NCBI RefSeq assembly: GCF_002729955.1
Contig: NZ_PBYA01000056.1
Span: forward strand, 1-64,000
Length of the DNA stretch: 64,000 nt
Direction of reading: 5' to 3'
From: Salinisphaera sp.
Lineage (GTDB): Bacteria; Pseudomonadota; Gammaproteobacteria; Nevskiales; Salinisphaeraceae
The translations under genes and the position numbers were made by a program. Shown piece after piece: positions 1-64,000 of this stretch. Under the pieces are notes generated by a model. The model did not search any database and was not told where the DNA came from. It worked only from the letters and a program-made list of their open reading frames with translations. Each line of letters begins with the position of its first letter. Position 1 is the stretch's first letter.

Positions 1-1
1 C

Positions 2-583
2 ATCGCCGTGCTGGCACGCTGCGTGGGCGAGGAGATCGAGATGGAGCGCTGTATCGGCTCGCTCCGGCAGGCGCAGGATCGGCTGGGCCACACTGGCGGT
101 CGAGACGAACTGACCGGGCTGGACGATCGGCAAGGGATCGCCAGTGAGCTGGACAACGAACTCGACCGGCTGCGCGGGCAGCCGTCACGTACGTTGAGCG
201 TCGTGCTGCTGGCCGTGGATCATTTCGACACGCTCGACGCGCGCTATGGCGACGGCGCGGGCAATGCCGTACTGCGCCATGTCGCCGCAATCTGTCGGGA
301 TACGCTGCGTGCAGGCGATCGGGTCGGGCGCTGGAGTGGCGACGAATTACTGCTGCTGTTGCCCGACACCACCAGCGAACAGGCGCTCGTTACGATCGAG
401 CGTCTGCTCCAGCTAGTGCGCAACAACCACGCCCCGGGCGCAGCAGGACCCATGGACGTGACCGCCAGTGCCGGCGTGATCGAAGCCAAGGGGGAGTCCA
501 ATGCCCAGGTGATCGTGCACCGTGCCGATATCGCACGCCATCTGGCGCGTTCGAAGGGTCGGGATCGGGTCGAAGCGGGCTAG
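2..583 (+). CDS. GGDEF-domain protein, C-terminal part (cut by window edge)
   Basis: The frame is open to the left edge, so only the last 193 residues are visible. They form one GGDEF (diguanylate cyclase) domain. The active-site loop reads SGDEL instead of GGDEF. The product inhibition site RxxD (RAGD) lies exactly five residues before it, as in canonical enzymes. The domain begins with DELTGLDDR, the usual D-x-LT-x-L-x-N/D-R lead-in. It is probably a cytoplasmic enzyme making cyclic di-GMP. The first Gly-to-Ser change and the final Leu may lower or abolish activity, in which case it would act as a cyclic-di-GMP sensor through the I-site. The PilZ protein encoded nearby could read the same messenger. 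Any sensor domain lies outside the window. Confidence 0.85.
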   Translation: MAVLARCVGEEIEMERCIGSLRQAQDRLGHTGGRDELTGLDDRQGIASELDNELDRLRGQPSRTLSVVLLAVDHFDTLDARYGDGAGNAVLRHVAAICRDTLRAGDRVGRWSGDELLLLLPDTTSEQALVTIERLLQLVRNNHAPGAAGPMDVTASAGVIEAKGESNAQVIVHRADIARHLARSKGRDRVEAG

Positions 584-672
584 CGAGACCGGGCCGAAAG
601 CCCTCAGCCGCGCAATGCTGGCGCAGCATGGGGGCCGCGCGATGCGCTGTCAGCGCATGGGAAAACGGGGGA

Positions 673-748
673 TGGCGCTCCCTACGAGACTCGAACTCGT
701 GTTTTCGCCGTGAGAGGGCGACGTCCTAGACCGCTAGACGAAGGGAGC
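673..748 (-). tRNA. tRNA-Glu (anticodon CTC)
   Basis: Read on the minus strand, the 76-nt gene folds into a full cloverleaf. The acceptor stem is GCTCCCT/AGGGAGC, the T-arm contains GTTCGAGTC, and the anticodon stem TCGCC/GGCGA closes a loop with CTC at positions 34-36. The terminal CCA is encoded (673-675). The CTC anticodon reads GAG, a codon favoured in this GC-rich genome. Confidence 0.95.
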
Positions 749-811
749 AGCGATCGGCCGCACAGTATAGCGACAAGCGCGCGCGGCTCAAGTGATTTTT
801 TGTCGCGACGA

Positions 812-1024
812 TCAGTTGGCGACGGATAGCCCGTCGGCATAGAGCCGCCAGAGCAGCAGGACCGCATAGATCGCGATCAGCGCGCAGCATACGATCGTGA
901 CCGCCCGCGGGCCCTTGCTTTCGGGGATCGGTTCGCCGCGCAGTCGCCGCAGGCGCAGGATGAGCAGTCGCACCGCGAGCCAGCCGAGAAACGAAAACAG
1001 CAGCAATCCGAACAGCAGTTTCAT
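812..1024 (-). CDS. Small two-helix membrane protein, unknown function
   Basis: This 70-residue protein starts at ATG 1024 with a hydrophobic helix (about residues 2-22), then a basic loop rich in Arg, and a second helix (about residues 44-62). It looks like an inner-membrane protein with both ends on the same side. I do not recognise a family. The longer reading frame upstream is Arg-rich and probably untranslated. It lies between the tRNA gene and the rhomboid gene. Confidence 0.55.
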   Translation of the reverse strand: MKLLFGLLLFSFLGWLAVRLLILRLRRLRGEPIPESKGPRAVTIVCCALIAIYAVLLLWRLYADGLSVAN

Positions 1025-1160
1025 CGCCGTATCTTGAGATGTGTCATGGCCATGCGCATACGGCCGGGGCGCGTAAGGACGCGCGTCGCGTCGGGTCCGA
1101 TTTCGGCATACCCGCATGGCTTTTTGATGAAACCGGCATCGGCGACAACCACCCCGCGTC

Positions 1161-1766
1161 TCAGCCGGCGAATGGTTTCATCAGGTTGCCGAGGAACACG
1201 CCCGCCAGGCGCGGTTCCATGCATAGCGAGAACAGCACGCCGTAGCCTGCGCCCCACAGGTGCGCGCTGTGGTTGATGTGATCGTGGCCGATACGCCCGG
1301 CATAGAGGCCGTAGGCAGTGAACAGACCGGCATAGACGACTGCGGGAATGGGGAAGAAGAAGACATAGATGGTCGACCAGGGCGCGATCAGCACATAGGC
1401 GAACAACACCGCCGACACCGCGCCCGAGGCCCCCAGGCTGCGATAGCGGCTATCGTTTCGATGCCGCAGATAGCTGGGGATGATGGCCACCACCACGCCG
1501 ACCAGATAGAAGATCGCGAACCCAGCAGCGCCGATGTAGCGCTCGAAAAACCCCTCGATCGCGCGGCCGAAGAAGAACAGCGTGATCATGTTGAACAGCA
1601 GATGCTGGCCATCGGCATGAATGAAGCCGTGGGTCAGCAGGCGCTGGTATTCGCCGCGATTGACCGCCGGCGGCCAGAAGATCAACCGCTCCATCATGTC
1701 GCGGTTCTGGAATGCGGTGAATGAGACAGCGCAGGTCACCGCTATCAATAGAATCGTGACGATCAT
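1161..1766 (-). CDS. Rhomboid family intramembrane serine protease
   Basis: The 201-residue polytopic protein has about six hydrophobic segments. It carries the rhomboid catalytic dyad: Ser114 in GASGA (112-116) and His169 in AHLWGAGYG, with the helix-packing H-x-x-G-x-x-x-G pattern. The oxyanion region HxxxN (about H55 to N59, in QHLLFNM) is also present. Rhomboids cleave transmembrane substrates within the inner membrane; the substrate here cannot be told. Length is normal for the short bacterial form without a cytoplasmic domain. It is transcribed alone, upstream of the small two-helix membrane protein. Confidence 0.9.
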   Translation of the reverse strand: MIVTILLIAVTCAVSFTAFQNRDMMERLIFWPPAVNRGEYQRLLTHGFIHADGQHLLFNMITLFFFGRAIEGFFERYIGAAGFAIFYLVGVVVAIIPSYLRHRNDSRYRSLGASGAVSAVLFAYVLIAPWSTIYVFFFPIPAVVYAGLFTAYGLYAGRIGHDHINHSAHLWGAGYGVLFSLCMEPRLAGVFLGNLMKPFAG

Positions 1767-1943
1767 CGAGGCCTTTCCCGAAACAAAAGGTTCAAGCGCC
1801 CGAGTCAGGCGCGCGCCAATCCATGGTACCCGCTGTCGTAGTGCTCGGTGATACCGCAGCGCATCCGGCGTTTGCCGCCCGGCCCGCGGTAGGCGAGCGA
1901 TCGAGGCGATGCCGTTTGCCCGGACCGCGCAGCGTGCGGGGCG

Positions 1944-3662
1944 TCAAAAAGGTTTGAGTCCGAATCTCTGTGGCAGCGCGGGTTCGTCGATCTTGCCGAT
2001 CTGGGCAAAGTCCGCGCGGCCGAGAATCTGGTTGAGCCGGCGGGAGCTGTCCGTACTGCGCACCACGCGGATGCGCGCAGGCTGGCCGTCGTCGCCCAGG
2101 CGCAGTACCCAGGCGAGAAAGCCGCTCGAACAGTGCACGAGGCTGCCGATGGGGTAGATGCCCTGGCGCTTCATGTAGCGCTGTAGCCACTCGCGATCTG
2201 CCTCGTCACAGCTGTGATAAAGGCTGCGGAACACCTCGAGTGGCGTGCCGGCTTCGTGGGCGCCGATCCCGCCCCGGGTCTTGACTTCGATCAGATCGAC
2301 GATGCGCGCGGCACGTGCGAGCGCGGCCAGCGCGACCGGCAGATTGGCGGCATCGGCCGCGTCGGTCGAGTTCAGGCCTTCGATCACCGCCCGGCGTGCG
2401 CCGCTCGCCGCCCAGGAGCCAGCCGATCCCAGGGCCTTGTTGAGCTCTACATGACTGTTGGTGGGTGCGCTCGGGTCGGTGATCAGCGAATCGCTCGCCG
2501 CGGTTTGCGGCCCGGCCTGGCGGATGTTGCCGAGGTCGTGCACGAGTGCGGCGAGAACGATATCGCGCAGATTGCGAACGAGAGTTTCCTCGGTCTGGAC
2601 AAGATCGGCCAGGCGACCGGCCACGACGATACAGTGGTGCAGCAGGGCCGGCTGCTCGGTGAGGCAGCACAGCGCATAGAGAAACGCCGGCCGGTCCTCG
2701 GCGAGCAGCGCGCAGAGCGTATCCGCGCATTTTTCGAGTTCGTCGATGGGCAGCTCACGGCCGTGGCGCAACGCGATCGCGGCGGCGCCCAGGGTATGGG
2801 CGATCTGGCGCAATGGGCCCACCATCGAGGTGGTGCTGGCGTAGAGGGCTTTCTCCTGTTGATCCAGGCGAACCGCCACCGGTGACTCGGCACCGCCGAT
2901 GAACAGCCGCGACGGCTGAATCATGTGGTTTCGACCCTGCCCGGCACGAAAGGCGATCTCGCGCTCCATTTCGCGCAGCAAGGCCGGTACTTCGGTCTGT
3001 CGGATGCCACCAGACGTCGCAAACGCGAAGCCGACGTAGGCATAGGCGTTACGTTCGGCCATCTGGACATGGCGGACCACGGCCGCCATCGAAGCGCGGG
3101 TGCCGTTTGGGAACTCGATGAGCAGGGCGGCGACCTGCTGGCCGGAGGTCAGCAGCATGCCCGAGCGCAGCTCGATCTCGATACCGCAGCCGCCCAGGGA
3201 AAGATCCATCAGCCGCGCGTCGATCGGTTCCTGGTTTTCGTGCACCTGCAGCTGTACCAGCGCGCGCATGCCCCGTACGAGTCGAACCCGCGTGGATTCG
3301 CGCTTGTTGGAGACATATACACGTTCCGGCTTGGCGATGATCAGCTCGGGCGGGTCGGCCTCGATACTGAACTGTTCGACCGCGATCCCGCTGAACAACA
3401 GGGCTTCCGTACCCAGGCTGGCATGCAGGCGCACGCCCGCAGCAAAGCGATCGCGGGCCAGACCGAGCACGTCGATCATCAGCCGAATACGCTGGCCGGC
3501 AGCCTCGATGCGGAATTCCTGGATATCAAAGCGTTCGCCGGTGGCCACGCACTCCAGGCGCAGGTCGCAGTAGGGGCGCTCCTGCATGGCCTCGAACGCG
3601 CTCGCGACGCGGTCGCCGTCGTTGATTTCGATTCGGGGAGCGTCTACCACTTGCGTTCGCAA
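1944..3662 (-). CDS. PilZ domain protein with degenerate HD-GYP-like C-terminal domain
   Basis: The 572-residue protein has a YcgR-like N-terminal region and then a PilZ domain (about residues 115-225). The PilZ domain has both cyclic-di-GMP contact motifs, RESTR (RxxxR) and DLSLGG (D-x-S-x-x-G). The C-terminal half (about 265-540) resembles an HD-GYP phosphodiesterase. It keeps an HD pair in LVHDLGN and the family's late segment (YPIGSLVHCSSGFLAWV). The HHExxDGxGYP motif that gives the domain its name is missing. It probably binds cyclic-di-GMP but has lost, or altered, the hydrolase activity. The gene is monocistronic and points away from the MFS gene. Confidence 0.75.
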   Translation of the reverse strand: MRTQVVDAPRIEINDGDRVASAFEAMQERPYCDLRLECVATGERFDIQEFRIEAAGQRIRLMIDVLGLARDRFAAGVRLHASLGTEALLFSGIAVEQFSIEADPPELIIAKPERVYVSNKRESTRVRLVRGMRALVQLQVHENQEPIDARLMDLSLGGCGIEIELRSGMLLTSGQQVAALLIEFPNGTRASMAAVVRHVQMAERNAYAYVGFAFATSGGIRQTEVPALLREMEREIAFRAGQGRNHMIQPSRLFIGGAESPVAVRLDQQEKALYASTTSMVGPLRQIAHTLGAAAIALRHGRELPIDELEKCADTLCALLAEDRPAFLYALCCLTEQPALLHHCIVVAGRLADLVQTEETLVRNLRDIVLAALVHDLGNIRQAGPQTAASDSLITDPSAPTNSHVELNKALGSAGSWAASGARRAVIEGLNSTDAADAANLPVALAALARAARIVDLIEVKTRGGIGAHEAGTPLEVFRSLYHSCDEADREWLQRYMKRQGIYPIGSLVHCSSGFLAWVLRLGDDGQPARIRVVRSTDSSRRLNQILGRADFAQIGKIDEPALPQRFGLKPF

Positions 3663-3778
3663 CCGCGTAGGCGGGTACCGATCGGGTTGATGGTAGCGCC
3701 CCTATCGGCCGCCTGGGCGCAGGATTGAATAGGGGCTGGGCTGAATCGTGTCATCGGTGTCGCCATGGGCCGGGTAAG

Positions 3779-5107
3779 TCAGCGACCGCGGGTTGCGGCA
3801 TGCGCGCGCCCGGCCGCGCCGAAAACGGTACGGCCGATGCGTATTCCGACCGCCCGTGCGCCTTGGTTGGCCGGATTGAAATCGGTATTGCGCGGGTCGA
3901 TCTCGTAAAGATGATACCCGCCCTGCGGGGATGTCGTGTAGTAGTCCACACGCTCTTCGACCGGCACGTCGGCCCGGTGTTGCAGACGATAGAGCAGATA
4001 AACGCCGAGCACGACCAGAAAGACGGTGTTGGTATAGAACAGGCCGTTGGGGCCGAATTCGTCCATGGCCGTGGCCGACACCACGGGCCCGATACAGCTG
4101 CCGATGCCATAGGCCAGCAGCAGCGTGGTGCTGGCCGCGGTAATCCGATGACTGGGCATCTGATCATTGGTGATCGCGACCGAGACCGGGTAGAGCGCCG
4201 CCGACAAGCCCATATACAGCCCGACCACGCAGATCAGCGCCACCGCATGGGTATTGCCCACGAAGGGAATGGCAGCGCTGGTCATCGCGGCCACTACGAG
4301 CACGCCCATGAGCACCCGGCGACGGTTGAACCGATCGCACAGACGCCCGATCGGCCAGGCCAGGAGCATCGCCCCCACGATGGCGCTCGCCATGAACAGC
4401 GATAGACGATCCGTCGGCAGTCCGATGCGATCGGCATATACCGGGGCCATCGCATAGAAGGCGTTCACCAGCAGCCCCGCGATCAGGGCGCCGCTCACGC
4501 CCACCGGCGACGTGCGATAGAGCGACACCAGCGACAAACGCTCGGTGCCCTCGACAGCCGGTGCATCCATGCGCGTCAATGAGAGCGGAATCACCGCCAC
4601 GGTCACGAGCATTGCCGCCAGCGTGAACGGAAACACGTTCTCCGGCGCGCTCACGTTGATGAGCAGCTGACCCGAGGCCGTCGAGAGAAAGAACACGATC
4701 TGGTAGACGGCAAACAGCCGGGCCCGGTTGTCGTTGGTCGCGCGGCTGGAAAACCAGCTCTCCATGACGATCATCAGCCCGGCCATGGCAAAGCCCGCAA
4801 AGGCACGCAGCCCGGCCCAGAGCGGCGCGTTTACCGCCAGCGGGTAGATCTGGATGGTCACCGCCAGCGCCGCCGCGAACACGGCAAAGGCACGGATATG
4901 GCCAACACGCTCGACCACCCGTTCGGCGAACACGGTGCCCAGGGTGAAACCGATCGAATAGCACACCAGAATCCAGCCGATCAGGCTGGTGGAAAAACCT
5001 TCCACGCTCAGACGCAGACCGAGCAGGGTCATCAGAAATGCGTTGCCGCTGATCAACAGAATGATACTGGCAATGAGCGCGAGCAGAGAGGTGGCCAAAC
5101 GTGTCAT
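3779..5107 (-). CDS. MFS transporter (YcaD-like)
   Basis: The 442-residue protein has twelve predicted membrane helices and ends in a soluble, basic tail of about 60 residues. Features such as GFTLGTVFAERVVERVGHIR in the first half (motif-A region) and the GLYMGLSAALYP stretch are typical of the YcaD/UMF branch of the major facilitator family. The start at 5107 (MTRLATSL) puts helix 1 at the N terminus. An in-frame ATG 36 nt upstream (5143) is possible. The substrate is unknown. Confidence 0.8.
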   Translation of the reverse strand: MTRLATSLLALIASIILLISGNAFLMTLLGLRLSVEGFSTSLIGWILVCYSIGFTLGTVFAERVVERVGHIRAFAVFAAALAVTIQIYPLAVNAPLWAGLRAFAGFAMAGLMIVMESWFSSRATNDNRARLFAVYQIVFFLSTASGQLLINVSAPENVFPFTLAAMLVTVAVIPLSLTRMDAPAVEGTERLSLVSLYRTSPVGVSGALIAGLLVNAFYAMAPVYADRIGLPTDRLSLFMASAIVGAMLLAWPIGRLCDRFNRRRVLMGVLVVAAMTSAAIPFVGNTHAVALICVVGLYMGLSAALYPVSVAITNDQMPSHRITAASTTLLLAYGIGSCIGPVVSATAMDEFGPNGLFYTNTVFLVVLGVYLLYRLQHRADVPVEERVDYYTTSPQGGYHLYEIDPRNTDFNPANQGARAVGIRIGRTVFGAAGRAHAATRGR

Positions 5108-5176
5108 CGAACAACCAAAACCAAAGCGTGCAAATGAAAACAAAAAATCGAACGACGGCCGCGTTCGCGGCGATGC

Positions 5177-5539
5177 CTAGACGCGCGGTGCGTCGGCGAG
5201 CGTGATCTGCGGATGATCAAAGGCGATATGCCCGGCGATCGCGGCCATCTCCGCCCGTGGCTCGGGATAGACCCACCCAGCGTTGTCGTAACGCACGCCG
5301 TCGACCACCACATGGTAGTAACGCGTCTCGCCCTTGTACGGGCAATGCGTTTGCCTGTCCGAGCGTTGGAGGCAGTCCGAGGCGATTGCGTGCCAGGGCA
5401 GATAGAAACGATCCGCATAGCCGCGTTCTCTCAGGCGAAGCGCCTTATCGGAATGCCCGATTGCCTGGTTGCCGGCATATGCATACACAGGCGTTGGGTG
5501 TGCCTGCAATTCGATACGGCCGTCGAAATATGCCGGCAT
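5177..5539 (-). CDS. DUF427 domain protein
   Basis: The 120-residue protein carries the DUF427 signature CPYKGETRYYHV near the middle and an aromatic-rich beta fold around it. The start at 5539 gives the normal family length; the much longer open frame on this strand is a shadow of the kinase gene. DUF427 proteins are small beta-rich cytoplasmic proteins of unknown biochemical role. It lies just upstream of the MFS gene on the same strand (about 70 nt), so co-transcription is possible. Confidence 0.8.
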   Translation of the reverse strand: MPAYFDGRIELQAHPTPVYAYAGNQAIGHSDKALRLRERGYADRFYLPWHAIASDCLQRSDRQTHCPYKGETRYYHVVVDGVRYDNAGWVYPEPRAEMAAIAGHIAFDHPQITLADAPRV

Positions 5540-5770
5540 GGCGGCTCCTGGAACGTCGGGTCTTAGTCGATACGCTGCGATAGCGGGTGGCGTCGGCGGC
5601 CATAGTCTGATGTTGTAGCCGCGTAAATCAAGCCACGATGCGACAATTCCCCCGATTCTTAGATAACCGCAGCACACGCCCGCCGTCATCGTCCGCCACG
5701 GTGGACTCGGCCCGTATCGAGGCAAGGCGCCATCGAGCGGCGAGCGTGTCAGCCAAGCAAGGAATACGCG

Positions 5771-7399
5771 ATGGACTTTTTCTATAACGCTCCCGAGCGC
5801 GTCGTCGACGAGACCATCGACGGTCTCGCACGCGTGGCCCCCGTCAAGCGCAGCGCCGAAACCCACGGCGTGCGGGTGATCGTCGATCGCGACTGGAACA
5901 AGCAGGGCGTGGCGGTGCTCTCCGGCGGCGGCGCCGGGCACGAGCCGGCACATGCGGGGTTCGTGGGCGAAGGCATGCTGGCCGCGGCGATTGCCGGCGA
6001 TATCTTCACCTCGCCCAGCGTGGAAGCCGTGCTGGCCGCCATTCGTGCCACCTGTGGTGAGGCCGGCTGTCTGCTCGTCATCAAGAACTACACCGGCGAC
6101 CGGCTCAATTTCGGTCTGGCCGCCGAGCGGGCCACCCGTGAAGGGTATCGGGTACGCAGCGTCATCGTCGCCGACGATATCGCGCTCGCCGACGCCACCC
6201 AGAAACGCGGACTGGCCGGTACCGTATTGGTACACAAGATCGCCGGCCACCATGCCGTAGCCGGCGCGGATCTCGATACGGTGGCCGATATCGCCCAGCG
6301 CGTCTGCGATGGCCTGTGCTCGATCGGGCTGTCGCTGTCGAGCTGTACGCTGCCCGGCCATGCCATCGATCGGCGCAGCGCCGAACTGGGTCTGGGCATC
6401 CATAACGAACCGGGCGTACGCGAGGTGGCGCCCGCGAATGCCGGCGAGGCCATGCAACTCGTGCTCGAGCCGTTGCTCGAAGCCATCGATGACCGCAGCG
6501 GCGGCGATACGCCGTTGATCATCATGCTCAACAACCTCGGCAGCTGTGCCACCCAGGAAATGGGCGTGCTGCTCAACGAATTGCTGACCCGCCTGCCGGC
6601 CGAGCGCGTGTCCCGGGTCGTGGCCCCGGCGCCGCTGATGACCTCGATGGACATGCACGGCTTCTCGGTCACCCTGCTGGCCGCGCAAGACGACTTCGTC
6701 GAGGCGCTGGAATCGCCGGTGGCCGCGCTCGCCTGGCCCGGGCTCTACCGGGCGCAAGCCGTCGAAACCTTCACCGTCGAATTGAGCGAGCGCGCGGAAA
6801 ACGCCGTCGGTGCCCGCGACGCCGAACGCGAGCGGCGTATCGAAGACGTGGTCTCACGGCTGGTCGAGTCGAAGGACGCGCTCGACGCGCTCGATGCCAA
6901 GACCGGCGACGGCGATACCGGCACCACCTTCGCAGCCGGTGCCCGGGCGATCGGCGATGCCGTACAGGCACAGTCGCTTTCCAGCGGCGACGATGCCCGC
7001 CTGGCCTACGAGATTGGCGATATCCTGGCCCGCGACATGGGCGGCTCCAGCGGCGTGCTGCTGTCGATCCTTTGCACCGCCGCCGGCGCGGCGCTGGCGG
7101 ACGGGCGCAGCTGGCCCGAAGCGCTCGGCCGCGGTATCGAGCGCATGCAGCACTACGGCGGCGCCGCCCGGGGCGATCGCACGCTCCTCGATGCCCTGAT
7201 TCCTGCCGTCGAAGCCCTGGTCGAAGGCGGTGATCTGACTGCGGCGGCCCGGGCCGCCCGTGAAGGGGCCGACGCCACACAATCCATCACCCATGCCCGC
7301 GCCGGCCGGTCGGCCTATGTGCCCGAAAACGCACTGCGCGGGCTCACCGATCCGGGCGCTGAAGCAATTGCCCGGCTGTTCGAACAACTGGCGACGTGA
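5771..7399 (+). CDS. dhaK: Dihydroxyacetone kinase, fused DhaK-DhaL (ATP-dependent)
   Basis: The 542-residue protein joins a DhaK substrate-binding domain (about 1-325) to a DhaL nucleotide-binding domain (about 350-540). This is the layout of the ATP-dependent single-chain kinases. GGGAGHEPAHAG (52-63) lines the dihydroxyacetone site, and His211 in IHNEPG is the residue that holds the substrate as a hemiaminal. The DhaL half has the Mg-ATP loop TGDGDTGTTF and GGSSGVLLSI. It phosphorylates dihydroxyacetone (possibly also glyceraldehyde). Next to aldA and a PQQ alcohol dehydrogenase, it suggests use of glycerol or related three-carbon alcohols. A long regulatory gap follows, so it is probably not in the aldA transcript. 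Confidence 0.9.
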   Translation: MDFFYNAPERVVDETIDGLARVAPVKRSAETHGVRVIVDRDWNKQGVAVLSGGGAGHEPAHAGFVGEGMLAAAIAGDIFTSPSVEAVLAAIRATCGEAGCLLVIKNYTGDRLNFGLAAERATREGYRVRSVIVADDIALADATQKRGLAGTVLVHKIAGHHAVAGADLDTVADIAQRVCDGLCSIGLSLSSCTLPGHAIDRRSAELGLGIHNEPGVREVAPANAGEAMQLVLEPLLEAIDDRSGGDTPLIIMLNNLGSCATQEMGVLLNELLTRLPAERVSRVVAPAPLMTSMDMHGFSVTLLAAQDDFVEALESPVAALAWPGLYRAQAVETFTVELSERAENAVGARDAERERRIEDVVSRLVESKDALDALDAKTGDGDTGTTFAAGARAIGDAVQAQSLSSGDDARLAYEIGDILARDMGGSSGVLLSILCTAAGAALADGRSWPEALGRGIERMQHYGGAARGDRTLLDALIPAVEALVEGGDLTAAARAAREGADATQSITHARAGRSAYVPENALRGLTDPGAEAIARLFEQLAT

Positions 7400-7402
7400 T
7401 AG

Positions 7403-7453
7403 AGCCTGTTCAACCCGACACGGATATAGACGAATTATCGGGTTAATAACGCG
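7403..7453. repeat. Dispersed palindromic element, partial copy A
   Basis: About 50 bp just after the kinase stop codon contain TTCAACCCGA and TCGGGTTAATAACGCG as inverted arms around a short centre. About 34 of 49 positions match the head of copy B (14340 onward), and the CGGGTTAATAA arm also matches copy C (53341 onward). The body of the element is not recognisable here. A tail-like GCCAGTTTAATAA occurs near 7591-7607. Confidence 0.5.
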
Positions 7454-7490
7454 AATACACATTGGCGTTAAAAGGCCCCAGCGCATACAT

Positions 7491-7556
7491 GCTCCATGTG
7501 TTGCATGAGCTGCAACACATGGAGCGTGCAGGCTGTCGCAATGCAACAGCTGTTGC
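7491..7556. promoter_or_regulatory. Two dyads, likely binding sites for the sigma-54 activator
   Basis: A perfect 15-bp inverted repeat spans 7491-7505 and 7511-7525 (GCTCCATGTGTTGCA, five-base spacer, then its complement). A second palindrome, GCAACAGCTGTTGC, lies at 7543-7556. Both contain the core TGTTGCA/TGCAACA. They sit about 130-175 bp upstream of the sigma-54 promoter at 7680, the usual distance for an upstream activating site. The only sigma-54 activator in the window is the AcoR-type protein at 11568-13487. Binding is inferred. Confidence 0.6.
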
Positions 7557-7679
7557 CAACGGCCGCATTCGCGCCATGCGTTGGTCGATACGGCCAGTTT
7601 AATAAAAAACCTTTCAAAAATAGCGTTCTGGAAAATGCTTGCTGCGGTTTTTGGGCGGCCGGACCGCTCGCAACGGCAC

Positions 7680-7695
7680 TGGCATGGCGCTTGCT
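7680..7695 (+). promoter_or_regulatory. Sigma-54 (-24/-12) promoter for aldA
   Basis: TGGCATGGCGCTTGCT fits the consensus TGGCACG-N4-TTGCW at every fixed position except one (C to T). The GG and GC doublets are correctly spaced. Transcription would start near 7706, leaving a leader of about 170 nt before aldA. Confidence 0.7.
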
Positions 7696-7875
7696 CCCTT
7701 GAAGCTCAATAAAACGCGGCCTGCGTGACAGCCGCATAAAAGTAGCGTTCGAGGAGATCCCTGAAACGGCGTGCCTGCGCGATGTCGGTTCGGCCGCTGT
7801 AGCGGTTGGGCCCGCGTGCCTGTACCGCGTCGATGTCCGGCCTCGAGCGTTTTCTTAGCAAAAGGAGCGCTATTC

Positions 7876-9321
7876 ATGAGCCAGCCGGCAGAATCCGAGC
7901 AGAACTTCATCGACGGCCGTTTCGTGGCCGCCCGCGGGGAAACCATTGCAGTGGAGAACCCGGCCACCCACACCACGATTGGCCACATTCCCGACAGCGA
8001 TGCCGAGGCCGTCAATACGGCGGTGGCTGCGGCGCGGCGTGCCCAGCCTTCCTGGGAAAAGCGCCCGGCCATCGAACGGGCGGGCTTTCTACGCCAGATC
8101 AGCGCCAAGCTGCGAGAGCGCGTAGCCGAGTTCGCGGACATCATCGTGCGCGAACAGGGCAAGGTGCGCGCGCTCGCCGAGGTGGAAGTCAACTTCACCG
8201 CCGACTATATCGACTATATGGCCGAGTGGGCGCGCCGTATCGAGGGCGAGGTCATCGAGAGCGACCGCGCAGGGGAGAGCATCTTCCTGCTGCGCAAGCC
8301 CGTGGGTGTAGTCGCCGGCATCCTGCCCTGGAATTTCCCCTTCTTTCTGATCGCCCGCAAGATGGCGCCGGCATTGGTGACCGGCAACACCGTGGTCATC
8401 AAGCCCAGCGAGGAAACCCCGCTCAATGCCTATGCGTTTGCGAAGCTGGTTGCCGAAATCGATCTGCCCGCCGGCGTCTTCAACCTGGTGGGCGGCCGCG
8501 GGGCGAGCACCGGCGATGCGCTGTGTGCCCACCCGGATGTGCGCCTGATCACCTTTACCGGCAGCGTGGCCACCGGCTCGCGGATCATGGCCACCGCGGC
8601 GAAGAACCTCACCCGCGTGAACCTCGAACTCGGCGGCAAGGCGCCCGCGATCGTACTCGCCGATGCCGACCTGGATCTGGCCGCGAAGGCGATCTGCGAT
8701 TCGCGCACCATCAATACCGGCCAGGTCTGCAACTGCGCCGAGCGCGTCTATGTCGAGAAGAGCGTGGCCGAACCGCTGGCAGAAAAGATCGCGGCTCATC
8801 TCAAGGCTACGCGCTACGGCGATCCGTCGGTCGAAAACGAGTTGGACATGGGCCCGCTCATCAACCGAGCCGGGCTGGACAAGGTCGCTGCCATGGTCGA
8901 GCAGGCCCAGGCCGACGGCGCCACGGTGGTGACCGGCGGCAGCACCGCCGATCTCGGCCAGGGCTATCACTACCTGCCCACGCTGCTGACCGATTGCCGG
9001 GCCGACATGGCGATCATGCGCGACGAAATCTTCGGCCCGGTACTGCCCATGCAGACCGTCGACTCGCTGGATGAAGCCATCGCGCTCGCCAACGATTCCG
9101 AGTACGGCCTGACCTCGTCGATCTACACCACGAACATCAATGCGGCGATGCAGGCAGTGCGCGGGTTGCAGTACGGCGAAACCTATATCAACCGCGAGAA
9201 TTTCGAGGCCATGCAGGGCTTTCATGCCGGCCGTCGCAAGTCCGGCATCGGCGGTGCCGACGGCAAGCACGGCCTCTACGAGTTCATGGAGACGCACGTC
9301 GTCTACATGCAGCACGGCTAA
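7876..9321 (+). CDS. aldA: Lactaldehyde/glycolaldehyde-type aldehyde dehydrogenase
   Basis: The 481-residue NAD-dependent dehydrogenase is close to E. coli AldA over its whole length. It shares blocks such as FTADYIDYMAEWARR, GILPWNFPFFLIARKMAPAL and TYINRENFEAMQGFHAG. The catalytic cysteine lies in GQVCNCAERVY (about residue 287) and the general base Glu in LELGGKAP. The start at 7876 is set by AAAGGAGCG seven bases upstream; the open frame extends further but has no ribosome site. It would oxidise an aldehyde to the acid, probably the product of the alcohol dehydrogenase encoded 23 nt downstream. The sigma-54 promoter upstream points to induction by the AcoR-type regulator. Confidence 0.9.
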   Translation: MSQPAESEQNFIDGRFVAARGETIAVENPATHTTIGHIPDSDAEAVNTAVAAARRAQPSWEKRPAIERAGFLRQISAKLRERVAEFADIIVREQGKVRALAEVEVNFTADYIDYMAEWARRIEGEVIESDRAGESIFLLRKPVGVVAGILPWNFPFFLIARKMAPALVTGNTVVIKPSEETPLNAYAFAKLVAEIDLPAGVFNLVGGRGASTGDALCAHPDVRLITFTGSVATGSRIMATAAKNLTRVNLELGGKAPAIVLADADLDLAAKAICDSRTINTGQVCNCAERVYVEKSVAEPLAEKIAAHLKATRYGDPSVENELDMGPLINRAGLDKVAAMVEQAQADGATVVTGGSTADLGQGYHYLPTLLTDCRADMAIMRDEIFGPVLPMQTVDSLDEAIALANDSEYGLTSSIYTTNINAAMQAVRGLQYGETYINRENFEAMQGFHAGRRKSGIGGADGKHGLYEFMETHVVYMQHG

Positions 9322-9344
9322 CCGCACCGAGGAGAACAAGCACA

Positions 9345-11501
9345 ATGAAAACGACACGATTCAATTCCACGCTCGCCTGGCAACGGCGTGCCGGCCTGGC
9401 ATTGGCGCTGTTCGCGTTCTGCCAGCCCATGGCTTTCGCCGAAACCGGCAGCGGTACACGCGGGCCGGCCGATGTCGACGGCGAGCGCATCATAAAGGCG
9501 GACAAGGAACCCGGCAACTGGATGAGCACGGGCCGGACCTACGACGAGCAGCGCTACAGCCCGCTTGACGAAATCAACGAAGACAACGTGGACGAGCTCG
9601 GCCTGGCCTGGCAGTACAAGCTGGACGTCGATCGCGGCGTCGAAGCGACGCCGATCGTGGTCGACGGCGTGATGTATACCACCGGTGCCTACAGCATCGT
9701 GTACGCCTTCGATGCCGCTTCGGGCGAGCTCCTGTGGAAACACGACCCGAAGGTCGATCGCACCAAGGCGGCAAGCTTTTGCTGTGGTGTGGTCAACCGC
9801 GGCGTGGCGGTATGGAAAGGCAAGGTCTTTCTGGGCACGCTGGACGGGCGCATGGTGGCCATCGACGCTGCCAGCGGCAAGGAAGTCTGGTCGGTGGATA
9901 CCATCATCGACCACGATCGCAGCTACGGGATTACCGGCGCGCCGCGTATCGTCAAGGATAAGGTCATCATCGGCAACAGCGGCGCCGAGTTCGGCGTGCG
10001 CGGCTATATCACCGCCTACGATACGGAAACGGGCGACAAGGCCTGGCGCTTTTTCACGGTGCCCGGCGACCCGGCCAAACCGCAGGAAAACGAAGCCCTC
10101 GAAATGGCGGCCAAGACCTGGCACGGCGATGCCTGGATCGAGCAGGGCGGCGGCGGCACGGCCTGGGATTCCATGGCCTACGACCCCGACCTGAACCTGC
10201 TCTATGTCGGTGTAGGCAACGGCTCGATGTGGAACTACAAGGCACGCTCCGATGCCAAGGGCGACAACCTGTTCCTGTCGTCGATTCTGGCCATCAACCC
10301 GGACAACGGCGAGTATGTCTGGCATTACCAGACCACGCCCGGCGATGCCTGGGACTACACCGCGACCCAGCACATGATCCTGGCCGATCTCGAAATCGAC
10401 GGCGAGCAGCGTGAAGTGATCATGCAGGCGCCCAAGAACGGCTTTTTCTATGTGCTCGACCGCAAGACCGGCAAGGTGATTTCGGCCGAGAAATATGCGC
10501 CCGTGAACTGGGCCGAGAAGGTGGATCTGGAAACCGGGCGCCCGGTGTTCACCGAGCATGCCAAGTACTGGAAGCAGGATGGCCCGGTGGTGGTGCAGCC
10601 GGGCTTCTGGGGCGGCCACGACTGGCAGCCGATGTCCTACAACCCCAACACGGGTTTGGTCTATATTCCCAAGCACTACTTCGAGGTGACCTACGAAGAC
10701 GTGCGTGATCCGGAATGGACGCCGCAGAAGGGGTTCTACCAGCTCGGCACCAAGGCCGCGGCCATGTCCGACGACGCCGAGGAAATGCAGTCCTGGGCCG
10801 ATCGCTGGACCGGCGGCCTGCTGGCCTGGGACCCGGTCAAGCAGGAAAAGGTCTGGGAAGTACCGCACAAGACCATTTTCAACGGCGGCACGCTGTCGAC
10901 GGCGGGCAACCTCGTGTTCGAGGGCACCGCCGACGGGCGTGTGGTTGCCTATCGCGCCACCGACGGCAAGAAGCTGTGGGAATCGCCGGCCAACAGCGGC
11001 GTGATGGCTGCGCCGGTCACCTACAAGGCCGGCGGCGAACAGTACGTCACCTTCATGGTCGGCTGGGGTGGTGCGTTCTCCACCTTCGCGGGCGGTCAGT
11101 CCAAGAATGCGGGCGTGCGTCCCTATGCCGAGGTGCTGACGTTCAAGATCGGCGGCGACGAAAAACTGGCGGAGCCGAACTTCCCGCCGCTGGCCAAGCC
11201 TGAGCCGCCGAAGCAGACGGCTAGCGCGGCGGACATTGCCGAAGGCAAGGAGTTGATGAACGGCCACTGCAGCCAGTGTCACGGCATGAATGCCGCCAGC
11301 GGCGGCGTGACGCCCGATCTACGGCGTCTGTCGGCGGACACACACGACCGGTTCAAGGCGATCGTGATGGGCGCGCGTTTGAGCAAGGGCATGCCGTCCT
11401 ATGCCGGCGTGCTCGAGCCGGCCGAGATCGACAAGATCCATGCCTATCTCATCAAGCGGGCCAATGATCTGCTCGACGAGGAGTATAGCGACGATCAATA
11501 G
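9345..11501 (+). CDS. PQQ-dependent quinohemoprotein alcohol dehydrogenase
   Basis: The 718-residue periplasmic enzyme starts with a Sec signal peptide (about residues 1-32, ending near AFA). It then has an eight-bladed PQQ propeller with the vicinal disulfide Cys146-Cys147 (FCCG) that stacks on PQQ, and W-x-GG-x-typed docking motifs. A C-terminal cytochrome c domain has the heme site CSQCHG (642-647) and a likely axial Met in KGMPSYAG. This is the layout of type II quinohemoprotein alcohol dehydrogenases. It oxidises primary alcohols and passes electrons to a cytochrome or quinone. No pqq synthesis genes are in the window. It shares an operon with aldA and ends at a strong terminator. Confidence 0.92.
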   Translation: MKTTRFNSTLAWQRRAGLALALFAFCQPMAFAETGSGTRGPADVDGERIIKADKEPGNWMSTGRTYDEQRYSPLDEINEDNVDELGLAWQYKLDVDRGVEATPIVVDGVMYTTGAYSIVYAFDAASGELLWKHDPKVDRTKAASFCCGVVNRGVAVWKGKVFLGTLDGRMVAIDAASGKEVWSVDTIIDHDRSYGITGAPRIVKDKVIIGNSGAEFGVRGYITAYDTETGDKAWRFFTVPGDPAKPQENEALEMAAKTWHGDAWIEQGGGGTAWDSMAYDPDLNLLYVGVGNGSMWNYKARSDAKGDNLFLSSILAINPDNGEYVWHYQTTPGDAWDYTATQHMILADLEIDGEQREVIMQAPKNGFFYVLDRKTGKVISAEKYAPVNWAEKVDLETGRPVFTEHAKYWKQDGPVVVQPGFWGGHDWQPMSYNPNTGLVYIPKHYFEVTYEDVRDPEWTPQKGFYQLGTKAAAMSDDAEEMQSWADRWTGGLLAWDPVKQEKVWEVPHKTIFNGGTLSTAGNLVFEGTADGRVVAYRATDGKKLWESPANSGVMAAPVTYKAGGEQYVTFMVGWGGAFSTFAGGQSKNAGVRPYAEVLTFKIGGDEKLAEPNFPPLAKPEPPKQTASAADIAEGKELMNGHCSQCHGMNAASGGVTPDLRRLSADTHDRFKAIVMGARLSKGMPSYAGVLEPAEIDKIHAYLIKRANDLLDEEYSDDQ

Positions 11502-11527
11502 ATTGTCGGCTTAGCTACGCTGACCGA

Positions 11528-11558
11528 GGGCCGCGTCGTTCGACGCGGCCCTTTTTTT
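11528..11558 (+). terminator. Rho-independent terminator
   Basis: GGGCCGCGTCG pairs perfectly with CGACGCGGCCC across a TT turn and is followed by seven T residues. It closes the aldA-alcohol dehydrogenase transcript 26 nt after the stop codon. It separates that transcript from the convergent activator gene, which ends 10 nt further on. Confidence 0.92.
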
Positions 11559-11567
11559 GCGGCCGCC

Positions 11568-13487
<1,920 letters not shown>

Positions 13488-13570
13488 CTCGCCACCCCGT
13501 CGGTGGGTCCATATTCAGCGGCCCACTATTGCGGCCCTGCGCGTTGGCTGCAACCGCCGCGTGGCTGTGT

Positions 13571-14182
13571 TCAGGAGTCGGCAAGCGCCCGCTCGACGAA
13601 ATCCAGTCGATCCTGGCCGAAGAACAGTTCGCCGTTCACGATGAAGCTGGGTGCACCGAATATGCCCAGGCTCACGGCGGCTGCGGTGGCGTCGTTGAGC
13701 GCCTGCTTGATGGTGTCGTCCTCGACCTGCGCTTGAAAGTTCGCGACGTCCAGGCCGGCTTCGGTGAGCGTCAACTTCAGTTCGTGGCTGTCGCCGAGGT
13801 TGCGGTTGTCGGCCCACAGGGCACGAAAGACGGCGCTCACATAGGGCTCGAAGTTGGGCGTGCCCAGGTAGGCCATCGCGCCGCGCATCAGCGGCAGGGT
13901 GTTGATCGGGAAGGCGTCGTTGGGCTGGAAATCGATATCGTAGCGGTCGACAAAGCGCTGCATGTCGCGCCACAGGTATTCGCGTTTGGGCGCGCATTCG
14001 ATCAGCGCGGGCGAGACGTTGTTCGTTGCCTTGAACACCCCGCCCAGCAGTATCGGGCGCCAGACCAGCCGCGCGCCAGTGCGTTCGAGTAGCTCGGGCA
14101 GCCTGACGTAGGCGAAATAGGCGTTCGGGCTGCCGAAATCGAAGAAGAATTCCAGGGTCTTGTCGGCGTCTGGCTCGGCCAT
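13571..14182 (-). CDS. 2-hydroxychromene-2-carboxylate isomerase-like DsbA-fold protein
   Basis: The 203-residue protein begins with LEFFFDFGSPNAYFAY. This is the HCCA isomerase/kappa-class GST signature, in which a Ser-Pro replaces the redox CxxC. It ends with LGIFGAPSFIVNGELFFGQDRLDFV, also typical of the family. Such enzymes use glutathione to isomerise 2-hydroxychromene-2-carboxylate in naphthalene-type breakdown, but many homologues have other substrates. No other aromatic ring genes are seen nearby. The start at 14182 fits the family; the upstream extension of the frame is probably untranslated. Confidence 0.8.
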   Translation of the reverse strand: MAEPDADKTLEFFFDFGSPNAYFAYVRLPELLERTGARLVWRPILLGGVFKATNNVSPALIECAPKREYLWRDMQRFVDRYDIDFQPNDAFPINTLPLMRGAMAYLGTPNFEPYVSAVFRALWADNRNLGDSHELKLTLTEAGLDVANFQAQVEDDTIKQALNDATAAAVSLGIFGAPSFIVNGELFFGQDRLDFVERALADS

Positions 14183-14278
14183 GGTCGATATCTCGTTGTG
14201 TTTGTTGGGTGTCCACGGCCTCGTATCGGCCCCCGGATCGATAACTGGCGGCCGTTGTCGGCATACGCCGAATCCAGC

Positions 14279-14296
14279 ATGCCGAATTTCGGGCAT
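14279..14296. promoter_or_regulatory. Palindromic operator-like site, motif ATGCC...GGCAT (copy 1)
   Basis: ATGCCGAATTTCGGGCAT is a near-perfect dyad about 100 bp upstream of the isomerase-like gene start. On the minus strand it reads ATGCCCGAAATTCGGCAT. It resembles the sites at 24984-25000 and 31107-31123. No regulator can be assigned. Confidence 0.4.
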
Positions 14297-14339
14297 GCCG
14301 CCTATCGGTACGTGAGGTTACTGTCTGTGGCCGTTGCCG

Positions 14340-14527
14340 GGCGCTTATTAACCCGGCATAAAAATAGATGAGGGTTCGGGTTGATAACGCGTGTGTGCGA
14401 AAGCACGCACGCCACGGCCAACGGCCGTGAAGCCATTGGAGGAAACGACGGATATGTGCCGGTGTTTCGTTCGATGGCGTTGAAAACAGCTGACGTAGTC
14501 AGCTGTTTTTGTTGCCGGATTAATAGA
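14340..14527. repeat. Dispersed palindromic intergenic element, full copy B
   Basis: About 188 bp bounded by imperfect inverted ends (GCTTATTAACCCGGCAT on the left; TTGCCGGATTAATAG on the right). The body is alignable with 53341-53530: GTGAAGCCATTGG, then GCCGGTGTTT, then GATGGCGTTGAAAACAGCTGAC, and finally GTCAGCTG followed by TTGTTGCCGGATTAAT. No open reading frame lies inside. The right end overlaps the stop codon of the neighbouring DUF6314 gene. Confidence 0.65.
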
Positions 14528-15008
14528 ACCGATACTGAGACGCCAGCCGTTCGTCCTTGCGCGGCCCGGTGATCGACCAGCTCAGATCGAAGCCGTGCTC
14601 GACGAGCCGCAGCCGGGCGTCGTAGCGATCGTCGCCGCAGACGTGGCGTTCGGCCGCCACCAGTTCGCCGGGGCCGGCCGCCACCAGATCGAATAACCAG
14701 ACAGCGTCCTTTGCCCCGAAGCGCTCGTGCCACAGCGCGATGCGATCGCCCTGTGTCACCCAGCGATAGACGTTACGAAAGGCCACCGCCGCGCCTGTGG
14801 CGGCGGGCGTGAATTCGCCGCTTTCGTGAAAGCGCAGGCCGTCGGCATCGAGGCTTACGGCGACCTCCGCCTCGCCGTGGCCGGCCCAGCCGGTTTGCGA
14901 CCCGTCGCCGGGCGTGGCTTGAAAGCGCAGCCTACGGATATCGGACAGGCGCGAATGCAGTTCTATAATCGCGGTTTTTGCGGCAATGGACGAGGCAGAT
15001 CGAGGCAT
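14520..15008 (-). CDS. DUF6314 family protein
   Basis: The 162-residue soluble protein has the pattern of the DUF6314 beta-barrel family: LHFHESGEF-like motifs, YRWVTQGDRIALWHERFG, then HVCGDDRYDARL and a final W-x-ITGPRKDE. The family's biochemical role is unknown. Its start overlaps the divergent EamA gene by a few bases. Its stop codon (TAA, 14520-14522) lies inside the right end of the dispersed repeat. Confidence 0.65.
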   Translation of the reverse strand: MPRSASSIAAKTAIIELHSRLSDIRRLRFQATPGDGSQTGWAGHGEAEVAVSLDADGLRFHESGEFTPAATGAAVAFRNVYRWVTQGDRIALWHERFGAKDAVWLFDLVAAGPGELVAAERHVCGDDRYDARLRLVEHGFDLSWSITGPRKDERLASQYRFY

Positions 15009-15864
15009 GGGGATACTGGTCGGCGTAACCGGGCTGTGGGCGTTTTCGTTCAGTCTGATCGGTGTCTATCTCTCCGGCCAGGTGGATGCCACCTTTGCCG
15101 TGCTGACGCGTATTACGCTCGCGCTGCTGGTGTTTGCGCCCATGATGCGCCTGCGCGGGCTGGGCTGGCGACTGGCCACGGGGTTGATGGCGGTAGGCGC
15201 GGTCGAACTCGGGCTGATGTACTTCTTTTTCTACCAGTCTTTTCTCTGGCTCTCCGTGCCCGAGGTACTGCTGTTCACCATCTTCACGCCGCTGTATATC
15301 TCGCTGCTGGAGGATGCACTCGAACGCCGCTTCGACCCGCGCTGTATGCTCGCGGCGCTCGGTGCGGTGGCTGGTGCTGCCGTGATTCGCTACCAGCCGC
15401 TCAGTGCCGACTATTGGCACGGTTTTCTGATCGTCCAGGGCGCGAATCTGTGCTTCGCCGCCGGCCAGGTGGGCTATCGACGCCTGAACGCGGTTCTGCC
15501 GGGCGATATGCCGCGGCGGGCGCTGTTCGGCTGGTTCTTTGCCGGCGCCTGGCCGTTGTCGCTGCTGCTGTTCTGGCTGCTGGGCGACGCCGACGCTCTG
15601 CCCAGCACGTCGCTGCAGTGGGGCGTGCTGCTATGGCTTGGTCTGGGCGCCTCGGGGTTTGGTTTTTATGCCTGGAATATCGGCGCCACCCGGGTGAATG
15701 CGGCGACGCTCGCGGTGATGAACAATGCGCTGATACCGGCCGGGCTCGCCGTGAACCTGTTGCTGTGGAACCGAGACGCCGACGTGCTGCGCCTAATCGC
15801 AGGCGCGGCGATCATCGTGCTGGCCCTGTGGCTGAGCCGGCGCGGCCAGCGCTCGACTGCCTGA
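15007..15864 (+). CDS. EamA (DMT) family transporter
   Basis: The 285-residue protein has ten predicted helices in two five-helix EamA repeats, starting directly with a hydrophobic segment (GILVGVTGLWAFSFSLIG). The second repeat contains the family-like ASGFGFYAWNIGATRVNAATLAVMNN region, here given as ASGFGFYAWN and AATLAVMNN. It exports or imports small metabolites such as amino acids or carboxylates; the substrate is unknown. An upstream in-frame ATG at 14986 would add seven polar residues. The position-15007 start is preferred for its closer ribosome-site-like GAGG. Confidence 0.75.
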   Translation: MGILVGVTGLWAFSFSLIGVYLSGQVDATFAVLTRITLALLVFAPMMRLRGLGWRLATGLMAVGAVELGLMYFFFYQSFLWLSVPEVLLFTIFTPLYISLLEDALERRFDPRCMLAALGAVAGAAVIRYQPLSADYWHGFLIVQGANLCFAAGQVGYRRLNAVLPGDMPRRALFGWFFAGAWPLSLLLFWLLGDADALPSTSLQWGVLLWLGLGASGFGFYAWNIGATRVNAATLAVMNNALIPAGLAVNLLLWNRDADVLRLIAGAAIIVLALWLSRRGQRSTA

Positions 15865-15892
15865 GCGGCTACAGGCGCCGCCCGGATTCGCT

Positions 15893-17032
15893 TCAAAGCC
15901 CGGGGCGCCGGCGCGGGCTAGCCCTGGGGGCTGCGTGCGCCGGCTCGGACGGGCTTTCCAGCCCCGCGGTACGGGTGGCAATCACCTGCAGGGCGGCCAG
16001 CCACACCAGCGGCACGATTTCGATGAAGATGCGTTGCTCGACCATCCGGCCCACCACGATCGCCACCAGCGCCAGCGGCAGGGCAAAGAACAGCAGGCTC
16101 ATCGCCAGCCGCCGGTCGAGATAGCGGTGCCAGAGCAACACCGGCAGATAGAGCGCGGCGGTGAATCGCGCCATGTAGGTAACCAGATACAGCGGGTTCG
16201 ACAACGCCTCGAGGTTGTAGAGCAGATGAAACTCGTAGGCCGTGTTGCCCATATGCGCGTTCGGGTTGGTGTTGCCGGCGAACAGCGCGGTCAGCGGGAG
16301 CTGGATGGCAAGAAATACCGCCACCTGGGCTGCGACCATCAGCGCAGTGCGTTGCCAGCCCACCACCGGCCACAGCACCAGCGCGAAAGCCGGTACCAGA
16401 AACAGCGTGGTTTCGCGGTTGACGGTAGCCAGGGCAAACACGGCCAGGTACAGCACGAAACTTCGCAGATCGGGCGTACGCGTCAGGCGCACCATCAACA
16501 GAATCAGCGCCAGCGTGAACATCGCAGCCGGCAGGTCGTAGACGTAATAGAAGATCGCCCGCGGCTCCCAGCCGCCGATATCCAGCGGCGGGCTGTCCGA
16601 CGACAGGGCCGCGGCCATCTGCAGATCGGGCGCGATCAGGTGCAGCAACATCGGTACCAGCACGGTAAAGGCGAGCAGGCGGCGTACCGGTTCGCTGCGG
16701 CCTACGTTGAATACCACCAGCGCGCGATAGGCCAGGGCGATGAGCAGCATCCAGCCCGCGACTTCCATGAGTGCGAACAGCAGGGTCTCGCCCACGGGGG
16801 CAACCTGTTGTATCGCGGCCGCGATCGCCGGCAGCAGTACCCGATGCTGGAAGGGCTCTACGGCCTGGAAATGCACCAGCTGATCGAACGTGGTGAGTTC
16901 GAACGGGCGGGTCGTGGTCAGGCGCAGACAGCTCAGAAACAGGGCCAGAAAAAGGCTGGCCAGCCACCATGCACACCGCTCGGCGGTGGTTGCACGGTAA
17001 GCATTAGGCGCAGACAGCACAGGCGGCGACAT
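15893..17032 (-). CDS. Polytopic membrane protein, possible glycosyltransferase-like
   Basis: The 379-residue protein has about nine to ten hydrophobic helices and an Arg/Pro-rich C-terminal tail. An exported loop after the first helix contains the HRVLLP-type segment (FQAVEPFQHRVLLPA) and a later VNRETTLFL motif. Acidic and Arg residues at the ends of these loops recall membrane glycosyltransferases of the GT-C kind, but no decisive motif is present. I cannot assign a function. The start at 17032 is chosen because the upstream part of the frame is short and polar. Confidence 0.6.
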   Translation of the reverse strand: MSPPVLSAPNAYRATTAERCAWWLASLFLALFLSCLRLTTTRPFELTTFDQLVHFQAVEPFQHRVLLPAIAAAIQQVAPVGETLLFALMEVAGWMLLIALAYRALVVFNVGRSEPVRRLLAFTVLVPMLLHLIAPDLQMAAALSSDSPPLDIGGWEPRAIFYYVYDLPAAMFTLALILLMVRLTRTPDLRSFVLYLAVFALATVNRETTLFLVPAFALVLWPVVGWQRTALMVAAQVAVFLAIQLPLTALFAGNTNPNAHMGNTAYEFHLLYNLEALSNPLYLVTYMARFTAALYLPVLLWHRYLDRRLAMSLLFFALPLALVAIVVGRMVEQRIFIEIVPLVWLAALQVIATRTAGLESPSEPAHAAPRASPRRRPGL

Positions 17033-17091
17033 ACCGAACCTCGGGACGGGAACACAGTGGAAGCGCGATCCGCCCCTCGTGCCAAATCGCT

Positions 17092-17122
17092 GCAACAATC
17101 TAGCAGATTGCTGGATTGTTGC
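17092..17122. promoter_or_regulatory. 9-bp inverted repeat in a divergent promoter region
   Basis: GCAACAATC (17092-17100) and its exact complement GATTGTTGC (17114-17122) are separated by 13 bp. They lie between the divergent starts at 17032 and 17214. Spacing and symmetry suit a dimeric regulator; no T tract follows, so a terminator is unlikely. Confidence 0.45.
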
Positions 17123-17213
17123 GCGCTGTTGGCGTCGGCGAACTGCTAAGGTCAGCGCCTATGCTAAAAGCCCCGGGCTGGCGGCGTAAAATTTTTGTTA
17201 AGGACGAAACGCC

Positions 17214-18218
17214 ATGAAAGCAGTCGTACTGCGCAAACCGGGCGGGTTGGATCGTATCGAGACGGCTCGGCATGAGCCGCGCTCGCCGCAGGCCGGCGAG
17301 ATCTGCGTACGCATTGCCGCCAGCTCGCTGAATTTCCACGACTATGCTGTGGCCAACGGCAGCATTGCGGTGCCCGACGGCCGCGTGCTGATGTCCGACG
17401 GCGCCGGCGAAGTGGTAGAAGCCGGCAGCGAGGTAAGCGAGTTCGCCGTGGGCGATCCGGTGGTTTCGACCTTCTTTCCCAACTGGCAGGACGGCGCCAT
17501 CACCCCGGCCAAACGCCAGGGCACGCCGGGCGACAGCGGCGAGGGCATGGCCGCCGAATACGTCACTGCCCCGGTAACCGCGTTCACCCGGGCACCGGCC
17601 GGTTACAGCGCGCAGCAGGCGGCCACGCTGCCCTGTGCCGCGCTTACCGCCTGGCGTGCACTGATGGTCGAGGCACGCATCAAACCCGGCGATACCGTGC
17701 TGACGATGGGCACCGGCGGTGTTTCGATCTTTGCCCTGCAGTTCGCCCGCGCGGCCGGGGCCCGGGTGATCGCCACTTCCAGCTCGAACGCCAAACTCGA
17801 ACGCCTGCGCGAGCTGGGCGCCGATGCCACGGTCAACTACGTCGACGACCCCGACTGGGGCAAGACCGTGAAACGCCTCACCGACGGGCGCGGCGTGGAT
17901 GCGGTGGTGGAAATCGGCGGCCCCGGCACGCTCGCGCAGTCGATTGCCGCCTGTCGCATGGGTGGGCATATCAGCCTCATCGGCGTGCTCACCGGGCTGG
18001 CCGGCGAAGTGCCCACGGCCGCGTTTTTCTATTCCAACCTCAACATGACCGGCATCACGGTCGGCAGCCGCGCCCAGCAACAGGATATGGTGCGCGCGAT
18101 CGAGGCCAGCGGTATCGAGCCGGTCATCGACCGCTGCTTTGCACTGGAAGAACTCGCCGATGCCTTCCGCTATCAGGAAAGCGGCCAGCATTTCGGCAAG
18201 ATCGGTATTACGATCTGA
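17214..18218 (+). CDS. Zinc-independent MDR alcohol dehydrogenase / quinone oxidoreductase-like
   Basis: The 334-residue medium-chain dehydrogenase has an N-terminal GroES-like fold and a Rossmann domain. The nucleotide-binding stretch is TMGTGGVSIFALQFARAAGA (about 165-184). The structural zinc cysteines are absent, so it belongs with quinone-oxidoreductase-like NADPH enzymes. Substrate is unknown. The start follows AAGGACG. The next gene begins 28 nt downstream on the same strand, so the two may share a transcript. Confidence 0.82.
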   Translation: MKAVVLRKPGGLDRIETARHEPRSPQAGEICVRIAASSLNFHDYAVANGSIAVPDGRVLMSDGAGEVVEAGSEVSEFAVGDPVVSTFFPNWQDGAITPAKRQGTPGDSGEGMAAEYVTAPVTAFTRAPAGYSAQQAATLPCAALTAWRALMVEARIKPGDTVLTMGTGGVSIFALQFARAAGARVIATSSSNAKLERLRELGADATVNYVDDPDWGKTVKRLTDGRGVDAVVEIGGPGTLAQSIAACRMGGHISLIGVLTGLAGEVPTAAFFYSNLNMTGITVGSRAQQQDMVRAIEASGIEPVIDRCFALEELADAFRYQESGQHFGKIGITI

Positions 18219-18245
18219 ACCCTTGTCGAGTAGCGAGCCGCGCGC

Positions 18246-18785
18246 ATGAGCCCCACCGACTTCGTTGACCGTTCACCGTTTCGTGTGACCGTGCTTGCTA
18301 CCGGCGGCACGCTGGAGAAGAGCTACGATGCACGCTCGGGCCAGCTGTCGCTGGCCGCGCCGGTGATCGACGGCCTGCTTGAACAGCTCGACATGCCCGA
18401 TGTGGCGGTCCGGGTGGAACGGCTCATGGCCAAGGATTCGCTCGACATGACCGATGCCGACCGGCAGGCGATCGTGGCCGAGGTACAGCGCATACTCGAT
18501 GAGGAAACGGTCGATGCGGTACTCGTCACCCACGGCACGGATACGCTGGCCGATACGGCGATGGCGCTGCATGCGGCGCTCGCACCGGCCGCGCCGGTCG
18601 TGCTCACCGGTGCCATGCGCCCCTACCGGGTCGCCGCAAGCGACGGCCTGCAGAACGTTGCCCAGGCGCTCATGGCAGCGCGGTTGCTTGCGCCCGGGGT
18701 CTATGCCGTGATGCACGGGCGCGCCATCGCGGCCGATCGCGTCTGCAAGGACTACGAGCGCCTCACCCTCACGACACGCGCTTGA
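18246..18785 (+). CDS. Asparaginase N-terminal domain protein (short form)
   Basis: The 179-residue protein has only the catalytic N-terminal half of a type I/II asparaginase. The nucleophile motif ATGGT lies near residues 18-22 and THGTDTLADTA near 98-108, with VVLTGAMRP further on. The C-terminal half of about 150 residues is missing. Short proteins with only this domain are found as stand-alone genes in other gammaproteobacteria, so a true gene is more likely than a fragment. No remains of the missing half are visible before the MATE gene. Activity on asparagine is not assured. Confidence 0.7.
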   Translation: MSPTDFVDRSPFRVTVLATGGTLEKSYDARSGQLSLAAPVIDGLLEQLDMPDVAVRVERLMAKDSLDMTDADRQAIVAEVQRILDEETVDAVLVTHGTDTLADTAMALHAALAPAAPVVLTGAMRPYRVAASDGLQNVAQALMAARLLAPGVYAVMHGRAIAADRVCKDYERLTLTTRA

Positions 18786-18856
18786 AGCATGGGCTCTAGC
18801 CAATACGGCGTCTGGTGCCAGCAAGCCGCGTCCCCCGGCGGCATACAGGGGCAGGC

Positions 18857-20284
18857 ATGCCACGCGTAGCCCCCGCGCTCACCGAAGGTTCGATCGTAAG
18901 AGCGCTGTTCTCGCTGGCGGTACCGATCGTATTTGCCAACCTGCTGCAGACCGCCTACCAGCTTATCGATACCTTCTGGGTGGGCCGGCTGGGCGCGAGC
19001 GCGGTCGCTGCGGTGTCGCTGAGCTTTCCGGTGATTTTCTTTCTGATCTCGTTGGGGCTCGGCCTGGCGGTGGCCGGCACCATCCTCGTGGCCCAGTACC
19101 AGGGCCGCGGCGATACGGCGATGGTCAACCGCGTCTCGGCCCAGGCTTTGATCGGCGTGGGGGCCATATCGCTGGTGCTGGCCGTGCTCGGCGTGCTCGG
19201 CGCGCATGCGGTGGTCGCCTTCCTGGGAGCGGCGGAGGATGTACTGCCGCTGGCCACGGAATATCTGCGCGTGTCGTTCGTTGGCCTGCCGTTTCTGTTT
19301 GCCTATGTGATCTTCCAGTCGCTCATGCGCGGGGTGGGCGATGCGCGTACGCCGTTGCTGATCGTCACCGGCACGGTGGCGCTGAACTTCGTGCTCGACC
19401 CGTTGTTCATTCTGGGCTGGGGGCCGGTGCCCGGCATGGGCGTAAGCGGGGCGGCGCTGGCCACGGTCATCACCCAGGGGCTGGCCGCGGTCGTGGGCCT
19501 GGCCATGCTGTTTTCCGGGCGCTATGGCATTCGACTGCAGCGTAGCCATCTGGTGCCGGATTTCGCCCTGATCTGGCGTTTGCTCAAGCTCGGGCTGCCC
19601 GCGGCGGTGGAGCAGTCCACCCGCGCGCTCGGGCTCATGCTCATGACGATACTGGTGGCCGGCTTCGGCACCATCACGCTGGCGGCCTACGGGATCGGCA
19701 CGCGCATGCTCAGCTTCGTGATCATTCCGGCCCTGGGGCTGTCGCAGGCCAGCTCCGCGCTGATCGGCCAGAATATCGGCGCCCAGCGTATCGACCGGGC
19801 CGAACACACTGCCTGGCTGAGTGCCGCGATCGGCTTCGTGCTGCTGTCGCTGGTGGGCGTTGTTACCTTCGTTTTCGCGCGGCCCATCGTGACCCTGTTC
19901 GTGCCCGACGCGCCCGCGGTCATCGAAACGGGCAGCCTCTTCGTGCGGATCACCGCGCTGGCCTATGGGGTGGTGGGGGCCCAGATCGTGCTCACCGGCG
20001 CGTTTCGCGGCTCGGGCAATACGCTGGTGGCCATGGCCATCGCGCTGGTTTCGCAATGGATGCTGCAGTTTCCGCTGGCCTGGCTGCTGGCCGAGCGCAG
20101 CGGCCTGGGTGCGACCGGTATCTGGATTGCCTACCCGATCCAGAACGTGCTTACCGCGCTGATCGTGGTGATCTGGTTTGCGCGCGGCAGCTGGAAGCAT
20201 CGCAACGTCATCGAAGAACCCGCGCCGGCAAGCGAAGTGTCGCGTTACCGGCCGGGCAGTGTCACCAATACCACCCTGCGCTAG
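18857..20284 (+). CDS. MATE family efflux transporter
   Basis: The 475-residue protein has twelve predicted helices in two MatE repeats. It opens with LFSLAVPIVFANLLQTAYQLID, split here as LFSLAVPIVFANLL and QTAYQLID, followed by TFWVGRLG. This is typical of the NorM/DinF branch. These pumps expel cationic drugs in exchange for Na+ or H+. The start at 18857 is used because the 14 residues upstream are Arg-rich and the first helix follows at once. Confidence 0.88.
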   Translation: MPRVAPALTEGSIVRALFSLAVPIVFANLLQTAYQLIDTFWVGRLGASAVAAVSLSFPVIFFLISLGLGLAVAGTILVAQYQGRGDTAMVNRVSAQALIGVGAISLVLAVLGVLGAHAVVAFLGAAEDVLPLATEYLRVSFVGLPFLFAYVIFQSLMRGVGDARTPLLIVTGTVALNFVLDPLFILGWGPVPGMGVSGAALATVITQGLAAVVGLAMLFSGRYGIRLQRSHLVPDFALIWRLLKLGLPAAVEQSTRALGLMLMTILVAGFGTITLAAYGIGTRMLSFVIIPALGLSQASSALIGQNIGAQRIDRAEHTAWLSAAIGFVLLSLVGVVTFVFARPIVTLFVPDAPAVIETGSLFVRITALAYGVVGAQIVLTGAFRGSGNTLVAMAIALVSQWMLQFPLAWLLAERSGLGATGIWIAYPIQNVLTALIVVIWFARGSWKHRNVIEEPAPASEVSRYRPGSVTNTTLR

Positions 20285-20367
20285 CTGCCTGTGGGCATGG
20301 CAAAGCCGGCGACAGCGCGTAGGCTATGCAGCCAGCCCGCTTTTTCGCGATTCGACGAGACCCGTTC

Positions 20368-20781
20368 ATGAGCCATGCCCTGTCGACCCATTCCAGATCC
20401 CATCTGCTGGCACTGCTCGGCATCGCCGTGTTCTTCATGGCCAGCGGCATCGGGCATTTCATGTTCCCGGACTTCTTTCTGGCCATCGTGCCGGACTACA
20501 TTCCCATGCCGGCGCTGATGGTGGCCATCAGCGGCCTCGGCGAGCTGTTGGGCGCGATCGGCATTCTCATGCGGCGTACGCGCCGGCTCGCCGGTTTCGG
20601 GCTGCTGCTGCTCACGCTGGCGGTTTTCCCGGCCAATATCTACATGGCCCAGAACCCGGAACAGTTCAGTCAGTTCGCGCCCTGGCTGCTGTACGCGCGG
20701 CTGCCCCTGCAGCTCGTCATCCTGATATGGATCGCTTACGCCATGCGCCGCGCGCGCAGCGGCTACGGCGATTTCTATTAA
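20368..20781 (+). CDS. DoxX-like family membrane protein
   Basis: The 137-residue protein has four helices and a GIGHFMFPDFFLAIVPDYIP segment (given as GIGHFMFPDFF and AIVPDYIP). This is typical of the small DoxX/DUF6790-like inner-membrane proteins, as is the ISGLGELLGAIG helix. The physiological role is unknown; relatives are linked to redox or sulfur stress. The start at 20368 places the first helix near the N terminus. Confidence 0.7.
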   Translation: MSHALSTHSRSHLLALLGIAVFFMASGIGHFMFPDFFLAIVPDYIPMPALMVAISGLGELLGAIGILMRRTRRLAGFGLLLLTLAVFPANIYMAQNPEQFSQFAPWLLYARLPLQLVILIWIAYAMRRARSGYGDFY

Positions 20782-20912
20782 CCGGGCATTAAGCCGCACG
20801 CCGCGCGATACTCAGCCGCGTGGGTTGCCCTGGTTCGTCGGCTGTAGGCCAGCAGCAACCCGCCCCGGCGCCGTAAAGCGACGCGCGGGGCGCAGTCGAG
20901 GCCGGGCGGGGC

Positions 20913-21176
20913 TCAGTGCGATCGTAGCGCCGTGATCAGCTCATTCTTGGACATGTCGGAACGCCCCTCGATGCCGATCTGCTGCGCCTTTTCATAGAGC
21001 TGCTCGCGCGTCCACTCTTCGTATTCCGGATGCTTGCCGCCTTTCTTACCGGCCTTTTTGCGTGAGGTATTCGCGATGCGCGCGGCTTTTTCTTTGCTCA
21101 TACCCTCGTCGCGCAGCGCTTCGTACTGTTCCGGATCCTTGATGCTGCTGCGCTTTTCGTCTTCGCTCTGGGCCAT
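20913..21176 (-). CDS. Small basic protein with Rho N-terminal (SAP-like) domain
   Basis: The 87-residue protein starts MAQSEDEK. It has a charged ChaB/DUF7218-like first half (KDPEQYEALRDEGMSKEKAARIAN) and a Lys-rich linker (KKAGKKGGKH). The second half, WTREQLYEKAQQIGIEGRSDMSKNELITAL, given here as WTREQLYEKAQQIGI and SDMSKNELITAL, is a Rho termination factor N-terminal helical fold. Such proteins probably bind nucleic acid. It is transcribed divergently from the phosphatase gene. Confidence 0.75.
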   Translation of the reverse strand: MAQSEDEKRSSIKDPEQYEALRDEGMSKEKAARIANTSRKKAGKKGGKHPEYEEWTREQLYEKAQQIGIEGRSDMSKNELITALRSH

Positions 21177-21274
21177 GACCCTGTCCTGGTATGAATGATG
21201 GCCTCGATTCTGGCACGGTCGCAGTCTGTCTCCACACTTCGAACGACTCAGGTGAGCGCACCGGCGCGACGGCC

Positions 21275-22027
21275 ATGCCCGAGCTGATCCACGACTTCGA
21301 TGCCAATATCGCGGGCCGCGATTACGCGGTGGGCGATATCCACGGCTGCTTCTACATGCTCGATGCACTGCTCGAGCGCTTGGAGTTCGACGTGGCGAAG
21401 GATCGTCTGTTTTCGGTCGGTGATCTGATCGATCGGGGCCCGGACAGTGAGCGGGCGGCCGAATTTATCGATGCGCCCTGGTTTCATGCCATTCGCGGCA
21501 ATCACGAGCAGATGCTGCTCGATGCGGTCGACCATGGCGGGCAGGACCGCGCCCTCTGGCATATGAACGGCGGCGACTGGTTCGAGGCCGTCGAGCCTCT
21601 TGCGGCCGACGCGCTGACCGAGCGAGTACGCCAGCTGCCGCTCGCGGCGGCGATCGAGCTGGTCGAAGGCGGGACGGCCGCGCTCGTACATGCCAATGTA
21701 ATCGACCATAGCTTCGCCCGTACCGGGGCGTTGCTGGGTGCTGCCTCGGCCGAGGCCGAGGCGCTGTCCCTGTTGTTATGGAATCGCGATCGGGCCGATG
21801 CGCTCAACGGCAGGGGCTCCGGGCAGGTCGCCGTGGACGGCGTCGACGTGATCTATTTCGGGCATACACCCATGCGCGACGCCATGGCCTGTGCCAACAC
21901 GCGCTGGCTGGATACCGGCGCCTTCATGGGCGGGCGGCTGTCGATCGCCGAGCTGGGCGTGGCCGGCGAGGTGTGGTCGCTGTCGAGCGACCTCGACACG
22001 CTTTATCGCGGCTGGCGTTGGGTCTGA
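21275..22027 (+). CDS. Metallophosphoesterase, PrpA/PrpB-like protein phosphatase
   Basis: The 250-residue cytoplasmic enzyme has the calcineurin-like metal-binding motifs in order: GDIHG (D-x-H-G), GDLIDRGPDS (GDxxDRG), RGNHE (GNHE), then VIYFGHTP near the C terminus. These bind two metal ions and act on phospho-Ser/Thr proteins or Ap4A-like nucleotides. The start at 21275 matches the length of PrpA/PrpB; the open frame reaches back to 21191. Confidence 0.8.
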   Translation: MPELIHDFDANIAGRDYAVGDIHGCFYMLDALLERLEFDVAKDRLFSVGDLIDRGPDSERAAEFIDAPWFHAIRGNHEQMLLDAVDHGGQDRALWHMNGGDWFEAVEPLAADALTERVRQLPLAAAIELVEGGTAALVHANVIDHSFARTGALLGAASAEAEALSLLLWNRDRADALNGRGSGQVAVDGVDVIYFGHTPMRDAMACANTRWLDTGAFMGGRLSIAELGVAGEVWSLSSDLDTLYRGWRWV

Positions 22028-22035
22028 AGCCGGCG

Positions 22036-22524
22036 TCAATCGACTGATGGATCGTCACCCGGCGCGCTGGCGTCGAACAGGCGGGCGCCGGGGCCGGCCT
22101 GAGCGGCGATATCGTCGGGGTTGCGCAACGGGCAGGCCTGCAGCGACAGGCAGCCGCAGCCGATACAGCCGTCGAGCTGATCGCGCAGCTTCGTGAGCTG
22201 CGCGATGCGTTCTTCGAGCTGGTTCTTCCAGCCGTCCGACAGCCGCCGCCAGTCCTCGGCCGACGGCGCGCGGCCGTCCGGCAGGGTGGCCAGCGCCTGG
22301 CCGATGTCCGCCAGCGGAATGCCCACACGCTGGGCGGCCTTGATAAGTGCCACCACGCGCAGCACGTCGCGGCTATAACGGCGCTGGTTGCCGGCATTTC
22401 GGCGGCTTCGGATCAGGCCCTTGGTTTCGTAGAAGTGCAGGGCGGAAACCGCGACGCCGCTGCGGCGCGCGACTTCGCCGACCGATAAAGTCTTGCGAGG
22501 CGGTATGGAGGTGTCGAGGTTCAT
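22036..22524 (-). CDS. soxR: Redox-sensitive transcriptional activator SoxR
   Basis: The 162-residue MerR-family regulator has an N-terminal winged helix ([21 protein letters not shown]) and a dimerisation helix. Its [2Fe-2S] cluster site is Cys120, Cys123, Cys125 and Cys131 in the exact C-x2-C-x-C-x5-C spacing. SoxR is activated by redox-cycling compounds through oxidation of the cluster. A promoter with a 19-bp spacer and a dyad lies 60 bp upstream, facing the arylamine N-acetyltransferase gene. SoxR therefore probably controls that gene rather than a soxS, which is not present here. Confidence 0.93.
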
Positions 22525-22583
22525 GCGTAATGCGGTGCCTCACCGCGCGCAGGGCCGCGCGTCGAGAAAATTTGCCCGATCCG

Positions 22584-22614
22584 TTGACCTCAATTTTACT
22601 TTAGGTTGCATGCT
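22584..22614 (+). promoter_or_regulatory. MerR-type promoter with SoxR-box-like dyad
   Basis: TTGACC (22584-22589) and CATGCT (22609-22614) are separated by 19 bp, the unusual spacing that MerR-family activators correct. The dyad ACCTCAA...TTTAGGT (22587-22606) sits in the spacer and resembles the soxS box CCTCAAG...CTTGAGG. It faces the acetyltransferase gene. Confidence 0.65.
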
Positions 22615-22719
22615 CTTGCCATTGCTTCGAGTGGACGAGCGATCGTTGGCACTGGCCATGCATGCATCGCGGCATGCATCGTCGATGCCGGTGTCGAACC
22701 CAAACACGGAATAGGGCCC

Positions 22720-23583
22720 ATGAAACCAAGTTCATCTGCCGATACGCCACAGCACGGGCCGGCCAGCCAGGCAATCGACCTGGGCGCCTATTTCCAGCGC
22801 ATCGGCTACCACGGCTTCTGCGCACCCACATTCGAGGTATTGCAGGCGTTGATGCGCCACCACATGGCCTCGATCCCGTTCGAGGCCGTCGACGTGATGC
22901 GGGGTCAGGGCGTCGACCTCGACCCGGGCGCGGTCGACCGCAAGATGATTCACGGCCGCCGCGGCGGCTATTGTTTCGAGCATACGAGCCTGTTCCGGCG
23001 CGTCTTGCAGGCGCTCGGTTTTGCCTTGGAGCCGCATCTGGCGCGGGTGTGGATTCATGGCGGTAGCGACGCCCCGGCCGCCACCCACGCCTCGCTCAAG
23101 GTCGAGGCAGACGGTCGGCTGTGGCTGGTCGACGTCGGCTTTGGCGGCTTCCTGTCGAATCAGCCGTTGGCCTGGCGGCCCAACGAAGCACAGCCAACCG
23201 CGTTCGGGACGTTCCGGCTGGTCGAAACCCGCGACGGCTACATGCTCGAAAATCGCTATCAGGACGGCTGGTCGCCGCTTTACGAAATACTGGACTTCGA
23301 CTGGCAGCCAATCGATTTCGAGATGGCCAACCACTACGTCGCCACCCACCCCCAATCGCTGTTCAAGCGCGAACTCATGATCGCCCGCACCGAAGACAAG
23401 GTGCGCTACAGCCTATCCAATAATCGCTTCACCACCCGTTTTGCCCATGGCATGACGCAGGAACGGGTCCTCGACGAGACGGCGCTGGCCGATACGCTTG
23501 CCGCAACCTTCGGCCTGCCGGTTGGCGACACCTGGCAGGCGATGATTGCCGCCATCGTCGCCCGGGGCGACGGCGGCGGCTAA
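22720..23583 (+). CDS. nat: Arylamine N-acetyltransferase
   Basis: The 287-residue enzyme keeps the full NAT catalytic triad: Cys85 in RGGYCFE, His123 in THASL and Asp138 in VDVGFGG. It transfers acetyl groups from acetyl-CoA to aromatic amines and hydrazines. The start at 22720 is preferred over an upstream frame that runs through the promoter. It is divergent from soxR and has a SoxR-type promoter, which would tie arylamine or redox-drug detoxification to redox stress. Length is normal. Confidence 0.9.
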   Translation: MKPSSSADTPQHGPASQAIDLGAYFQRIGYHGFCAPTFEVLQALMRHHMASIPFEAVDVMRGQGVDLDPGAVDRKMIHGRRGGYCFEHTSLFRRVLQALGFALEPHLARVWIHGGSDAPAATHASLKVEADGRLWLVDVGFGGFLSNQPLAWRPNEAQPTAFGTFRLVETRDGYMLENRYQDGWSPLYEILDFDWQPIDFEMANHYVATHPQSLFKRELMIARTEDKVRYSLSNNRFTTRFAHGMTQERVLDETALADTLAATFGLPVGDTWQAMIAAIVARGDGGG

Positions 23584-23639
23584 GCGCGCAACGCGTGCCG
23601 CGAGAAGGCGCGCCGGCGAGGGGCAGGTCCGGCTTCGAC

Positions 23640-24965
23640 TCAGTCGGGCGCGGCAAGCATCTGCATGAGTTCGGCGCATTCGTTGGGCGGCGGCTCGCCG
23701 GCAAAGCGACCGGCCAGATAATCCACGGCGGCGGAAGCATGGGTGAGCGTTGCGCTGATGTGCTCGCCCAGCGCATAGCTGAAACGCACGGCGGGCACGC
23801 CGGCCGCGCAGTAGGTGGCCGCCAGCGTCTTGGCATCCCGGCGCGGCGTGACCTGGTCGAAAAACGCCTGGTAGTAGAACAGCGGCGCGGCAAAGCCCTG
23901 CTGGCCCAGGCGGTTCTCGGCGGTCACCTTCTGCACCGCCGGGACGGCGAGAAAATTGTCCACCGTGGTGTAGTCCTGCATGTCGTCGAAAGCGTAGGAG
24001 AGCACCGGATCCTTCACCCAGGCAAGTTCCTGGCCGATGCAGCTCTCGCCGACGTCCGCCAGCATCTCGCGGCCGTCCTCGTTCATGAGTTTTTCGGTGT
24101 CGATGGAATCGTAGGCGCGCGACAGACCCACCACGGCCGCGAAATACATGCCGGCAAAAACGCCGCCGTTGACGGCTTCGGCCGAACTGGCCAGATCGGC
24201 CGGCGGCCCGCCGGCGGCCACGCCCACGAGCGGAATCGTCGGCGCATAGTCGGCCGCGATTTCGGCCGCCCAGAGGCTGGCGAACGCGCCGCCGGAATAG
24301 CCCCACAGCGCGACCGGCGTATCGGTATTCACCCAGTTATCGGGCAGAAAGTTCTGGGTGGCACGAATGGCGTCGAGCACGCCCTGGCCGGAATTACGGC
24401 CGGCCAGAAACTGCGATTCCGGGCCTTCGTAGTCGGGGATCACCACCACCCAGCCGCGACGGAGCGCCTTGTCCATGAGCATGTGCTCCACCATCGAGCC
24501 GCTGAGCATCGTGTAGGAGGGCGCACAGCGACGCGTGAGCGCGTCGTAGGCGACCTGATACGACAACAGCCTGGGCTGCGGGTCGTCCGGCACCAGAATG
24601 GTGGCGATATCGACCTGGGGTTTTCCGTCACCATCGGCGGTCGCATAAGCCACCTGCCAGGCCCTCGCATTGACCCCGAAAAAGTAATACGCCTCGGGCG
24701 ATACGGGGCGGTAACGCAATATCGTGCCCGGCGCGGCCGCGGCCAGTTCGGCTTCCACGGGCTGGGCATGAAAGGCGTCGTCGTCCGGCTCAGTGAACGG
24801 CGCCACGGGCTTGGAAAAACGCGCGGCCGTGTCGGCGATTGATGCCGGCGGCACGGCGAAATCCTGTGCGGGCGGGTGCCAGGCACAGCCGACGCTGAAA
24901 ACGGTCACGGCGAGCGCGGCCAGCCGCCGCGTGCATCGTCCAAACGAGCGGAAACTGTTCATCAA
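23640..24965 (-). CDS. Secreted lipase (LIP family) lipoprotein
   Basis: The 441-residue protein has a lipoprotein signal (Arg-rich start, hydrophobic core, lipobox FSVGC27). Its alpha/beta hydrolase domain is of the secretory lipase (LIP) type. The nucleophile is Ser224 in WGYSGGAF. A catalytic Asp is likely in FYYQAFFDQVTP and a His in ALGEHISATLTHAS. It is likely anchored to the outer or inner membrane and hydrolyses esters. It is convergent with nat. A palindromic site (24984-25000) overlaps its likely promoter. Confidence 0.82.
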   Translation of the reverse strand: MMNSFRSFGRCTRRLAALAVTVFSVGCAWHPPAQDFAVPPASIADTAARFSKPVAPFTEPDDDAFHAQPVEAELAAAAPGTILRYRPVSPEAYYFFGVNARAWQVAYATADGDGKPQVDIATILVPDDPQPRLLSYQVAYDALTRRCAPSYTMLSGSMVEHMLMDKALRRGWVVVIPDYEGPESQFLAGRNSGQGVLDAIRATQNFLPDNWVNTDTPVALWGYSGGAFASLWAAEIAADYAPTIPLVGVAAGGPPADLASSAEAVNGGVFAGMYFAAVVGLSRAYDSIDTEKLMNEDGREMLADVGESCIGQELAWVKDPVLSYAFDDMQDYTTVDNFLAVPAVQKVTAENRLGQQGFAAPLFYYQAFFDQVTPRRDAKTLAATYCAAGVPAVRFSYALGEHISATLTHASAAVDYLAGRFAGEPPPNECAELMQMLAAPD

Positions 24966-24983
24966 TCGAGTCTGTCCTAAAAC

Positions 24984-25000
24984 ATGCCCAAAGTCGGCAT
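24984..25000. promoter_or_regulatory. Operator-like site, motif ATGCCC...GGCAT (copy 2)
   Basis: ATGCCCAAAGTCGGCAT lies 19-35 bp upstream of the lipase start codon, a position where a bound protein would block transcription. It resembles the sites at 14279-14296 and 31107-31123. Confidence 0.4.
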
Positions 25001-25557
25001 CGCACCGGGGAGGCGCATGCTATATCGCGCAACACGATTTTGCTCGGCCACTTGCAGCGCTTGAGCGTGAGCGCTGCTGCGGCGCCCGCGGCTTCGTGGC
25101 GCGTATCGAGGCAATCGCGAACAGCAGGGGAATCCCGACAAATTGGCATTAATCGGGTAATATTCCCGAGTCAGGGAAAAGCGCTCTTAAAAACGAAATG
25201 AAATTTCGATAATAGGCTGGTGCGAAGGCGCAGGCCCGGCTTTATCCGCTCCCCGAGACCGCTCTACCGGCTTGGCTGTATTGCTCCGGGCGCGGGTAAT
25301 CGGCGTACGAGCGCGTCGACCGCGCGGTGAGGCGATATCCCGTGCACAACTCAATAGCGATGCGGCTTTTACCCGGTCAGATCCGTTGCTAAAACGCCAG
25401 CTGGCGCGTTGTGCCGCGTATCTGCAAGCGGCTTTGATGCCGGTTCGCTTGTCTGTCGTAGGAACGGCGGCAGGGGTCTTGCAAGAAGTTGTATAACGCA
25501 ATAGTGTCGCTATACGCGGCCGAAGAGCTGCATAACGAAAAACAAAAGAGGTGGGGG
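25001..25557. other. Intergenic region between lipase and AraC regulator genes
   Basis: About 560 bp without a convincing gene. It is richer in A and T around 25140-25210 and holds the near-palindrome CGGGTAATATTCCCG (25156-25170). It must contain the AraC gene promoter. The short open frames here have no coding signs. Confidence 0.5.
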
Positions 25558-26625
25558 ATGCGCGATTCAGAGGAGCTTCTACGTCTGATTTACGGCGCGC
25601 TGGTGGCTGCCGATATCGATCTGGATGCCATCGATCAAATTCTGGAGTTCTCCTGCGAGCAGATGAGCGACCCGTCGCGGCGCTCGCGCCATGAATGGCA
25701 GGTCAATTTCTGGCATGCCGTCGAGCAGGTTTCGGGCGATGCGGATATCGGCATTCACCTGTGCCCGCACCTGCCGCTGTTTCGCAACAGCGCCATCGAG
25801 TATCTGTTCTTGAGCTGCCGTACCTTCGGCCAGGCCTGCCGGCTCGCGCTGCGCTACGATCGACTGGTCAGCGACGCGTTCCGCGGCGCTATCGATATCG
25901 AAGGCGGCCAGGGCGTGGTCCGTATCACCGGCACCAACGGCAGCGACTCGGTGCTGCGCCATTCCGAAGTCTGCTTCGTCTACGGCGTGATCGACTTCTT
26001 CGCCCATATGACCCAGGGCGCGTTCGTGGCCCAGAGCGTGCACCTGTGCTGCGACCCTGGCCCCGCGCGCGACGACTATGCGCGCATTTTTGCCTGTCCC
26101 GTGTCGTTCGGCGCCGGCAAGAGCGAGATCCGCTTCGATGCCGCCCTGTTCGATCTGGAAAGCGAGTACCAGAACCCCGACATGCTCAAGATCCATTGCG
26201 AGCATGCCGACCGCGAGTTCACCAGCCTCAAGCGTCAGGACATGATCGACCAGCTACGCGCCGCGATCATGCGGCGGCTACCCGGTTCGGAAGGGGTGGA
26301 TATCGAGCTGGATGATATCGCCCGGGATATCGGCGATCACGGCCGGCATGTGCGCAGCGAACTCGCCGCCGTGGGCACCTCGTTTCGTACGCTCGTGCAG
26401 CATGTGCGTTTCAACATGGCCTGCCGGCTGCTTACCCGTTCCAATGCCGGTACCGAGACCATTGCCGACATGCTCGGCTTCTCCGGGGAGCGCTCGTTTC
26501 GTCGCGCCTTCAAGTCTCTGAGCGGGGTCACACCGGGTGCATATCGCAAGGCCCAATGCGATCAGTGTCAGCGCAAGGGCGACCCCTGGCAGGTGCTCTC
26601 ACGCATGATGTCCATCGACAGCTGA
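25558..26625 (+). CDS. AraC family transcriptional regulator (arabinose-binding-like N domain)
   Basis: The 355-residue protein has an N-terminal Arabinose_bd-type domain (about 20-220) of the kind found in OruR/ArgR-like regulators. A C-terminal AraC double helix-turn-helix (about 250-335) includes TIADMLGFSGERSFRRAFK, the second recognition helix. The start at 25558 has a strong ribosome site (GAGGTGGGGG); an upstream in-frame start lacks one. It probably activates a catabolic gene, possibly the neighbouring lipase, in response to a small ligand. Confidence 0.85.
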   Translation: MRDSEELLRLIYGALVAADIDLDAIDQILEFSCEQMSDPSRRSRHEWQVNFWHAVEQVSGDADIGIHLCPHLPLFRNSAIEYLFLSCRTFGQACRLALRYDRLVSDAFRGAIDIEGGQGVVRITGTNGSDSVLRHSEVCFVYGVIDFFAHMTQGAFVAQSVHLCCDPGPARDDYARIFACPVSFGAGKSEIRFDAALFDLESEYQNPDMLKIHCEHADREFTSLKRQDMIDQLRAAIMRRLPGSEGVDIELDDIARDIGDHGRHVRSELAAVGTSFRTLVQHVRFNMACRLLTRSNAGTETIADMLGFSGERSFRRAFKSLSGVTPGAYRKAQCDQCQRKGDPWQVLSRMMSIDS

Positions 26626-27023
26626 GCGGCCGTCCGGCGCGTCGCGGCGGTATCGGTCGCGGCTGCCGGCGAGCACGATCGCCGGGCTGATTGTCCGTCT
26701 GCCAGACCTCACCCCAGCGCATACCCGCGGCCGCAATCGTTGCGTGGGTGGCGCGTAATTCGATATGAGCCGCTGCCAGCGCTGCGTCTGTCAGCGCGAT
26801 CGGCAGCGGTATGCGTGTGCGTTGCCAAGGGTCGATGTGCGTTCGGAGCAACGCCAGCGAAACAACGTTTTGATGCCCTCGGCGGCGCCCTCGCCAGTCA
26901 TCAAATAGCGCGCGTTTCGCCTGCGAATACGTCGATCTCGCACCGCAGCAAACGCGAATTCCGGGAAAAAAATCTTGCCTCCGGTGCGGCAAAAACCACA
27001 TACGAAACAGCGTTATGTCGACA
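26626..27023. other. Intergenic region upstream of the Ig-like lipoprotein
   Basis: About 400 bp with no supported gene. Open frames on both strands here show Arg/Pro/Ala-rich shadow composition. The promoter of the lipoprotein transcript should lie at the right end, before the conserved leader at 27024. Confidence 0.4.
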
Positions 27024-27162
27024 GGGGGACTCTACTGACAGTTGGGTCTGTCAGTCGCGTCCTTGTACGCCGCGTGGCCTGTCGGTTCCTGTAAAGGCCA
27101 GCCCGGAACGCCTCCGGGACAGGACAACGAAAACGGGGAGATGGCCGCAGGGCCAATAACGC
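27024..27162 (+). ncRNA. Conserved structured 5' leader, copy 1 (uncharacterised)
   Basis: GGAC (27027-27030) pairs with GTCC (27059-27062). Inside it CTGACAG (27035-27041) pairs with CTGTCAG (27048-27054) around a six-base loop. The strand continues as TCGCGTCCTTGTA. A second block, GGGGAG...GGCCGCAGGGCCA (27136-27156), ends next to the coding start. Both blocks recur in the same order at 33345-33470. I recognise no named riboswitch. It could be a cis-regulatory RNA or a conserved promoter-leader. Confidence 0.5.
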
Positions 27163-27164
27163 TT

Positions 27165-30100
27165 ATGACCAAAAAACGAGGGGATTTCACGGTGCCCGGC
27201 AACCGCTCGGGTGCGGTGTGTGTGGCTCGCGCGATGTTTATCGGCCTGTGCGTGGCCGGCGCGCTCACGGCCTGTTCGTCCGGCGACGGCGGCGATAGCG
27301 GCCAGGGCGGCGACGGCCCCAACCCCGGCGATATCGTCGGCGGCGGTGCCGATTCCAGCCTGGCGTTCAGCTACCCGCTCAACGGCCAGGACGATGTCTA
27401 CGTCAAATCGCAGATCGCGGTGGCCTTTCGCGGCGATGTCGGCAGCGACCCGGGCCTTACGCTCGTGCGCGACGGCGAAACCGTACCCACCACGGTCGAG
27501 CGCGACAGCAATCAGCCCAACATCTTTCGCCTGCGAGTGGCGGCCGAAAACACCGGCGTCGAACGCGCGGCTCTCGCGCCCAACGCGGACTACAGCGTTG
27601 TCAACGCCGCCGGCAACACGCTGTTTTCGTTCAGCACCGCGGGTACGGCCAGCAGCGACAGTTTCACCGTGACCCGTCGCAGCACCATCGGCGATCGGCG
27701 TATCCCGCTCACCGAGTTCAACCCCATTCGTGCCGGCTTCAGCCAGGCCGTGGACGCCGGCAGTGCCGACCTGTGTCTGGCCGGCGAAACCCTGGGCACG
27801 GACTGCACCGTCTCGGTCACCGGCCCCAATGGCCCGGTCGCCGGCCGCTTGACCGTGCAAGGCACGAGCATGACGTTCGATCCCAGCAGCGACATGGGCG
27901 ACGGCACCCCCAACACCCGAAATGCCAGCGACTACGACAGCAGCGACCTTGTCGCCGGGCAGCGCTATACCGTCGCCTTCGACGGCCTGCGCTCGGTCAC
28001 CGGCGCCGAGCTTAACGACAGCTTCCGGGTCACCCCGGTGGCTATCAGTGCCGGCAGCAGCGTCGATACCGTACAAACGCTCACCATCACCGGCGGCGAT
28101 GGCGACAACGCCCTCAACGGTGAAGCGCGCAACGTGGCCCGCATCGCCTCGCAGCTCATTGGCGAAAACGTGCTTAACGCCCGCAATAACGCCAACCGCG
28201 GCGGCCTGCTCACGCGCCTGGCCGGCACCACCTCCGGCGGGCGCTACAACAACCTCTTTCCGGCGCTACTGCCGGCCGGCCAGCAGTTCGAGCTCGACGG
28301 CATCGACCTGCGCCTGGGCGGCGCGATCGACACACCCGTCACCAGCGGCCCCATTCAGGCTCGCCTGATCAACGACGGCGATATTTATCTCGCCGGCAAC
28401 GCGCCGCTGGCCGGTATCGACGGGCCCACGCTCGTGCTGCTGCGCCTGGATCTGGGCATCAGCACCGAAGTTGATTCGGGCGATGCCATCGACTCGCTCT
28501 CCAACGGCGTCTTCAACCAGACGGTGATGAACGTCGTCGCCGCCGGCCAGGCCATCCCGCAAGACAACGGCGATATCAAGCTCACCGCGCTGGGCAGCTT
28601 CCCGGTCGCCGTCAACCGCGATGGTAGTGCCACCGCCGATTTCGAGCTGGAACTGACCCTGCCCAACCCCGGCGCAGGCACGCGGGTGACCGTCGCCAAC
28701 GACGCCACGCCGCCGCGTATTACGGCGCAGTACCCGAGTGCGTGTAGCTATACGTTCAACATCGTCGACGATGCCGGCAATCTGCCCTTCGAAAGCGGCG
28801 CGATCGTGGGCGGCGTCAACGGAACGACCACGCTCTCGGCTACCGAAGCCGATTGTATTGCCGCCCTGAACGAGCGTCGCGTGCTCGCCACCGGCGAAGG
28901 GGCTGGCGGCGACCCTGATTCCACATACAACTTCACCAACCCCTGGGCCGACAGTTTCCCGCTTAACGGCGAAGCGTCCATCCTTTTTTCGGAACCGGTC
29001 GATCCGGTCAGCCTGGCCGGCAATATCTCGCTGGCGGCCGACGACGGCACGGGTATGACGGTGCCCGTGAATCTGCGCGCCGAAGGGGCCAGTGTGGTGG
29101 TCGCGCCGAAACAGCCGCTCCAGGCCGATACCAATTACACGCTCACGGTTGACGGCGGCATAACCGACCTGGCCGGCAACCCGTTGGCGGGCAATTTCCC
29201 CGATAGCACGATCGTCAGCCGGGTCACCTTCACGACCGAGCCCATGGTGGTTCCAACCGACGCGTCCGGCCAACCGACCGACGTGGACGACAACACCAGC
29301 GAAGCGGTATTCCAGACCGCGCCCTTCATTACCGCGCTCACCCCCGGCCAGGCCTGTCCGCTGCTGGCTGAAAGCGGCGACTATCTGGATGGCGGTGATA
29401 CCGCCGGCCGCTGTGTTGGCGATAACCCATCCGCGGAGGATACGACGATACCTGCCCTCGGCTTTGTCACTGAGGACGTGACCCGCAAGGCGAGCCCCGC
29501 CCGTGTCTACTCGGTGGCGTCGCAACCGGCGAATGCGCCCGTCCAGGCCTATTTCTCCAAGCCGGTACGCACGGCCTCTATCGCGTTGGCCGATGGTTGT
29601 CTCGTACGCGGGTCGGGGAATACGACCGACAACGCCACCGTCGCAATCCAGCGCATGGACGACAGCGGTCAGTGCTTAGGCGTTGTCGACGGCACGCTGT
29701 CCACCTTGGGCGGGGCAGGTGCGGCACTAACCGAAGGCTTTACCTTCGAGCCGGCAGAACCGTTCAAACTTGGCCAGCGCTACTGGATCGTGATTTGTGG
29801 TCGTGCCAACGGTGACGACAATAGCGTCGCCGCAGGCAACAGTTGCAGCACGGGCCAGACGATCATCGGTCAAAGCGGCTTAGCGCTCAACACCGATCCA
29901 TTAAGGGGTACGGGCACAGCTCCGGACGGCTCAAGCAGCGCCACAGGTGGCCGTACGCCCGACTGTACCGCAAACGTTGCAGGTGTGATCTCCTGTTATC
30001 TAACCAATGAGGAACAAGGCGGCCCAGATATCCTGATGCCGTTCACCGGCAGTAAGCCAAGTACGGATTACGCCACGATTCTCCGTGCATTGCCCAAGAC

Positions 30101-30998
30101 CGATACCAACGGTAACGGCTTTTTCGACAATACCCCTTATTCAGAGGCCCAACTCGGCGGCGATCCCAGCAGTCGACTAATCGGCGGGTTCAATACCGGT
30201 AATGACCGCACGTCGCAGCCTGGTCCTTTTCTGACAGACTTTAACGACGCGCTCGGCCGCGAGCGCGTCCAGCAGGCCAACGTGGTCTACTCACGGACTC
30301 TTAACTCTGCTGCCCCGATATATTTTGGGGGACCACTAGCACCCGCCGAGGCTGGCTTCCTCGGCGGAGATCGGCCGATCGCATTGCGGCCGGCCGTTAC
30401 TGGCTCGGAATGCGAGGTGTCCGCGGTTCGGTTAAGTAACGGAACACCCGTTGTAGGCACGAATGCACCGACCCGTTGTATACCGGTCGATCTGCCGTCT
30501 GGCGGGTTGACTACCGTCACTTCGCTACCTGCGACTTACAGCGCGCCCACTGGCCGTCTACTTCTGCGTTTCCCGAATCGTGTGGTCAATGGCGAAGCGA
30601 CCGACCAGCCCCAGCGCGGGTACATCGTGCCGGAATGCAGCGGCACCTTCCCTGCGTCGGGCGAACTGCCCGCTATCGACTATAACTATGCGCCCTGTTT
30701 CGTCGCGGCGCTGCAGCTCACCGTCAATGGGCCGGACACCGGTGTGGTTGCCGGACAGGGGCTGGAGCTTGTGCAGCAGGACCTTGATGTACCGGTCTTC
30801 GGCCCGGTGGCCTTCGAGCAGAACGGCCGTCTCGTGATCTCTACGCGTAACACGCAAGAGTTCTCGATCGCCGTAAGTCTCCTAGGAGCTTTCGGCGGAG
30901 ATATTCCGCTGTCTGCGCCCACGCCCCCCGGCTATCAAACGTTACAGCTTGTGGGGCCGGCACTGCATGGCGGGTTGTCGTTCGACCCGTCCGAATGA
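27165..30998 (+). CDS. Large lipoprotein with bacterial Ig-like (Big_5) repeats
   Basis: The 1277-residue exported protein has a long Lys/Arg-containing n-region and a hydrophobic stretch. The lipobox LTAC37 is followed by a Ser/Gly/Asp linker rich in Gly and Asp (residues 38-58), so it is lipid-anchored at the surface or periplasm. The rest is beta-rich with several Ig-like Big_5 segments (PLNGQDDVYVKSQIAVAFRG near 65, FNPIRAGFSQAVD near 185, FPLNGEASILFSEPVDPVSL near 605, APVQAYFSKPVRTASI near 790). No enzyme motif is seen. Adhesin or scaffold roles are plausible. It shares a conserved leader with the OmpW-like gene 6 kb downstream. Confidence 0.75.
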   Translation: MTKKRGDFTVPGNRSGAVCVARAMFIGLCVAGALTACSSGDGGDSGQGGDGPNPGDIVGGGADSSLAFSYPLNGQDDVYVKSQIAVAFRGDVGSDPGLTLVRDGETVPTTVERDSNQPNIFRLRVAAENTGVERAALAPNADYSVVNAAGNTLFSFSTAGTASSDSFTVTRRSTIGDRRIPLTEFNPIRAGFSQAVDAGSADLCLAGETLGTDCTVSVTGPNGPVAGRLTVQGTSMTFDPSSDMGDGTPNTRNASDYDSSDLVAGQRYTVAFDGLRSVTGAELNDSFRVTPVAISAGSSVDTVQTLTITGGDGDNALNGEARNVARIASQLIGENVLNARNNANRGGLLTRLAGTTSGGRYNNLFPALLPAGQQFELDGIDLRLGGAIDTPVTSGPIQARLINDGDIYLAGNAPLAGIDGPTLVLLRLDLGISTEVDSGDAIDSLSNGVFNQTVMNVVAAGQAIPQDNGDIKLTALGSFPVAVNRDGSATADFELELTLPNPGAGTRVTVANDATPPRITAQYPSACSYTFNIVDDAGNLPFESGAIVGGVNGTTTLSATEADCIAALNERRVLATGEGAGGDPDSTYNFTNPWADSFPLNGEASILFSEPVDPVSLAGNISLAADDGTGMTVPVNLRAEGASVVVAPKQPLQADTNYTLTVDGGITDLAGNPLAGNFPDSTIVSRVTFTTEPMVVPTDASGQPTDVDDNTSEAVFQTAPFITALTPGQACPLLAESGDYLDGGDTAGRCVGDNPSAEDTTIPALGFVTEDVTRKASPARVYSVASQPANAPVQAYFSKPVRTASIALADGCLVRGSGNTTDNATVAIQRMDDSGQCLGVVDGTLSTLGGAGAALTEGFTFEPAEPFKLGQRYWIVICGRANGDDNSVAAGNSCSTGQTIIGQSGLALNTDPLRGTGTAPDGSSSATGGRTPDCTANVAGVISCYLTNEEQGGPDILMPFTGSKPSTDYATILRALPKTDTNGNGFFDNTPYSEAQLGGDPSSRLIGGFNTGNDRTSQPGPFLTDFNDALGRERVQQANVVYSRTLNSAAPIYFGGPLAPAEAGFLGGDRPIALRPAVTGSECEVSAVRLSNGTPVVGTNAPTRCIPVDLPSGGLTTVTSLPATYSAPTGRLLLRFPNRVVNGEATDQPQRGYIVPECSGTFPASGELPAIDYNYAPCFVAALQLTVNGPDTGVVAGQGLELVQQDLDVPVFGPVAFEQNGRLVISTRNTQEFSIAVSLLGAFGGDIPLSAPTPPGYQTLQLVGPALHGGLSFDPSE

Positions 30999-31106
30999 TC
31001 TGACGCCTCCAATCTCGTCGCAGCCGGCGCTTAAAGCGCCGTGGCTGCGCCGCGAAGGCCGGCCATCGAAACAGCAGGTATTTATTCACTCTAACTGAAC
31101 ATGCCG

Positions 31107-31123
31107 ATGCCCGAAGTCGGCGT
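31107..31123. promoter_or_regulatory. Operator-like site, motif ATGCCC...GGCRT (copy 3)
   Basis: ATGCCCGAAGTCGGCGT lies about 130 bp upstream of the first small secreted protein gene. It differs from the site at 24984-25000 at two positions, both transitions in symmetric places. Confidence 0.35.
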
Positions 31124-31254
31124 GGTCTCGGCAAAAGCGGTTTGTCGAAGTGATCGACGCATGCAGCGTTTATCACAGAAGGCGCCGCAAATGCCGGGAT
31201 TAATAAAACGTTGCATAACGCAACAAACGCGAAAACTCCAAGGGAGGAGTCATC

Positions 31255-31779
31255 ATGAAAAATGTCATCAAGAAATCGGTTATCGGTAGTGCGGTCGTAC
31301 TCAGCAGCATCGGTGTGGCTCAAGCGGCCACGGTCACGCCGGGCGTTGGGACCTATACCTTCTCCGGCTCGACTACGCTAAGCGGGCTCGGCCTGAATCT
31401 GAGCTGCACTCTGACACTCGTTGGAGATGTTCAGAAGGATGGTAACGGCGGCGTTGTCGTTACAGTCACGGACGGCGACGCGACCGGTTCGTTGTTTAGT
31501 GGCTGCGGTCTGGTCGGCTTGGAATTCCCGTGGACCGCGAACGTATCTGCGGCCCAGATTCCCGCGGATCCAACCGAGCCCGTGCCGGTCATGTTCGAAA
31601 ACGTGGTTGTAACGGCCGGGGGAACCGACTGTACGTCATCGCCCGCCACCGTACCGGCCATGTACTCGAACGGTGATCCGATCAGCGATCCTTCCTCATT
31701 CACTTTCAACGCCAATATCGGTAGTTGCGGCGTTGTGGGTTCGGTCAGCGCCCAGACCGACGTCAACGTCACGCAGTAA
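31255..31779 (+). CDS. Small secreted protein, paralogue 1
   Basis: The 174-residue protein has a Sec signal peptide (cleavage near AQA-ATV, about residue 23). The mature part is beta-rich and starts TVTPGVGTYTFSG, with four to six Cys residues that could form disulfides. I do not recognise the family. A strong ribosome site (AAGGGAGGAG) precedes the start. The gene is a tandem copy of the next one. The two share an almost identical C-terminal 40 residues and a GDVQKDGNGGVVVTVTDG block. It is probably periplasmic or extracellular. Confidence 0.7.
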   Translation: MKNVIKKSVIGSAVVLSSIGVAQAATVTPGVGTYTFSGSTTLSGLGLNLSCTLTLVGDVQKDGNGGVVVTVTDGDATGSLFSGCGLVGLEFPWTANVSAAQIPADPTEPVPVMFENVVVTAGGTDCTSSPATVPAMYSNGDPISDPSSFTFNANIGSCGVVGSVSAQTDVNVTQ

Positions 31780-32116
31780 CCTAGCCTCCGCGAGTTAGCT
31801 TAGAAAAAGGGGTCGGCCTTGCGTCGTTCGATATGGGCGTACCGCGGCCTGACCGAATTACAGGCGACGATAAAGCCCGGCCCGCGCGACGCGCGGGTCG
31901 GGTCTTCTGCCAGCGCGGAATTGATCGTGCGACCGCGCTTGATTCCATCGCTTTTGTTGTTTGATTAAATCCCGTCAACGGTTTCCAGTTATAGCGCTGG
32001 GAAGGGGGTGATGTGGACTCCAAATCCTTCCGGCTTATACAGGCTGAATCATGTCGATCGAAGCCGGTTTAGCCGCAATACGTTAATCACTTCGTTTTAT
32101 TCGAAAAGGGGGAATA
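31780..32116. other. Intergenic region with a terminator between the paralogues
   Basis: A GC-rich hairpin (about 31875-31904, CCCGGCCCGCGCG against CGCGCGGGTCGGG) follows the first paralogue and ends in TCTTC. It is an apparent rho-independent terminator with a weak T run. The right part, 31960-32110, is AT-rich and should carry the promoter of paralogue 2. A strong ribosome site AAGGGGGAA lies at its end. Confidence 0.55.
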
Positions 32117-32644
32117 ATGAAAAACGGATTCAAGACCATTTTAGCGTGCGCAGGTATTGCCGCCGGTAGTTTGGGTGCGGCGTCGGCAGCAACGGTGACG
32201 CCGGGCGTGGGTACGTACACGTTCTCGGGGCCGTCGACGCTGAGTGGGCTCGGTAATAACTTTAGCTGTACGCTTACCCTCGTCGGCGACGTTCAGAAGG
32301 ATGGTAACGGCGGTGTTGTTGTCACCGTAACCGACGGCTCCGCAAGCGGCAGCTTTTTCAGCTTCTGCAATATCATTGGCTTCGAGTTCCCGTGGACGGC
32401 TAACGTGTCGGCTGCTCAGATCCCGGCCGATCCAACACAGCCAGTGGCCATCATGTTCGATAACGTAGAGGTAAGCGTGGTGGGCATGAGCTGTACCAAC
32501 GGTCAGCCGGTCAGTATCCCCGCCATGTACTCGAATGGTGATCCGATCAGCGATCCCTCCTCGTTCACGTTCAACGCCAATATCGGTAGTTGCGGTGTGG
32601 TGGGTTCGGTTAGCGCCCAGACCGACGTCAACGTCACGCAGTAA
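32117..32644 (+). CDS. Small secreted protein, paralogue 2
   Basis: This 175-residue secreted protein has a signal peptide (cleavage near ASA-ATV) and the same fold and length as paralogue 1. The amino-acid blocks FPWTANVSAAQIPADPT and the last 38 residues are the same in both. The nucleotides of the shared 3' end differ at only a handful of sites, mostly third positions. The middle parts differ more, and the Cys positions shift (SFFSFCNIIGF against SLFSGCGLVGL). Function unknown. Confidence 0.7.
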   Translation: MKNGFKTILACAGIAAGSLGAASAATVTPGVGTYTFSGPSTLSGLGNNFSCTLTLVGDVQKDGNGGVVVTVTDGSASGSFFSFCNIIGFEFPWTANVSAAQIPADPTQPVAIMFDNVEVSVVGMSCTNGQPVSIPAMYSNGDPISDPSSFTFNANIGSCGVVGSVSAQTDVNVTQ

Positions 32645-32721
32645 GTCCCAGACTTGGCGTCGTGAATAAGGTCCAGCCTCGCGGTGCATGAACGTTGCGC
32701 CACAGGCCAGGGCCGGCCCAA

Positions 32722-32757
32722 GCCCGGCACGTGCGATGCGCGTGTCGGGTTTTTTTG
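32722..32757 (+). terminator. Rho-independent terminator after paralogue 2
   Basis: CCCGGCACG pairs with CGTGTCGGG (one G-T pair) and the hairpin is followed directly by seven T residues. It mirrors the terminator after paralogue 1, as expected for a duplicated transcription unit. Confidence 0.8.
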
Positions 32758-33344
32758 TGTTGGTATACCCGCTGTCTGCGCGAGATCGATGCGGCCGCCT
32801 CGGTTGGGCCTGAACGAGGCGAAAGACTCTCGCGCGCCTAACGCAGGTGCAGTCATCGATCGCAGACGCGCCCGGCGTGAATGCCGATCAAATGCTTACG
32901 TCACGTTTCGATTAGGCGAGATGCTAAGCATCCGGTTTGAGACGCGGATCACCCCTGATGTCCGCTGCCGACCATCTGGTTCATTTGCGCTTATTCGCGT
33001 CCATTCGCGGACCAGTTTCTTGCCCTAATGCGGCCGGCGAAGTTTCCTACACAATCAAGAATTGGGCTATTCGAAAGGCGGCATTCGTGCCGCGATCAAG
33101 CGCGCAGGCCCAGCGTGTTCTGCACCGGTCTGATGTTGGCTTGCGGGCCATCGGCGAACCTGCCGCTGCTTGCGCGCTGCAACATGCCTGGCGCGCGACT
33201 TTGAATTTTTATCGGTCGTTCGGTGTTTATGCGTGCGCGGTGCCGCATTGCACAACGTGGTTTTGTTGCGCCGGTGTGGTTTTGTTGGCGTAAAAAGCCG
33301 GCGGAATATCTGGTAAATAAAAATACAAAACAATGGTTTGCGAT
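32758..33344. other. Intergenic region upstream of the OmpW-like gene
   Basis: About 590 bp without a supported gene. Nothing beyond an AT-rich stretch (33290-33340) that could hold the promoter for the conserved leader at 33345. Confidence 0.4.
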
Positions 33345-33470
33345 TAGGGGACGCTACTGACATCCGCCTGTGTCAGTCGCGTCCTTGTAAGGGCGTGTCG
33401 CCGCCGTTTTTATGAATCCTGTCTAACGCGTTCTGCAATCACGAGGGGAGGCCACAGGGCCAGCGACGCG
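33345..33470 (+). ncRNA. Conserved structured 5' leader, copy 2 (uncharacterised)
   Basis: GGAC (33349-33352) pairs with GTCC (33381-33384). CTGACA (33357-33362) pairs with TGTCAG (33371-33376) around an eight-base loop whose sequence differs from copy 1. CGCGTCCTTGTA follows as in copy 1, and GGGGAGGCCACAGGGCCA (33445-33462) matches the second block there. The OmpW-like gene starts about 200 nt downstream. Confidence 0.5.
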
Positions 33471-33667
33471 ATCGGCGAATCGACGAGGGGGCTACCGACC
33501 CAGCCATGTCCTGCATGCGACGGCGCGTGCTTGCGACGGGCCGGCCCGCCCATCGGCGGCATTCCGATCACATCCGTACCGACGCACATGCCAAGGCATG
33601 TGAACGGCGCAGCCTGCCTTCGACCGGCACAACGCATTACAAGCGGACGATAAAAAGGGGGAGACCT

Positions 33668-34600
33668 ATGACCACGACGACTTCATTCACCTACCGGGCT
33701 GCGGCCGGCGCGATGGCCGCCTGCGTGGGGCTGGCGCTCTCGGCGCCGGTGTATGCCCAGGGCGGCGGTGGCGCCATGCGCGACATGCAGCTGCAGGAAG
33801 ATACCAACACGCTGTTTGGCGACGCGCTCGACTTCATCAAGAACAACAGTTACATCCGCCTGGGCGTCGGCCATCTGGCCTACAAGGGCGATTCCAGCAA
33901 TCTGAAGGTGGAAGACGCCCGCGGCCTGGCCGCACAGGCGTTTGGCCCCGGTACGTCGACGCTCGAGAATACGGGCTCAAGCCTGGGCGACAAGACCTTC
34001 CCGGCCGGCACCATCGGCCTGTACATGCCCTGGACGGGCCGGCATCTGGCCGCCGAAGTGACCATTTCGGCGCCGATCAAGCTGGACTTTCAGGTCACGG
34101 GTCGTGCGGCGTCCGAGTCGCTGGTGCCCACCGTGCTGGACGACGGCACCGGCAATGCCATTGCCACCGGCGTACCGCCGCTGGGCGAAAACATCGGCAC
34201 GCTCAAGACCTTCCCGCCGAATATCTCGTTCGTCTATCGGCCGTGGGTGGATACCGCGGTGCGCCCGTTCGTGGGCGTGGGCGCGATGTATCTCTACACC
34301 TTCGATACCGATATTTCCAACCAGTTTCTCAACTCGCAGAACGAGCCCCAGCTCTACCTGAGCAAGCCGCTGGCCTGTACCGCCAAGGCGGGGGTGGATG
34401 TCGATATCACCGATCAGCTGTTCTTCAGCCTGTCGGCCGAGTACATCGGCTGTGCCGAGGTCAAGGCCGAGCTGAACAACATCAACGTGCGCGCGCCGAA
34501 CCTTTCCGACCAGTTCGGGCCCATCGATATCGGCACGATTTCGAGCACAAACGATTTCGAAGCGATTCTGTACCAGGCGTCTTTCGGCATTCAGTTCTAG
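33668..34600 (+). CDS. OmpW family outer-membrane protein
   Basis: The 310-residue protein has a Sec signal peptide (cleavage after VYA, about residue 30). It is followed by a beta-barrel of OmpW type with alternating hydrophobic strands, such as YIRLGVGHLAYKG, the PFVGVGAMYLYTF hairpin and DQLFFSLSAEYIGCAEVKAEL. It ends in Phe (ASFGIQF), as outer-membrane proteins do. OmpW-like barrels carry small hydrophobic molecules. Length is about 90 residues above classic OmpW. The start has a GGGGGAGACC ribosome site. Confidence 0.8.
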   Translation: MTTTTSFTYRAAAGAMAACVGLALSAPVYAQGGGGAMRDMQLQEDTNTLFGDALDFIKNNSYIRLGVGHLAYKGDSSNLKVEDARGLAAQAFGPGTSTLENTGSSLGDKTFPAGTIGLYMPWTGRHLAAEVTISAPIKLDFQVTGRAASESLVPTVLDDGTGNAIATGVPPLGENIGTLKTFPPNISFVYRPWVDTAVRPFVGVGAMYLYTFDTDISNQFLNSQNEPQLYLSKPLACTAKAGVDVDITDQLFFSLSAEYIGCAEVKAELNNINVRAPNLSDQFGPIDIGTISSTNDFEAILYQASFGIQF

Positions 34601-34751
34601 CCGGACGTTCGGGACCGCGATTCGGTTTGGGCCGGCGCCGATCTCCCCGTGAAGTGAATTCAGTCTCCTCTGCCACTTCATTGCACAGGCGTTGGCCCAT
34701 CTTTTATTCGGATGGGTTCGCAGGACGAACCCCCATGAAAAAGGGCACGAC

Positions 34752-35801
34752 ATGAACATCAAGACCGCACGTCAAATCGCCACGGGCACAGCCGCAGCAG
34801 CGCTGGCGGCCGTGCTGCTATCCGGCTGTGGGCTGATCTACAAGCCGGTGGGGCATACGCTCAATCATTATTCGCTGGACGAGGCCGTGCCCTATGCACT
34901 GTCCAGCGGCGACCTCGACAAGACCACCTGCGGTACCGGGCTGGCGCTCTCCCAGCTGATGGGCTCGTTTTCGCGGGTGATTTCGCGGCCGTCGCGTACG
35001 CTGCTGTCCACCAATCTGCTGGCCGCGATGTGTTCGGAAGCCCAGGCTCAGGATGCCCACCTGCTGGTGCTGCGCGCCCTGCACAACGGCGAGACCGACA
35101 CCGCCCGCGATGACCGGATCATCGCCCAACGCTGGGAGCGCATCACCGCGCTGCGCCGTTACCAGGTCTATCGCGATACCGTGGATGCCTACGGCGATTT
35201 CGGCGGCCAGAGCTGCCCCGATCTGAGCAACGAAATGGGTACCGACCTCGACGAACTGCAGTTCATGACGGGCGTGCTCACCTCGGTGCAGGGGTTGTTG
35301 AGCGATATCCGGGCCAATTCGTCGGTGGGGATTCCACAGAACGTCGCGGCCGAGGCGGGACGTGCAGTCTCCTGCCTGGACAACCGCAAGTGGTGGGGCC
35401 TGCCCGATGCGCTTGAGGCTGTGGTCTGGCTGTCGGTCCCGGGCAACCAGCCCGACGGCGCCGACCCCTGGGGCCAGCTCGAACGCTCGGTGGCCATCGG
35501 CCGCGAACAGGGCATGGCGCTGCCCGCCATGCTGTACGCCATCGCGGCCTACGGCCAATCCGATACCGCCCGCGAAAAACAGGCCATCAAGGCCGTGGCC
35601 GAAATCTACAACCAGAACGACACCGCCGGGCGTTTCCAGATTCTCAACGAGGTCGCCTACAGCCAGGCGCAGTATCTCAGCGATCGTATCTGGATGGAGG
35701 CCGAAGGCCATCGCACGCCGTTGATCGCCCTGGGCAGCTTCCCGGGTGACTCGAGCGGGGCCAGCGACGACGACTTTGATGCCGGCAGCTTTCTGGAATA
35801 G
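34752..35801 (+). CDS. Lipoprotein of unknown function in the envelope cluster
   Basis: The 349-residue protein has a lipoprotein signal (lipobox LLSGC near residue 26) and a helix-rich mature part with several conserved Cys and Trp residues. The nature of the fold cannot be told by eye; its alpha-helical repeats recall TRAP-T type periplasmic components. It lies between the OmpW-like gene and two putative solute-binding proteins, all on the same strand, so it probably works with them in envelope transport. No catalytic motif seen. Confidence 0.65.
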   Translation: MNIKTARQIATGTAAAALAAVLLSGCGLIYKPVGHTLNHYSLDEAVPYALSSGDLDKTTCGTGLALSQLMGSFSRVISRPSRTLLSTNLLAAMCSEAQAQDAHLLVLRALHNGETDTARDDRIIAQRWERITALRRYQVYRDTVDAYGDFGGQSCPDLSNEMGTDLDELQFMTGVLTSVQGLLSDIRANSSVGIPQNVAAEAGRAVSCLDNRKWWGLPDALEAVVWLSVPGNQPDGADPWGQLERSVAIGREQGMALPAMLYAIAAYGQSDTAREKQAIKAVAEIYNQNDTAGRFQILNEVAYSQAQYLSDRIWMEAEGHRTPLIALGSFPGDSSGASDDDFDAGSFLE

Positions 35802-35825
35802 CGCGGGCTGAGTTCGGGCACGGCT

Positions 35826-36071
35826 ATGGGCACGAAGCCGGTAAACGACAGCTTCGGCGTGAAAACGCCGGGCTGTCGGGCACCCGGCGGGCAGCGAGCC
35901 GCCCGTCGCGCGGCGTGCCGGCGTTGTGGTGCGCCAGACATCAAGGCGGTGCCGCTTGATGAAGACCGCACGACGGCGTGGGTATGTTCGAGCTGTGGCT
36001 GCCAGACGATCGTCGCCGAACGCCAAGCCACGTCGACGTTCACGCAATCCCGGCCGAAAACCCTCGATTAG
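35826..36071 (+). CDS. Possible small zinc-ribbon protein
   Basis: The 81-residue frame fits between two well supported genes. It carries CRRCGAPD and, 20 residues on, VCSSCGCQ, that is, two C-x2-C knuckles as in zinc ribbons. There is no clear ribosome site and the N-terminal 30 residues are low in coding signs, so it may start later or not be translated. It ends 19 nt before the next gene. Confidence 0.35.
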   Translation: MGTKPVNDSFGVKTPGCRAPGGQRAARRAACRRCGAPDIKAVPLDEDRTTAWVCSSCGCQTIVAERQATSTFTQSRPKTLD

Positions 36072-36090
36072 AACGAACCGGAGTCCTGTC

Positions 36091-37140
36091 ATGACCCAGC
36101 TGAAGTTGTTTCTCGCGCGCCGCGGCTTGCTCGCCGCGTTGTTGATCGTGGCCTTGTTTGCCGCCACCACGGCATCGGCCCAGACCGAGCGCCGGACATT
36201 CTGTATCTACGACCCCATCGGGGCCAACGGGTTTATCTTTCAGGCGCTGCAGGATTACGTGCTGCAGGCCAATGCCTGGGGCTACAAGCTCGATACCCGG
36301 GCCTACACCGACGAAGCCGTTGCCGCCAACGATCTGAAGGCAGGCCAGTGCGATATCGCAGCGCTTACCGGCGTGCGCACCATTCGGTTCGTGAAGTTCG
36401 CCGGCAGCCTCGACATGGCCGGTGGGCTGCAAACCTACGATCAGGAACGCACCGCCATCCGGGTGATGTCCAGCCCCAAGGCCGCCAGTTACATGAAAGA
36501 AGGTGGTTACGAAGTGCTGGGCGTGGTGCCGTTGGGCAAGGCCTTCCTGTTTTCCCGTAATGCGGGCTGGCTGGACAGCATCGACAACATCGCCGGCAAG
36601 AAGGTCGCGGTGCTGTCCTACGACAAGCAGGCATCGACGCTGGCCAACGTGGCCGGCGCTTCGCCGGTGGGCGCGTCCATCGCCTCCTTCGGGCCGATGT
36701 TCAACAACGGCAGCGTGGACCTGGCCTATGCCCCGGCCTTTGCCTACAACGCGCTGGAACTCTACAAGGGCCTGGGCGAGAACGGCGGCATTGCCGACTT
36801 CGTGCTCGGCATGCTCTCGGGCCAGCTGGTGGCCCGCGATGATCGCTTCAGCGACGAGTTCGCACAGAAATCACGCAGCTGGGTGTTCGAGAACATGTTC
36901 GATTCCACCCTGCGCCAGGTCACCGGCGCCGAAGCCGAGATTCCGGAGCGGTTCTGGGTGCGCATCAACGGCGAGCGCACCACCAACTACCGCAACATGT
37001 TCCGCGAAGTGCGCCAGAAACTGTGGGAGCAGAATTGGTACAGCCATCGCATGCAGACGCTGCTCAAGAAGGTACGCTGCAACAGCGACGGCGGCCTGGC
37101 CGAATGCAGCCTGGATACCGAAGGCGGGCCGGTGAACTAG
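36091..37140 (+). CDS. Putative periplasmic solute-binding protein (DUF6091-like), copy 1
   Basis: The 349-residue protein has a signal peptide (cleavage near ASA-QTE, about residue 31). Its periplasmic binding fold has blocks typical of the putative solute-binding family: CIYDPIGANG, AGQCDIAALTGVRTIRFVKFAGSLDM (given as AGQCDIAALTG and FAGSLDMAGGLQTYDQ), GKKVAVLSYDKQA and a Cys-containing C terminus. It resembles TRAP/NitT-like binding proteins, but no membrane permease is encoded next to it. The ligand is unknown. It is duplicated in the next gene, 19 nt downstream. Confidence 0.75.
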   Translation: MTQLKLFLARRGLLAALLIVALFAATTASAQTERRTFCIYDPIGANGFIFQALQDYVLQANAWGYKLDTRAYTDEAVAANDLKAGQCDIAALTGVRTIRFVKFAGSLDMAGGLQTYDQERTAIRVMSSPKAASYMKEGGYEVLGVVPLGKAFLFSRNAGWLDSIDNIAGKKVAVLSYDKQASTLANVAGASPVGASIASFGPMFNNGSVDLAYAPAFAYNALELYKGLGENGGIADFVLGMLSGQLVARDDRFSDEFAQKSRSWVFENMFDSTLRQVTGAEAEIPERFWVRINGERTTNYRNMFREVRQKLWEQNWYSHRMQTLLKKVRCNSDGGLAECSLDTEGGPVN

Positions 37141-37159
37141 GGCTGGATAGGATAAGAGC

Positions 37160-38203
37160 ATGTCAGCAATCACGCAGGTTCTGGGCAAATGGGCAGCGGC
37201 CGCGGTGCTGGCCTGGACCGCACTGACCGCCGCGGCCGCGGACGATGTGGTCACACGCTCGATCTGTGTCTACGACCCGGTCGGCGCCAGCGGGCCGGTG
37301 ATGGAGCAATTCAAGGACTACGTCATCTTCGCCCGCGAACACGGCGTGGCGCTGGATCTACGCGCCTACACCAGCGAGGACGTCGTCGCCGCCGACTTCA
37401 AGACCGGGCGCTGCGACGCCGCCGGGCTGACCGGCATCCGCATGCAGCAGTTCGTGCCCTTCGCGGGCAGCCTGGATATGGTCGGCGGCCTGCAGACCTA
37501 CGACCAACTGCATACCGCGATCCGCGTGATGGCCAGCGCCAAGGCCGCGCCACTCATGCGCACGGACAACTACGAAATCGCCGGTGTGGTGCCGGGCGGC
37601 AAGGTGTATCTGTTCTCCCGCGAGAAGCGCTTTCTCGACAGCCTGCAGGCCGCCGCCGGCAAGAAAGTTGCGGTGATTGGCTACGACAAACAGGCACGGG
37701 TGGTCGCCAACGTGGCCGGGGCCTCGCCGGTGTCGGCAACCATCGCCAGCTTCGGGCCGCTGTTCAACAACCACAGCGTGGATATGGCCTATGCCCCGGC
37801 CATCGCCTACAAGCCGCTGGAGCTCTACAAGGGCCTGGGCGAGAACGGCGGCGTGGCCGATTTCGTACTCGGCATGCTGTCGCTGCAGATGGTGGTGCAT
37901 CGGGATCGGTTTCCGGCCGATTTTGCCCCCGCCTCGCGTCGCTGGGCGGTGGATAACGCCTGGGATCGCGTGATCGCGCGGATCCGTCAGTCCGACGAAG
38001 AGATTCCCGATCGCTATTGGGTGCGTATCGATGGCGAGCGCGAAACCAAGTACCGCAGCATGCTCGGCGAAATCCGCCAGCGGCTATGGGATGAAGGCTG
38101 GTACGACCATCGCATGCAGAAGCTGCTCAAGAAGGTGCGCTGTTCCACCGACCCCGGCGTGGCCGAATGCAGCCAGGACAGTGAAGGCGGGGCCGTGCGC
38201 TAG
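37160..38203 (+). CDS. Putative periplasmic solute-binding protein (DUF6091-like), copy 2
   Basis: The 347-residue protein is a tandem paralogue of the one before it, with a signal peptide (cleavage near AAA-DDV) and shared blocks such as CVYDPVGASG, FAGSLDMVGGLQTYDQL, IASFGPLFNNHSVDMAYAP and LYKGLGENGG. Divergence is widespread, so the duplication is not recent. Together they may bind related ligands or form a heterodimer. The ligand and any permease are unknown. It is convergent with the GntR-urea carboxylase operon. Confidence 0.75.
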   Translation: MSAITQVLGKWAAAAVLAWTALTAAAADDVVTRSICVYDPVGASGPVMEQFKDYVIFAREHGVALDLRAYTSEDVVAADFKTGRCDAAGLTGIRMQQFVPFAGSLDMVGGLQTYDQLHTAIRVMASAKAAPLMRTDNYEIAGVVPGGKVYLFSREKRFLDSLQAAAGKKVAVIGYDKQARVVANVAGASPVSATIASFGPLFNNHSVDMAYAPAIAYKPLELYKGLGENGGVADFVLGMLSLQMVVHRDRFPADFAPASRRWAVDNAWDRVIARIRQSDEEIPDRYWVRIDGERETKYRSMLGEIRQRLWDEGWYDHRMQKLLKKVRCSTDPGVAECSQDSEGGAVR

Positions 38204-38224
38204 CGGGTACGGGCGGCCTGCGCC

Positions 38225-38944
38225 TCAGCGTTCGCGCGTACGAAGTGCATCGCGGGCTTCGAAAAGCCCGTGCAGCGTGATCTGGCGGACCGCATCCCGG
38301 CTGGCGCGGATATGGCGTTCGAGCGCCTTCTGGGCGGCTGCGGCGTGGCCCTCGGCCAGCCGGTTCAGGATCTCGGCATGTTCTTCGTAGGTGGCCTCCA
38401 CGCGGGCGGGCTGAACGAAATCCAGCCTGCGCACGATACGAATGCGTTCGGTGACGTCGCGATGGATACGCGCCATTTCGCGATTACCCGCGGCAGCAAG
38501 CAGGCCGGCATGAAACTGTTCGTCGAGCTGCCAGAGGGTGGTGCTGTCGGTTTCCCGTTCGCTGCGCTCGATCTGCCAGATGGCAATCAGCTCGGCCAGC
38601 TCGGGTGGGCGGTGGTCGAGCGCACACAGGCGCGCGACGGCCGCGCATTCGAGCGTAATCCGCACGTCGTAGAGTTCGTCGAAGACGTCGAAGTCCAGCG
38701 GCCGGACGTACCAGCCGCTGTGTTCTCTTACGTCGACATAACCGTCGCGCTGCAGGCGAAACAGGGCTTCACGAACGGGCGTACGGCTTGCCCCGGTGCG
38801 TGCGGCGATCTCGTTTTCCGATAGCGCATCGCCGGGCATGAGTTCGAAATCGAACAGCTCGGCCTTGATCCGGGCATAGATCCGGTCGGCCAGGTTTGAA
38901 CGCCGGGCCGGCCCGCCAGGCCGGCCCACATGCGGGGCGGCCAT
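38225..38944 (-). CDS. GntR family transcriptional regulator, FCD type
   Basis: The 239-residue protein has an N-terminal GntR winged helix (SENEIAARTGASRTPVREALFRL) and a C-terminal all-helical FCD ligand domain with His/Asp residues of the metal site (H and E in LDEQFHAGLLAAAGN). It is the last gene of the allophanate hydrolase-urea carboxylase operon; its start lies 2 nt past the carboxylase stop. It probably represses its own operon through the TGTATACA site at 44410-44430. Confidence 0.85.
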   Translation of the reverse strand: MAAPHVGRPGGPARRSNLADRIYARIKAELFDFELMPGDALSENEIAARTGASRTPVREALFRLQRDGYVDVREHSGWYVRPLDFDVFDELYDVRITLECAAVARLCALDHRPPELAELIAIWQIERSERETDSTTLWQLDEQFHAGLLAAAGNREMARIHRDVTERIRIVRRLDFVQPARVEATYEEHAEILNRLAEGHAAAAQKALERHIRASRDAVRQITLHGLFEARDALRTRER

Positions 38945-38946
38945 GC

Positions 38947-41900
38947 TCAATCGCCGGCCGGCTCGATCACGAGCAGTACGTCGCCGGCCGAAATCAGCGT
39001 GCCCTCCTTGCAACGCAGGGCCTTCACGTTGCCCGCACAGGGGGCATCCACCGCGAACTCCATTTTCATCGCCTCGACAATCACCAGCGGATCGCCGGCT
39101 TCAACGCTTGCGCCTTCGTCGACGTGCAGCTTCCAGACGTTGCCGGACACATCGGCGGTCACGGCCTCGCCATCGATGTCTTCACCCGCGGGTGCCGCGG
39201 CCGGGCCCGCCTTGGCTTCGGGCTCGGCGTCGGCCTCGGCCTGCCAGTGTTCGACCTCTTTGGCGAAGGCCTCGCTCTGACACTCGCGAAAGGCGGCGAT
39301 ATCTTCGGCGTTGGCGTCGAGAAAGCGCTGGTATTCGGCGAAATCGAAGACTTCTTCAGTGATTTCGGCATGCAGCCGGCCGGCCCGGAATTCCGCCCGC
39401 ATATCGGTGAGGGTGTCTTCGTCTACAGGGTAGTAGCGCACCTGATCGAAAAAGCGCAGCAGCCAGGGTTCGCCGGGTTCGAACTGGGCGTTGTGACCGA
39501 ACTTGTTCCAGATGGGCAGGGTGCGCCCGACCAGCTGATAGCCGCCCGGCGAGTCCATGCCGTAGATGCACATATACACGCCGCCGATGCCCACCGTGCC
39601 CTCGGCGGTATAGGTGCGTGCCGGGTTGTATTTGGATGTGACCAGCCGATGGCGCGGGTCCACCGGCACGGCACAGGGCGCGCCGAGATAGACATCACCC
39701 AGACCGAGCACCATATAGCTGGCCGCGAGGATGGTTTCCTGTACCTGTTCGCGCGTCTCGAGGCCATTGATGCGCTGGATGAAGTCGACATTGTTGGGCA
39801 GCCAGGGCGCGGTATCGCGCACCGACTGGCGATAACGCGAAACCGCGTCCAGCGTGGCGCTGTCTTCGAACGCCAGCGGCAGATGCAGTACGCGGGTGTT
39901 TAGCTTGAGTTCGTCCACCTCGGGCAGATCGGCCTCGATGGCCAGCAGCGCATCGATGAGCTCGCGCTGGTGAATACGCTGGCCGTCGTAGTTGACCTGC
40001 AGCGAACGCACCCCGGGCGAGAGTTCCAGAATGCCGTCGATCGGGTTTGCCTCCAGTGCCTGCATGAGCAGGTAAACGCGTAGCCGAAAACGCAGGTCCA
40101 GAACGTTGGGGCCGTATTCGATGAGGATGTAGCGATCGCCGGCCTGGCGGTAGGCCACCGCCGGCCGGCTGCCCTCGGCGGCGCGCTCGGCGAGCACGCA
40201 GGGCGAGACGGTATCGGCCGGCGCGGGCAGGGGTAGGGCGTCGCGCGCTGCGGGTACGGCCAGCTCGTCGCAGGCGGCGTCCTGTTCGCGTTGCAGGGCT
40301 GCGGCCTCGTCGAAGCCCAGCTGCACGAAACGAATGGTGTCACCGGGGGCGACCTGGCCGACCTTCCACAGTTCGGCCGCGGCGATGGTCACCGGGCAGA
40401 CGAAGCCGCCCAGGCTCGGGCCGTCGCGGGTGAGGATCACGGGCATATCGCCGGTGAAGTTGATGCTGCCCACCGCGTATTCGGTGTCATGGATATTGGA
40501 GGGGTGCAGCCCGGCTTCGCCGCCGTCCTCGCGGGCAAAGCTGGGCTTGGGGCCGTTCAGGCGAACGCCCAGACGGTTCGAGTTGTAGTGCACCTCCCAG
40601 TCGGTGGCAAAGAACTGGGTGATCGACTCGTCGGTAAAGAAATCGGGCGCGCCGTGCGGGCCGTAGAGCACGCCGATTTCCCAGTGGTTGGCGTAGTTCG
40701 GCACCAGATCCCGGGGGGCAGCCTGCGGTTCGCGAATGGGTGCCGGCGTGGGCGCATTGGGTTTCGCGGCATCGCAGATGGCCAGCATATCGGTGGCCCG
40801 CAGCGGCCGGCCGGCATGGCCGCCGAACTGGCCGAGCGCGAAGGTGGATTTGCTGCCCAGATAATCGGGCACGTCGAAGCCGCCGCGTACGGCCAGATAG
40901 GTGCGACAGCCGGACTCGGCCTTGCCGACCACGAGCGTCTGGCCGCGCTTGACCGAAATCGGCGCCCAGAAATCGACCGGGGCATCGTCGAGCGTGGCCG
41001 CGGTTTTCGCGCCGGTGAGCGCGATGGTGGCATCGCTATGAAAACGAATGGTCGGCCCGAGGATGGTGCATTCCATGCCTGCGGCCGAGGCATGGTTGCC
41101 GACGATGGCGTTGCCCAGCCGGAAGGCGTAGTCGTCCATCGGCCCGGAGGGCGGCACGCCGATATGCCAGTAGCCGGTGCGCCCGGGGTAGTCCTGAATG
41201 CTGGTATAGGTGCCGGGTTTGACGATTTCCAGAAACGGCGGGGCATAGTCGAAATCCGCCAGGAACGCGGTCGAGACTTCACCGGCGGCGAAGCGTTCGT
41301 TGGCCACAATCTGGCGCAGGTAGTCGAGGTTGGTCGCAATGCCGGACAGGCGCGTGGCATCCAGGGCGTTGGCCAGGCGGGCCAGCGCGTCGTCGCGGGT
41401 ATCGCCGTGCACGATGAGCTTGGCGATCATCGGGTCGAAATGGGCGGACACCTCGGTGCCGGCGGCCACCCAGGTATCCACCCGGGCCTGCTCGGCGAAC
41501 ATGACTTCGGTCAATGTGCCGGGCGAGGGCGCGAAGTCGCGTGCCGGCTGCTCGGCATAAATGCGTACCTCGAAGGCCGCGCCCTTGGGGTTGGCTTCGA
41601 ACGCAGCCAGGTCGGGCGGCGTGCCGGCCGCGGTCTGCACCATCCATTCGACCAGGTCGATACCGGTCACGGCTTCGGTAATCGGATGCTCGACCTGCAG
41701 GCGGGTGTTCACCTCCAGAAAATAGAATTCGTCGCGGGCGCCGTCGTAGATGAATTCCACGGTGCCGGCCGAGCGGTAGTTCACCGACTCGCCCAGGCTG
41801 ACGGCGGCCGCCATCATCGCTTCGCGCGTGGCTGGCGGCAGATGCGGGGCCGGTGTTTCTTCCACGACTTTCTGGTTGCGCCGTTGCAGCGAGCAGTCGC

Positions 41901-42582
41901 GCTCGCCCAGGGCGGCCACGGTGCCGGCGCCGTCGCCAAAGATCTGGATCTCGACATGGCGGGCCGACTCGATGAAGCGTTCCAGAAACACGCCGCTATC
42001 GGAAAAATAGTTCTGGCCCAGGCGGGCCACCTTTTCGAAGGCGGCTTCCAGCTCGGCTTCGTCGTTGCAGCGCGACAGGCCGATACCCCCGCCGCCAGCG
42101 GTGGACTTGAGCATGACCGGGTAGCCCAGATCCGTGGCCGCGGATTTCGCGGCCCCCAGGCTGTCGAGCAGGCCGGTACCCGGGGCCAGCGGTACGCCCG
42201 CGTTCTCGGCCAGCTCGCGGGCGGTGTGCTTGAGGCCGAACTGTTCGATCTGTTCGGGCGTGGGCCCGGCAAAGGCGATGCCGGCGTCTTCGCAGGCTCG
42301 GGCGAAGTCGGCGTTTTCGGATAGAAAACCGTAGCCCGGCACGATGGCCTGGGCACCGCTTTCGCGGGCAGCGGCCAGCACGGCCTCGACGTTGAGATAG
42401 CTCTCGGCGGCGCTGTCGCCGCCCAGGGCAATGGCCTGATCGGCGGCGCCCACATGGCCGCTGTCGCGATCCGAGTCGGCATAGACCGCCACGCTTTTCA
42501 CGCCCATGGCCTTGAGCGTACGCGCGATGCGTACGGCAATCTCGCCGCGGTTGGCGATGAGTACGGTATCCAGTGCTGCCAT
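38947..42582 (-). CDS. uca: Urea carboxylase (biotin-dependent)
   Basis: The 1211-residue enzyme has a biotin carboxylase domain (1 to about 450, with the ATP-grasp loop TAGGGGIGLS). It then has AHS2/KipA-like (about 470-790) and AHS1/KipI-like (about 800-1060) carboxyltransferase domains, and a biotin carrier domain at the end with biotinyl-Lys in EAMKMEF. It carboxylates urea (or, in close relatives, guanidine) to allophanate or carboxyguanidine at ATP cost. The next gene upstream is allophanate hydrolase, overlapping at TGATG. No UAAP1/UAAP2 (CgdAB-like) genes or urea transporter lie beside it, unlike many clusters. Confidence 0.92.
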   Translation of the reverse strand: MAALDTVLIANRGEIAVRIARTLKAMGVKSVAVYADSDRDSGHVGAADQAIALGGDSAAESYLNVEAVLAAARESGAQAIVPGYGFLSENADFARACEDAGIAFAGPTPEQIEQFGLKHTARELAENAGVPLAPGTGLLDSLGAAKSAATDLGYPVMLKSTAGGGGIGLSRCNDEAELEAAFEKVARLGQNYFSDSGVFLERFIESARHVEIQIFGDGAGTVAALGERDCSLQRRNQKVVEETPAPHLPPATREAMMAAAVSLGESVNYRSAGTVEFIYDGARDEFYFLEVNTRLQVEHPITEAVTGIDLVEWMVQTAAGTPPDLAAFEANPKGAAFEVRIYAEQPARDFAPSPGTLTEVMFAEQARVDTWVAAGTEVSAHFDPMIAKLIVHGDTRDDALARLANALDATRLSGIATNLDYLRQIVANERFAAGEVSTAFLADFDYAPPFLEIVKPGTYTSIQDYPGRTGYWHIGVPPSGPMDDYAFRLGNAIVGNHASAAGMECTILGPTIRFHSDATIALTGAKTAATLDDAPVDFWAPISVKRGQTLVVGKAESGCRTYLAVRGGFDVPDYLGSKSTFALGQFGGHAGRPLRATDMLAICDAAKPNAPTPAPIREPQAAPRDLVPNYANHWEIGVLYGPHGAPDFFTDESITQFFATDWEVHYNSNRLGVRLNGPKPSFAREDGGEAGLHPSNIHDTEYAVGSINFTGDMPVILTRDGPSLGGFVCPVTIAAAELWKVGQVAPGDTIRFVQLGFDEAAALQREQDAACDELAVPAARDALPLPAPADTVSPCVLAERAAEGSRPAVAYRQAGDRYILIEYGPNVLDLRFRLRVYLLMQALEANPIDGILELSPGVRSLQVNYDGQRIHQRELIDALLAIEADLPEVDELKLNTRVLHLPLAFEDSATLDAVSRYRQSVRDTAPWLPNNVDFIQRINGLETREQVQETILAASYMVLGLGDVYLGAPCAVPVDPRHRLVTSKYNPARTYTAEGTVGIGGVYMCIYGMDSPGGYQLVGRTLPIWNKFGHNAQFEPGEPWLLRFFDQVRYYPVDEDTLTDMRAEFRAGRLHAEITEEVFDFAEYQRFLDANAEDIAAFRECQSEAFAKEVEHWQAEADAEPEAKAGPAAAPAGEDIDGEAVTADVSGNVWKLHVDEGASVEAGDPLVIVEAMKMEFAVDAPCAGNVKALRCKEGTLISAGDVLLVIEPAGD

Positions 42583-44402
42583 CAGTCGTTCGCCTTTGCT
42601 TGTTGATCTGCGATGTAGGCCCGCCAACCGCCGAAGGCGGTGACATCGCGGGCGGTGTCGGCGGCCCAGCCTTCACAGATGAAGCCTTTCACCTCGCGGC
42701 CGTCGGCCAGCATCAAGGTGCCGATGCCCAGCGGTGCCGGAATCAGTGCAACGAACGAGCCAAATGCGCTTGCGGGCACGTCCCACAGCTCCACCTGAAT
42801 AGCCGCGCCGTCCGCGCCGCGGATCAGCCCCGGCTTGGGCGGGGTGGTGCCGGCCAGGGCCAGCAGGCGGTATTCGGGGGTGGTTTCGGTCTGTTCCACG
42901 AAGCGTGCATCGCGTTCGGTCAGCTGCCAGTTCAGCGGCATGCCGCGCAGGTGCGCGCCGACCACCGCGACCCGGATCATGTCGTCGGCCGGGGAGGCGT
43001 CGGGCTTGATCGCGACCTGTGCGGCCAGGCGTTTGCCCGTGCCCAGGGGCCAGGGCTGATGGTTTTGCCAGCGGGCGCCGAGCGCGGCGAGGCGGTCGTC
43101 GTGCCAGGCCGGGGCAATGAGGGTGATGCCGGCGGGCAGGCCGTCGTCGCGAAAGCCGCCCGGCAGGGCGAGCGCGCAGTAATCCAGCAGGTTGACGAAG
43201 TTGGTGTAGGTGCCCAGCCGGCTGTTGAGCGCGACGGGTTCGGCCGCGATCTCGTCCTGGCGGTAGATGCTGGGCGCGGTGGGCACGAGCAGCGCATCCA
43301 CGGTTTCGATAAGGGCATCCGCCTGGTGCTTGAGCGCAGCCAGGGCGTACTGGGCCCGGAAGGCCTCGACCGCGCTGGCGTTCTTGCCGCCGGTGATGAT
43401 GTCGGCGACCACCGGGTCGGCCGCATCGGCATGCGATTCAATGAATTCGCCCACGGCGGCATAGCGTTCGGCCACCCACGGCCCTTGATAGAGCAGTGCG
43501 GCGGCCTCGTGAAACGGAGTGAAATCGAGTTCGACGATTTCCGCGCCGGCGGCTTGCCAGTGGGCTACGGCGGCCTCGAAGGCGGCCCGCGCGTTGTCGT
43601 CGTCGAAGAACTCGGGCTGGCTCGGCACGCCCAGCCGCGGCGTGGCCGCCGAACTCGCCGCAGCCGGGGCGCTATAGGGCACGGCGCGCGAATAGGCGTC
43701 TTCTGTATCGAAGCCGGTCAGCACGCCACGGACGACGTCGGCGTCGGTGATATCCAGTGCGAAGATCGACACGCAGTCCAGCGACCGACAGGCCGGCACC
43801 ACGCCGCGGGTACTGATGGCACCGCAGCTGGCTTTAACGCCCACCAGGTTGTTGAACCCCGCGGGTACGCGCCCGGAACCGGCCGTGTCCGTGCCCAGCG
43901 AGAAGGCCACCAGCCCGCGGGCGACCACCGACGCCGAGCCCGAGCTGGAGCCGCCGCTTATATAAGAAGGATCGAAGGTGTTGGGTACGGCCCCATACGG
44001 CGAGCGCGTGCCCACCAGCCCGGTCGCGAACTGGTCGAGATTGGTTTTGCCGAGAACGATTGCACCGGCGGCCAGGAGTTTTTCCACCGCGGCGGCCGAG
44101 CGTTCGGGGGTATAGGCAAAGGCCGGGCAGGCGGCCGTGGTGGGCAGGCCGGCGACGTCGATATTGTCCTTGACCGCGAACGGTACCCCGTAGAGCGGCA
44201 AGGGCGCGCGCTCACCGCCCAGGCTCTGGATACGGGCATCGAGCGCATCGAGCTGGGCATCCAGTTCGGAGGCGCTCACGATATGAATCCATGCCGGGTC
44301 GTCGCTGCTCAGCGTCTCGCGCAGGGCATGAAGCGCGCTACGCGGCGTATCGGCGTGGTCGGCGTAAGTGGTCTGCCAGTCGGCCAGGGTCGAGATCGTC
44401 AT
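42582..44402 (-). CDS. atzF: Allophanate hydrolase
   Basis: The 606-residue protein has an amidase-signature domain (about 30-440) with Lys in PFAVKDNIDVAG, the cis-Ser/Ser pair in GGSSSGSA and the amidase core. A C-terminal domain of about 160 residues is specific to AtzF/allophanate hydrolases. It converts allophanate to two ammonia and two CO2 with help of that domain. The start at 44402 follows the operator-like TGTATACA. Stop and downstream start overlap by one base, so it is translationally coupled to the carboxylase. Confidence 0.9.
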   Translation of the reverse strand: MTISTLADWQTTYADHADTPRSALHALRETLSSDDPAWIHIVSASELDAQLDALDARIQSLGGERAPLPLYGVPFAVKDNIDVAGLPTTAACPAFAYTPERSAAAVEKLLAAGAIVLGKTNLDQFATGLVGTRSPYGAVPNTFDPSYISGGSSSGSASVVARGLVAFSLGTDTAGSGRVPAGFNNLVGVKASCGAISTRGVVPACRSLDCVSIFALDITDADVVRGVLTGFDTEDAYSRAVPYSAPAAASSAATPRLGVPSQPEFFDDDNARAAFEAAVAHWQAAGAEIVELDFTPFHEAAALLYQGPWVAERYAAVGEFIESHADAADPVVADIITGGKNASAVEAFRAQYALAALKHQADALIETVDALLVPTAPSIYRQDEIAAEPVALNSRLGTYTNFVNLLDYCALALPGGFRDDGLPAGITLIAPAWHDDRLAALGARWQNHQPWPLGTGKRLAAQVAIKPDASPADDMIRVAVVGAHLRGMPLNWQLTERDARFVEQTETTPEYRLLALAGTTPPKPGLIRGADGAAIQVELWDVPASAFGSFVALIPAPLGIGTLMLADGREVKGFICEGWAADTARDVTAFGGWRAYIADQQAKAND

Positions 44403-44409
44403 AGAAGCT

Positions 44410-44430
44410 GCATACAGGGATGTATACAAC
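44410..44430. promoter_or_regulatory. GntR-type operator in front of the urea amidolyase operon
   Basis: Two eight-base half sites, TGCATACA (44410-44417) and the palindrome TGTATACA (44422-44429), lie 8-27 bp upstream of the allophanate hydrolase start. The sequence fits the T-x-GT-x3-AC-x-A consensus of FCD-type GntR regulators. Confidence 0.5.
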
Positions 44431-44627
44431 CGCTATGCAACGGCTATGCCAGTGAAGCGACCACCTGAATCGCGGTTATCGAAGCGCTGTTATTGCGGGT
44501 TCTGCGCGTCTTTTCAGGGCCTTGCTTGCGGGTGCTTCGTGAAAGGCCGGGCGGTGCTGAGGTGGTCCAATCTGGTGCAGTCGGGTTCGAAATGCCCGTA
44601 ATCTGTGCGGGCTTGAACGCCGCACGT

Positions 44628-45101
44628 TTAAAAAAGACCGGATTCCAGACCAGCCGCCATCATGAGCCCTAATTCTTCACACTGGCTTTCGAAGGCCGGG
44701 TCGAATTCGCCCTGGCAGACGAGCGGCGCCTGGATGGCTTTCCAGCGCAGGCCGCCGGTAATGCTCTCGATAGCGCGACGTGTGCCGGTGCCGTCATGGC
44801 CGGCCCGGATATACACCGCGAAGGGCAGGGCGTCCGTGTGGTCGAGGCAGTGGTAGTAGCTGCGGTCGAAGAAGTCCTTGAGCGCGCCGCTCATGGTGCC
44901 AAGGTTTTCCGGCGTGCCCAGGATGACCGCATCGGCAGACAGTACATCCTCGGGCCCGGCTTCCAGTGGCGCGACCCAGCGTGCGCTGACCTGGTCTATA
45001 TCCGGATTGTTCAGGCCGCGCAGCACCGCGTCGCGCAGCCGGCGGGTGTTGGGCGAGGGCGCGTGCGCGATGACAACGACGTGATAACAGGGATCGCTCA
45101 T
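44628..45101 (-). CDS. Flavodoxin-fold NAD(P)H reductase-like protein
   Basis: The 157-residue protein has the NADPH-dependent FMN reductase/flavodoxin fold, with VVVIAHAPSPNTRRLRDAV at the phosphate loop and LGTPENLGTMSGALKDFFDR, matching the TPEY/LGxxSG FMN-contact segment of this family. It lacks a transmembrane helix and works in the cytoplasm on an unknown quinone or flavin substrate. The start at 45101 is preferred over an AT-rich extension upstream. Confidence 0.75.
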   Translation of the reverse strand: MSDPCYHVVVIAHAPSPNTRRLRDAVLRGLNNPDIDQVSARWVAPLEAGPEDVLSADAVILGTPENLGTMSGALKDFFDRSYYHCLDHTDALPFAVYIRAGHDGTGTRRAIESITGGLRWKAIQAPLVCQGEFDPAFESQCEELGLMMAAGLESGLF

Positions 45102-45369
45102 GTCTGGGCTCTCCAATAGAAAATAAAGCTGTTTCGAAATGAGGTTCCATACGCCAAGGGGCGGATCTATTGACGGGTGGTATGTGCAGCAGTCACTCGA
45201 GAAAATGCGCGTCGTTATCGTTTTGTAATCGTTCTGCCATATCAAAACAGAGACAAGACGAAATTTATTTAATTTGCAAATACAGCGTTCTTTGCTTAAG
45301 TGTCTGACCTACAATGAAGCGGCCCGTATTTGAATTGTCGCCAAGTTAAATTGTGGGTTAAGCGTTGTC
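45102..45369. other. AT-rich intergenic region
   Basis: About 270 bp much richer in A and T than its neighbours (for example 45221-45330). It contains the TACAAT hexamer at 45312-45317, a possible -10 box for the zinc-ribbon gene. No hairpin with a T tract is visible. Confidence 0.4.
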
Positions 45370-45615
45370 ATGCCTGCGGCGGAAACGTTGTACGCTCGTC
45401 TACTCACGCCTCCGCCGGAGGCTTGCTCTTGCCACAACCATTCAATACCCGCCATGACGGCCCAAGTTGTCGAGAACAATCGTGAACGCTGTCCCCGTTG
45501 TGAGAGCTACGGCGTGCTTCCCTTGCGCCGGCACGGGTTCAGAAAGGTAATGAATCTGCGCAACTACTATCGTTGCATCGATTGCGGCCATCGGTTTCTG
45601 GCGCGGCGACGATAG
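45370..45615 (+). CDS. Small zinc-ribbon protein
   Basis: The 81-residue frame ends with a zinc ribbon: RCPRCESYGVLPLRRHGFRK and YYRCIDCGHRF, two C-x2-C knuckles separated by about 25 residues. The same ribbon is found in IS1-type InsA proteins and in small stand-alone proteins. The N-terminal 28 residues are unusual, so a shorter protein starting at the ATG at 45454 (53 residues) is possible. Function unknown, nucleic-acid binding likely. Confidence 0.5.
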   Translation: MPAAETLYARLLTPPPEACSCHNHSIPAMTAQVVENNRERCPRCESYGVLPLRRHGFRKVMNLRNYYRCIDCGHRFLARRR

Positions 45616-45676
45616 GGGGCGCGCCGGCAGGCAATGCTATCCTTGCGCCTGATTCTCCGGCGCACGTATTCATGCA

Positions 45677-46594
45677 ATGAATGTTCGGGACATCGACCTG
45701 AACCTGCTCGTCTTTCTCGATGCGCTGCTGCGAGAGCGCAGCGTAACCAAGGCCGCCCTGGCCATGGATCTGAGCCAGCCGGCGATGAGCAACGCGCTGC
45801 GCCGCCTGCGCAAGCTCCTGGGCGACCCGGTGCTGGTACGTACCGCCAGCGGCATGCAGCCCACCGACCGCGCGCTCAAGCTTCAGCGTCCGGTACGCAA
45901 CGCGCTGGCCCAGCTGGAAAGCGCGATCGCCCCCAACCGCGCCTTCGAGCCGGCCACCGCCGAGCGGCTGTTCACCATTCTCATCACCGACTATGCGGCC
46001 TCCGTACTCATGCCGCATGTCGTCGGCGTGCTCGAACGCGAGGCACCGAATATCGCGCTCAATATTCTCAGCGCGGGCAGCGATGCCATCGACCAGATCG
46101 AGCGCGGCGAGGCGGATGTGCTGGTCAACCGCTTCGGCAAACTACCGGCCAACTTCCACCAGCAACAGCTGTGGAGCGACCGCATGGCCTGTCTGATCCG
46201 CAAGGACCATCCGGCACTGGTCGAGGCCAACGGCGAGCTCACCCTGGAAACGTTCCTGTCGGAAAAACATATTCTGATCACCCAGACCGGCGTGGGCCTG
46301 GGCCGCATCGACGAAGTGCTGGCCGATACCGGCCGCTCGCGCCAGATCAGCGTGCTTACGCGCCACTACCAGCTGCCCCGCGAGCTCGTGGCCAACAGCA
46401 ACATGATCGTTGCCTTGCCGGCACGTATCGCCCGCTATCAGGCCCGGCATCTGGGCCTGGCGGTGCTCGACCCGCCAATGGAATTGCCGGAGTTTCATAT
46501 CGGCATGACCTGGGGCGCGCTCGATCATCACGATGTCGCCCACCGCTGGCTGCGCGAACGCATTATCGCCATCGCCCGCGAACATTTAAGCTGA
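45677..46594 (+). CDS. LysR family transcriptional regulator
   Basis: The 305-residue protein has an N-terminal winged helix (VRDIDLNLLVFLDALLRERSVTKAALAMDLSQPAMSNALRRLRKLL, here in parts: LNLLVFLDALLRERSV and LSQPAMSNALRRLR) and a periplasmic-binding-like effector domain. It resembles the NodD/NahR-type subgroup (PAMSNAL, LGDPVLVRTASGMQPT). It may control the SDR gene 49 nt downstream, although both point the same way; classic LysR targets are divergent. Confidence 0.88.
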   Translation: MNVRDIDLNLLVFLDALLRERSVTKAALAMDLSQPAMSNALRRLRKLLGDPVLVRTASGMQPTDRALKLQRPVRNALAQLESAIAPNRAFEPATAERLFTILITDYAASVLMPHVVGVLEREAPNIALNILSAGSDAIDQIERGEADVLVNRFGKLPANFHQQQLWSDRMACLIRKDHPALVEANGELTLETFLSEKHILITQTGVGLGRIDEVLADTGRSRQISVLTRHYQLPRELVANSNMIVALPARIARYQARHLGLAVLDPPMELPEFHIGMTWGALDHHDVAHRWLRERIIAIAREHLS

Positions 46595-46643
46595 CGGCCG
46601 GGCAGGCCTCGGCCGCGATTTCAAAGAACAACAGGAGAGTTTC

Positions 46644-47411
46644 ATGACCGATCGATTCGATCTGACCGGCCGCATCGCGCTGGTCACGGGCGCGGGCGGC
46701 GGCCTGGGCAGCGGCTTTGCCACCGCGCTGGCCGAGGCCGGGGCCAAGGTCGTGCTCTGTGGGCGTCGCGAAGGCCCGCTCGTGACCACCGCGGATACGG
46801 TACGCGAAGCCGGCGGCGAAGCCACAGTGGTGCCCATGGACGTCAGCGATGTGGAGTCGGTCGCGGCCGGTTTCGATGCCGCGGAACAAGCCTTCGGCAC
46901 GGTGGACATCGTGGTCTGCAATGCCGGCGTGGCCGTGGCCGCCCCGGCCATGGACATGGAGGAGGCCGACTGGCTGAAGACCATCGACGTGAATCTCAAC
47001 GGCTGCTGGCGGGTGGCCACCGAAGCCGGCCGTCGCCTGCGCAAGGCCGACAAACCGGGCAGCGTGATCAACATCACGTCGATTCTCGGCCATCGCGTGG
47101 CGGCCGCCCTGGCGCCCTATGCCGCCTCGAAAAGCGCGCTGGAACAGCTCACCCGCAGCCTTGCGCTGGAATGGGCCCGCCACGGCATCCGCGTGAACGC
47201 GATCGCGCCGGGCTATATCTCCACCGATATCAACCGCGGCTTTTTCGAGACCGAGGCAGGGCAGAAGATGCTCAAGCGTATTCCGCAGCGTCATCTGGGC
47301 CACGTCGACGACCTGATCGGCCCGCTGCTGCTGCTGGCCTCGGACGCCGGGCGCTACATGACCGGCAGCACCATCACGGTCGACGGCGGCCACCTGCAGT
47401 CCACGCTCTAG
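46644..47411 (+). CDS. Short-chain dehydrogenase/reductase
   Basis: The 255-residue oxidoreductase has the SDR motifs: TGAGGGLGSG at the cofactor site, CNAGVA, the catalytic Ser in NITSILG, and YAASK for Tyr and Lys. It is close to the 3-oxoacyl-ACP reductase/2-deoxy-gluconate dehydrogenase group. The cofactor preference (no acidic residue after beta 2 that is obvious) cannot be fixed. A clear ribosome site (AACAGGAGAG) precedes it. Confidence 0.88.
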   Translation: MTDRFDLTGRIALVTGAGGGLGSGFATALAEAGAKVVLCGRREGPLVTTADTVREAGGEATVVPMDVSDVESVAAGFDAAEQAFGTVDIVVCNAGVAVAAPAMDMEEADWLKTIDVNLNGCWRVATEAGRRLRKADKPGSVINITSILGHRVAAALAPYAASKSALEQLTRSLALEWARHGIRVNAIAPGYISTDINRGFFETEAGQKMLKRIPQRHLGHVDDLIGPLLLLASDAGRYMTGSTITVDGGHLQSTL

Positions 47412-47504
47412 CCAGGAGGCCGAGCCCTGGTGTTCATGCGGGGCAGATAATGAACGCCGTTCACCATCGCGCTATGCTGGCTTTATTTGGCCGGACGATT
47501 ATCC

Positions 47505-48128
47505 ATGGCACGCCGCAGTGAACACACCCGCGAACAGCTGCGCGATCTCATGCTCGAGGCCGCCGAGCAGCTGATCGTCGACAAGGGCCTGGCCGGGCTG
47601 AGCGCCCGTGCCATCGCCCGCCAGATCGGCTATACGCCGGGCACCATCTACCTGGTGTTCGCCAATCTCGACGAACTCATCCTGCACGTAAACGCTCGCA
47701 CGCTCGACCGGCTGCGCGTACCCATGCAGGCCGCGGTGGCCGCGACTGACGACCCCGAGCAGCAGCTGCTGGGCGCTGCACGCGCATATGCCGATTTCGC
47801 ACGCAGCCACCCCAATCTGTGGCGGGCCTGTTTCGAGCATCGCCTGCCGGAAGATGTGGCCGGCCCGGACTTCATCGACGCCCGCATCGCCCAGCTAGTG
47901 GAACTCATTATGGCGCCGCTGGCCCGGGTGTCGGGCGCGCAAGGCGCAGCCCTCAACGCCGCGGCCCAGTCGTTGTGGAGCGGGGTGCACGGCGTGTGCA
48001 TCCTCACCCTCACCGGCAAGCTGCATACGGTCGGCGGCCAGGCGACCGAACACCTGACCGACGACCTGATCACCCACTATCTGGCCGGGCTGGTCAGCCG
48101 GGCAGCGCCGACGACTTCGCGCGGCTAG
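47505..48128 (+). CDS. TetR family transcriptional regulator
   Basis: The 207-residue protein starts MARRSEHTREQLRDLMLEAAEQ and has the TetR helix-turn-helix LSARAIARQIGYTPGTIYLVF. A helical ligand domain of the WHG/TetR_C type follows. Its 3' end overlaps the convergent transporter-acyltransferase gene by 35 nt. It probably represses a nearby transporter or lipid gene, most plausibly that one. Confidence 0.85.
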   Translation: MARRSEHTREQLRDLMLEAAEQLIVDKGLAGLSARAIARQIGYTPGTIYLVFANLDELILHVNARTLDRLRVPMQAAVAATDDPEQQLLGAARAYADFARSHPNLWRACFEHRLPEDVAGPDFIDARIAQLVELIMAPLARVSGAQGAALNAAAQSLWSGVHGVCILTLTGKLHTVGGQATEHLTDDLITHYLAGLVSRAAPTTSRG

Positions 48129-50028
48129 CCGCCACCGCCGGTTCGCCGTTGTCGAGCATGCCCTGTACGCGCTGTTGCAGGTCGGTGGCGTCCACCGCAT
48201 CCGGCGCGATCGGCTCGCCAGCGATCAGCTCGATACGCGAACGAAACCGCTGCGGCAGCCGCTTCATCGCCGGGCCGCCCTTGCGCGAAAAGAAGCTGCC
48301 CCACATGCCCCGCAGGGCCATGGGCACCACGGGCACCGGCGTGCGTCGCACCACCCGCTCAACGCCTTCACGAAACGTCTGAAGTTCGCCGTCGTGGGTG
48401 ATCGCACCTTCCGGGAAAATACACACCACCTGGCCGTCTTCCAGCTCGCGGGCAATGGCGTCGTAGGCCGCTTCCAGACGCTTCGGGTCTTCCTTGGCAG
48501 GCGCGATGGGAATGGCCTTGCCGGTACGGAAGATGAACGACAGCACCGGAATATCGAAGATGGTGTGATACATCACGAAGCGTGCCGGCCGGCGCACCGA
48601 GCCGCCCAGAATCAGCCCGTCCATGAAGCTCACGTGGTTGCATACCAGCAGCACGCCGCCTTCTTCGGGAATGTTCTCCAGGCCGCGCTTGCGAACGCGA
48701 TAGATCGTGCTCACCAACAGCCAGATGATGAAACGCATGGTGAATTCCGGCACCAGCGTGAAGATGAACACCACCACCGCGGCCGTCATGATGGCCGTGG
48801 CCAGAAACAGCCCCGGAATGCTCAGCCCCAGGGCAAGCGCGCCCACCGCATACAACGACGCCAGCACCATGAACAGCGCGTTGATGATGCTGTTGGCCGC
48901 GATGATGCGCGACAACCGCTCGCGCGGCGCACGCTCCTGAATGAGCGCGTACAGCGGCACGATATAGAAACCGCCGAACAGGCCGATCAGCCCCAGGTCC
49001 GCGAGCACCCGCCAGCTGCCGTCCAACGCCAGAAACGCGCCCAGGCCCACTTCATTGGCGGGCGTGGCCACGCCGGCAAAGCCCAGATCCACCCCGAACA
49101 ACACCAGGCCCGCCGCGCCGAACGGCACCAGCCCCAGCTCGATACGCCCGCCGGAAAGCCGGTCGCACAGCATCGACCCGATGCCGATACCAAATGAAAA
49201 CAACGCCAGCAGCAGGGTGACCACCGTTTCGTCACCGCCCAGGTCCACGCGCACATAGTTGGGCAGCTGGGCCAGATAGATTGCGCCTACCGCCCAGAAC
49301 CAGCTGATGCCCATGATCGACAGAAAGATCGTGCGGTTCTCGCGCGCATAGCCAACGATGCGAACCGTCTCTGTCACCGGGTTCCAGTTGAACTTCAGGT
49401 CCGGCGCGCTGGGCGCCGTACGCGGAATGAACAGGCTCACCAGCCAGCCCAGCACCGCGAATACCAGCACGCTGATGCCGATCACCAGCGTGTTCTCGCC
49501 TACCGTATGCACCAGCTGGCCGCCCGCGATCGTGCCCAGCAGAATGGCCAGAAAGGTGCCCAGCTCCACCATGCCGTTGCCGCCGGTCAGCTCGCGATTA
49601 TCCAGATGCGCCGGCAGATAACCGTACTTCACCGGCCCGAACAAGGTGCTCTGCGCGCCCATCAGGAACAACAGCAGCATGAGCAGCACCAGGCTGTGCA
49701 GCGCAAACGCCACCGCCGCCCCGGCCATGATCACGATCTCCAGCGCCTTGATCCAGCGCATGAGCGTGGCCTTGTCGTACTTGTCGGCAATCTGGCCGGC
49801 GGTGGCCGAGAACAGAAAGAAGGGCAGAATGAACAGCGCCGCCGCTACGTTCACCAGCACGTTCGTGCTCATGCCGCCCTCGGTCATCGCCCAGCTCGAC
49901 CCCTGAAAGGCGATCAGGATCACCAGCGCGTTCTTGAACAGATTGTCGTTGAACGCACCCAGAAACTGGGTAAAGAAGAACGGCGAAAACCGTCGCTCGC
50001 CAAGAAGCCTGAACTGTCCGGAAGCCAT
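48094..50028 (-). CDS. MFS transporter-acyltransferase fusion (LplT-PlsC type)
   Basis: The 644-residue protein joins a 12-helix MFS domain (1 to about 420, with FFLTQFLGAFNDNLFKNALV-like signature TQFLGAFNDNLFKN) to a PlsC acyltransferase. The acyltransferase has NHVSFMD (NHx4D, about 455) and FPEGAITHDGELQTF (about 525). This is the layout of the lysophospholipid flippase/acyltransferase proteins related to Aas. It would flip lysophospholipids across the inner membrane and re-acylate them. The C-terminal end overlaps the convergent TetR gene. The AMP-ligase domain of Aas is absent. Confidence 0.85.
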   Translation of the reverse strand: MASGQFRLLGERRFSPFFFTQFLGAFNDNLFKNALVILIAFQGSSWAMTEGGMSTNVLVNVAAALFILPFFLFSATAGQIADKYDKATLMRWIKALEIVIMAGAAVAFALHSLVLLMLLLFLMGAQSTLFGPVKYGYLPAHLDNRELTGGNGMVELGTFLAILLGTIAGGQLVHTVGENTLVIGISVLVFAVLGWLVSLFIPRTAPSAPDLKFNWNPVTETVRIVGYARENRTIFLSIMGISWFWAVGAIYLAQLPNYVRVDLGGDETVVTLLLALFSFGIGIGSMLCDRLSGGRIELGLVPFGAAGLVLFGVDLGFAGVATPANEVGLGAFLALDGSWRVLADLGLIGLFGGFYIVPLYALIQERAPRERLSRIIAANSIINALFMVLASLYAVGALALGLSIPGLFLATAIMTAAVVVFIFTLVPEFTMRFIIWLLVSTIYRVRKRGLENIPEEGGVLLVCNHVSFMDGLILGGSVRRPARFVMYHTIFDIPVLSFIFRTGKAIPIAPAKEDPKRLEAAYDAIARELEDGQVVCIFPEGAITHDGELQTFREGVERVVRRTPVPVVPMALRGMWGSFFSRKGGPAMKRLPQRFRSRIELIAGEPIAPDAVDATDLQQRVQGMLDNGEPAVAASRAKSSALPG

Positions 50029-50189
50029 GTCGCGATCCGAAGTAATTAAACGGTGTTCAATTTATAGCAGCACTCGAATTCAGTCGCAAGTCGACGGCGA
50101 TTGTCCGCGTGCATGCTGCCCCGTTCTTGCCTTCAAGAGCGCGTGGTGTTCCAGTTTGTCCGGAAGGATGCTTCGGCCTGTTTCAAGAG

Positions 50190-50264
50190 CCTGAACGGCC
50201 TGTTCAGGTTGGTGGAAATCCGCGCCCGCTATTCGTTCTTTAAAAATAAGCAGTTATGATTAGA
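50190..50264 (+). promoter_or_regulatory. CRISPR array 1 leader
   Basis: The 34 bp up to the first repeat (50231-50264, ending CAGTTATGATTAGA) are identical to those before array 2. The end TTATGATTAGA resembles the E. coli type I-E leader end TTATGTTTAGA, which sets the array polarity. Forty bp further up, CCTGAAC (50190-50196) and GTTCAGG (50202-50208) form an inverted repeat that is conserved with base-pair swaps in the other leader. Confidence 0.85.
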
Positions 50265-51637
50265 CCGTTCCCCGCACACGCGGGGATGAACCGATCGGGC
50301 GGACTCGGGCGCGAGTTCTGGCCAGCCGTTCCCCGCACACGCGGGGATGAACCGGCTGTCACGTCAGCTCGACCGGCCGGAAAGCGCCGTTCCCCGCACA
50401 CGCGGGGATGAACCGCGCCGTTGAGAACGCCTTCCTTGATCATCACGACCGTTCCCCGCACACGCGGGGATGAACCGGCCGCGTGTTCGATATCGAGGAA
50501 ATCCGGGGCCCGTTCCCCGCACACGCGGGGATGAACCGAGCATCGACGGCCACGCGCTGGACATGCCCACCCGTTCCCCGCACACGCGGGGATGAACCGG
50601 GCCAGCAAACGACCGGGAGGACTAGCCCTTGCCGTTCCCCGCACACGCGGGGATGAACCGGCTCGAGCACGCTATCGGACATGATCGATTCCCCGTTCCC
50701 CGCACACGCGGGGATGAACCGTCGAGGTACGGCGCAAGGCCAAGCAACGAACCCCGTTCCCCGCACACGCGGGGATGAACCGGGCGGCTTCTTAGCCGCC
50801 CTTATTCGTTCTGGCCGTTCCCCGCACACGCGGGGATGAACCGCTCGCGGACAACGGCGCGAACACCGGGCCCGGCCGTTCCCCGCACACGCGGGGATGA
50901 ACCGCGCTGGGTTGTAATCGTCACACGCGCAGTCGCCCGTTCCCCGCACACGCGGGGATGAACCGACGACGAACGCCTGCGGGTGCGCCTACGCCAGCCG
51001 TTCCCCGCACACGCGGGGATGAACCGTCCTATCCGTTTCGCATTCGTGCGGTAGATACCCGTTCCCCGCACACGCGGGATGAACCGGGTCGAATCGAGAT
51101 CATCCTGTCGGGATGGAACCGTTCCCCGCACACGCGGGGATGAACCGTGCATGAAATTGCACTAACTAAGATGGTGCCGCCGTTCCCCGCACACGCGGGG
51201 ATGAACCGGGGCGGCTTGAGTTCGATTCGGGCTGGTCTGACCCGTTCCCCGCACACGCGGGGATGAACCGTACCTGCCGATCTATGGCGGCACCGTGACG
51301 GGCCGTTCCCCGCACACGCGGGGATGAACCGCGTTGAAGCAGTGCAACGCCAAGCTCGACTCACCGTTCCCCGCACACGCGGGGATGAACCGATGCGCTG
51401 ACGGCCAGCCCCAGCGACGTGCGCCCGTTCCCCGCACACGCGGGGATGAACCGACGATGGACCCGGCGACGTATGACCTGGTGTTTCGTTCCCCGCACAC
51501 GCGGGGATGAACCGTGCGGACGACCTCGAGCTGTACGCGGGGCCGGACCGTTCCCCGCACACGCGGGGATGAACCGTTCTCGCGGTCCTTCCAGGCGGCC
51601 TCGCCTTCCGTTCCCCGCACCCGCGCGGATGCAAGGT
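50265..51637 (+). CRISPR. CRISPR array 1, type I-E, 23 repeats / 22 spacers
   Basis: Repeats are 29 nt with period 61 (spacers mostly 32 nt, some 33). Each has stem CCCCGC/GCGGGG around an ACAC loop and the end ATGAACCG, the type I-E repeat class. Repeats start at 50265, 50326, 50387, 50449, and so on to 51609. The repeat at 51059 lacks one G of the stem; the one at 51486 has a leading T. The last, 51609-51637, is degenerate (CACCCGCGCGG), marking the old end. Leader is on the left. All repeats before it end in G, as expected if the PAM ends in G. Confidence 0.98.
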
Positions 51638-51725
51638 GCCGATCAAGCATGCTTTTCGGCATGGCGTATCGTCCCGGTGTGTGTTGTAACAATCGTCTCG
51701 TGCGATCAATACGAGACGAAGTAGC

Positions 51726-52337
51726 TCACCCAGCCGGCTCTATCAACCGAACGCGATAGCGGTCCAGCGCCTGATAGAGCCCCTCGTGTTGGGTCAACGC
51801 GATCGTGTAATCGTGATCGATCTTGTCCACGCCCGATTCGTAGAGCGCCAGGCAATCTTCACCGGTATACCACGACGGATAAATGATGCCATCCAGCTCC
51901 GGGAGGTGGTTCCGCACGAACGCTGAGAGAGCCTGGGCAAGGTCGTGTTCTTTCTGGTGGATGACGTCCGGGGTGACTCCAGCGATGACCGGGTAGTCCT
52001 GACGCAGATCGAGAAGTTTGAGTGATTGGGTGGTTCGTTTGTAGACGAACAGAACACGCGACGTCAGCAGGGCCGTGGATATTTGCGCAACTCGCTGGCG
52101 AGATTTCGTATGAATGAGTGTTTCGCAGGTGGCCGTTTTGACTGTGGCAGCGAGATAAAGGGCGCCGAACGTCGCGAGTGTCGGGTCTGTGGGTGTCGGC
52201 GGTCCGCTGAAACGGCTCGGCGTACGGCCATAGGTCAATGGCGACTGGCTGTATTTGGCTGGCGAGATACGTACGAAGCGTCCGTCGAATAAATAGTCGC
52301 ACACAATCTCCCTGAGATCGCGCGCGTTGTACGCCAT
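51726..52337 (-). CDS. RES domain toxin
   Basis: The 203-residue protein has a RES fold: RTPSRFSGPPTPT with an Arg, TFGALYLAATVKTATCET with the conserved Tyr and Glu, and a later Ser/Glu region (LALYESGVDKI). RES toxins in Xre-RES pairs destroy NAD+. It overlaps the antitoxin gene by one base (TAATG), the normal antitoxin-first order of translational coupling. It lies between the two CRISPR arrays, on the opposite strand. Confidence 0.82.
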   Translation of the reverse strand: MAYNARDLREIVCDYLFDGRFVRISPAKYSQSPLTYGRTPSRFSGPPTPTDPTLATFGALYLAATVKTATCETLIHTKSRQRVAQISTALLTSRVLFVYKRTTQSLKLLDLRQDYPVIAGVTPDVIHQKEHDLAQALSAFVRNHLPELDGIIYPSWYTGEDCLALYESGVDKIDHDYTIALTQHEGLYQALDRYRVRLIEPAG

Positions 52338-53215
52338 TACCCGAAGCTCCCTTCTTCCTCGCGGTTGAGAGCCACGATCACGGAGGAATGATCCCCGGCA
52401 TGCAAGCGATCCAGCGCAGTCTCGCCGCCGAACTCATCGCGAGGTTCGTTCAGCCAAAGCCACGCGGGCCAGCCATTGCCGTGGATGGCTACGATCTTGT
52501 CCAGGCCGGGCAACCAGACAGGGCCACGCGGACTACCGTCTTCGGCGAACTGGGTCTTGGGGAACACCACGCCGCCGACCTCTTGCGACAAGCCGATAAT
52601 TCGACCGTCTCTATAGCGGTTGTAGATCGTGGTGTGCGATGCATTCAGGTAGTCGGCCATTGCCCGGGCGGAGAGCATCTCGTCGCCTTGGCTGCGGGCC
52701 GGGTCAGGCGCAAATGTCCGCTCGGCCATCCTCGCCTGAGCCTGCTCGCACGTAAGAATGCCCGGTTTCACATTGTCCGGCGGCGCCGCAGGGCCGCTAG
52801 CATTCAGCGCTTCAATCAGCTCACCGGTTTGTGAACGCGAGGGTGCTTGAAACCCAGTGTCGGGTAGCCGGACGCTGTGGGCGAAAGGTACACGCTCGAA
52901 CTCGGACTCGAAGAACGCGTCAACCGGCGCGTTCGTGGACGCCAAGTAAACGACTTCCTCGTCCTCCGGCGGATTCATGAGCGTTTCAAGCCGCATGACC
53001 TCCGTAATGAAGTCGTTCCGGCCGCGACGAAGAGCCCGTTTCGCATGGCTGGTGCTGCTAACGAACGCACCATGCTTGTGACTGAGATTGTCAGCCGCAA
53101 GACGCATGACCAACCGGCCGATCAGTTTTTGCCGGTCGCTATCGAGTTTGTCGAACTCGCTTTCGAGCCACGAAGTCAATCCATGGCCTCGATCGCTCAC
53201 GTTTTCGGATGCCAT
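52337..53215 (-). CDS. Antitoxin of the RES toxin (helix-turn-helix protein)
   Basis: The 292-residue protein has an MbcA/Xre-like toxin-binding C terminus (LWLNEPRDEFGGETALDRLHAGDHSSVIVAL) and a helix-turn-helix in front (SARAMADYLNASHTTIYNRYRDGRIIG). The N-terminal 150 residues are extra and of unknown role; usual Xre antitoxins are half this size. The start at 53215 has AAGGAG eight bases upstream. It should bind its own promoter and hold the toxin inactive. Confidence 0.75.
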   Translation of the reverse strand: MASENVSDRGHGLTSWLESEFDKLDSDRQKLIGRLVMRLAADNLSHKHGAFVSSTSHAKRALRRGRNDFITEVMRLETLMNPPEDEEVVYLASTNAPVDAFFESEFERVPFAHSVRLPDTGFQAPSRSQTGELIEALNASGPAAPPDNVKPGILTCEQAQARMAERTFAPDPARSQGDEMLSARAMADYLNASHTTIYNRYRDGRIIGLSQEVGGVVFPKTQFAEDGSPRGPVWLPGLDKIVAIHGNGWPAWLWLNEPRDEFGGETALDRLHAGDHSSVIVALNREEEGSFG

Positions 53216-53300
53216 GACGCAAACTCCTTGTGACGTCTGACAGTCGTATAGTCCGTCCACCCATGAATTCTGTCAACTTTGTAAAGTCTGTATAAACAGT
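53216..53300 (-). promoter_or_regulatory. Toxin-antitoxin promoter with two small dyads
   Basis: On the minus strand TTGACA is followed 17 bp later by GACTAT, a plausible -35/-10 pair. Just upstream lie CTGTTTATACAG and ACTTTACAAAGT, both nearly palindromic, suitable as antitoxin operators. Confidence 0.5.
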
Positions 53301-53340
53301 TAATCGCATGCATGTGGCCAATGCTCCGGTGGCTTTGTGC

Positions 53341-53530
53341 GTCGCTTTATGAAGCCGCATAAAACCGGGGTTTTCGGGTTAATAATGCGCGTAGGCGCGC
53401 TTGGGTGTTGCGGTTGAAGGGGTGAAGCCACTGGCAAATGAAATACCGACAGACGCCGGCGTTTTGTTTTGCAATGGCCTTGCAAACAGTTGACCGTGTC
53501 AGCTGATTTGATGCCGGATGAATAAGCCGT
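53341..53530. repeat. Dispersed palindromic intergenic element, full copy C
   Basis: About 190 bp matching copy B: GGGTTAATAATGCG in the head; GTGAAGCCACTGG and GCCGGCGTTTTG in the body; then CAATGGCCTTGCAAACAGTTGACCG, given as CCTTGCAAACAGTTGACC, and GTCAGCTGATTTGATGCCGGATGAATAA at the end (shown as GTCAGCTG and GCCGGATGAATAA). The copies differ at about a third of sites. It sits directly upstream of the CRISPR array 2 leader region. Confidence 0.65.
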
Positions 53531-53580
53531 TTCACGCTTCGAATAGCGCCATTGTCCGGCGCATGGCGGCTCCCATTTTC

Positions 53581-53658
53581 CAAGCTGAACAGATCGTTCA
53601 GCTTGGTGGATCTTTCAGCCCTTGATTCGTTCTTTAAAAATAAGCAGTTATGATTAGA
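53581..53658 (+). promoter_or_regulatory. CRISPR array 2 leader
   Basis: Its last 34 bp (53625-53658) equal those of leader 1. The inverted repeat is longer here: CAAGCTGAAC (53581-53590) and GTTCAGCTTG (53596-53605), ten perfect pairs around AGATC. Both arrays can therefore be served by the same adaptation proteins. Confidence 0.85.
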
Positions 53659-54480
53659 CCGTTCCCCGCCTGCGCGGGGATGAACCGAACCTCTTAGGCT
53701 AGCCACTCCTGCTAGCGAGCCGTTCCCCGCCTGCGCGGGGATGAACCGCTCATCCCCACGTATGTGACGGTGCCGAACCCCCGTTCCCCGCCTGCGCGGG
53801 GATGAACCGCCGCACCTCGAACTCCTGACCCTCTACGCATGGCCGTTCCCCGCCTGCGCGGGGATGAACCGACAATGTCCTGGATATAGGCCCAGAAATC
53901 GCCCCGTTCCCCGCCTGCGCGGGGATGAACCGCGCTTACCGGCGACCTTGCCGGCCACGCGCTGCCGTTCCCCGCCTGCGCGGGGATGAACCGGTGGTAA
54001 TCAATACCGCCGCCTTCATCGCAGCCCGTTCCCCGCCTGCGCGGGGATGAACCGTCCTTGCCGAACTCACCGGCTTGCATATCGACCCGTTCCCCGCATG
54101 CGCGGGGATGAACCGCCAGATCACGGCCGTATCGCAGCGTGTCGCGCCCGTTCCCCGCATGCGCGGGGATGAACCGGATTCGAGGCGCTGCTGGTACTTT
54201 TCTTCGTACCCGTTCCCCGCATGCGCGGGGATGAACCGCATTGCAGCCACGGCTGCCCGGGGGCTGTCGGCCGTTCCCCGCATGCGCGGGGATGAACCCG
54301 AACGAGAGCGGGCGCATCGACGAGCTAAACCCCGTTCCCCGCATGCGCGGGGATGAACCGGAAAACGTCTATCCGCGTAAGGAACGCGCCGACCTTTCCC
54401 CGCACACCCGGGGATGAACCACTTTTCGGATGACCCGGAAGGCTGGCAGAAGCCCGGTCTCCGCCCGCGCGCATGAACCG
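53659..54480 (+). CRISPR. CRISPR array 2, type I-E, 14 repeats / 13 spacers
   Basis: The 29-nt repeats share stem and end with array 1 but carry a CTGC or ATGC centre instead of ACAC. The first seven (53659-54054) have CCTGCG, the next five (54087-54360) CATGCG. The last two (54393-54421 and about 54453-54480) are degenerate; one has CACACCCGG as in array 1. The repeat at 54271 ends in C instead of G. Leader is on the left. Confidence 0.98.
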
Positions 54481-54653
54481 TCTGCCAACCGAGGCTCGCG
54501 CACTCGTGACTGGGTAATTCGCAGTTTCGATCATGGGATTAGTCGCCCTGCGTTTTCCGGAACGTCGGTCTTTGTTGTGGCTGCATATCAAGTGGCGAAG
54601 CCGCGCTCGGGTCCGTCGTTCTTTGTACTTTTTTTCTAGCGTTTGTTCTCGCA

Positions 54654-54670
54654 GGGTCACGAATTGACCC
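54654..54670. promoter_or_regulatory. Inverted repeat upstream of cas3
   Basis: GGGTCA (54654-54659) and TGACCC (54665-54670) are perfect six-base arms around CGAAT, 48 bp before the cas3 start. The 237-bp region between array 2 and cas3 holds no gene. A regulator or Cascade-independent repressor of cas3 could bind here. Confidence 0.4.
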
Positions 54671-54717
54671 ACCGCGTGTTGCATGCTGACGATGCGGGCT
54701 AGAAAGAGAGCAAGGGC

Positions 54718-57411
54718 ATGTCAGAACGAGAAGGCCCACACCAATCCATAGCCACATTTTCTGCGTTAAGTCCGCAGGCGCGGTCGATCTGGTCGAAAAG
54801 CGCAGCGGATGAAGAAAGCGCCGGCCACAATTTGCTGGCGCATATGCTGGACGTGTCGGCGGTGGTGGAAACACTGCTTCAACATGAGCCACGCACAAGC
54901 CTGGATTGGGCCAGCCGCGCGCTCGGATTGCCGGGGGAAAGCTGTACGCGGTGGATTGCCGCGATTGCTGGGTTGCACGATTTCGGTAAAGCCATTCCGG
55001 GTTTCGTCATCAAGTGGCCAACGGGTCATGCGCGTGCCGAGGCCGCCGGTCTTGATTTTCCAGATCAGGCCGAGGAGCGGGGCAACCATTCGTTGGCCAC
55101 CGCGGCACTCCTTGCAGAGCCGCTCGGCGAGCTGACTCGCGCCCCGTGGAGTTGGGTGCTGGCCGTCGTGCAGGCGATCGCCGCGCATCACGGCCGTCAC
55201 TTCCGCGCGGACGAAACCCGCCATGGTCGGCCGATCGGTGAGTCTGCCGAGTGGGCGCGCGCACGCCGCGAAATACTCGATGTGTATTGGCGCACGCTCG
55301 ATCCGCAAGGCGGTCCAAGCCACGAAGATCTGGATCTGGTCGCGGTGAACTGGCTGGCCGGCTTGACCAGTACCGCGGATTGGATCGCCTCCAACGTGGC
55401 GTGGTTCGCTCTCGGCGAGCGACATGACGATTTGCAGGCGTACTACCAGTCGGCGCGCGAGCTGGCGAGCGCCGCGTTGTCGGATGCCGGTTGGCCGCGG
55501 TTTCGACGACTTCTGTCCGAGCCTTTACAGGTGGACGCTCTCCTTGGCCGCATCCGCGGCAAACCCACGACGCCGCGCCCGTTGCAGCAGGCCGGCGAGG
55601 CGTTACTGCAAGACGCGCAAGGGCCGACGTTGCTCTTGGTCGAAGCGCCGATGGGCGAGGGCAAGACCGAGTTGGCCTATCTGGCCTATCTTCGCCTGCA
55701 GGCCATGAACGCGCATCGCGGACTGTATGTCGCTTTGCCGACCCAGGCGACCGGCAACGCGCTTTTCGACCGTACTCGAGCGTTTCTGCGCGCCTTCGAC
55801 GAAACGACGACCGTGAAACTCGTGCATGGCGGTGCAGCAATGGCGGACCAGCTGCGTCATCTGCGCGGTATCGCGCACGATAAAGAGGAAAGCGTGTCGG
55901 CGTCGGTCTGGTTTTCCCAGCGGCGTCGGCCATTGCTGTCGCCGTACGGGGTGGGCACGGTAGATCAGGCACTGCTCGGTGTACTCAATGCCAAACACCA
56001 TTTCGTACGGTTGTGGGGCTTGGCAAACCGAGTGGTCGTGCTGGATGAGGTGCATGCGTACGACACCTACACCAGCGTGTTGATTGAGGCGCTCGTACGT
56101 TGGTTGAAAGCCATGGGCAGTTCGGTCGTGCTCATGAGTGCAACGCTGCCGCAAGCCAAACGGGATCGGCTGGTTCGGGCCTGGGGTGCCGATCCGCAGG
56201 AGCTGCCCCAAAGCGACTACCCGCGGTTGACACAAATCGATGCGCGCTCGGTCCGCGGCATGACGGTTGGCTACCGGCCGCAGGCGCCGATTACGGTACA
56301 TGGGCTCGACGAGTCCTTGGAGGCGATCAAGGAACAGGCGATCGCCTTGCTTGAGGAGGGTGGTTGCGGGGCCGTGATCGTCAATACGGTTGATCGCGCG
56401 CAACAACTGTTTCGGTTGCTCGAGCCGCACACGCAGGCAAACGGTATCGAAACAGTGCTGTTTCATGCGCGATTTCCGGCAGATCAGCGCGCCGACATCG
56501 AAAAGCGCGTGCTCGCAATCTTCGGCGAATCGAGCGGTGCCAACGCCGAGGGGCGGCCCGCCAAAGGCTTGCTGATTGCGACCCAGGTGGCCGAGCAATC
56601 GCTCGATCTGGACTTCGATTTCATGCTGAGCGATCTCGCGCCTATCGATCTGCTTCTGCAGCGAGCGGGGCGCATGCACCGCCACGACCGACAGCGCCCG
56701 GCCTCGCATGAGCAAGCGCGCCTGTGGGTCGCGGGGTTGCATCACGATCGCTTGCCGTCGCTCAAGGAGACCGCCTGGGAATACGTCTACGACCCGCTCG
56801 TGCTCGGACATACCTGGGCCTGTCTTCGCGAGCGCGAACTGCTCAACCTGCCGGGCGATATCGATGCGCTGGTTCAGCATGTCTACAGTTTTTCGGAATT
56901 GTCGGCTTCGATAGACGCGAAGATCCGCGATTTCATCGAAATCGAATCCTATGGTGCCCATCTGGGTACCGAGAAGGGCAAGCACCAGCAGGCGATCGAT
57001 ATTTCATTGGACCCGGAGGATGAGCCGGCTCGGGCCTACCAGAACAAGCCGTTCGGCGGTGATGACGAGCAGGGCATGCGTAATGTGACCCGGCTCGGTC
57101 CGGACTCGGTGAATCTCGTACCCATCGATGTCATCGACGGCGCCTGGACTGTCGATGGAACCGTCATCGATCCACAGAAAGTGCCGTCCGACGATATTGC
57201 ACGCCAACTCTACGCGCGCCAGTTGCGCGTGTCGCGCAAGGCGGTCGTGCTCCATTGCCAACAGGCGGAGCGGCCACTGGCATTCGATGAGCATCCGCTT
57301 CTGCGCCATCTCTATCCAATGCCGCTGGTCGCCGGGCGTTGTGAGCTGGGCGGTCAGTCGCTCTATCTGGACCCGGCGCTGGGGCTTGTTTACGAAGCAG
57401 GTGAGAAGTGA
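54718..57411 (+). CDS. cas3: CRISPR-associated helicase-nuclease Cas3
   Basis: The 897-residue protein has an N-terminal HD nuclease (AHMLDV and LHDFGKA, residues 87-91 for HDFGK) and a superfamily 2 helicase. The helicase has Walker A PMGEGKTEL (GEGKT 313-317), DEVH (443-446), LMSATLP, QVAEQSLDLDFD and QRAGRMHRH. Cas3 is recruited by Cascade to R-loops and degrades foreign DNA 3'-5'. It is set 210 bp apart from the cse1 operon, and the gap holds the minus-strand mini-CRISPR described below. No frameshift or missing motif. Confidence 0.95.
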   Translation: MSEREGPHQSIATFSALSPQARSIWSKSAADEESAGHNLLAHMLDVSAVVETLLQHEPRTSLDWASRALGLPGESCTRWIAAIAGLHDFGKAIPGFVIKWPTGHARAEAAGLDFPDQAEERGNHSLATAALLAEPLGELTRAPWSWVLAVVQAIAAHHGRHFRADETRHGRPIGESAEWARARREILDVYWRTLDPQGGPSHEDLDLVAVNWLAGLTSTADWIASNVAWFALGERHDDLQAYYQSARELASAALSDAGWPRFRRLLSEPLQVDALLGRIRGKPTTPRPLQQAGEALLQDAQGPTLLLVEAPMGEGKTELAYLAYLRLQAMNAHRGLYVALPTQATGNALFDRTRAFLRAFDETTTVKLVHGGAAMADQLRHLRGIAHDKEESVSASVWFSQRRRPLLSPYGVGTVDQALLGVLNAKHHFVRLWGLANRVVVLDEVHAYDTYTSVLIEALVRWLKAMGSSVVLMSATLPQAKRDRLVRAWGADPQELPQSDYPRLTQIDARSVRGMTVGYRPQAPITVHGLDESLEAIKEQAIALLEEGGCGAVIVNTVDRAQQLFRLLEPHTQANGIETVLFHARFPADQRADIEKRVLAIFGESSGANAEGRPAKGLLIATQVAEQSLDLDFDFMLSDLAPIDLLLQRAGRMHRHDRQRPASHEQARLWVAGLHHDRLPSLKETAWEYVYDPLVLGHTWACLRERELLNLPGDIDALVQHVYSFSELSASIDAKIRDFIEIESYGAHLGTEKGKHQQAIDISLDPEDEPARAYQNKPFGGDDEQGMRNVTRLGPDSVNLVPIDVIDGAWTVDGTVIDPQKVPSDDIARQLYARQLRVSRKAVVLHCQQAERPLAFDEHPLLRHLYPMPLVAGRCELGGQSLYLDPALGLVYEAGEK

Positions 57412-57431
57412 GGGGAAGAAGCTCTTCCCCT
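57411..57431. terminator. Hairpin after cas3, possible terminator
   Basis: AGGGGAAGA (57411-57419) and TCTTCCCCT (57423-57431) form nine perfect pairs around a three-base loop. The left arm starts at the last base of the cas3 stop codon. No T tract follows on the plus strand. On the minus strand it lies just past the second degenerate repeat, where it could end that short RNA. Function is inferred. Confidence 0.4.
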
Positions 57432-57517
57432 CGCGGCCCCGCTTGCGTGGGGAAGTCGAGTATTGAGTGCCTATTCCAAAGGGCTACTCGGTTCATCTCT
57501 GCTGGCGCAGAGAGCTC
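57429..57517 (-). ncRNA. Degenerate mini-CRISPR, probable CreR-like crRNA-resembling RNA
   Basis: On the minus strand a degenerate repeat (57517-57489) keeps the type I-E form. It has a stem CTCTGC/GCAGAG around GCCA and an end GATGAACCG identical to the local repeat handle. A 31-nt pseudo-spacer (57488-57458) follows. The second degenerate repeat (57457-57429) has stem CCCC...GGGG (16-nt hairpin, same size as in the arrays). Stem changes in the first repeat are compensatory. A TATAGT hexamer (57524-57519) stands at a possible -10. The pseudo-spacer's first 13 nt match the cse1 promoter region. This is the expected form of CreR/CreA-type RNAs, but transcription is not shown. Confidence 0.75.
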
Positions 57518-57535
57518 GACTATAAGCCAAACGTC

Positions 57536-57569
57536 TAGGTGACGAACCTAAAGCCTAAAGGACTACTAT
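57536..57569 (+). promoter_or_regulatory. cse1 promoter region with matching pseudo-protospacer
   Basis: A candidate -10 TACTAT lies at 57564-57569 (GTGACG at 57539-57544 as a poor -35, 19 bp spacing). On the minus strand, starting at 57567, AGTAG-T-CCTTT-A-G matches the pseudo-spacer AGTAG-C-CCTTT-G-G at all of positions 1-13 except 6 and 12. Past position 13 little matches. The adjacent PAM is AAT, not the usual AAG. Cascade bound here would cover the -10 box and block the operon. Confidence 0.6.
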
Positions 57570-57621
57570 TTCTGAAAGACGTAAAAGTCGTGGCTTGGGC
57601 GCGTATTGGTACGGGGGTTAC

Positions 57622-59229
57622 ATGACAGACACGAATGAGAGAAACCGGATAGGAGCCCAGCTTTCCGTTCCGGCGTACGATCTGCTTCGAGAGCCCTGGC
57701 TGTCGGTCTGCCTGATAGACGGCACGGTCACCTCGATGGGATTGATCGAGACGTTTAAACGCAGCCGGGACATCGTGGCACTGGCTGACACCGCGCCGCC
57801 GACGCTCGTTGCGCAATACCGGTTGCTGCTGGCCATCACCCATCGCGCGATCACGATGGCGCGGGGGCGGTGGCGCGAATCCGAGCGAGCCGGCTGGTAT
57901 CGCGATGGCCTGCCCATCGAGGCGATACGCACGTATCTGGAGCACTGGCAGGACCGCTTCTGGCTATTTCATGACACGCATCCGTTCATGCAGGTGGCCT
58001 TGCTGGATACGGCCAAGCCGACCCGCGATAAACACAAAAGTGTGGCCCAGATCTCGCTGGCGAGCGCGACCGGAAACACGCCGGTGGTGTTCGATCACGC
58101 CTTCGACAGCGAGCCGGCGGAACTCACACCGGCGCAGGCGCTGAATACGCTGCTCGGATTTCTGCAATTCACCCCAGGCGGTCTGGTCAAGGTGTTTCGC
58201 AGCGCGGATAAAGCCGGCGCGCTGGCCAATACCGCCGCCGTCATCCCACTCGGCCAGAATCTTGCGGAGACGATCGCCCTGGCTCTGCATCCCGATCAAC
58301 GACGATCCGATGCCGAACCGGATAAACCGAGCTGGGAGCGCGAGCCGTTGACCGAAAGCCAACTTAGCGGTGCGCCGGTTCTGGCCACCGGGCCCAACGA
58401 CCGCTACACGCGCCAAAGCCGTGCCGTGCTGTTTCAGCGAGAAGACAACGGCAATATTCGCTGGCTACGCTTTGGCGCGGGTTTGGCACTCGGCGATAGT
58501 GATACCCAGCCTGATCCGATGGCCAGCTATCGTGCTGGCCAGAACGGCCCGGTGCGCATCAGCTTTACCGAGGGCCGCGCGACCTGGCGCGATCTGCCCG
58601 CGCTCGTGCCCGGGCCTGCGACAGAAAATGAAAATAGACGCCCGGCGGCGGTCATGGCCTATGCGGCCAGTCTGCACCGAACACTCGGGCCCGGCGCGCA
58701 TCGTCACCAGCCGTTGATGGTGGCCGGCTTAGCGAGCGATCAAGCCAAGTTGCTGCGATGGCGCATGGAACAGATCGTGCTGCCTGCGAACCTTCTGATC
58801 GATCCGGATCGCTCCGAAACGCTCCAGAAGAAGTTAGCGGACGCCGAAGCGCTGTACTACGCGTTGCGAGCACTTGCCCGCGCGATGCTCGTACACAGCA
58901 TGCCCGATCCGGATAACAAGGAAACCAAGGCGCGGGCCCAAAGCCTGCTGGCGGCCGGGCCGCTCACGGCGACCTATTTTTCTGCGGCCGAACGTGCTTT
59001 GCCCGAGCTTATGCAACGACTTGGGGCCGGCGATTTCATGGCGGCGACCCAACACTGGAACAAGGCGCTGAATCGAGCGGCCCATCGCGCCTGGGACGAT
59101 GTCGTGGTCGGGCTGGGGAGTACGCCCCGTGGATTGCGTTCAGAGGCCCGCCATTATCCGCGTTTGGTCGGACTGCTCGTCAAACATGCGCCCATCAATG
59201 AAGGGGCGGCTCCCGGAGACAAGTCATGA
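57622..59229 (+). CDS. cse1: Type I-E Cascade large subunit Cse1 (Cas8e/CasA)
   Basis: The 535-residue protein begins with LLREPWLSVCLIDGT, the usual N-terminal Cse1 segment, and has the W/R-rich middle (SYWQDRFWLFHDTHPFMQ type: LEHWQDRFWLFHDTHPFM). It recognises the PAM and recruits Cas3. The start at 57622 has a GGGGGTT ribosome site; the frame opens 27 nt earlier. It overlaps cse2 by four bases (ATGA). Confidence 0.9.
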   Translation: MTDTNERNRIGAQLSVPAYDLLREPWLSVCLIDGTVTSMGLIETFKRSRDIVALADTAPPTLVAQYRLLLAITHRAITMARGRWRESERAGWYRDGLPIEAIRTYLEHWQDRFWLFHDTHPFMQVALLDTAKPTRDKHKSVAQISLASATGNTPVVFDHAFDSEPAELTPAQALNTLLGFLQFTPGGLVKVFRSADKAGALANTAAVIPLGQNLAETIALALHPDQRRSDAEPDKPSWEREPLTESQLSGAPVLATGPNDRYTRQSRAVLFQREDNGNIRWLRFGAGLALGDSDTQPDPMASYRAGQNGPVRISFTEGRATWRDLPALVPGPATENENRRPAAVMAYAASLHRTLGPGAHRHQPLMVAGLASDQAKLLRWRMEQIVLPANLLIDPDRSETLQKKLADAEALYYALRALARAMLVHSMPDPDNKETKARAQSLLAAGPLTATYFSAAERALPELMQRLGAGDFMAATQHWNKALNRAAHRAWDDVVVGLGSTPRGLRSEARHYPRLVGLLVKHAPINEGAAPGDKS

Positions 59230-60299
59230 CATCGCATGCGCAGACATTCGTCGACTATCTCGAAACGCTCCATCAGAACGACCGCGGCGCGATCGCCCAT
59301 CTGCGCCACAGCCTGACGCGAGAACTTGGTGAAGATCCAAAAGCAATAACGCTCGTGGAGGGTTTCGTGGGTGGCGATCGACAAGCCGACGATCCGCATC
59401 GGCGCGCGCTGTATCTCGTGGCTGGCCTGTTCGCCAGCCATCCGGAACGCGCGCGTGCCTCGTTCGCCGAAGCGTTCGGCGCGCTTTGGCGTACACGAGA
59501 CAATCCAAGCGTCGAACAGCGTTTCATCGCGTTGCTTGAAGCCGATGAACAGCAGGTGGTTGCGCGTCTACGCCAGGCCACAACGCTACTCGTAGCAGAC
59601 GGCTATGGCTTCGATTACGCCCAGTTGATATCCGATATCGCGCTGTGGCTCGACCCTTGCAAAGACGAACATCGGTGGCGTGAGATGCGACAACGCTGGG
59701 GGCGCGACTTCTATGGGGTGGCGTTCGCGCGTCAGGCTGAGGATAGCGATCCGCAGGCGTTCACAAAACATCTGGTAACGCTTACGAAAGACAAATCCAG
59801 TGGGCTGGCGCGTCTGCGTCGAAGCCTGACGTTGCCGCCGGGCGAGGATCCCGCGGTGTTCCCGTTGGTAGAACCCTTCGTGGATCCGGCTTGGGAAAGC
59901 AGCGATCCGAGACGGCGCGCGCGTTATCTGGCAGCCGGTCTGTTCGCGATCCATCCGGTGTACGAGCCGAACCGAAGCCTGGCCACAGCGCTCAATAAGC
60001 TCGTCGCGCAACAGAATGACGACGGCGAAAGCATCGAGCGCCGTTTCATTGCGGTACTCGGCGCCTCGCCGGACACCATGGCCGACCATCTACGCCAGGC
60101 GATGGTCCTGCTGCGCGATACCGGCATCGGTTACGACCCGACCCGGCTCATCAAAGATCTGGCGGTCTGGTTGGCGCGCGCCCCGAACATCGCGCGCCTG
60201 GATCGGCGGCGCCAGCGCTGGGCACGGGATTTCTACTGGATCCCGCGTACAAACGAACACGATACCCAACCCGAAACACCACAAGAGCAGGGGGCCTGA
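59226..60299 (+). CDS. cse2: Double-length Cse2 (Cas11e/CasB): two fused Cse2 domains
   Basis: The protein has 357 residues; normal Cse2 has 160-190. Residues 6-165 and 178-340 are homologous to each other. LRHSLT (26-31) pairs with LRRSLT (197-202), GEDP with GEDP, DPHRRALYLVAGLFASHP with DPRRRARYLAAGLFAIHP, SVEQRFIALL with SIERRFIAVL, and RWGRDFY (157-163) with RWARDFY (331-337). The basic residues that contact crRNA and target DNA recur in both halves, so both seem usable. Identity is about 40%, so the duplication is old. Cascade normally has two Cse2 per complex; this one would supply both as one chain. No frameshift. Confidence 0.92.
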   Translation: MTSHAQTFVDYLETLHQNDRGAIAHLRHSLTRELGEDPKAITLVEGFVGGDRQADDPHRRALYLVAGLFASHPERARASFAEAFGALWRTRDNPSVEQRFIALLEADEQQVVARLRQATTLLVADGYGFDYAQLISDIALWLDPCKDEHRWREMRQRWGRDFYGVAFARQAEDSDPQAFTKHLVTLTKDKSSGLARLRRSLTLPPGEDPAVFPLVEPFVDPAWESSDPRRRARYLAAGLFAIHPVYEPNRSLATALNKLVAQQNDDGESIERRFIAVLGASPDTMADHLRQAMVLLRDTGIGYDPTRLIKDLAVWLARAPNIARLDRRRQRWARDFYWIPRTNEHDTQPETPQEQGA

Positions 60300-60301
60300 A
60301 C

Positions 60302-61447
60302 ATGCGTGCATTCCTCGAATTCCACATCATCCAGAACTTCGCACCGTCGAATCTCAATCGCGACGATACCGGCGCGCCCAAGGACGCGATCTTTGGCGGC
60401 CATCGTCGTGCGCGGGTAAGCAGCCAGTGCTTCAAGCGGGCCACGCGATTGGCGGCGGCCGAATACGACCTTATCGACCCGTCGCACCGCGGCATTCGTA
60501 CAAAACGCCTCAAGCGGTTGCTGATCGAGCGACTCATCGATCGCGATCCCGAAGAAGCCGCAGGCAAGATCGAAAGCGCGCTGGCGGCAGCCGGGCTTAG
60601 CCTGTCCAAGAAGGACAGCGAAAAGACCGAATACCTGCTCTTTCTCGGCGAGAAGGAAATTACAGGCTTCGCGGAATTGGTGGACGAGCATTGGGACGAA
60701 CTGGCGGATGTCGATTCGGCCGCCAACAAGAAACAGCGCAAGGCGGCTGCGCCGCCGGAAGTTACCAAGAAAGCCAAGGCGCTTCTCGATGGCGGCAAGG
60801 CAGTGGACATCGCGCTGTTTGGCCGCATGCTCGCTGATCTGCCCGCAGTCAACCAGGACGCAGCCTGCCAGGTCGCCCATGCGATCAGTACGCACCGCGT
60901 GGAACGCGAATTCGACTACTACACGGCGGTCGACGACGACCTGGGGCCGGAGGATGAGCCGGGCGCGGACATGATCGGCCAGATCGAATTCAACTCCGCG
61001 ACTTTCTATCGCTACGCGGTACTCGACATCAACAAGCTGCTCGACAACCTGCAGGGGGATCGTGAGCTGGCCTTGTCGGCGATCGAGGCATTCGCCACGG
61101 CCTTCGTGCGTGCTGTGCCCACGGGCAAACAGAACACCTTCGCGGCGCACAACGCGCCAGATTTCATCGGGGTGAGCCTGCGCCATGTTGCGCCGATGAG
61201 TCTGGCCAATGCGTTTGAAAAGCCTGTGACCGCGGATCTGCGTGAGTCGCTCACGGAACAATCGGTTCAACGATTGCAGAAGACCGACCAGAAGCTATCG
61301 GCCGTGTACAGCGACGGCCAGGACCAGTGGCTCTATCTGGATCTGACCGGCCAGTGGCAAGACAACGATCAAAGTGAAGCGGTGCCGAACCTCGTTCAGC
61401 TTGCTCAGCGCGTACGGGATATCGCAGATACAGCACTGGAGGCATAG
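60302..61447 (+). CDS. cas7: Type I-E backbone subunit Cas7 (Cse4/CasC)
   Basis: The 381-residue protein starts FLEFHIIQNFAPSNLNRDDTG, the conserved Cas7e N terminus with the RNA-binding lead-in, followed by DAIFGGHRRARVSSQCFKRA. Later comes the VRAVPTGKQNTFAAHN loop. Six copies coat the crRNA spacer in Cascade. It follows cse2 with a 2-nt gap and precedes cas5 by 2 nt. Confidence 0.95.
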   Translation: MRAFLEFHIIQNFAPSNLNRDDTGAPKDAIFGGHRRARVSSQCFKRATRLAAAEYDLIDPSHRGIRTKRLKRLLIERLIDRDPEEAAGKIESALAAAGLSLSKKDSEKTEYLLFLGEKEITGFAELVDEHWDELADVDSAANKKQRKAAAPPEVTKKAKALLDGGKAVDIALFGRMLADLPAVNQDAACQVAHAISTHRVEREFDYYTAVDDDLGPEDEPGADMIGQIEFNSATFYRYAVLDINKLLDNLQGDRELALSAIEAFATAFVRAVPTGKQNTFAAHNAPDFIGVSLRHVAPMSLANAFEKPVTADLRESLTEQSVQRLQKTDQKLSAVYSDGQDQWLYLDLTGQWQDNDQSEAVPNLVQLAQRVRDIADTALEA

Positions 61448-61449
61448 TC

Positions 61450-62124
61450 GTGGCCACACTGCTGATGCGCCTGGCCGGGCCCATGCAATCCTGGGGGACG
61501 ACCAGCCGGTTCGACGAGCGCGATACACAGCTCGAGCCCTCCAAATCGGGCGTGCTGGGCCTCGTCTGTGCCGCACTCGGACGCGATCGAGCCGAGCCGG
61601 TCGCCGATCTCGCAGCATTGCGGATGGCCGTGCGGGTCGATCGCGAAGGTATTCCGATGCGTGACTATCACACCGCGACCGGCGTGGTTGCCTCATCCGG
61701 CAAGGCCGATGCGAATCGTACGGTGGTCAGCCAGCGCTATTACCTGTCGGACGCGGTTTTCCTCGTTGCACTGGAAGGCGACCGCGAATTGCTGTCGCAA
61801 GTCCACAATGCCCTGCGCACGCCCCACTGGCCTTTGTGCCTCGGGCGTAAGAGTTTCGCTCCGTCTTGCCCGGTCTTCATGCCGGAGGGGTTGCGCGATG
61901 GGGGCCTGTTGGACGTACTCGGGTCGGCGGCGCTGCTGACCGAACAAGACGGTATTGAGAACACCCCGCAGCGACGCGTCGTGATCGAAGATGCCGAGGA
62001 AGGCACCGTTCGGGTCGATCAACCGATTGCGCCATTTTCCGAGCGCCGGTTTGGTCCGCGTTTCGTCAAGACATTCGATCTGAAACTGGAGGTCGGCAAT
62101 GTTTCTGACACGACTGACGCTTGA
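61450..62124 (+). CDS. cas5e: Type I-E Cas5 (CasD)
   Basis: The 224-residue RAMP protein begins with a GTG start and has LLMRLAGPMQSWGTTSRFDERDT, the Cas5 signature, plus SKSGVLGLVCAALG. It caps the 5' handle (ATGAACCG end of the repeat) in Cascade. The last 26 nt overlap cas6e, so translation is likely coupled. Confidence 0.95.
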   Translation: MATLLMRLAGPMQSWGTTSRFDERDTQLEPSKSGVLGLVCAALGRDRAEPVADLAALRMAVRVDREGIPMRDYHTATGVVASSGKADANRTVVSQRYYLSDAVFLVALEGDRELLSQVHNALRTPHWPLCLGRKSFAPSCPVFMPEGLRDGGLLDVLGSAALLTEQDGIENTPQRRVVIEDAEEGTVRVDQPIAPFSERRFGPRFVKTFDLKLEVGNVSDTTDA

Positions 62125-62701
62125 CCTGCGCCAAAGCGCGGTTCGGCGCGATCTTGCCGACGCCTATGACATGCACCGCTCTCTGGTGCGTGCGTTCGTA
62201 ACCGAAGGCGACGAGGCGCCGCCGCGTTTTCTCTGGCGCGTCGAGCCCGAAGCGGTATGGCGGGCGCCTGTCCTGATGGTTCAATCGATCGTCGAACCGG
62301 ATTGGCGGGGTTTCAAGGAAAAGGGCTATCTCAAAAAAGCGCCGGAAACCAAAGAAATCGACCCGGCTCGGCTCATTCAGATCGAGCGGTATTACCGTTT
62401 CCGGCTGTTCGCGAACCCGACGATTACGCAACAAGGCAAGCGCTACGGGTTGCAAACCGAACCCCAGCAACAGGCATGGCTCGAACGCAAGGGTACTAAA
62501 TGCGGCTTCGAGATACAGAACGTGTTGGTGACGGCGAGCGATGTCGTACATCTGAAAAACGACACGATCTGTCTGCAACAAGCCTGTTTCGAAGGCGTTC
62601 TAAAGGCCACGGATGCGCCTGCCCTGCAGGCTGCGGTCGAACAGGGCATTGGTCCCGGTAAAGCATTCGGGCTGGGATTGTTAAGTCTCGCGCCGCGCTG
62701 A
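62099..62701 (+). CDS. cas6e: Type I-E crRNA endonuclease Cas6e (CasE)
   Basis: The 200-residue RAMP nuclease has its likely catalytic His26 and Tyr23 in DAYDMHRSLVRAF and the glycine-rich loop GIGPGKAFGLGLLSLAP at the C terminus. It cuts the repeat hairpin to release crRNA and stays bound to it. It must also be able to process the degenerate repeats at 57429-57517 for those to function as a guide, and the preserved hairpin stem suggests it can. Confidence 0.95.
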   Translation: MFLTRLTLDLRQSAVRRDLADAYDMHRSLVRAFVTEGDEAPPRFLWRVEPEAVWRAPVLMVQSIVEPDWRGFKEKGYLKKAPETKEIDPARLIQIERYYRFRLFANPTITQQGKRYGLQTEPQQQAWLERKGTKCGFEIQNVLVTASDVVHLKNDTICLQQACFEGVLKATDAPALQAAVEQGIGPGKAFGLGLLSLAPR

Positions 62702-62707
62702 TATTCG

Positions 62708-63923
<1,216 letters not shown>

Positions 63924-64000
63924 CTGAAAACGCTCGATCTTTAACAACTCAAATTGGTTAAAAATCCAGCAAATCGGCTGGTGGTTTTTGACGCGTCTGA
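63924..64000 (+). other. AT-rich region after cas2, possible leader of another array
   Basis: The last 77 bp are clearly AT-richer than the cas genes and hold TTGGTTAAAAATCC and a run of T after GGTGG. In many type I-E loci an array begins right after cas2. No repeat is inside the window. Confidence 0.35.

Follow-up and report, generated by a model that had tools for sequence, protein, structure and literature searches.

A degenerate mini-array between cas3 and cas8e in a type I-E locus of Salinisphaera, a probable CreR-type guide for Cascade autorepression

Mini-arrays, or crRNA-like elements, in which two repeat-like sequences flank a single spacer were reportedly described by Shmakov et al. 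in 2023 (NAR 51:8150), and their spacers are said to be partly complementary to cas promoters, that of cas8 in particular.

Autorepression of cas genes by CreR has already been described for type I-E. According to PMC13131331, CreR acts in types I-B, I-E, and V-A through partial complementarity to a cas promoter, and the reviews on CreR (PMC13131331, PMC12948488, PMC12737573) also cover relief of this repression by competing crRNAs and by anti-CRISPR proteins. The element analyzed here lies in the window (the whole stretch of Salinisphaera sp. DNA under study, 64 kb). It resembles CreR (Liu et al. 2023, as presented in PMC13131331, PMC12948488, and PMC12737573) as a putative crRNA-like RNA of mini-CRISPR origin, partly complementary to a cas promoter and using the same effector in a system type, I-E, that is among those stated; it differs in that the window mini-array is known here from its sequence. 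Two other described systems are related. In type I-B, Cascade guided by CreA represses creT, and the seed involved is 11 bp long (PMC10989794). The CreTA/CreA modules of type I-B and other types share with the window two degenerate repeats, psi-R1 and psi-R2, together with a promoter match over an 11-bp seed, but that promoter drives a toxin gene, whereas the target in the window belongs to the Cascade operon. As described in PMC8730458, the L-tracrRNA of type II (Workman et al. 2021) is likewise a natural guide with which an effector represses its own operon, in that case Cas9 with a long tracrRNA instead of Cascade with a mini-array.

The cas3-cas8e gap and its seed-target match

The window contains a complete type I-E cas set and two CRISPR arrays between 50.2 and 63.9 kb (Table 1). 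The best candidate for the cas8e start is the ATG at 57622, which is in frame with the cas8e open reading frame (ORF) and preserved as ATGACAGACACG in a Vreelandella relative. The Cse2/Cas11e protein (357 aa; 59226-60299, plus strand) is a head-to-tail duplication in which Cas11e models match two stretches; the underlying DNA repeat spans 82 nt with 71% identity. Between the two arrays, the minus strand (51726-53260) carries a RES-domain gene (PF08808, 3.7e-17) and an Xre/MbcA/ParS-like partner, the latter a weak match under the Pfam cut-off; these two genes are likely to form a toxin-antitoxin pair.

Table 1. Features of the type I-E locus and of the mini-array, in window coordinates
Feature	Position	Strand	Details and basis
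CRISPR array 1	50265..51636	+	Repeat CCGTTCCCCGCACACGCGGGGATGAACCG; degenerate last repeat
CRISPR array 2	53659..54421	+	Repeat CCGTTCCCCGCCTGCGCGGGGATGAACCG and variants; degenerate last repeat
cas3 (I-E)	54718..57411	+	PADLOC Cas3e, 1.9e-192
Perfect inverted repeat at cas3 stop	57410..57432	none	GAGGGGAAGA-AGC-TCTTCCCCTC; sequence
psi-R2, second degenerate repeat	57429..57457	-	Stem CCCC..GCAA..GGGG with one A-C mismatch; sequence and predicted fold
Pseudo-spacer (guide)	57458..57488	-	About 31 nt, AGTAGCCCTTTGGAATAGG...
psi-R1, first degenerate repeat	57489..57517	-	GAGCTCTCTGCGCCAGCAGAGATGAACCG; handle identical to true arrays; predicted fold
Candidate -10 of mini-array promoter	57519..57524	-	TATAGT; inferred from by-eye sequence comparison
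Target protospacer, cas8e promoter region	57536..57567	-	Seed match 57567-57555
Candidate -10 of cas8e operon promoter	57564..57569	+	TACTAT; sequence
PAM	57568..57570	-	AAT; sequence
cas8e/cse1, first gene of Cascade operon	57622..59229	+	PADLOC Cas8e, 3.3e-93 on 57595-59229
cse2 (tandem duplicated), cas7e, cas5e, cas6e, cas1e, cas2e	59226..63923	+	

The gap from the cas3 stop (57411) to the cas8e ATG holds a two-repeat degenerate mini-array on the minus strand which, like CreR, consists of one spacer between two degenerate repeats within the cas locus. psi-R1 retains an intact 8-nt 5' handle, ATGAACCG (57496-57489), the same as that of both true arrays, and is predicted to fold into a perfect 6-bp stem (CTCTGC-GCCA-GCAGAG). 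As in CreR, the handle and the Cas6e hairpin fit the cognate Cascade in the window; they are less clean in some relatives. The pseudo-spacer begins immediately after the handle, at 57488, and reads AGTAGCCCTTTGG. The inverted repeat at the cas3 stop lacks a T run but may mark the end of both converging transcripts; it occurs in a related form in the three nearest relatives. By-eye comparison places candidate -10 elements of the mini-array promoter (TATAGT, TATCAT, and TATAAT) in the same three relatives, at nearly equal spacing from the handle. In a sigma-70 consensus scan, neither the candidate cas8e promoter nor that of the mini-array passes.

Read on the minus strand from 57567, the target is AGTAGTCCTTTAGG. 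As the original prediction had it, positions 1 to 5, 7 to 11, and 13 of the pseudo-spacer match, the first 13 positions are mismatched only at 6 and 12, and the flanking PAM (57570-57568) is AAT. Past position 13, pairing falls to the background level. The prediction also had the match covering the candidate -10 of cas8e, which holds for four of the six bases, with the remaining ones falling in the PAM. Against its chance estimate of 1e-4, 5 of 20,000 dinucleotide-shuffled gaps had such a match (about 2.5e-4). Within the whole window, the spacer and its target are the only two sites matching at 11 of 11 positions, and AAK-AGTAG-N-CCTTT occurs in the 3.84-Mb genome at a single site, the target in the cas8e promoter region. 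Limited seed complementarity next to a PAM, in a cas promoter region and at a single genome site, is again as in CreR.

This uniqueness bears on the idea that the RNA is a CreA-like antitoxin guide repressing a toxin, for instance in the RES-Xre pair described above. That pair is at hand, and guides of this kind are found in CreTA modules. However, the only genome site with the seed and an AAK motif is the one in the cas8e promoter region, rather than at an adjacent toxin gene as in CreTA, and no ORF is seen in the 55 bp from the target to cas8e in the window. A guide directed against the RES-Xre pair is therefore rejected, and a CreA-like role in general is extremely improbable.

Seed-target pairs in other type I-E loci

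The Cas8e protein of the same-genus genome G005, whose matching named record is S. shabanensis, is 82% identical to that of the window. Across 14 same-genus genomes, 85 same-order genomes, and one scan of genome contigs, cas8e at 67% identity or more was found, besides the window, only in S. shabanensis, the same-genus genome G011, and Vreelandella songnenensis. All three carry a mini-array at the same place and on the same strand (L003/L008, L004, and L009, respectively). Their seeds differ (TTACGnTCATT in S. shabanensis, CGTAGnCnTTT in G011, and AATAGnCCTT in Vreelandella), and each has a matching target in the gap of its own locus, flanked by AAG, AAG, and AAT, respectively. The best own-gap sites match at 10 of 10 seed positions in the window and S. 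shabanensis and at 9 in each of the two others. When spacers and gaps of these four loci are swapped, the best sites of the 12 combinations reach 6 to 9 of 10, and the two at 9 lack a full match over the first five positions. The differences between the window and Vreelandella include a compensatory one at position 2, where spacer and target both have G in the window and both have A in Vreelandella.

In predicted folds, the psi-R1 hairpin is absent in Vreelandella and only partly formed in G011. The handle was compared with that of the neighboring true array in the window, L003, L004, L009, L037, and L049 (the short L051 contig has no array). The two agree in the first three loci and differ in L009 (ATAAACCG versus ATGAACCG), L037 (CTGAACCA versus ATGAACCG), and L049 (ATCAACCG versus ATTAACCG).

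Two side observations concern these relatives. The cas8e of V. songnenensis is 81% identical to that of the window, whereas that of G011, from the same genus as the window, is only 68% identical; the closer of the two comes from the other genus, and horizontal transfer that took the mini-array along is likely. In S. shabanensis, a small plus-strand ORF (54 codons with a hydrophobic middle; L008, 3825-3989) lies between the CreR target and cas8e. It has no match above the Pfam cut-off and would come under the same CreR control as cas8e.

In a wider scan, the 700 bp upstream of cas8e was searched, in 43 loci at first and then in 57. Left out of the 57 were further copies of the same places (L001, L002, L008, L015, L027, and L029), larger regions of included genomes (L057 to L062), fragments (L014, L026, L035, and L072), L076 (the place of L046, scanned apart), and E. 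coli variants (L030, L031, L073, and L074). A pair was counted when all of positions 1 to 5 and at least 9 of the 10 positions 1 to 5 and 7 to 11 matched beside an AAG or AAT PAM.

In 10 of the 57 loci, the spacer behind a handle-like site has such a cognate target: the window, L003, L004, L009, L037 (G208), L049 (G139), L051 (G447), L064 (G1160), L065 (G1109), and E. coli K-12. In all ten, the mini-array lies on the strand opposite to the cas genes. Ten of 184 handle-like sites pass, versus 115 of 77,792 other sites (Fisher 5.9e-13), a comparison over 57 phylogenetically non-independent loci, some sharing one genome, and with a criterion chosen once the first pairs were known. Over the initial 43 loci, the figures are 8 of 132 and 87 of 58,692, and none of 336 swaps passes. 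The PAM is AAG in eight pairs and AAT in two (the window and Vreelandella). Co-variation in relatives, which the original prediction had named as a check, is indeed found: the first-five seeds of the ten pairs are all different, each matches its own gap only, and none of the 560 non-cognate combinations of the ten spacers with the 57 loci passes. Because of this result, the shuffled gaps, and the single genome site, a chance match is rejected.

Over the ten pairs, matches number 10 at each of positions 1 to 5 (as required), 1 at position 6, and 10, 9, 9, 10, and 9 at positions 7 to 11, which selection partly required. Beyond these, there are 2 at position 12, 10 at position 13, 7 at 14, 4 each at 15 and 16, and 1 at 17, and then the background level. 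Position 13 lay outside the selection and matches in all ten pairs, that is, in nine of nine besides the window. Mismatches thus concentrate at 6 and 12, the positions claimed at the outset to be flipped out. With 6 and 12 drifting and 13 kept, the pattern fits the 5+1 geometry of Cascade, in which every sixth guide base is flipped out. Mismatch at 6 and 12 is itself no rule, because L065 pairs at both. Selection for mismatch there was considered and rejected: L065 matches at both positions and K-12 at position 12, and these 3 of 20 cells are within chance for sites under no constraint. As a separate observation, transitions account for 12 of the 17 mismatches at these positions, each of the 12 with G or C in the spacer and A or T in the target, possibly through AT pressure on promoters or through C-to-T decay of the target. 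In the distant loci L037, L049, and L051, the pseudo-spacers run by eye for some 20 to 23 nt before psi-R2, below the normal I-E length.

These patterns also weigh on whether the element is simply what remains of an ordinary array in decay, with a match due to chance or to a self-targeting relic and no present function. The degenerate repeats and the end of pairing at about position 13 would suit such a remnant, and Cooper et al. describe seed-only off-target binding of E. coli Cascade as transcriptionally silent (PMC5904413). However, seeds and targets change jointly across species with the match kept, the window retains both handle and stem, and a relic would not hold positions 1 to 5, 7 to 11, and 13 while 6 and 12 drift. 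We consider a functionless remnant very unlikely.

Similarly small is the probability that the main site of action is not cas8e but the promoter of the RNA itself or, through an antisense effect, the end of cas3. The target does also overlap the -35 place of the divergent mini-array promoter, and for the E. coli anti-Pcas transcript (see below) a review reports that a disturbance of cas3 termination or translation has been suggested. However, an antisense role leaves the handle, stem, PAM, and 5+1 pairing unexplained, and in the eight pairs that were laid out the target sits between the mini-array and cas8e.

By the criterion used, 47 of the 57 scanned loci have no pair. Among the 35 pairless loci of the first 43, the gap could be estimated in 14; it is at most 11 bp in five and an apparent 71 to 572 bp in nine, so a gap alone is insufficient to bring a mini-array. 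The cas3 and casA genes overlap in Ideonella and are 14 bp apart in Edwardsiella and 49 bp apart on a Thermus plasmid; in none of these three loci do the 700 bp before casA contain a pair, and a by-eye handle scan upstream of cas3 in Ideonella and Edwardsiella gave nothing convincing. Two candidates were left uncounted: a weak one in L046 with an AAA PAM and a plus-strand handle, and one in L076 that matches at 9 of 10 positions next to AAT but has a loose handle. A DNA search of the window gap against plasmids gave no match, and a profile search across the phylum picked up no genome other than that of the window (1 of 398).

E. coli K-12 and the anti-Pcas transcript

In E. coli K-12 (NC_000913, 2884139-2884552), the gap strand opposite to the cas operon reads CCTTCCCTACTTAAGTAGGGATAAACCG and then TTATTGGTCTTATTATC, that is, psi-R1 (CCTTCCCTACTTAAGTAGGGATAAACCG) and a spacer beginning TTATTGGTCTTATTATC, followed by a psi-R2-like hairpin across the cas3 stop. 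The best seed site in this gap is AAG-TTATTCGTTTTATTAT, which matches at 9 of 10 seed positions; over the first 17 positions, mismatches are confined to 6, 9, and 17. Its PAM overlaps TTGCAG, located 17 bp before TATTGT; judging from the sequence, TTGCAG-17-TATTGT is likely to be Pcas. The other strand carries a divergent TTATTA-17-TATAAT, one of several weak matches.

Reviews describe the anti-Pcas RNA as 150 to 200 nt long, overlapping the cas3 transcript, and call its role unknown. An RNA of about 170 nt or longer from the start that TTATTA-17-TATAAT predicts would span psi-R1, the spacer, and the psi-R2-like hairpin, and the RNA bound by K-12 Cascade would start AUAAACCG-UUAUUGGU. The transcript and the mini-array are alike in being divergent from the cas3-casA gap, with an expected span that holds psi-R1, spacer, and psi-R2. 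The mini-array reading is drawn here from sequence, and on balance we regard anti-Pcas as probably a CreR. Among the literature matches listed, including the reviews that name anti-Pcas, none links it to a CRISPR-like guide in the text covered.

The K-12 gap is found at a coverage of at least 80% in 1,106 of 5,426 E. coli genomes. Of four variants compared, three (L030, L073, and L074) retain the handle, the first-five seed, and the AAG target, with a spacer that departs from the K-12 one at position 12; in the fourth, L031, most of the gap is gone and an IS1 lies beside it. In strain 1506 an IS1 sits at the casA region, in 22AR0118 one sits inside the casA match, and strain P276M has an internal stop in casA, while its gap keeps the mini-array and target.

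Proposed autorepression and its meaning

With anatomy, match, genome-wide uniqueness, and co-variation across genomes observed as above, the mini-array very probably encodes a CreR-type guide through which Cascade represses its own operon. Its RNA would be transcribed leftward from its own promoter, starting at about the psi-R1 hairpin; the intact handle and stem suggest that Cas6e would cut after this hairpin, leaving the standard AUGAACCG handle, so that the guide bound by Cascade would start AUGAACCG-AGUAGCCC. The loaded complex would find AAT-AGTAGnCCTTTnG in the cas8e promoter region and pair over about 11 bases. As pairing ends at about position 13, Cas3 would not be recruited; in E. coli, interference requires more than 18 bp of pairing (PMC5904413). 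Cascade would then bar RNA polymerase from the cas8e-cse2-cas7-cas5-cas6-cas1-cas2 promoter, and Cas levels would be held low, rising once Cascade is taken up by ordinary crRNAs or by anti-CRISPR proteins. Because of the overlap with the -35 place of the divergent promoter, the complex may also repress its own guide.

Data on E. coli Cascade, as given in PMC5904413, allow a comparison. In vivo, AAG and five seed pairs are enough for binding, with position 6 flipped out (Cooper et al. describe every sixth guide base as flipped out), and at sites other than AAG, binding is weaker or comes with matches past position 5. The AAT of the window differs from the AAG optimal in E. coli, and its matches reach past position 5, like those of the bound non-AAG sites. 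Against repression, the same authors saw no effect on transcription when Cascade bound off-target sites through the seed alone, and they cite weaker repression with six PAM-distal mismatches. Their E. coli parent strain carried a replacement of the cas3-Pcse1 region, and their study would probably have missed a mini-array-dependent Cascade peak at the cas8e promoter.

If the K-12 assignment is true, seed-only autorepression by Cascade would be both ancient and widespread among type I-E systems, the anti-Pcas transcript of the best-studied of them would gain a possible function, and Cascade strains carrying replacements of cas3 and of the cse1 promoter would have lost this autorepression. The window itself suggests a bacterial immune system that bears a worn-down guide against its own promoter, and the comparison across loci suggests that evolution retains exactly the positions that Cascade can pair while 6 and 12 drift. 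The ten seed-target pairs form a natural data set on the minimal Cascade pairing for promoter regulation.
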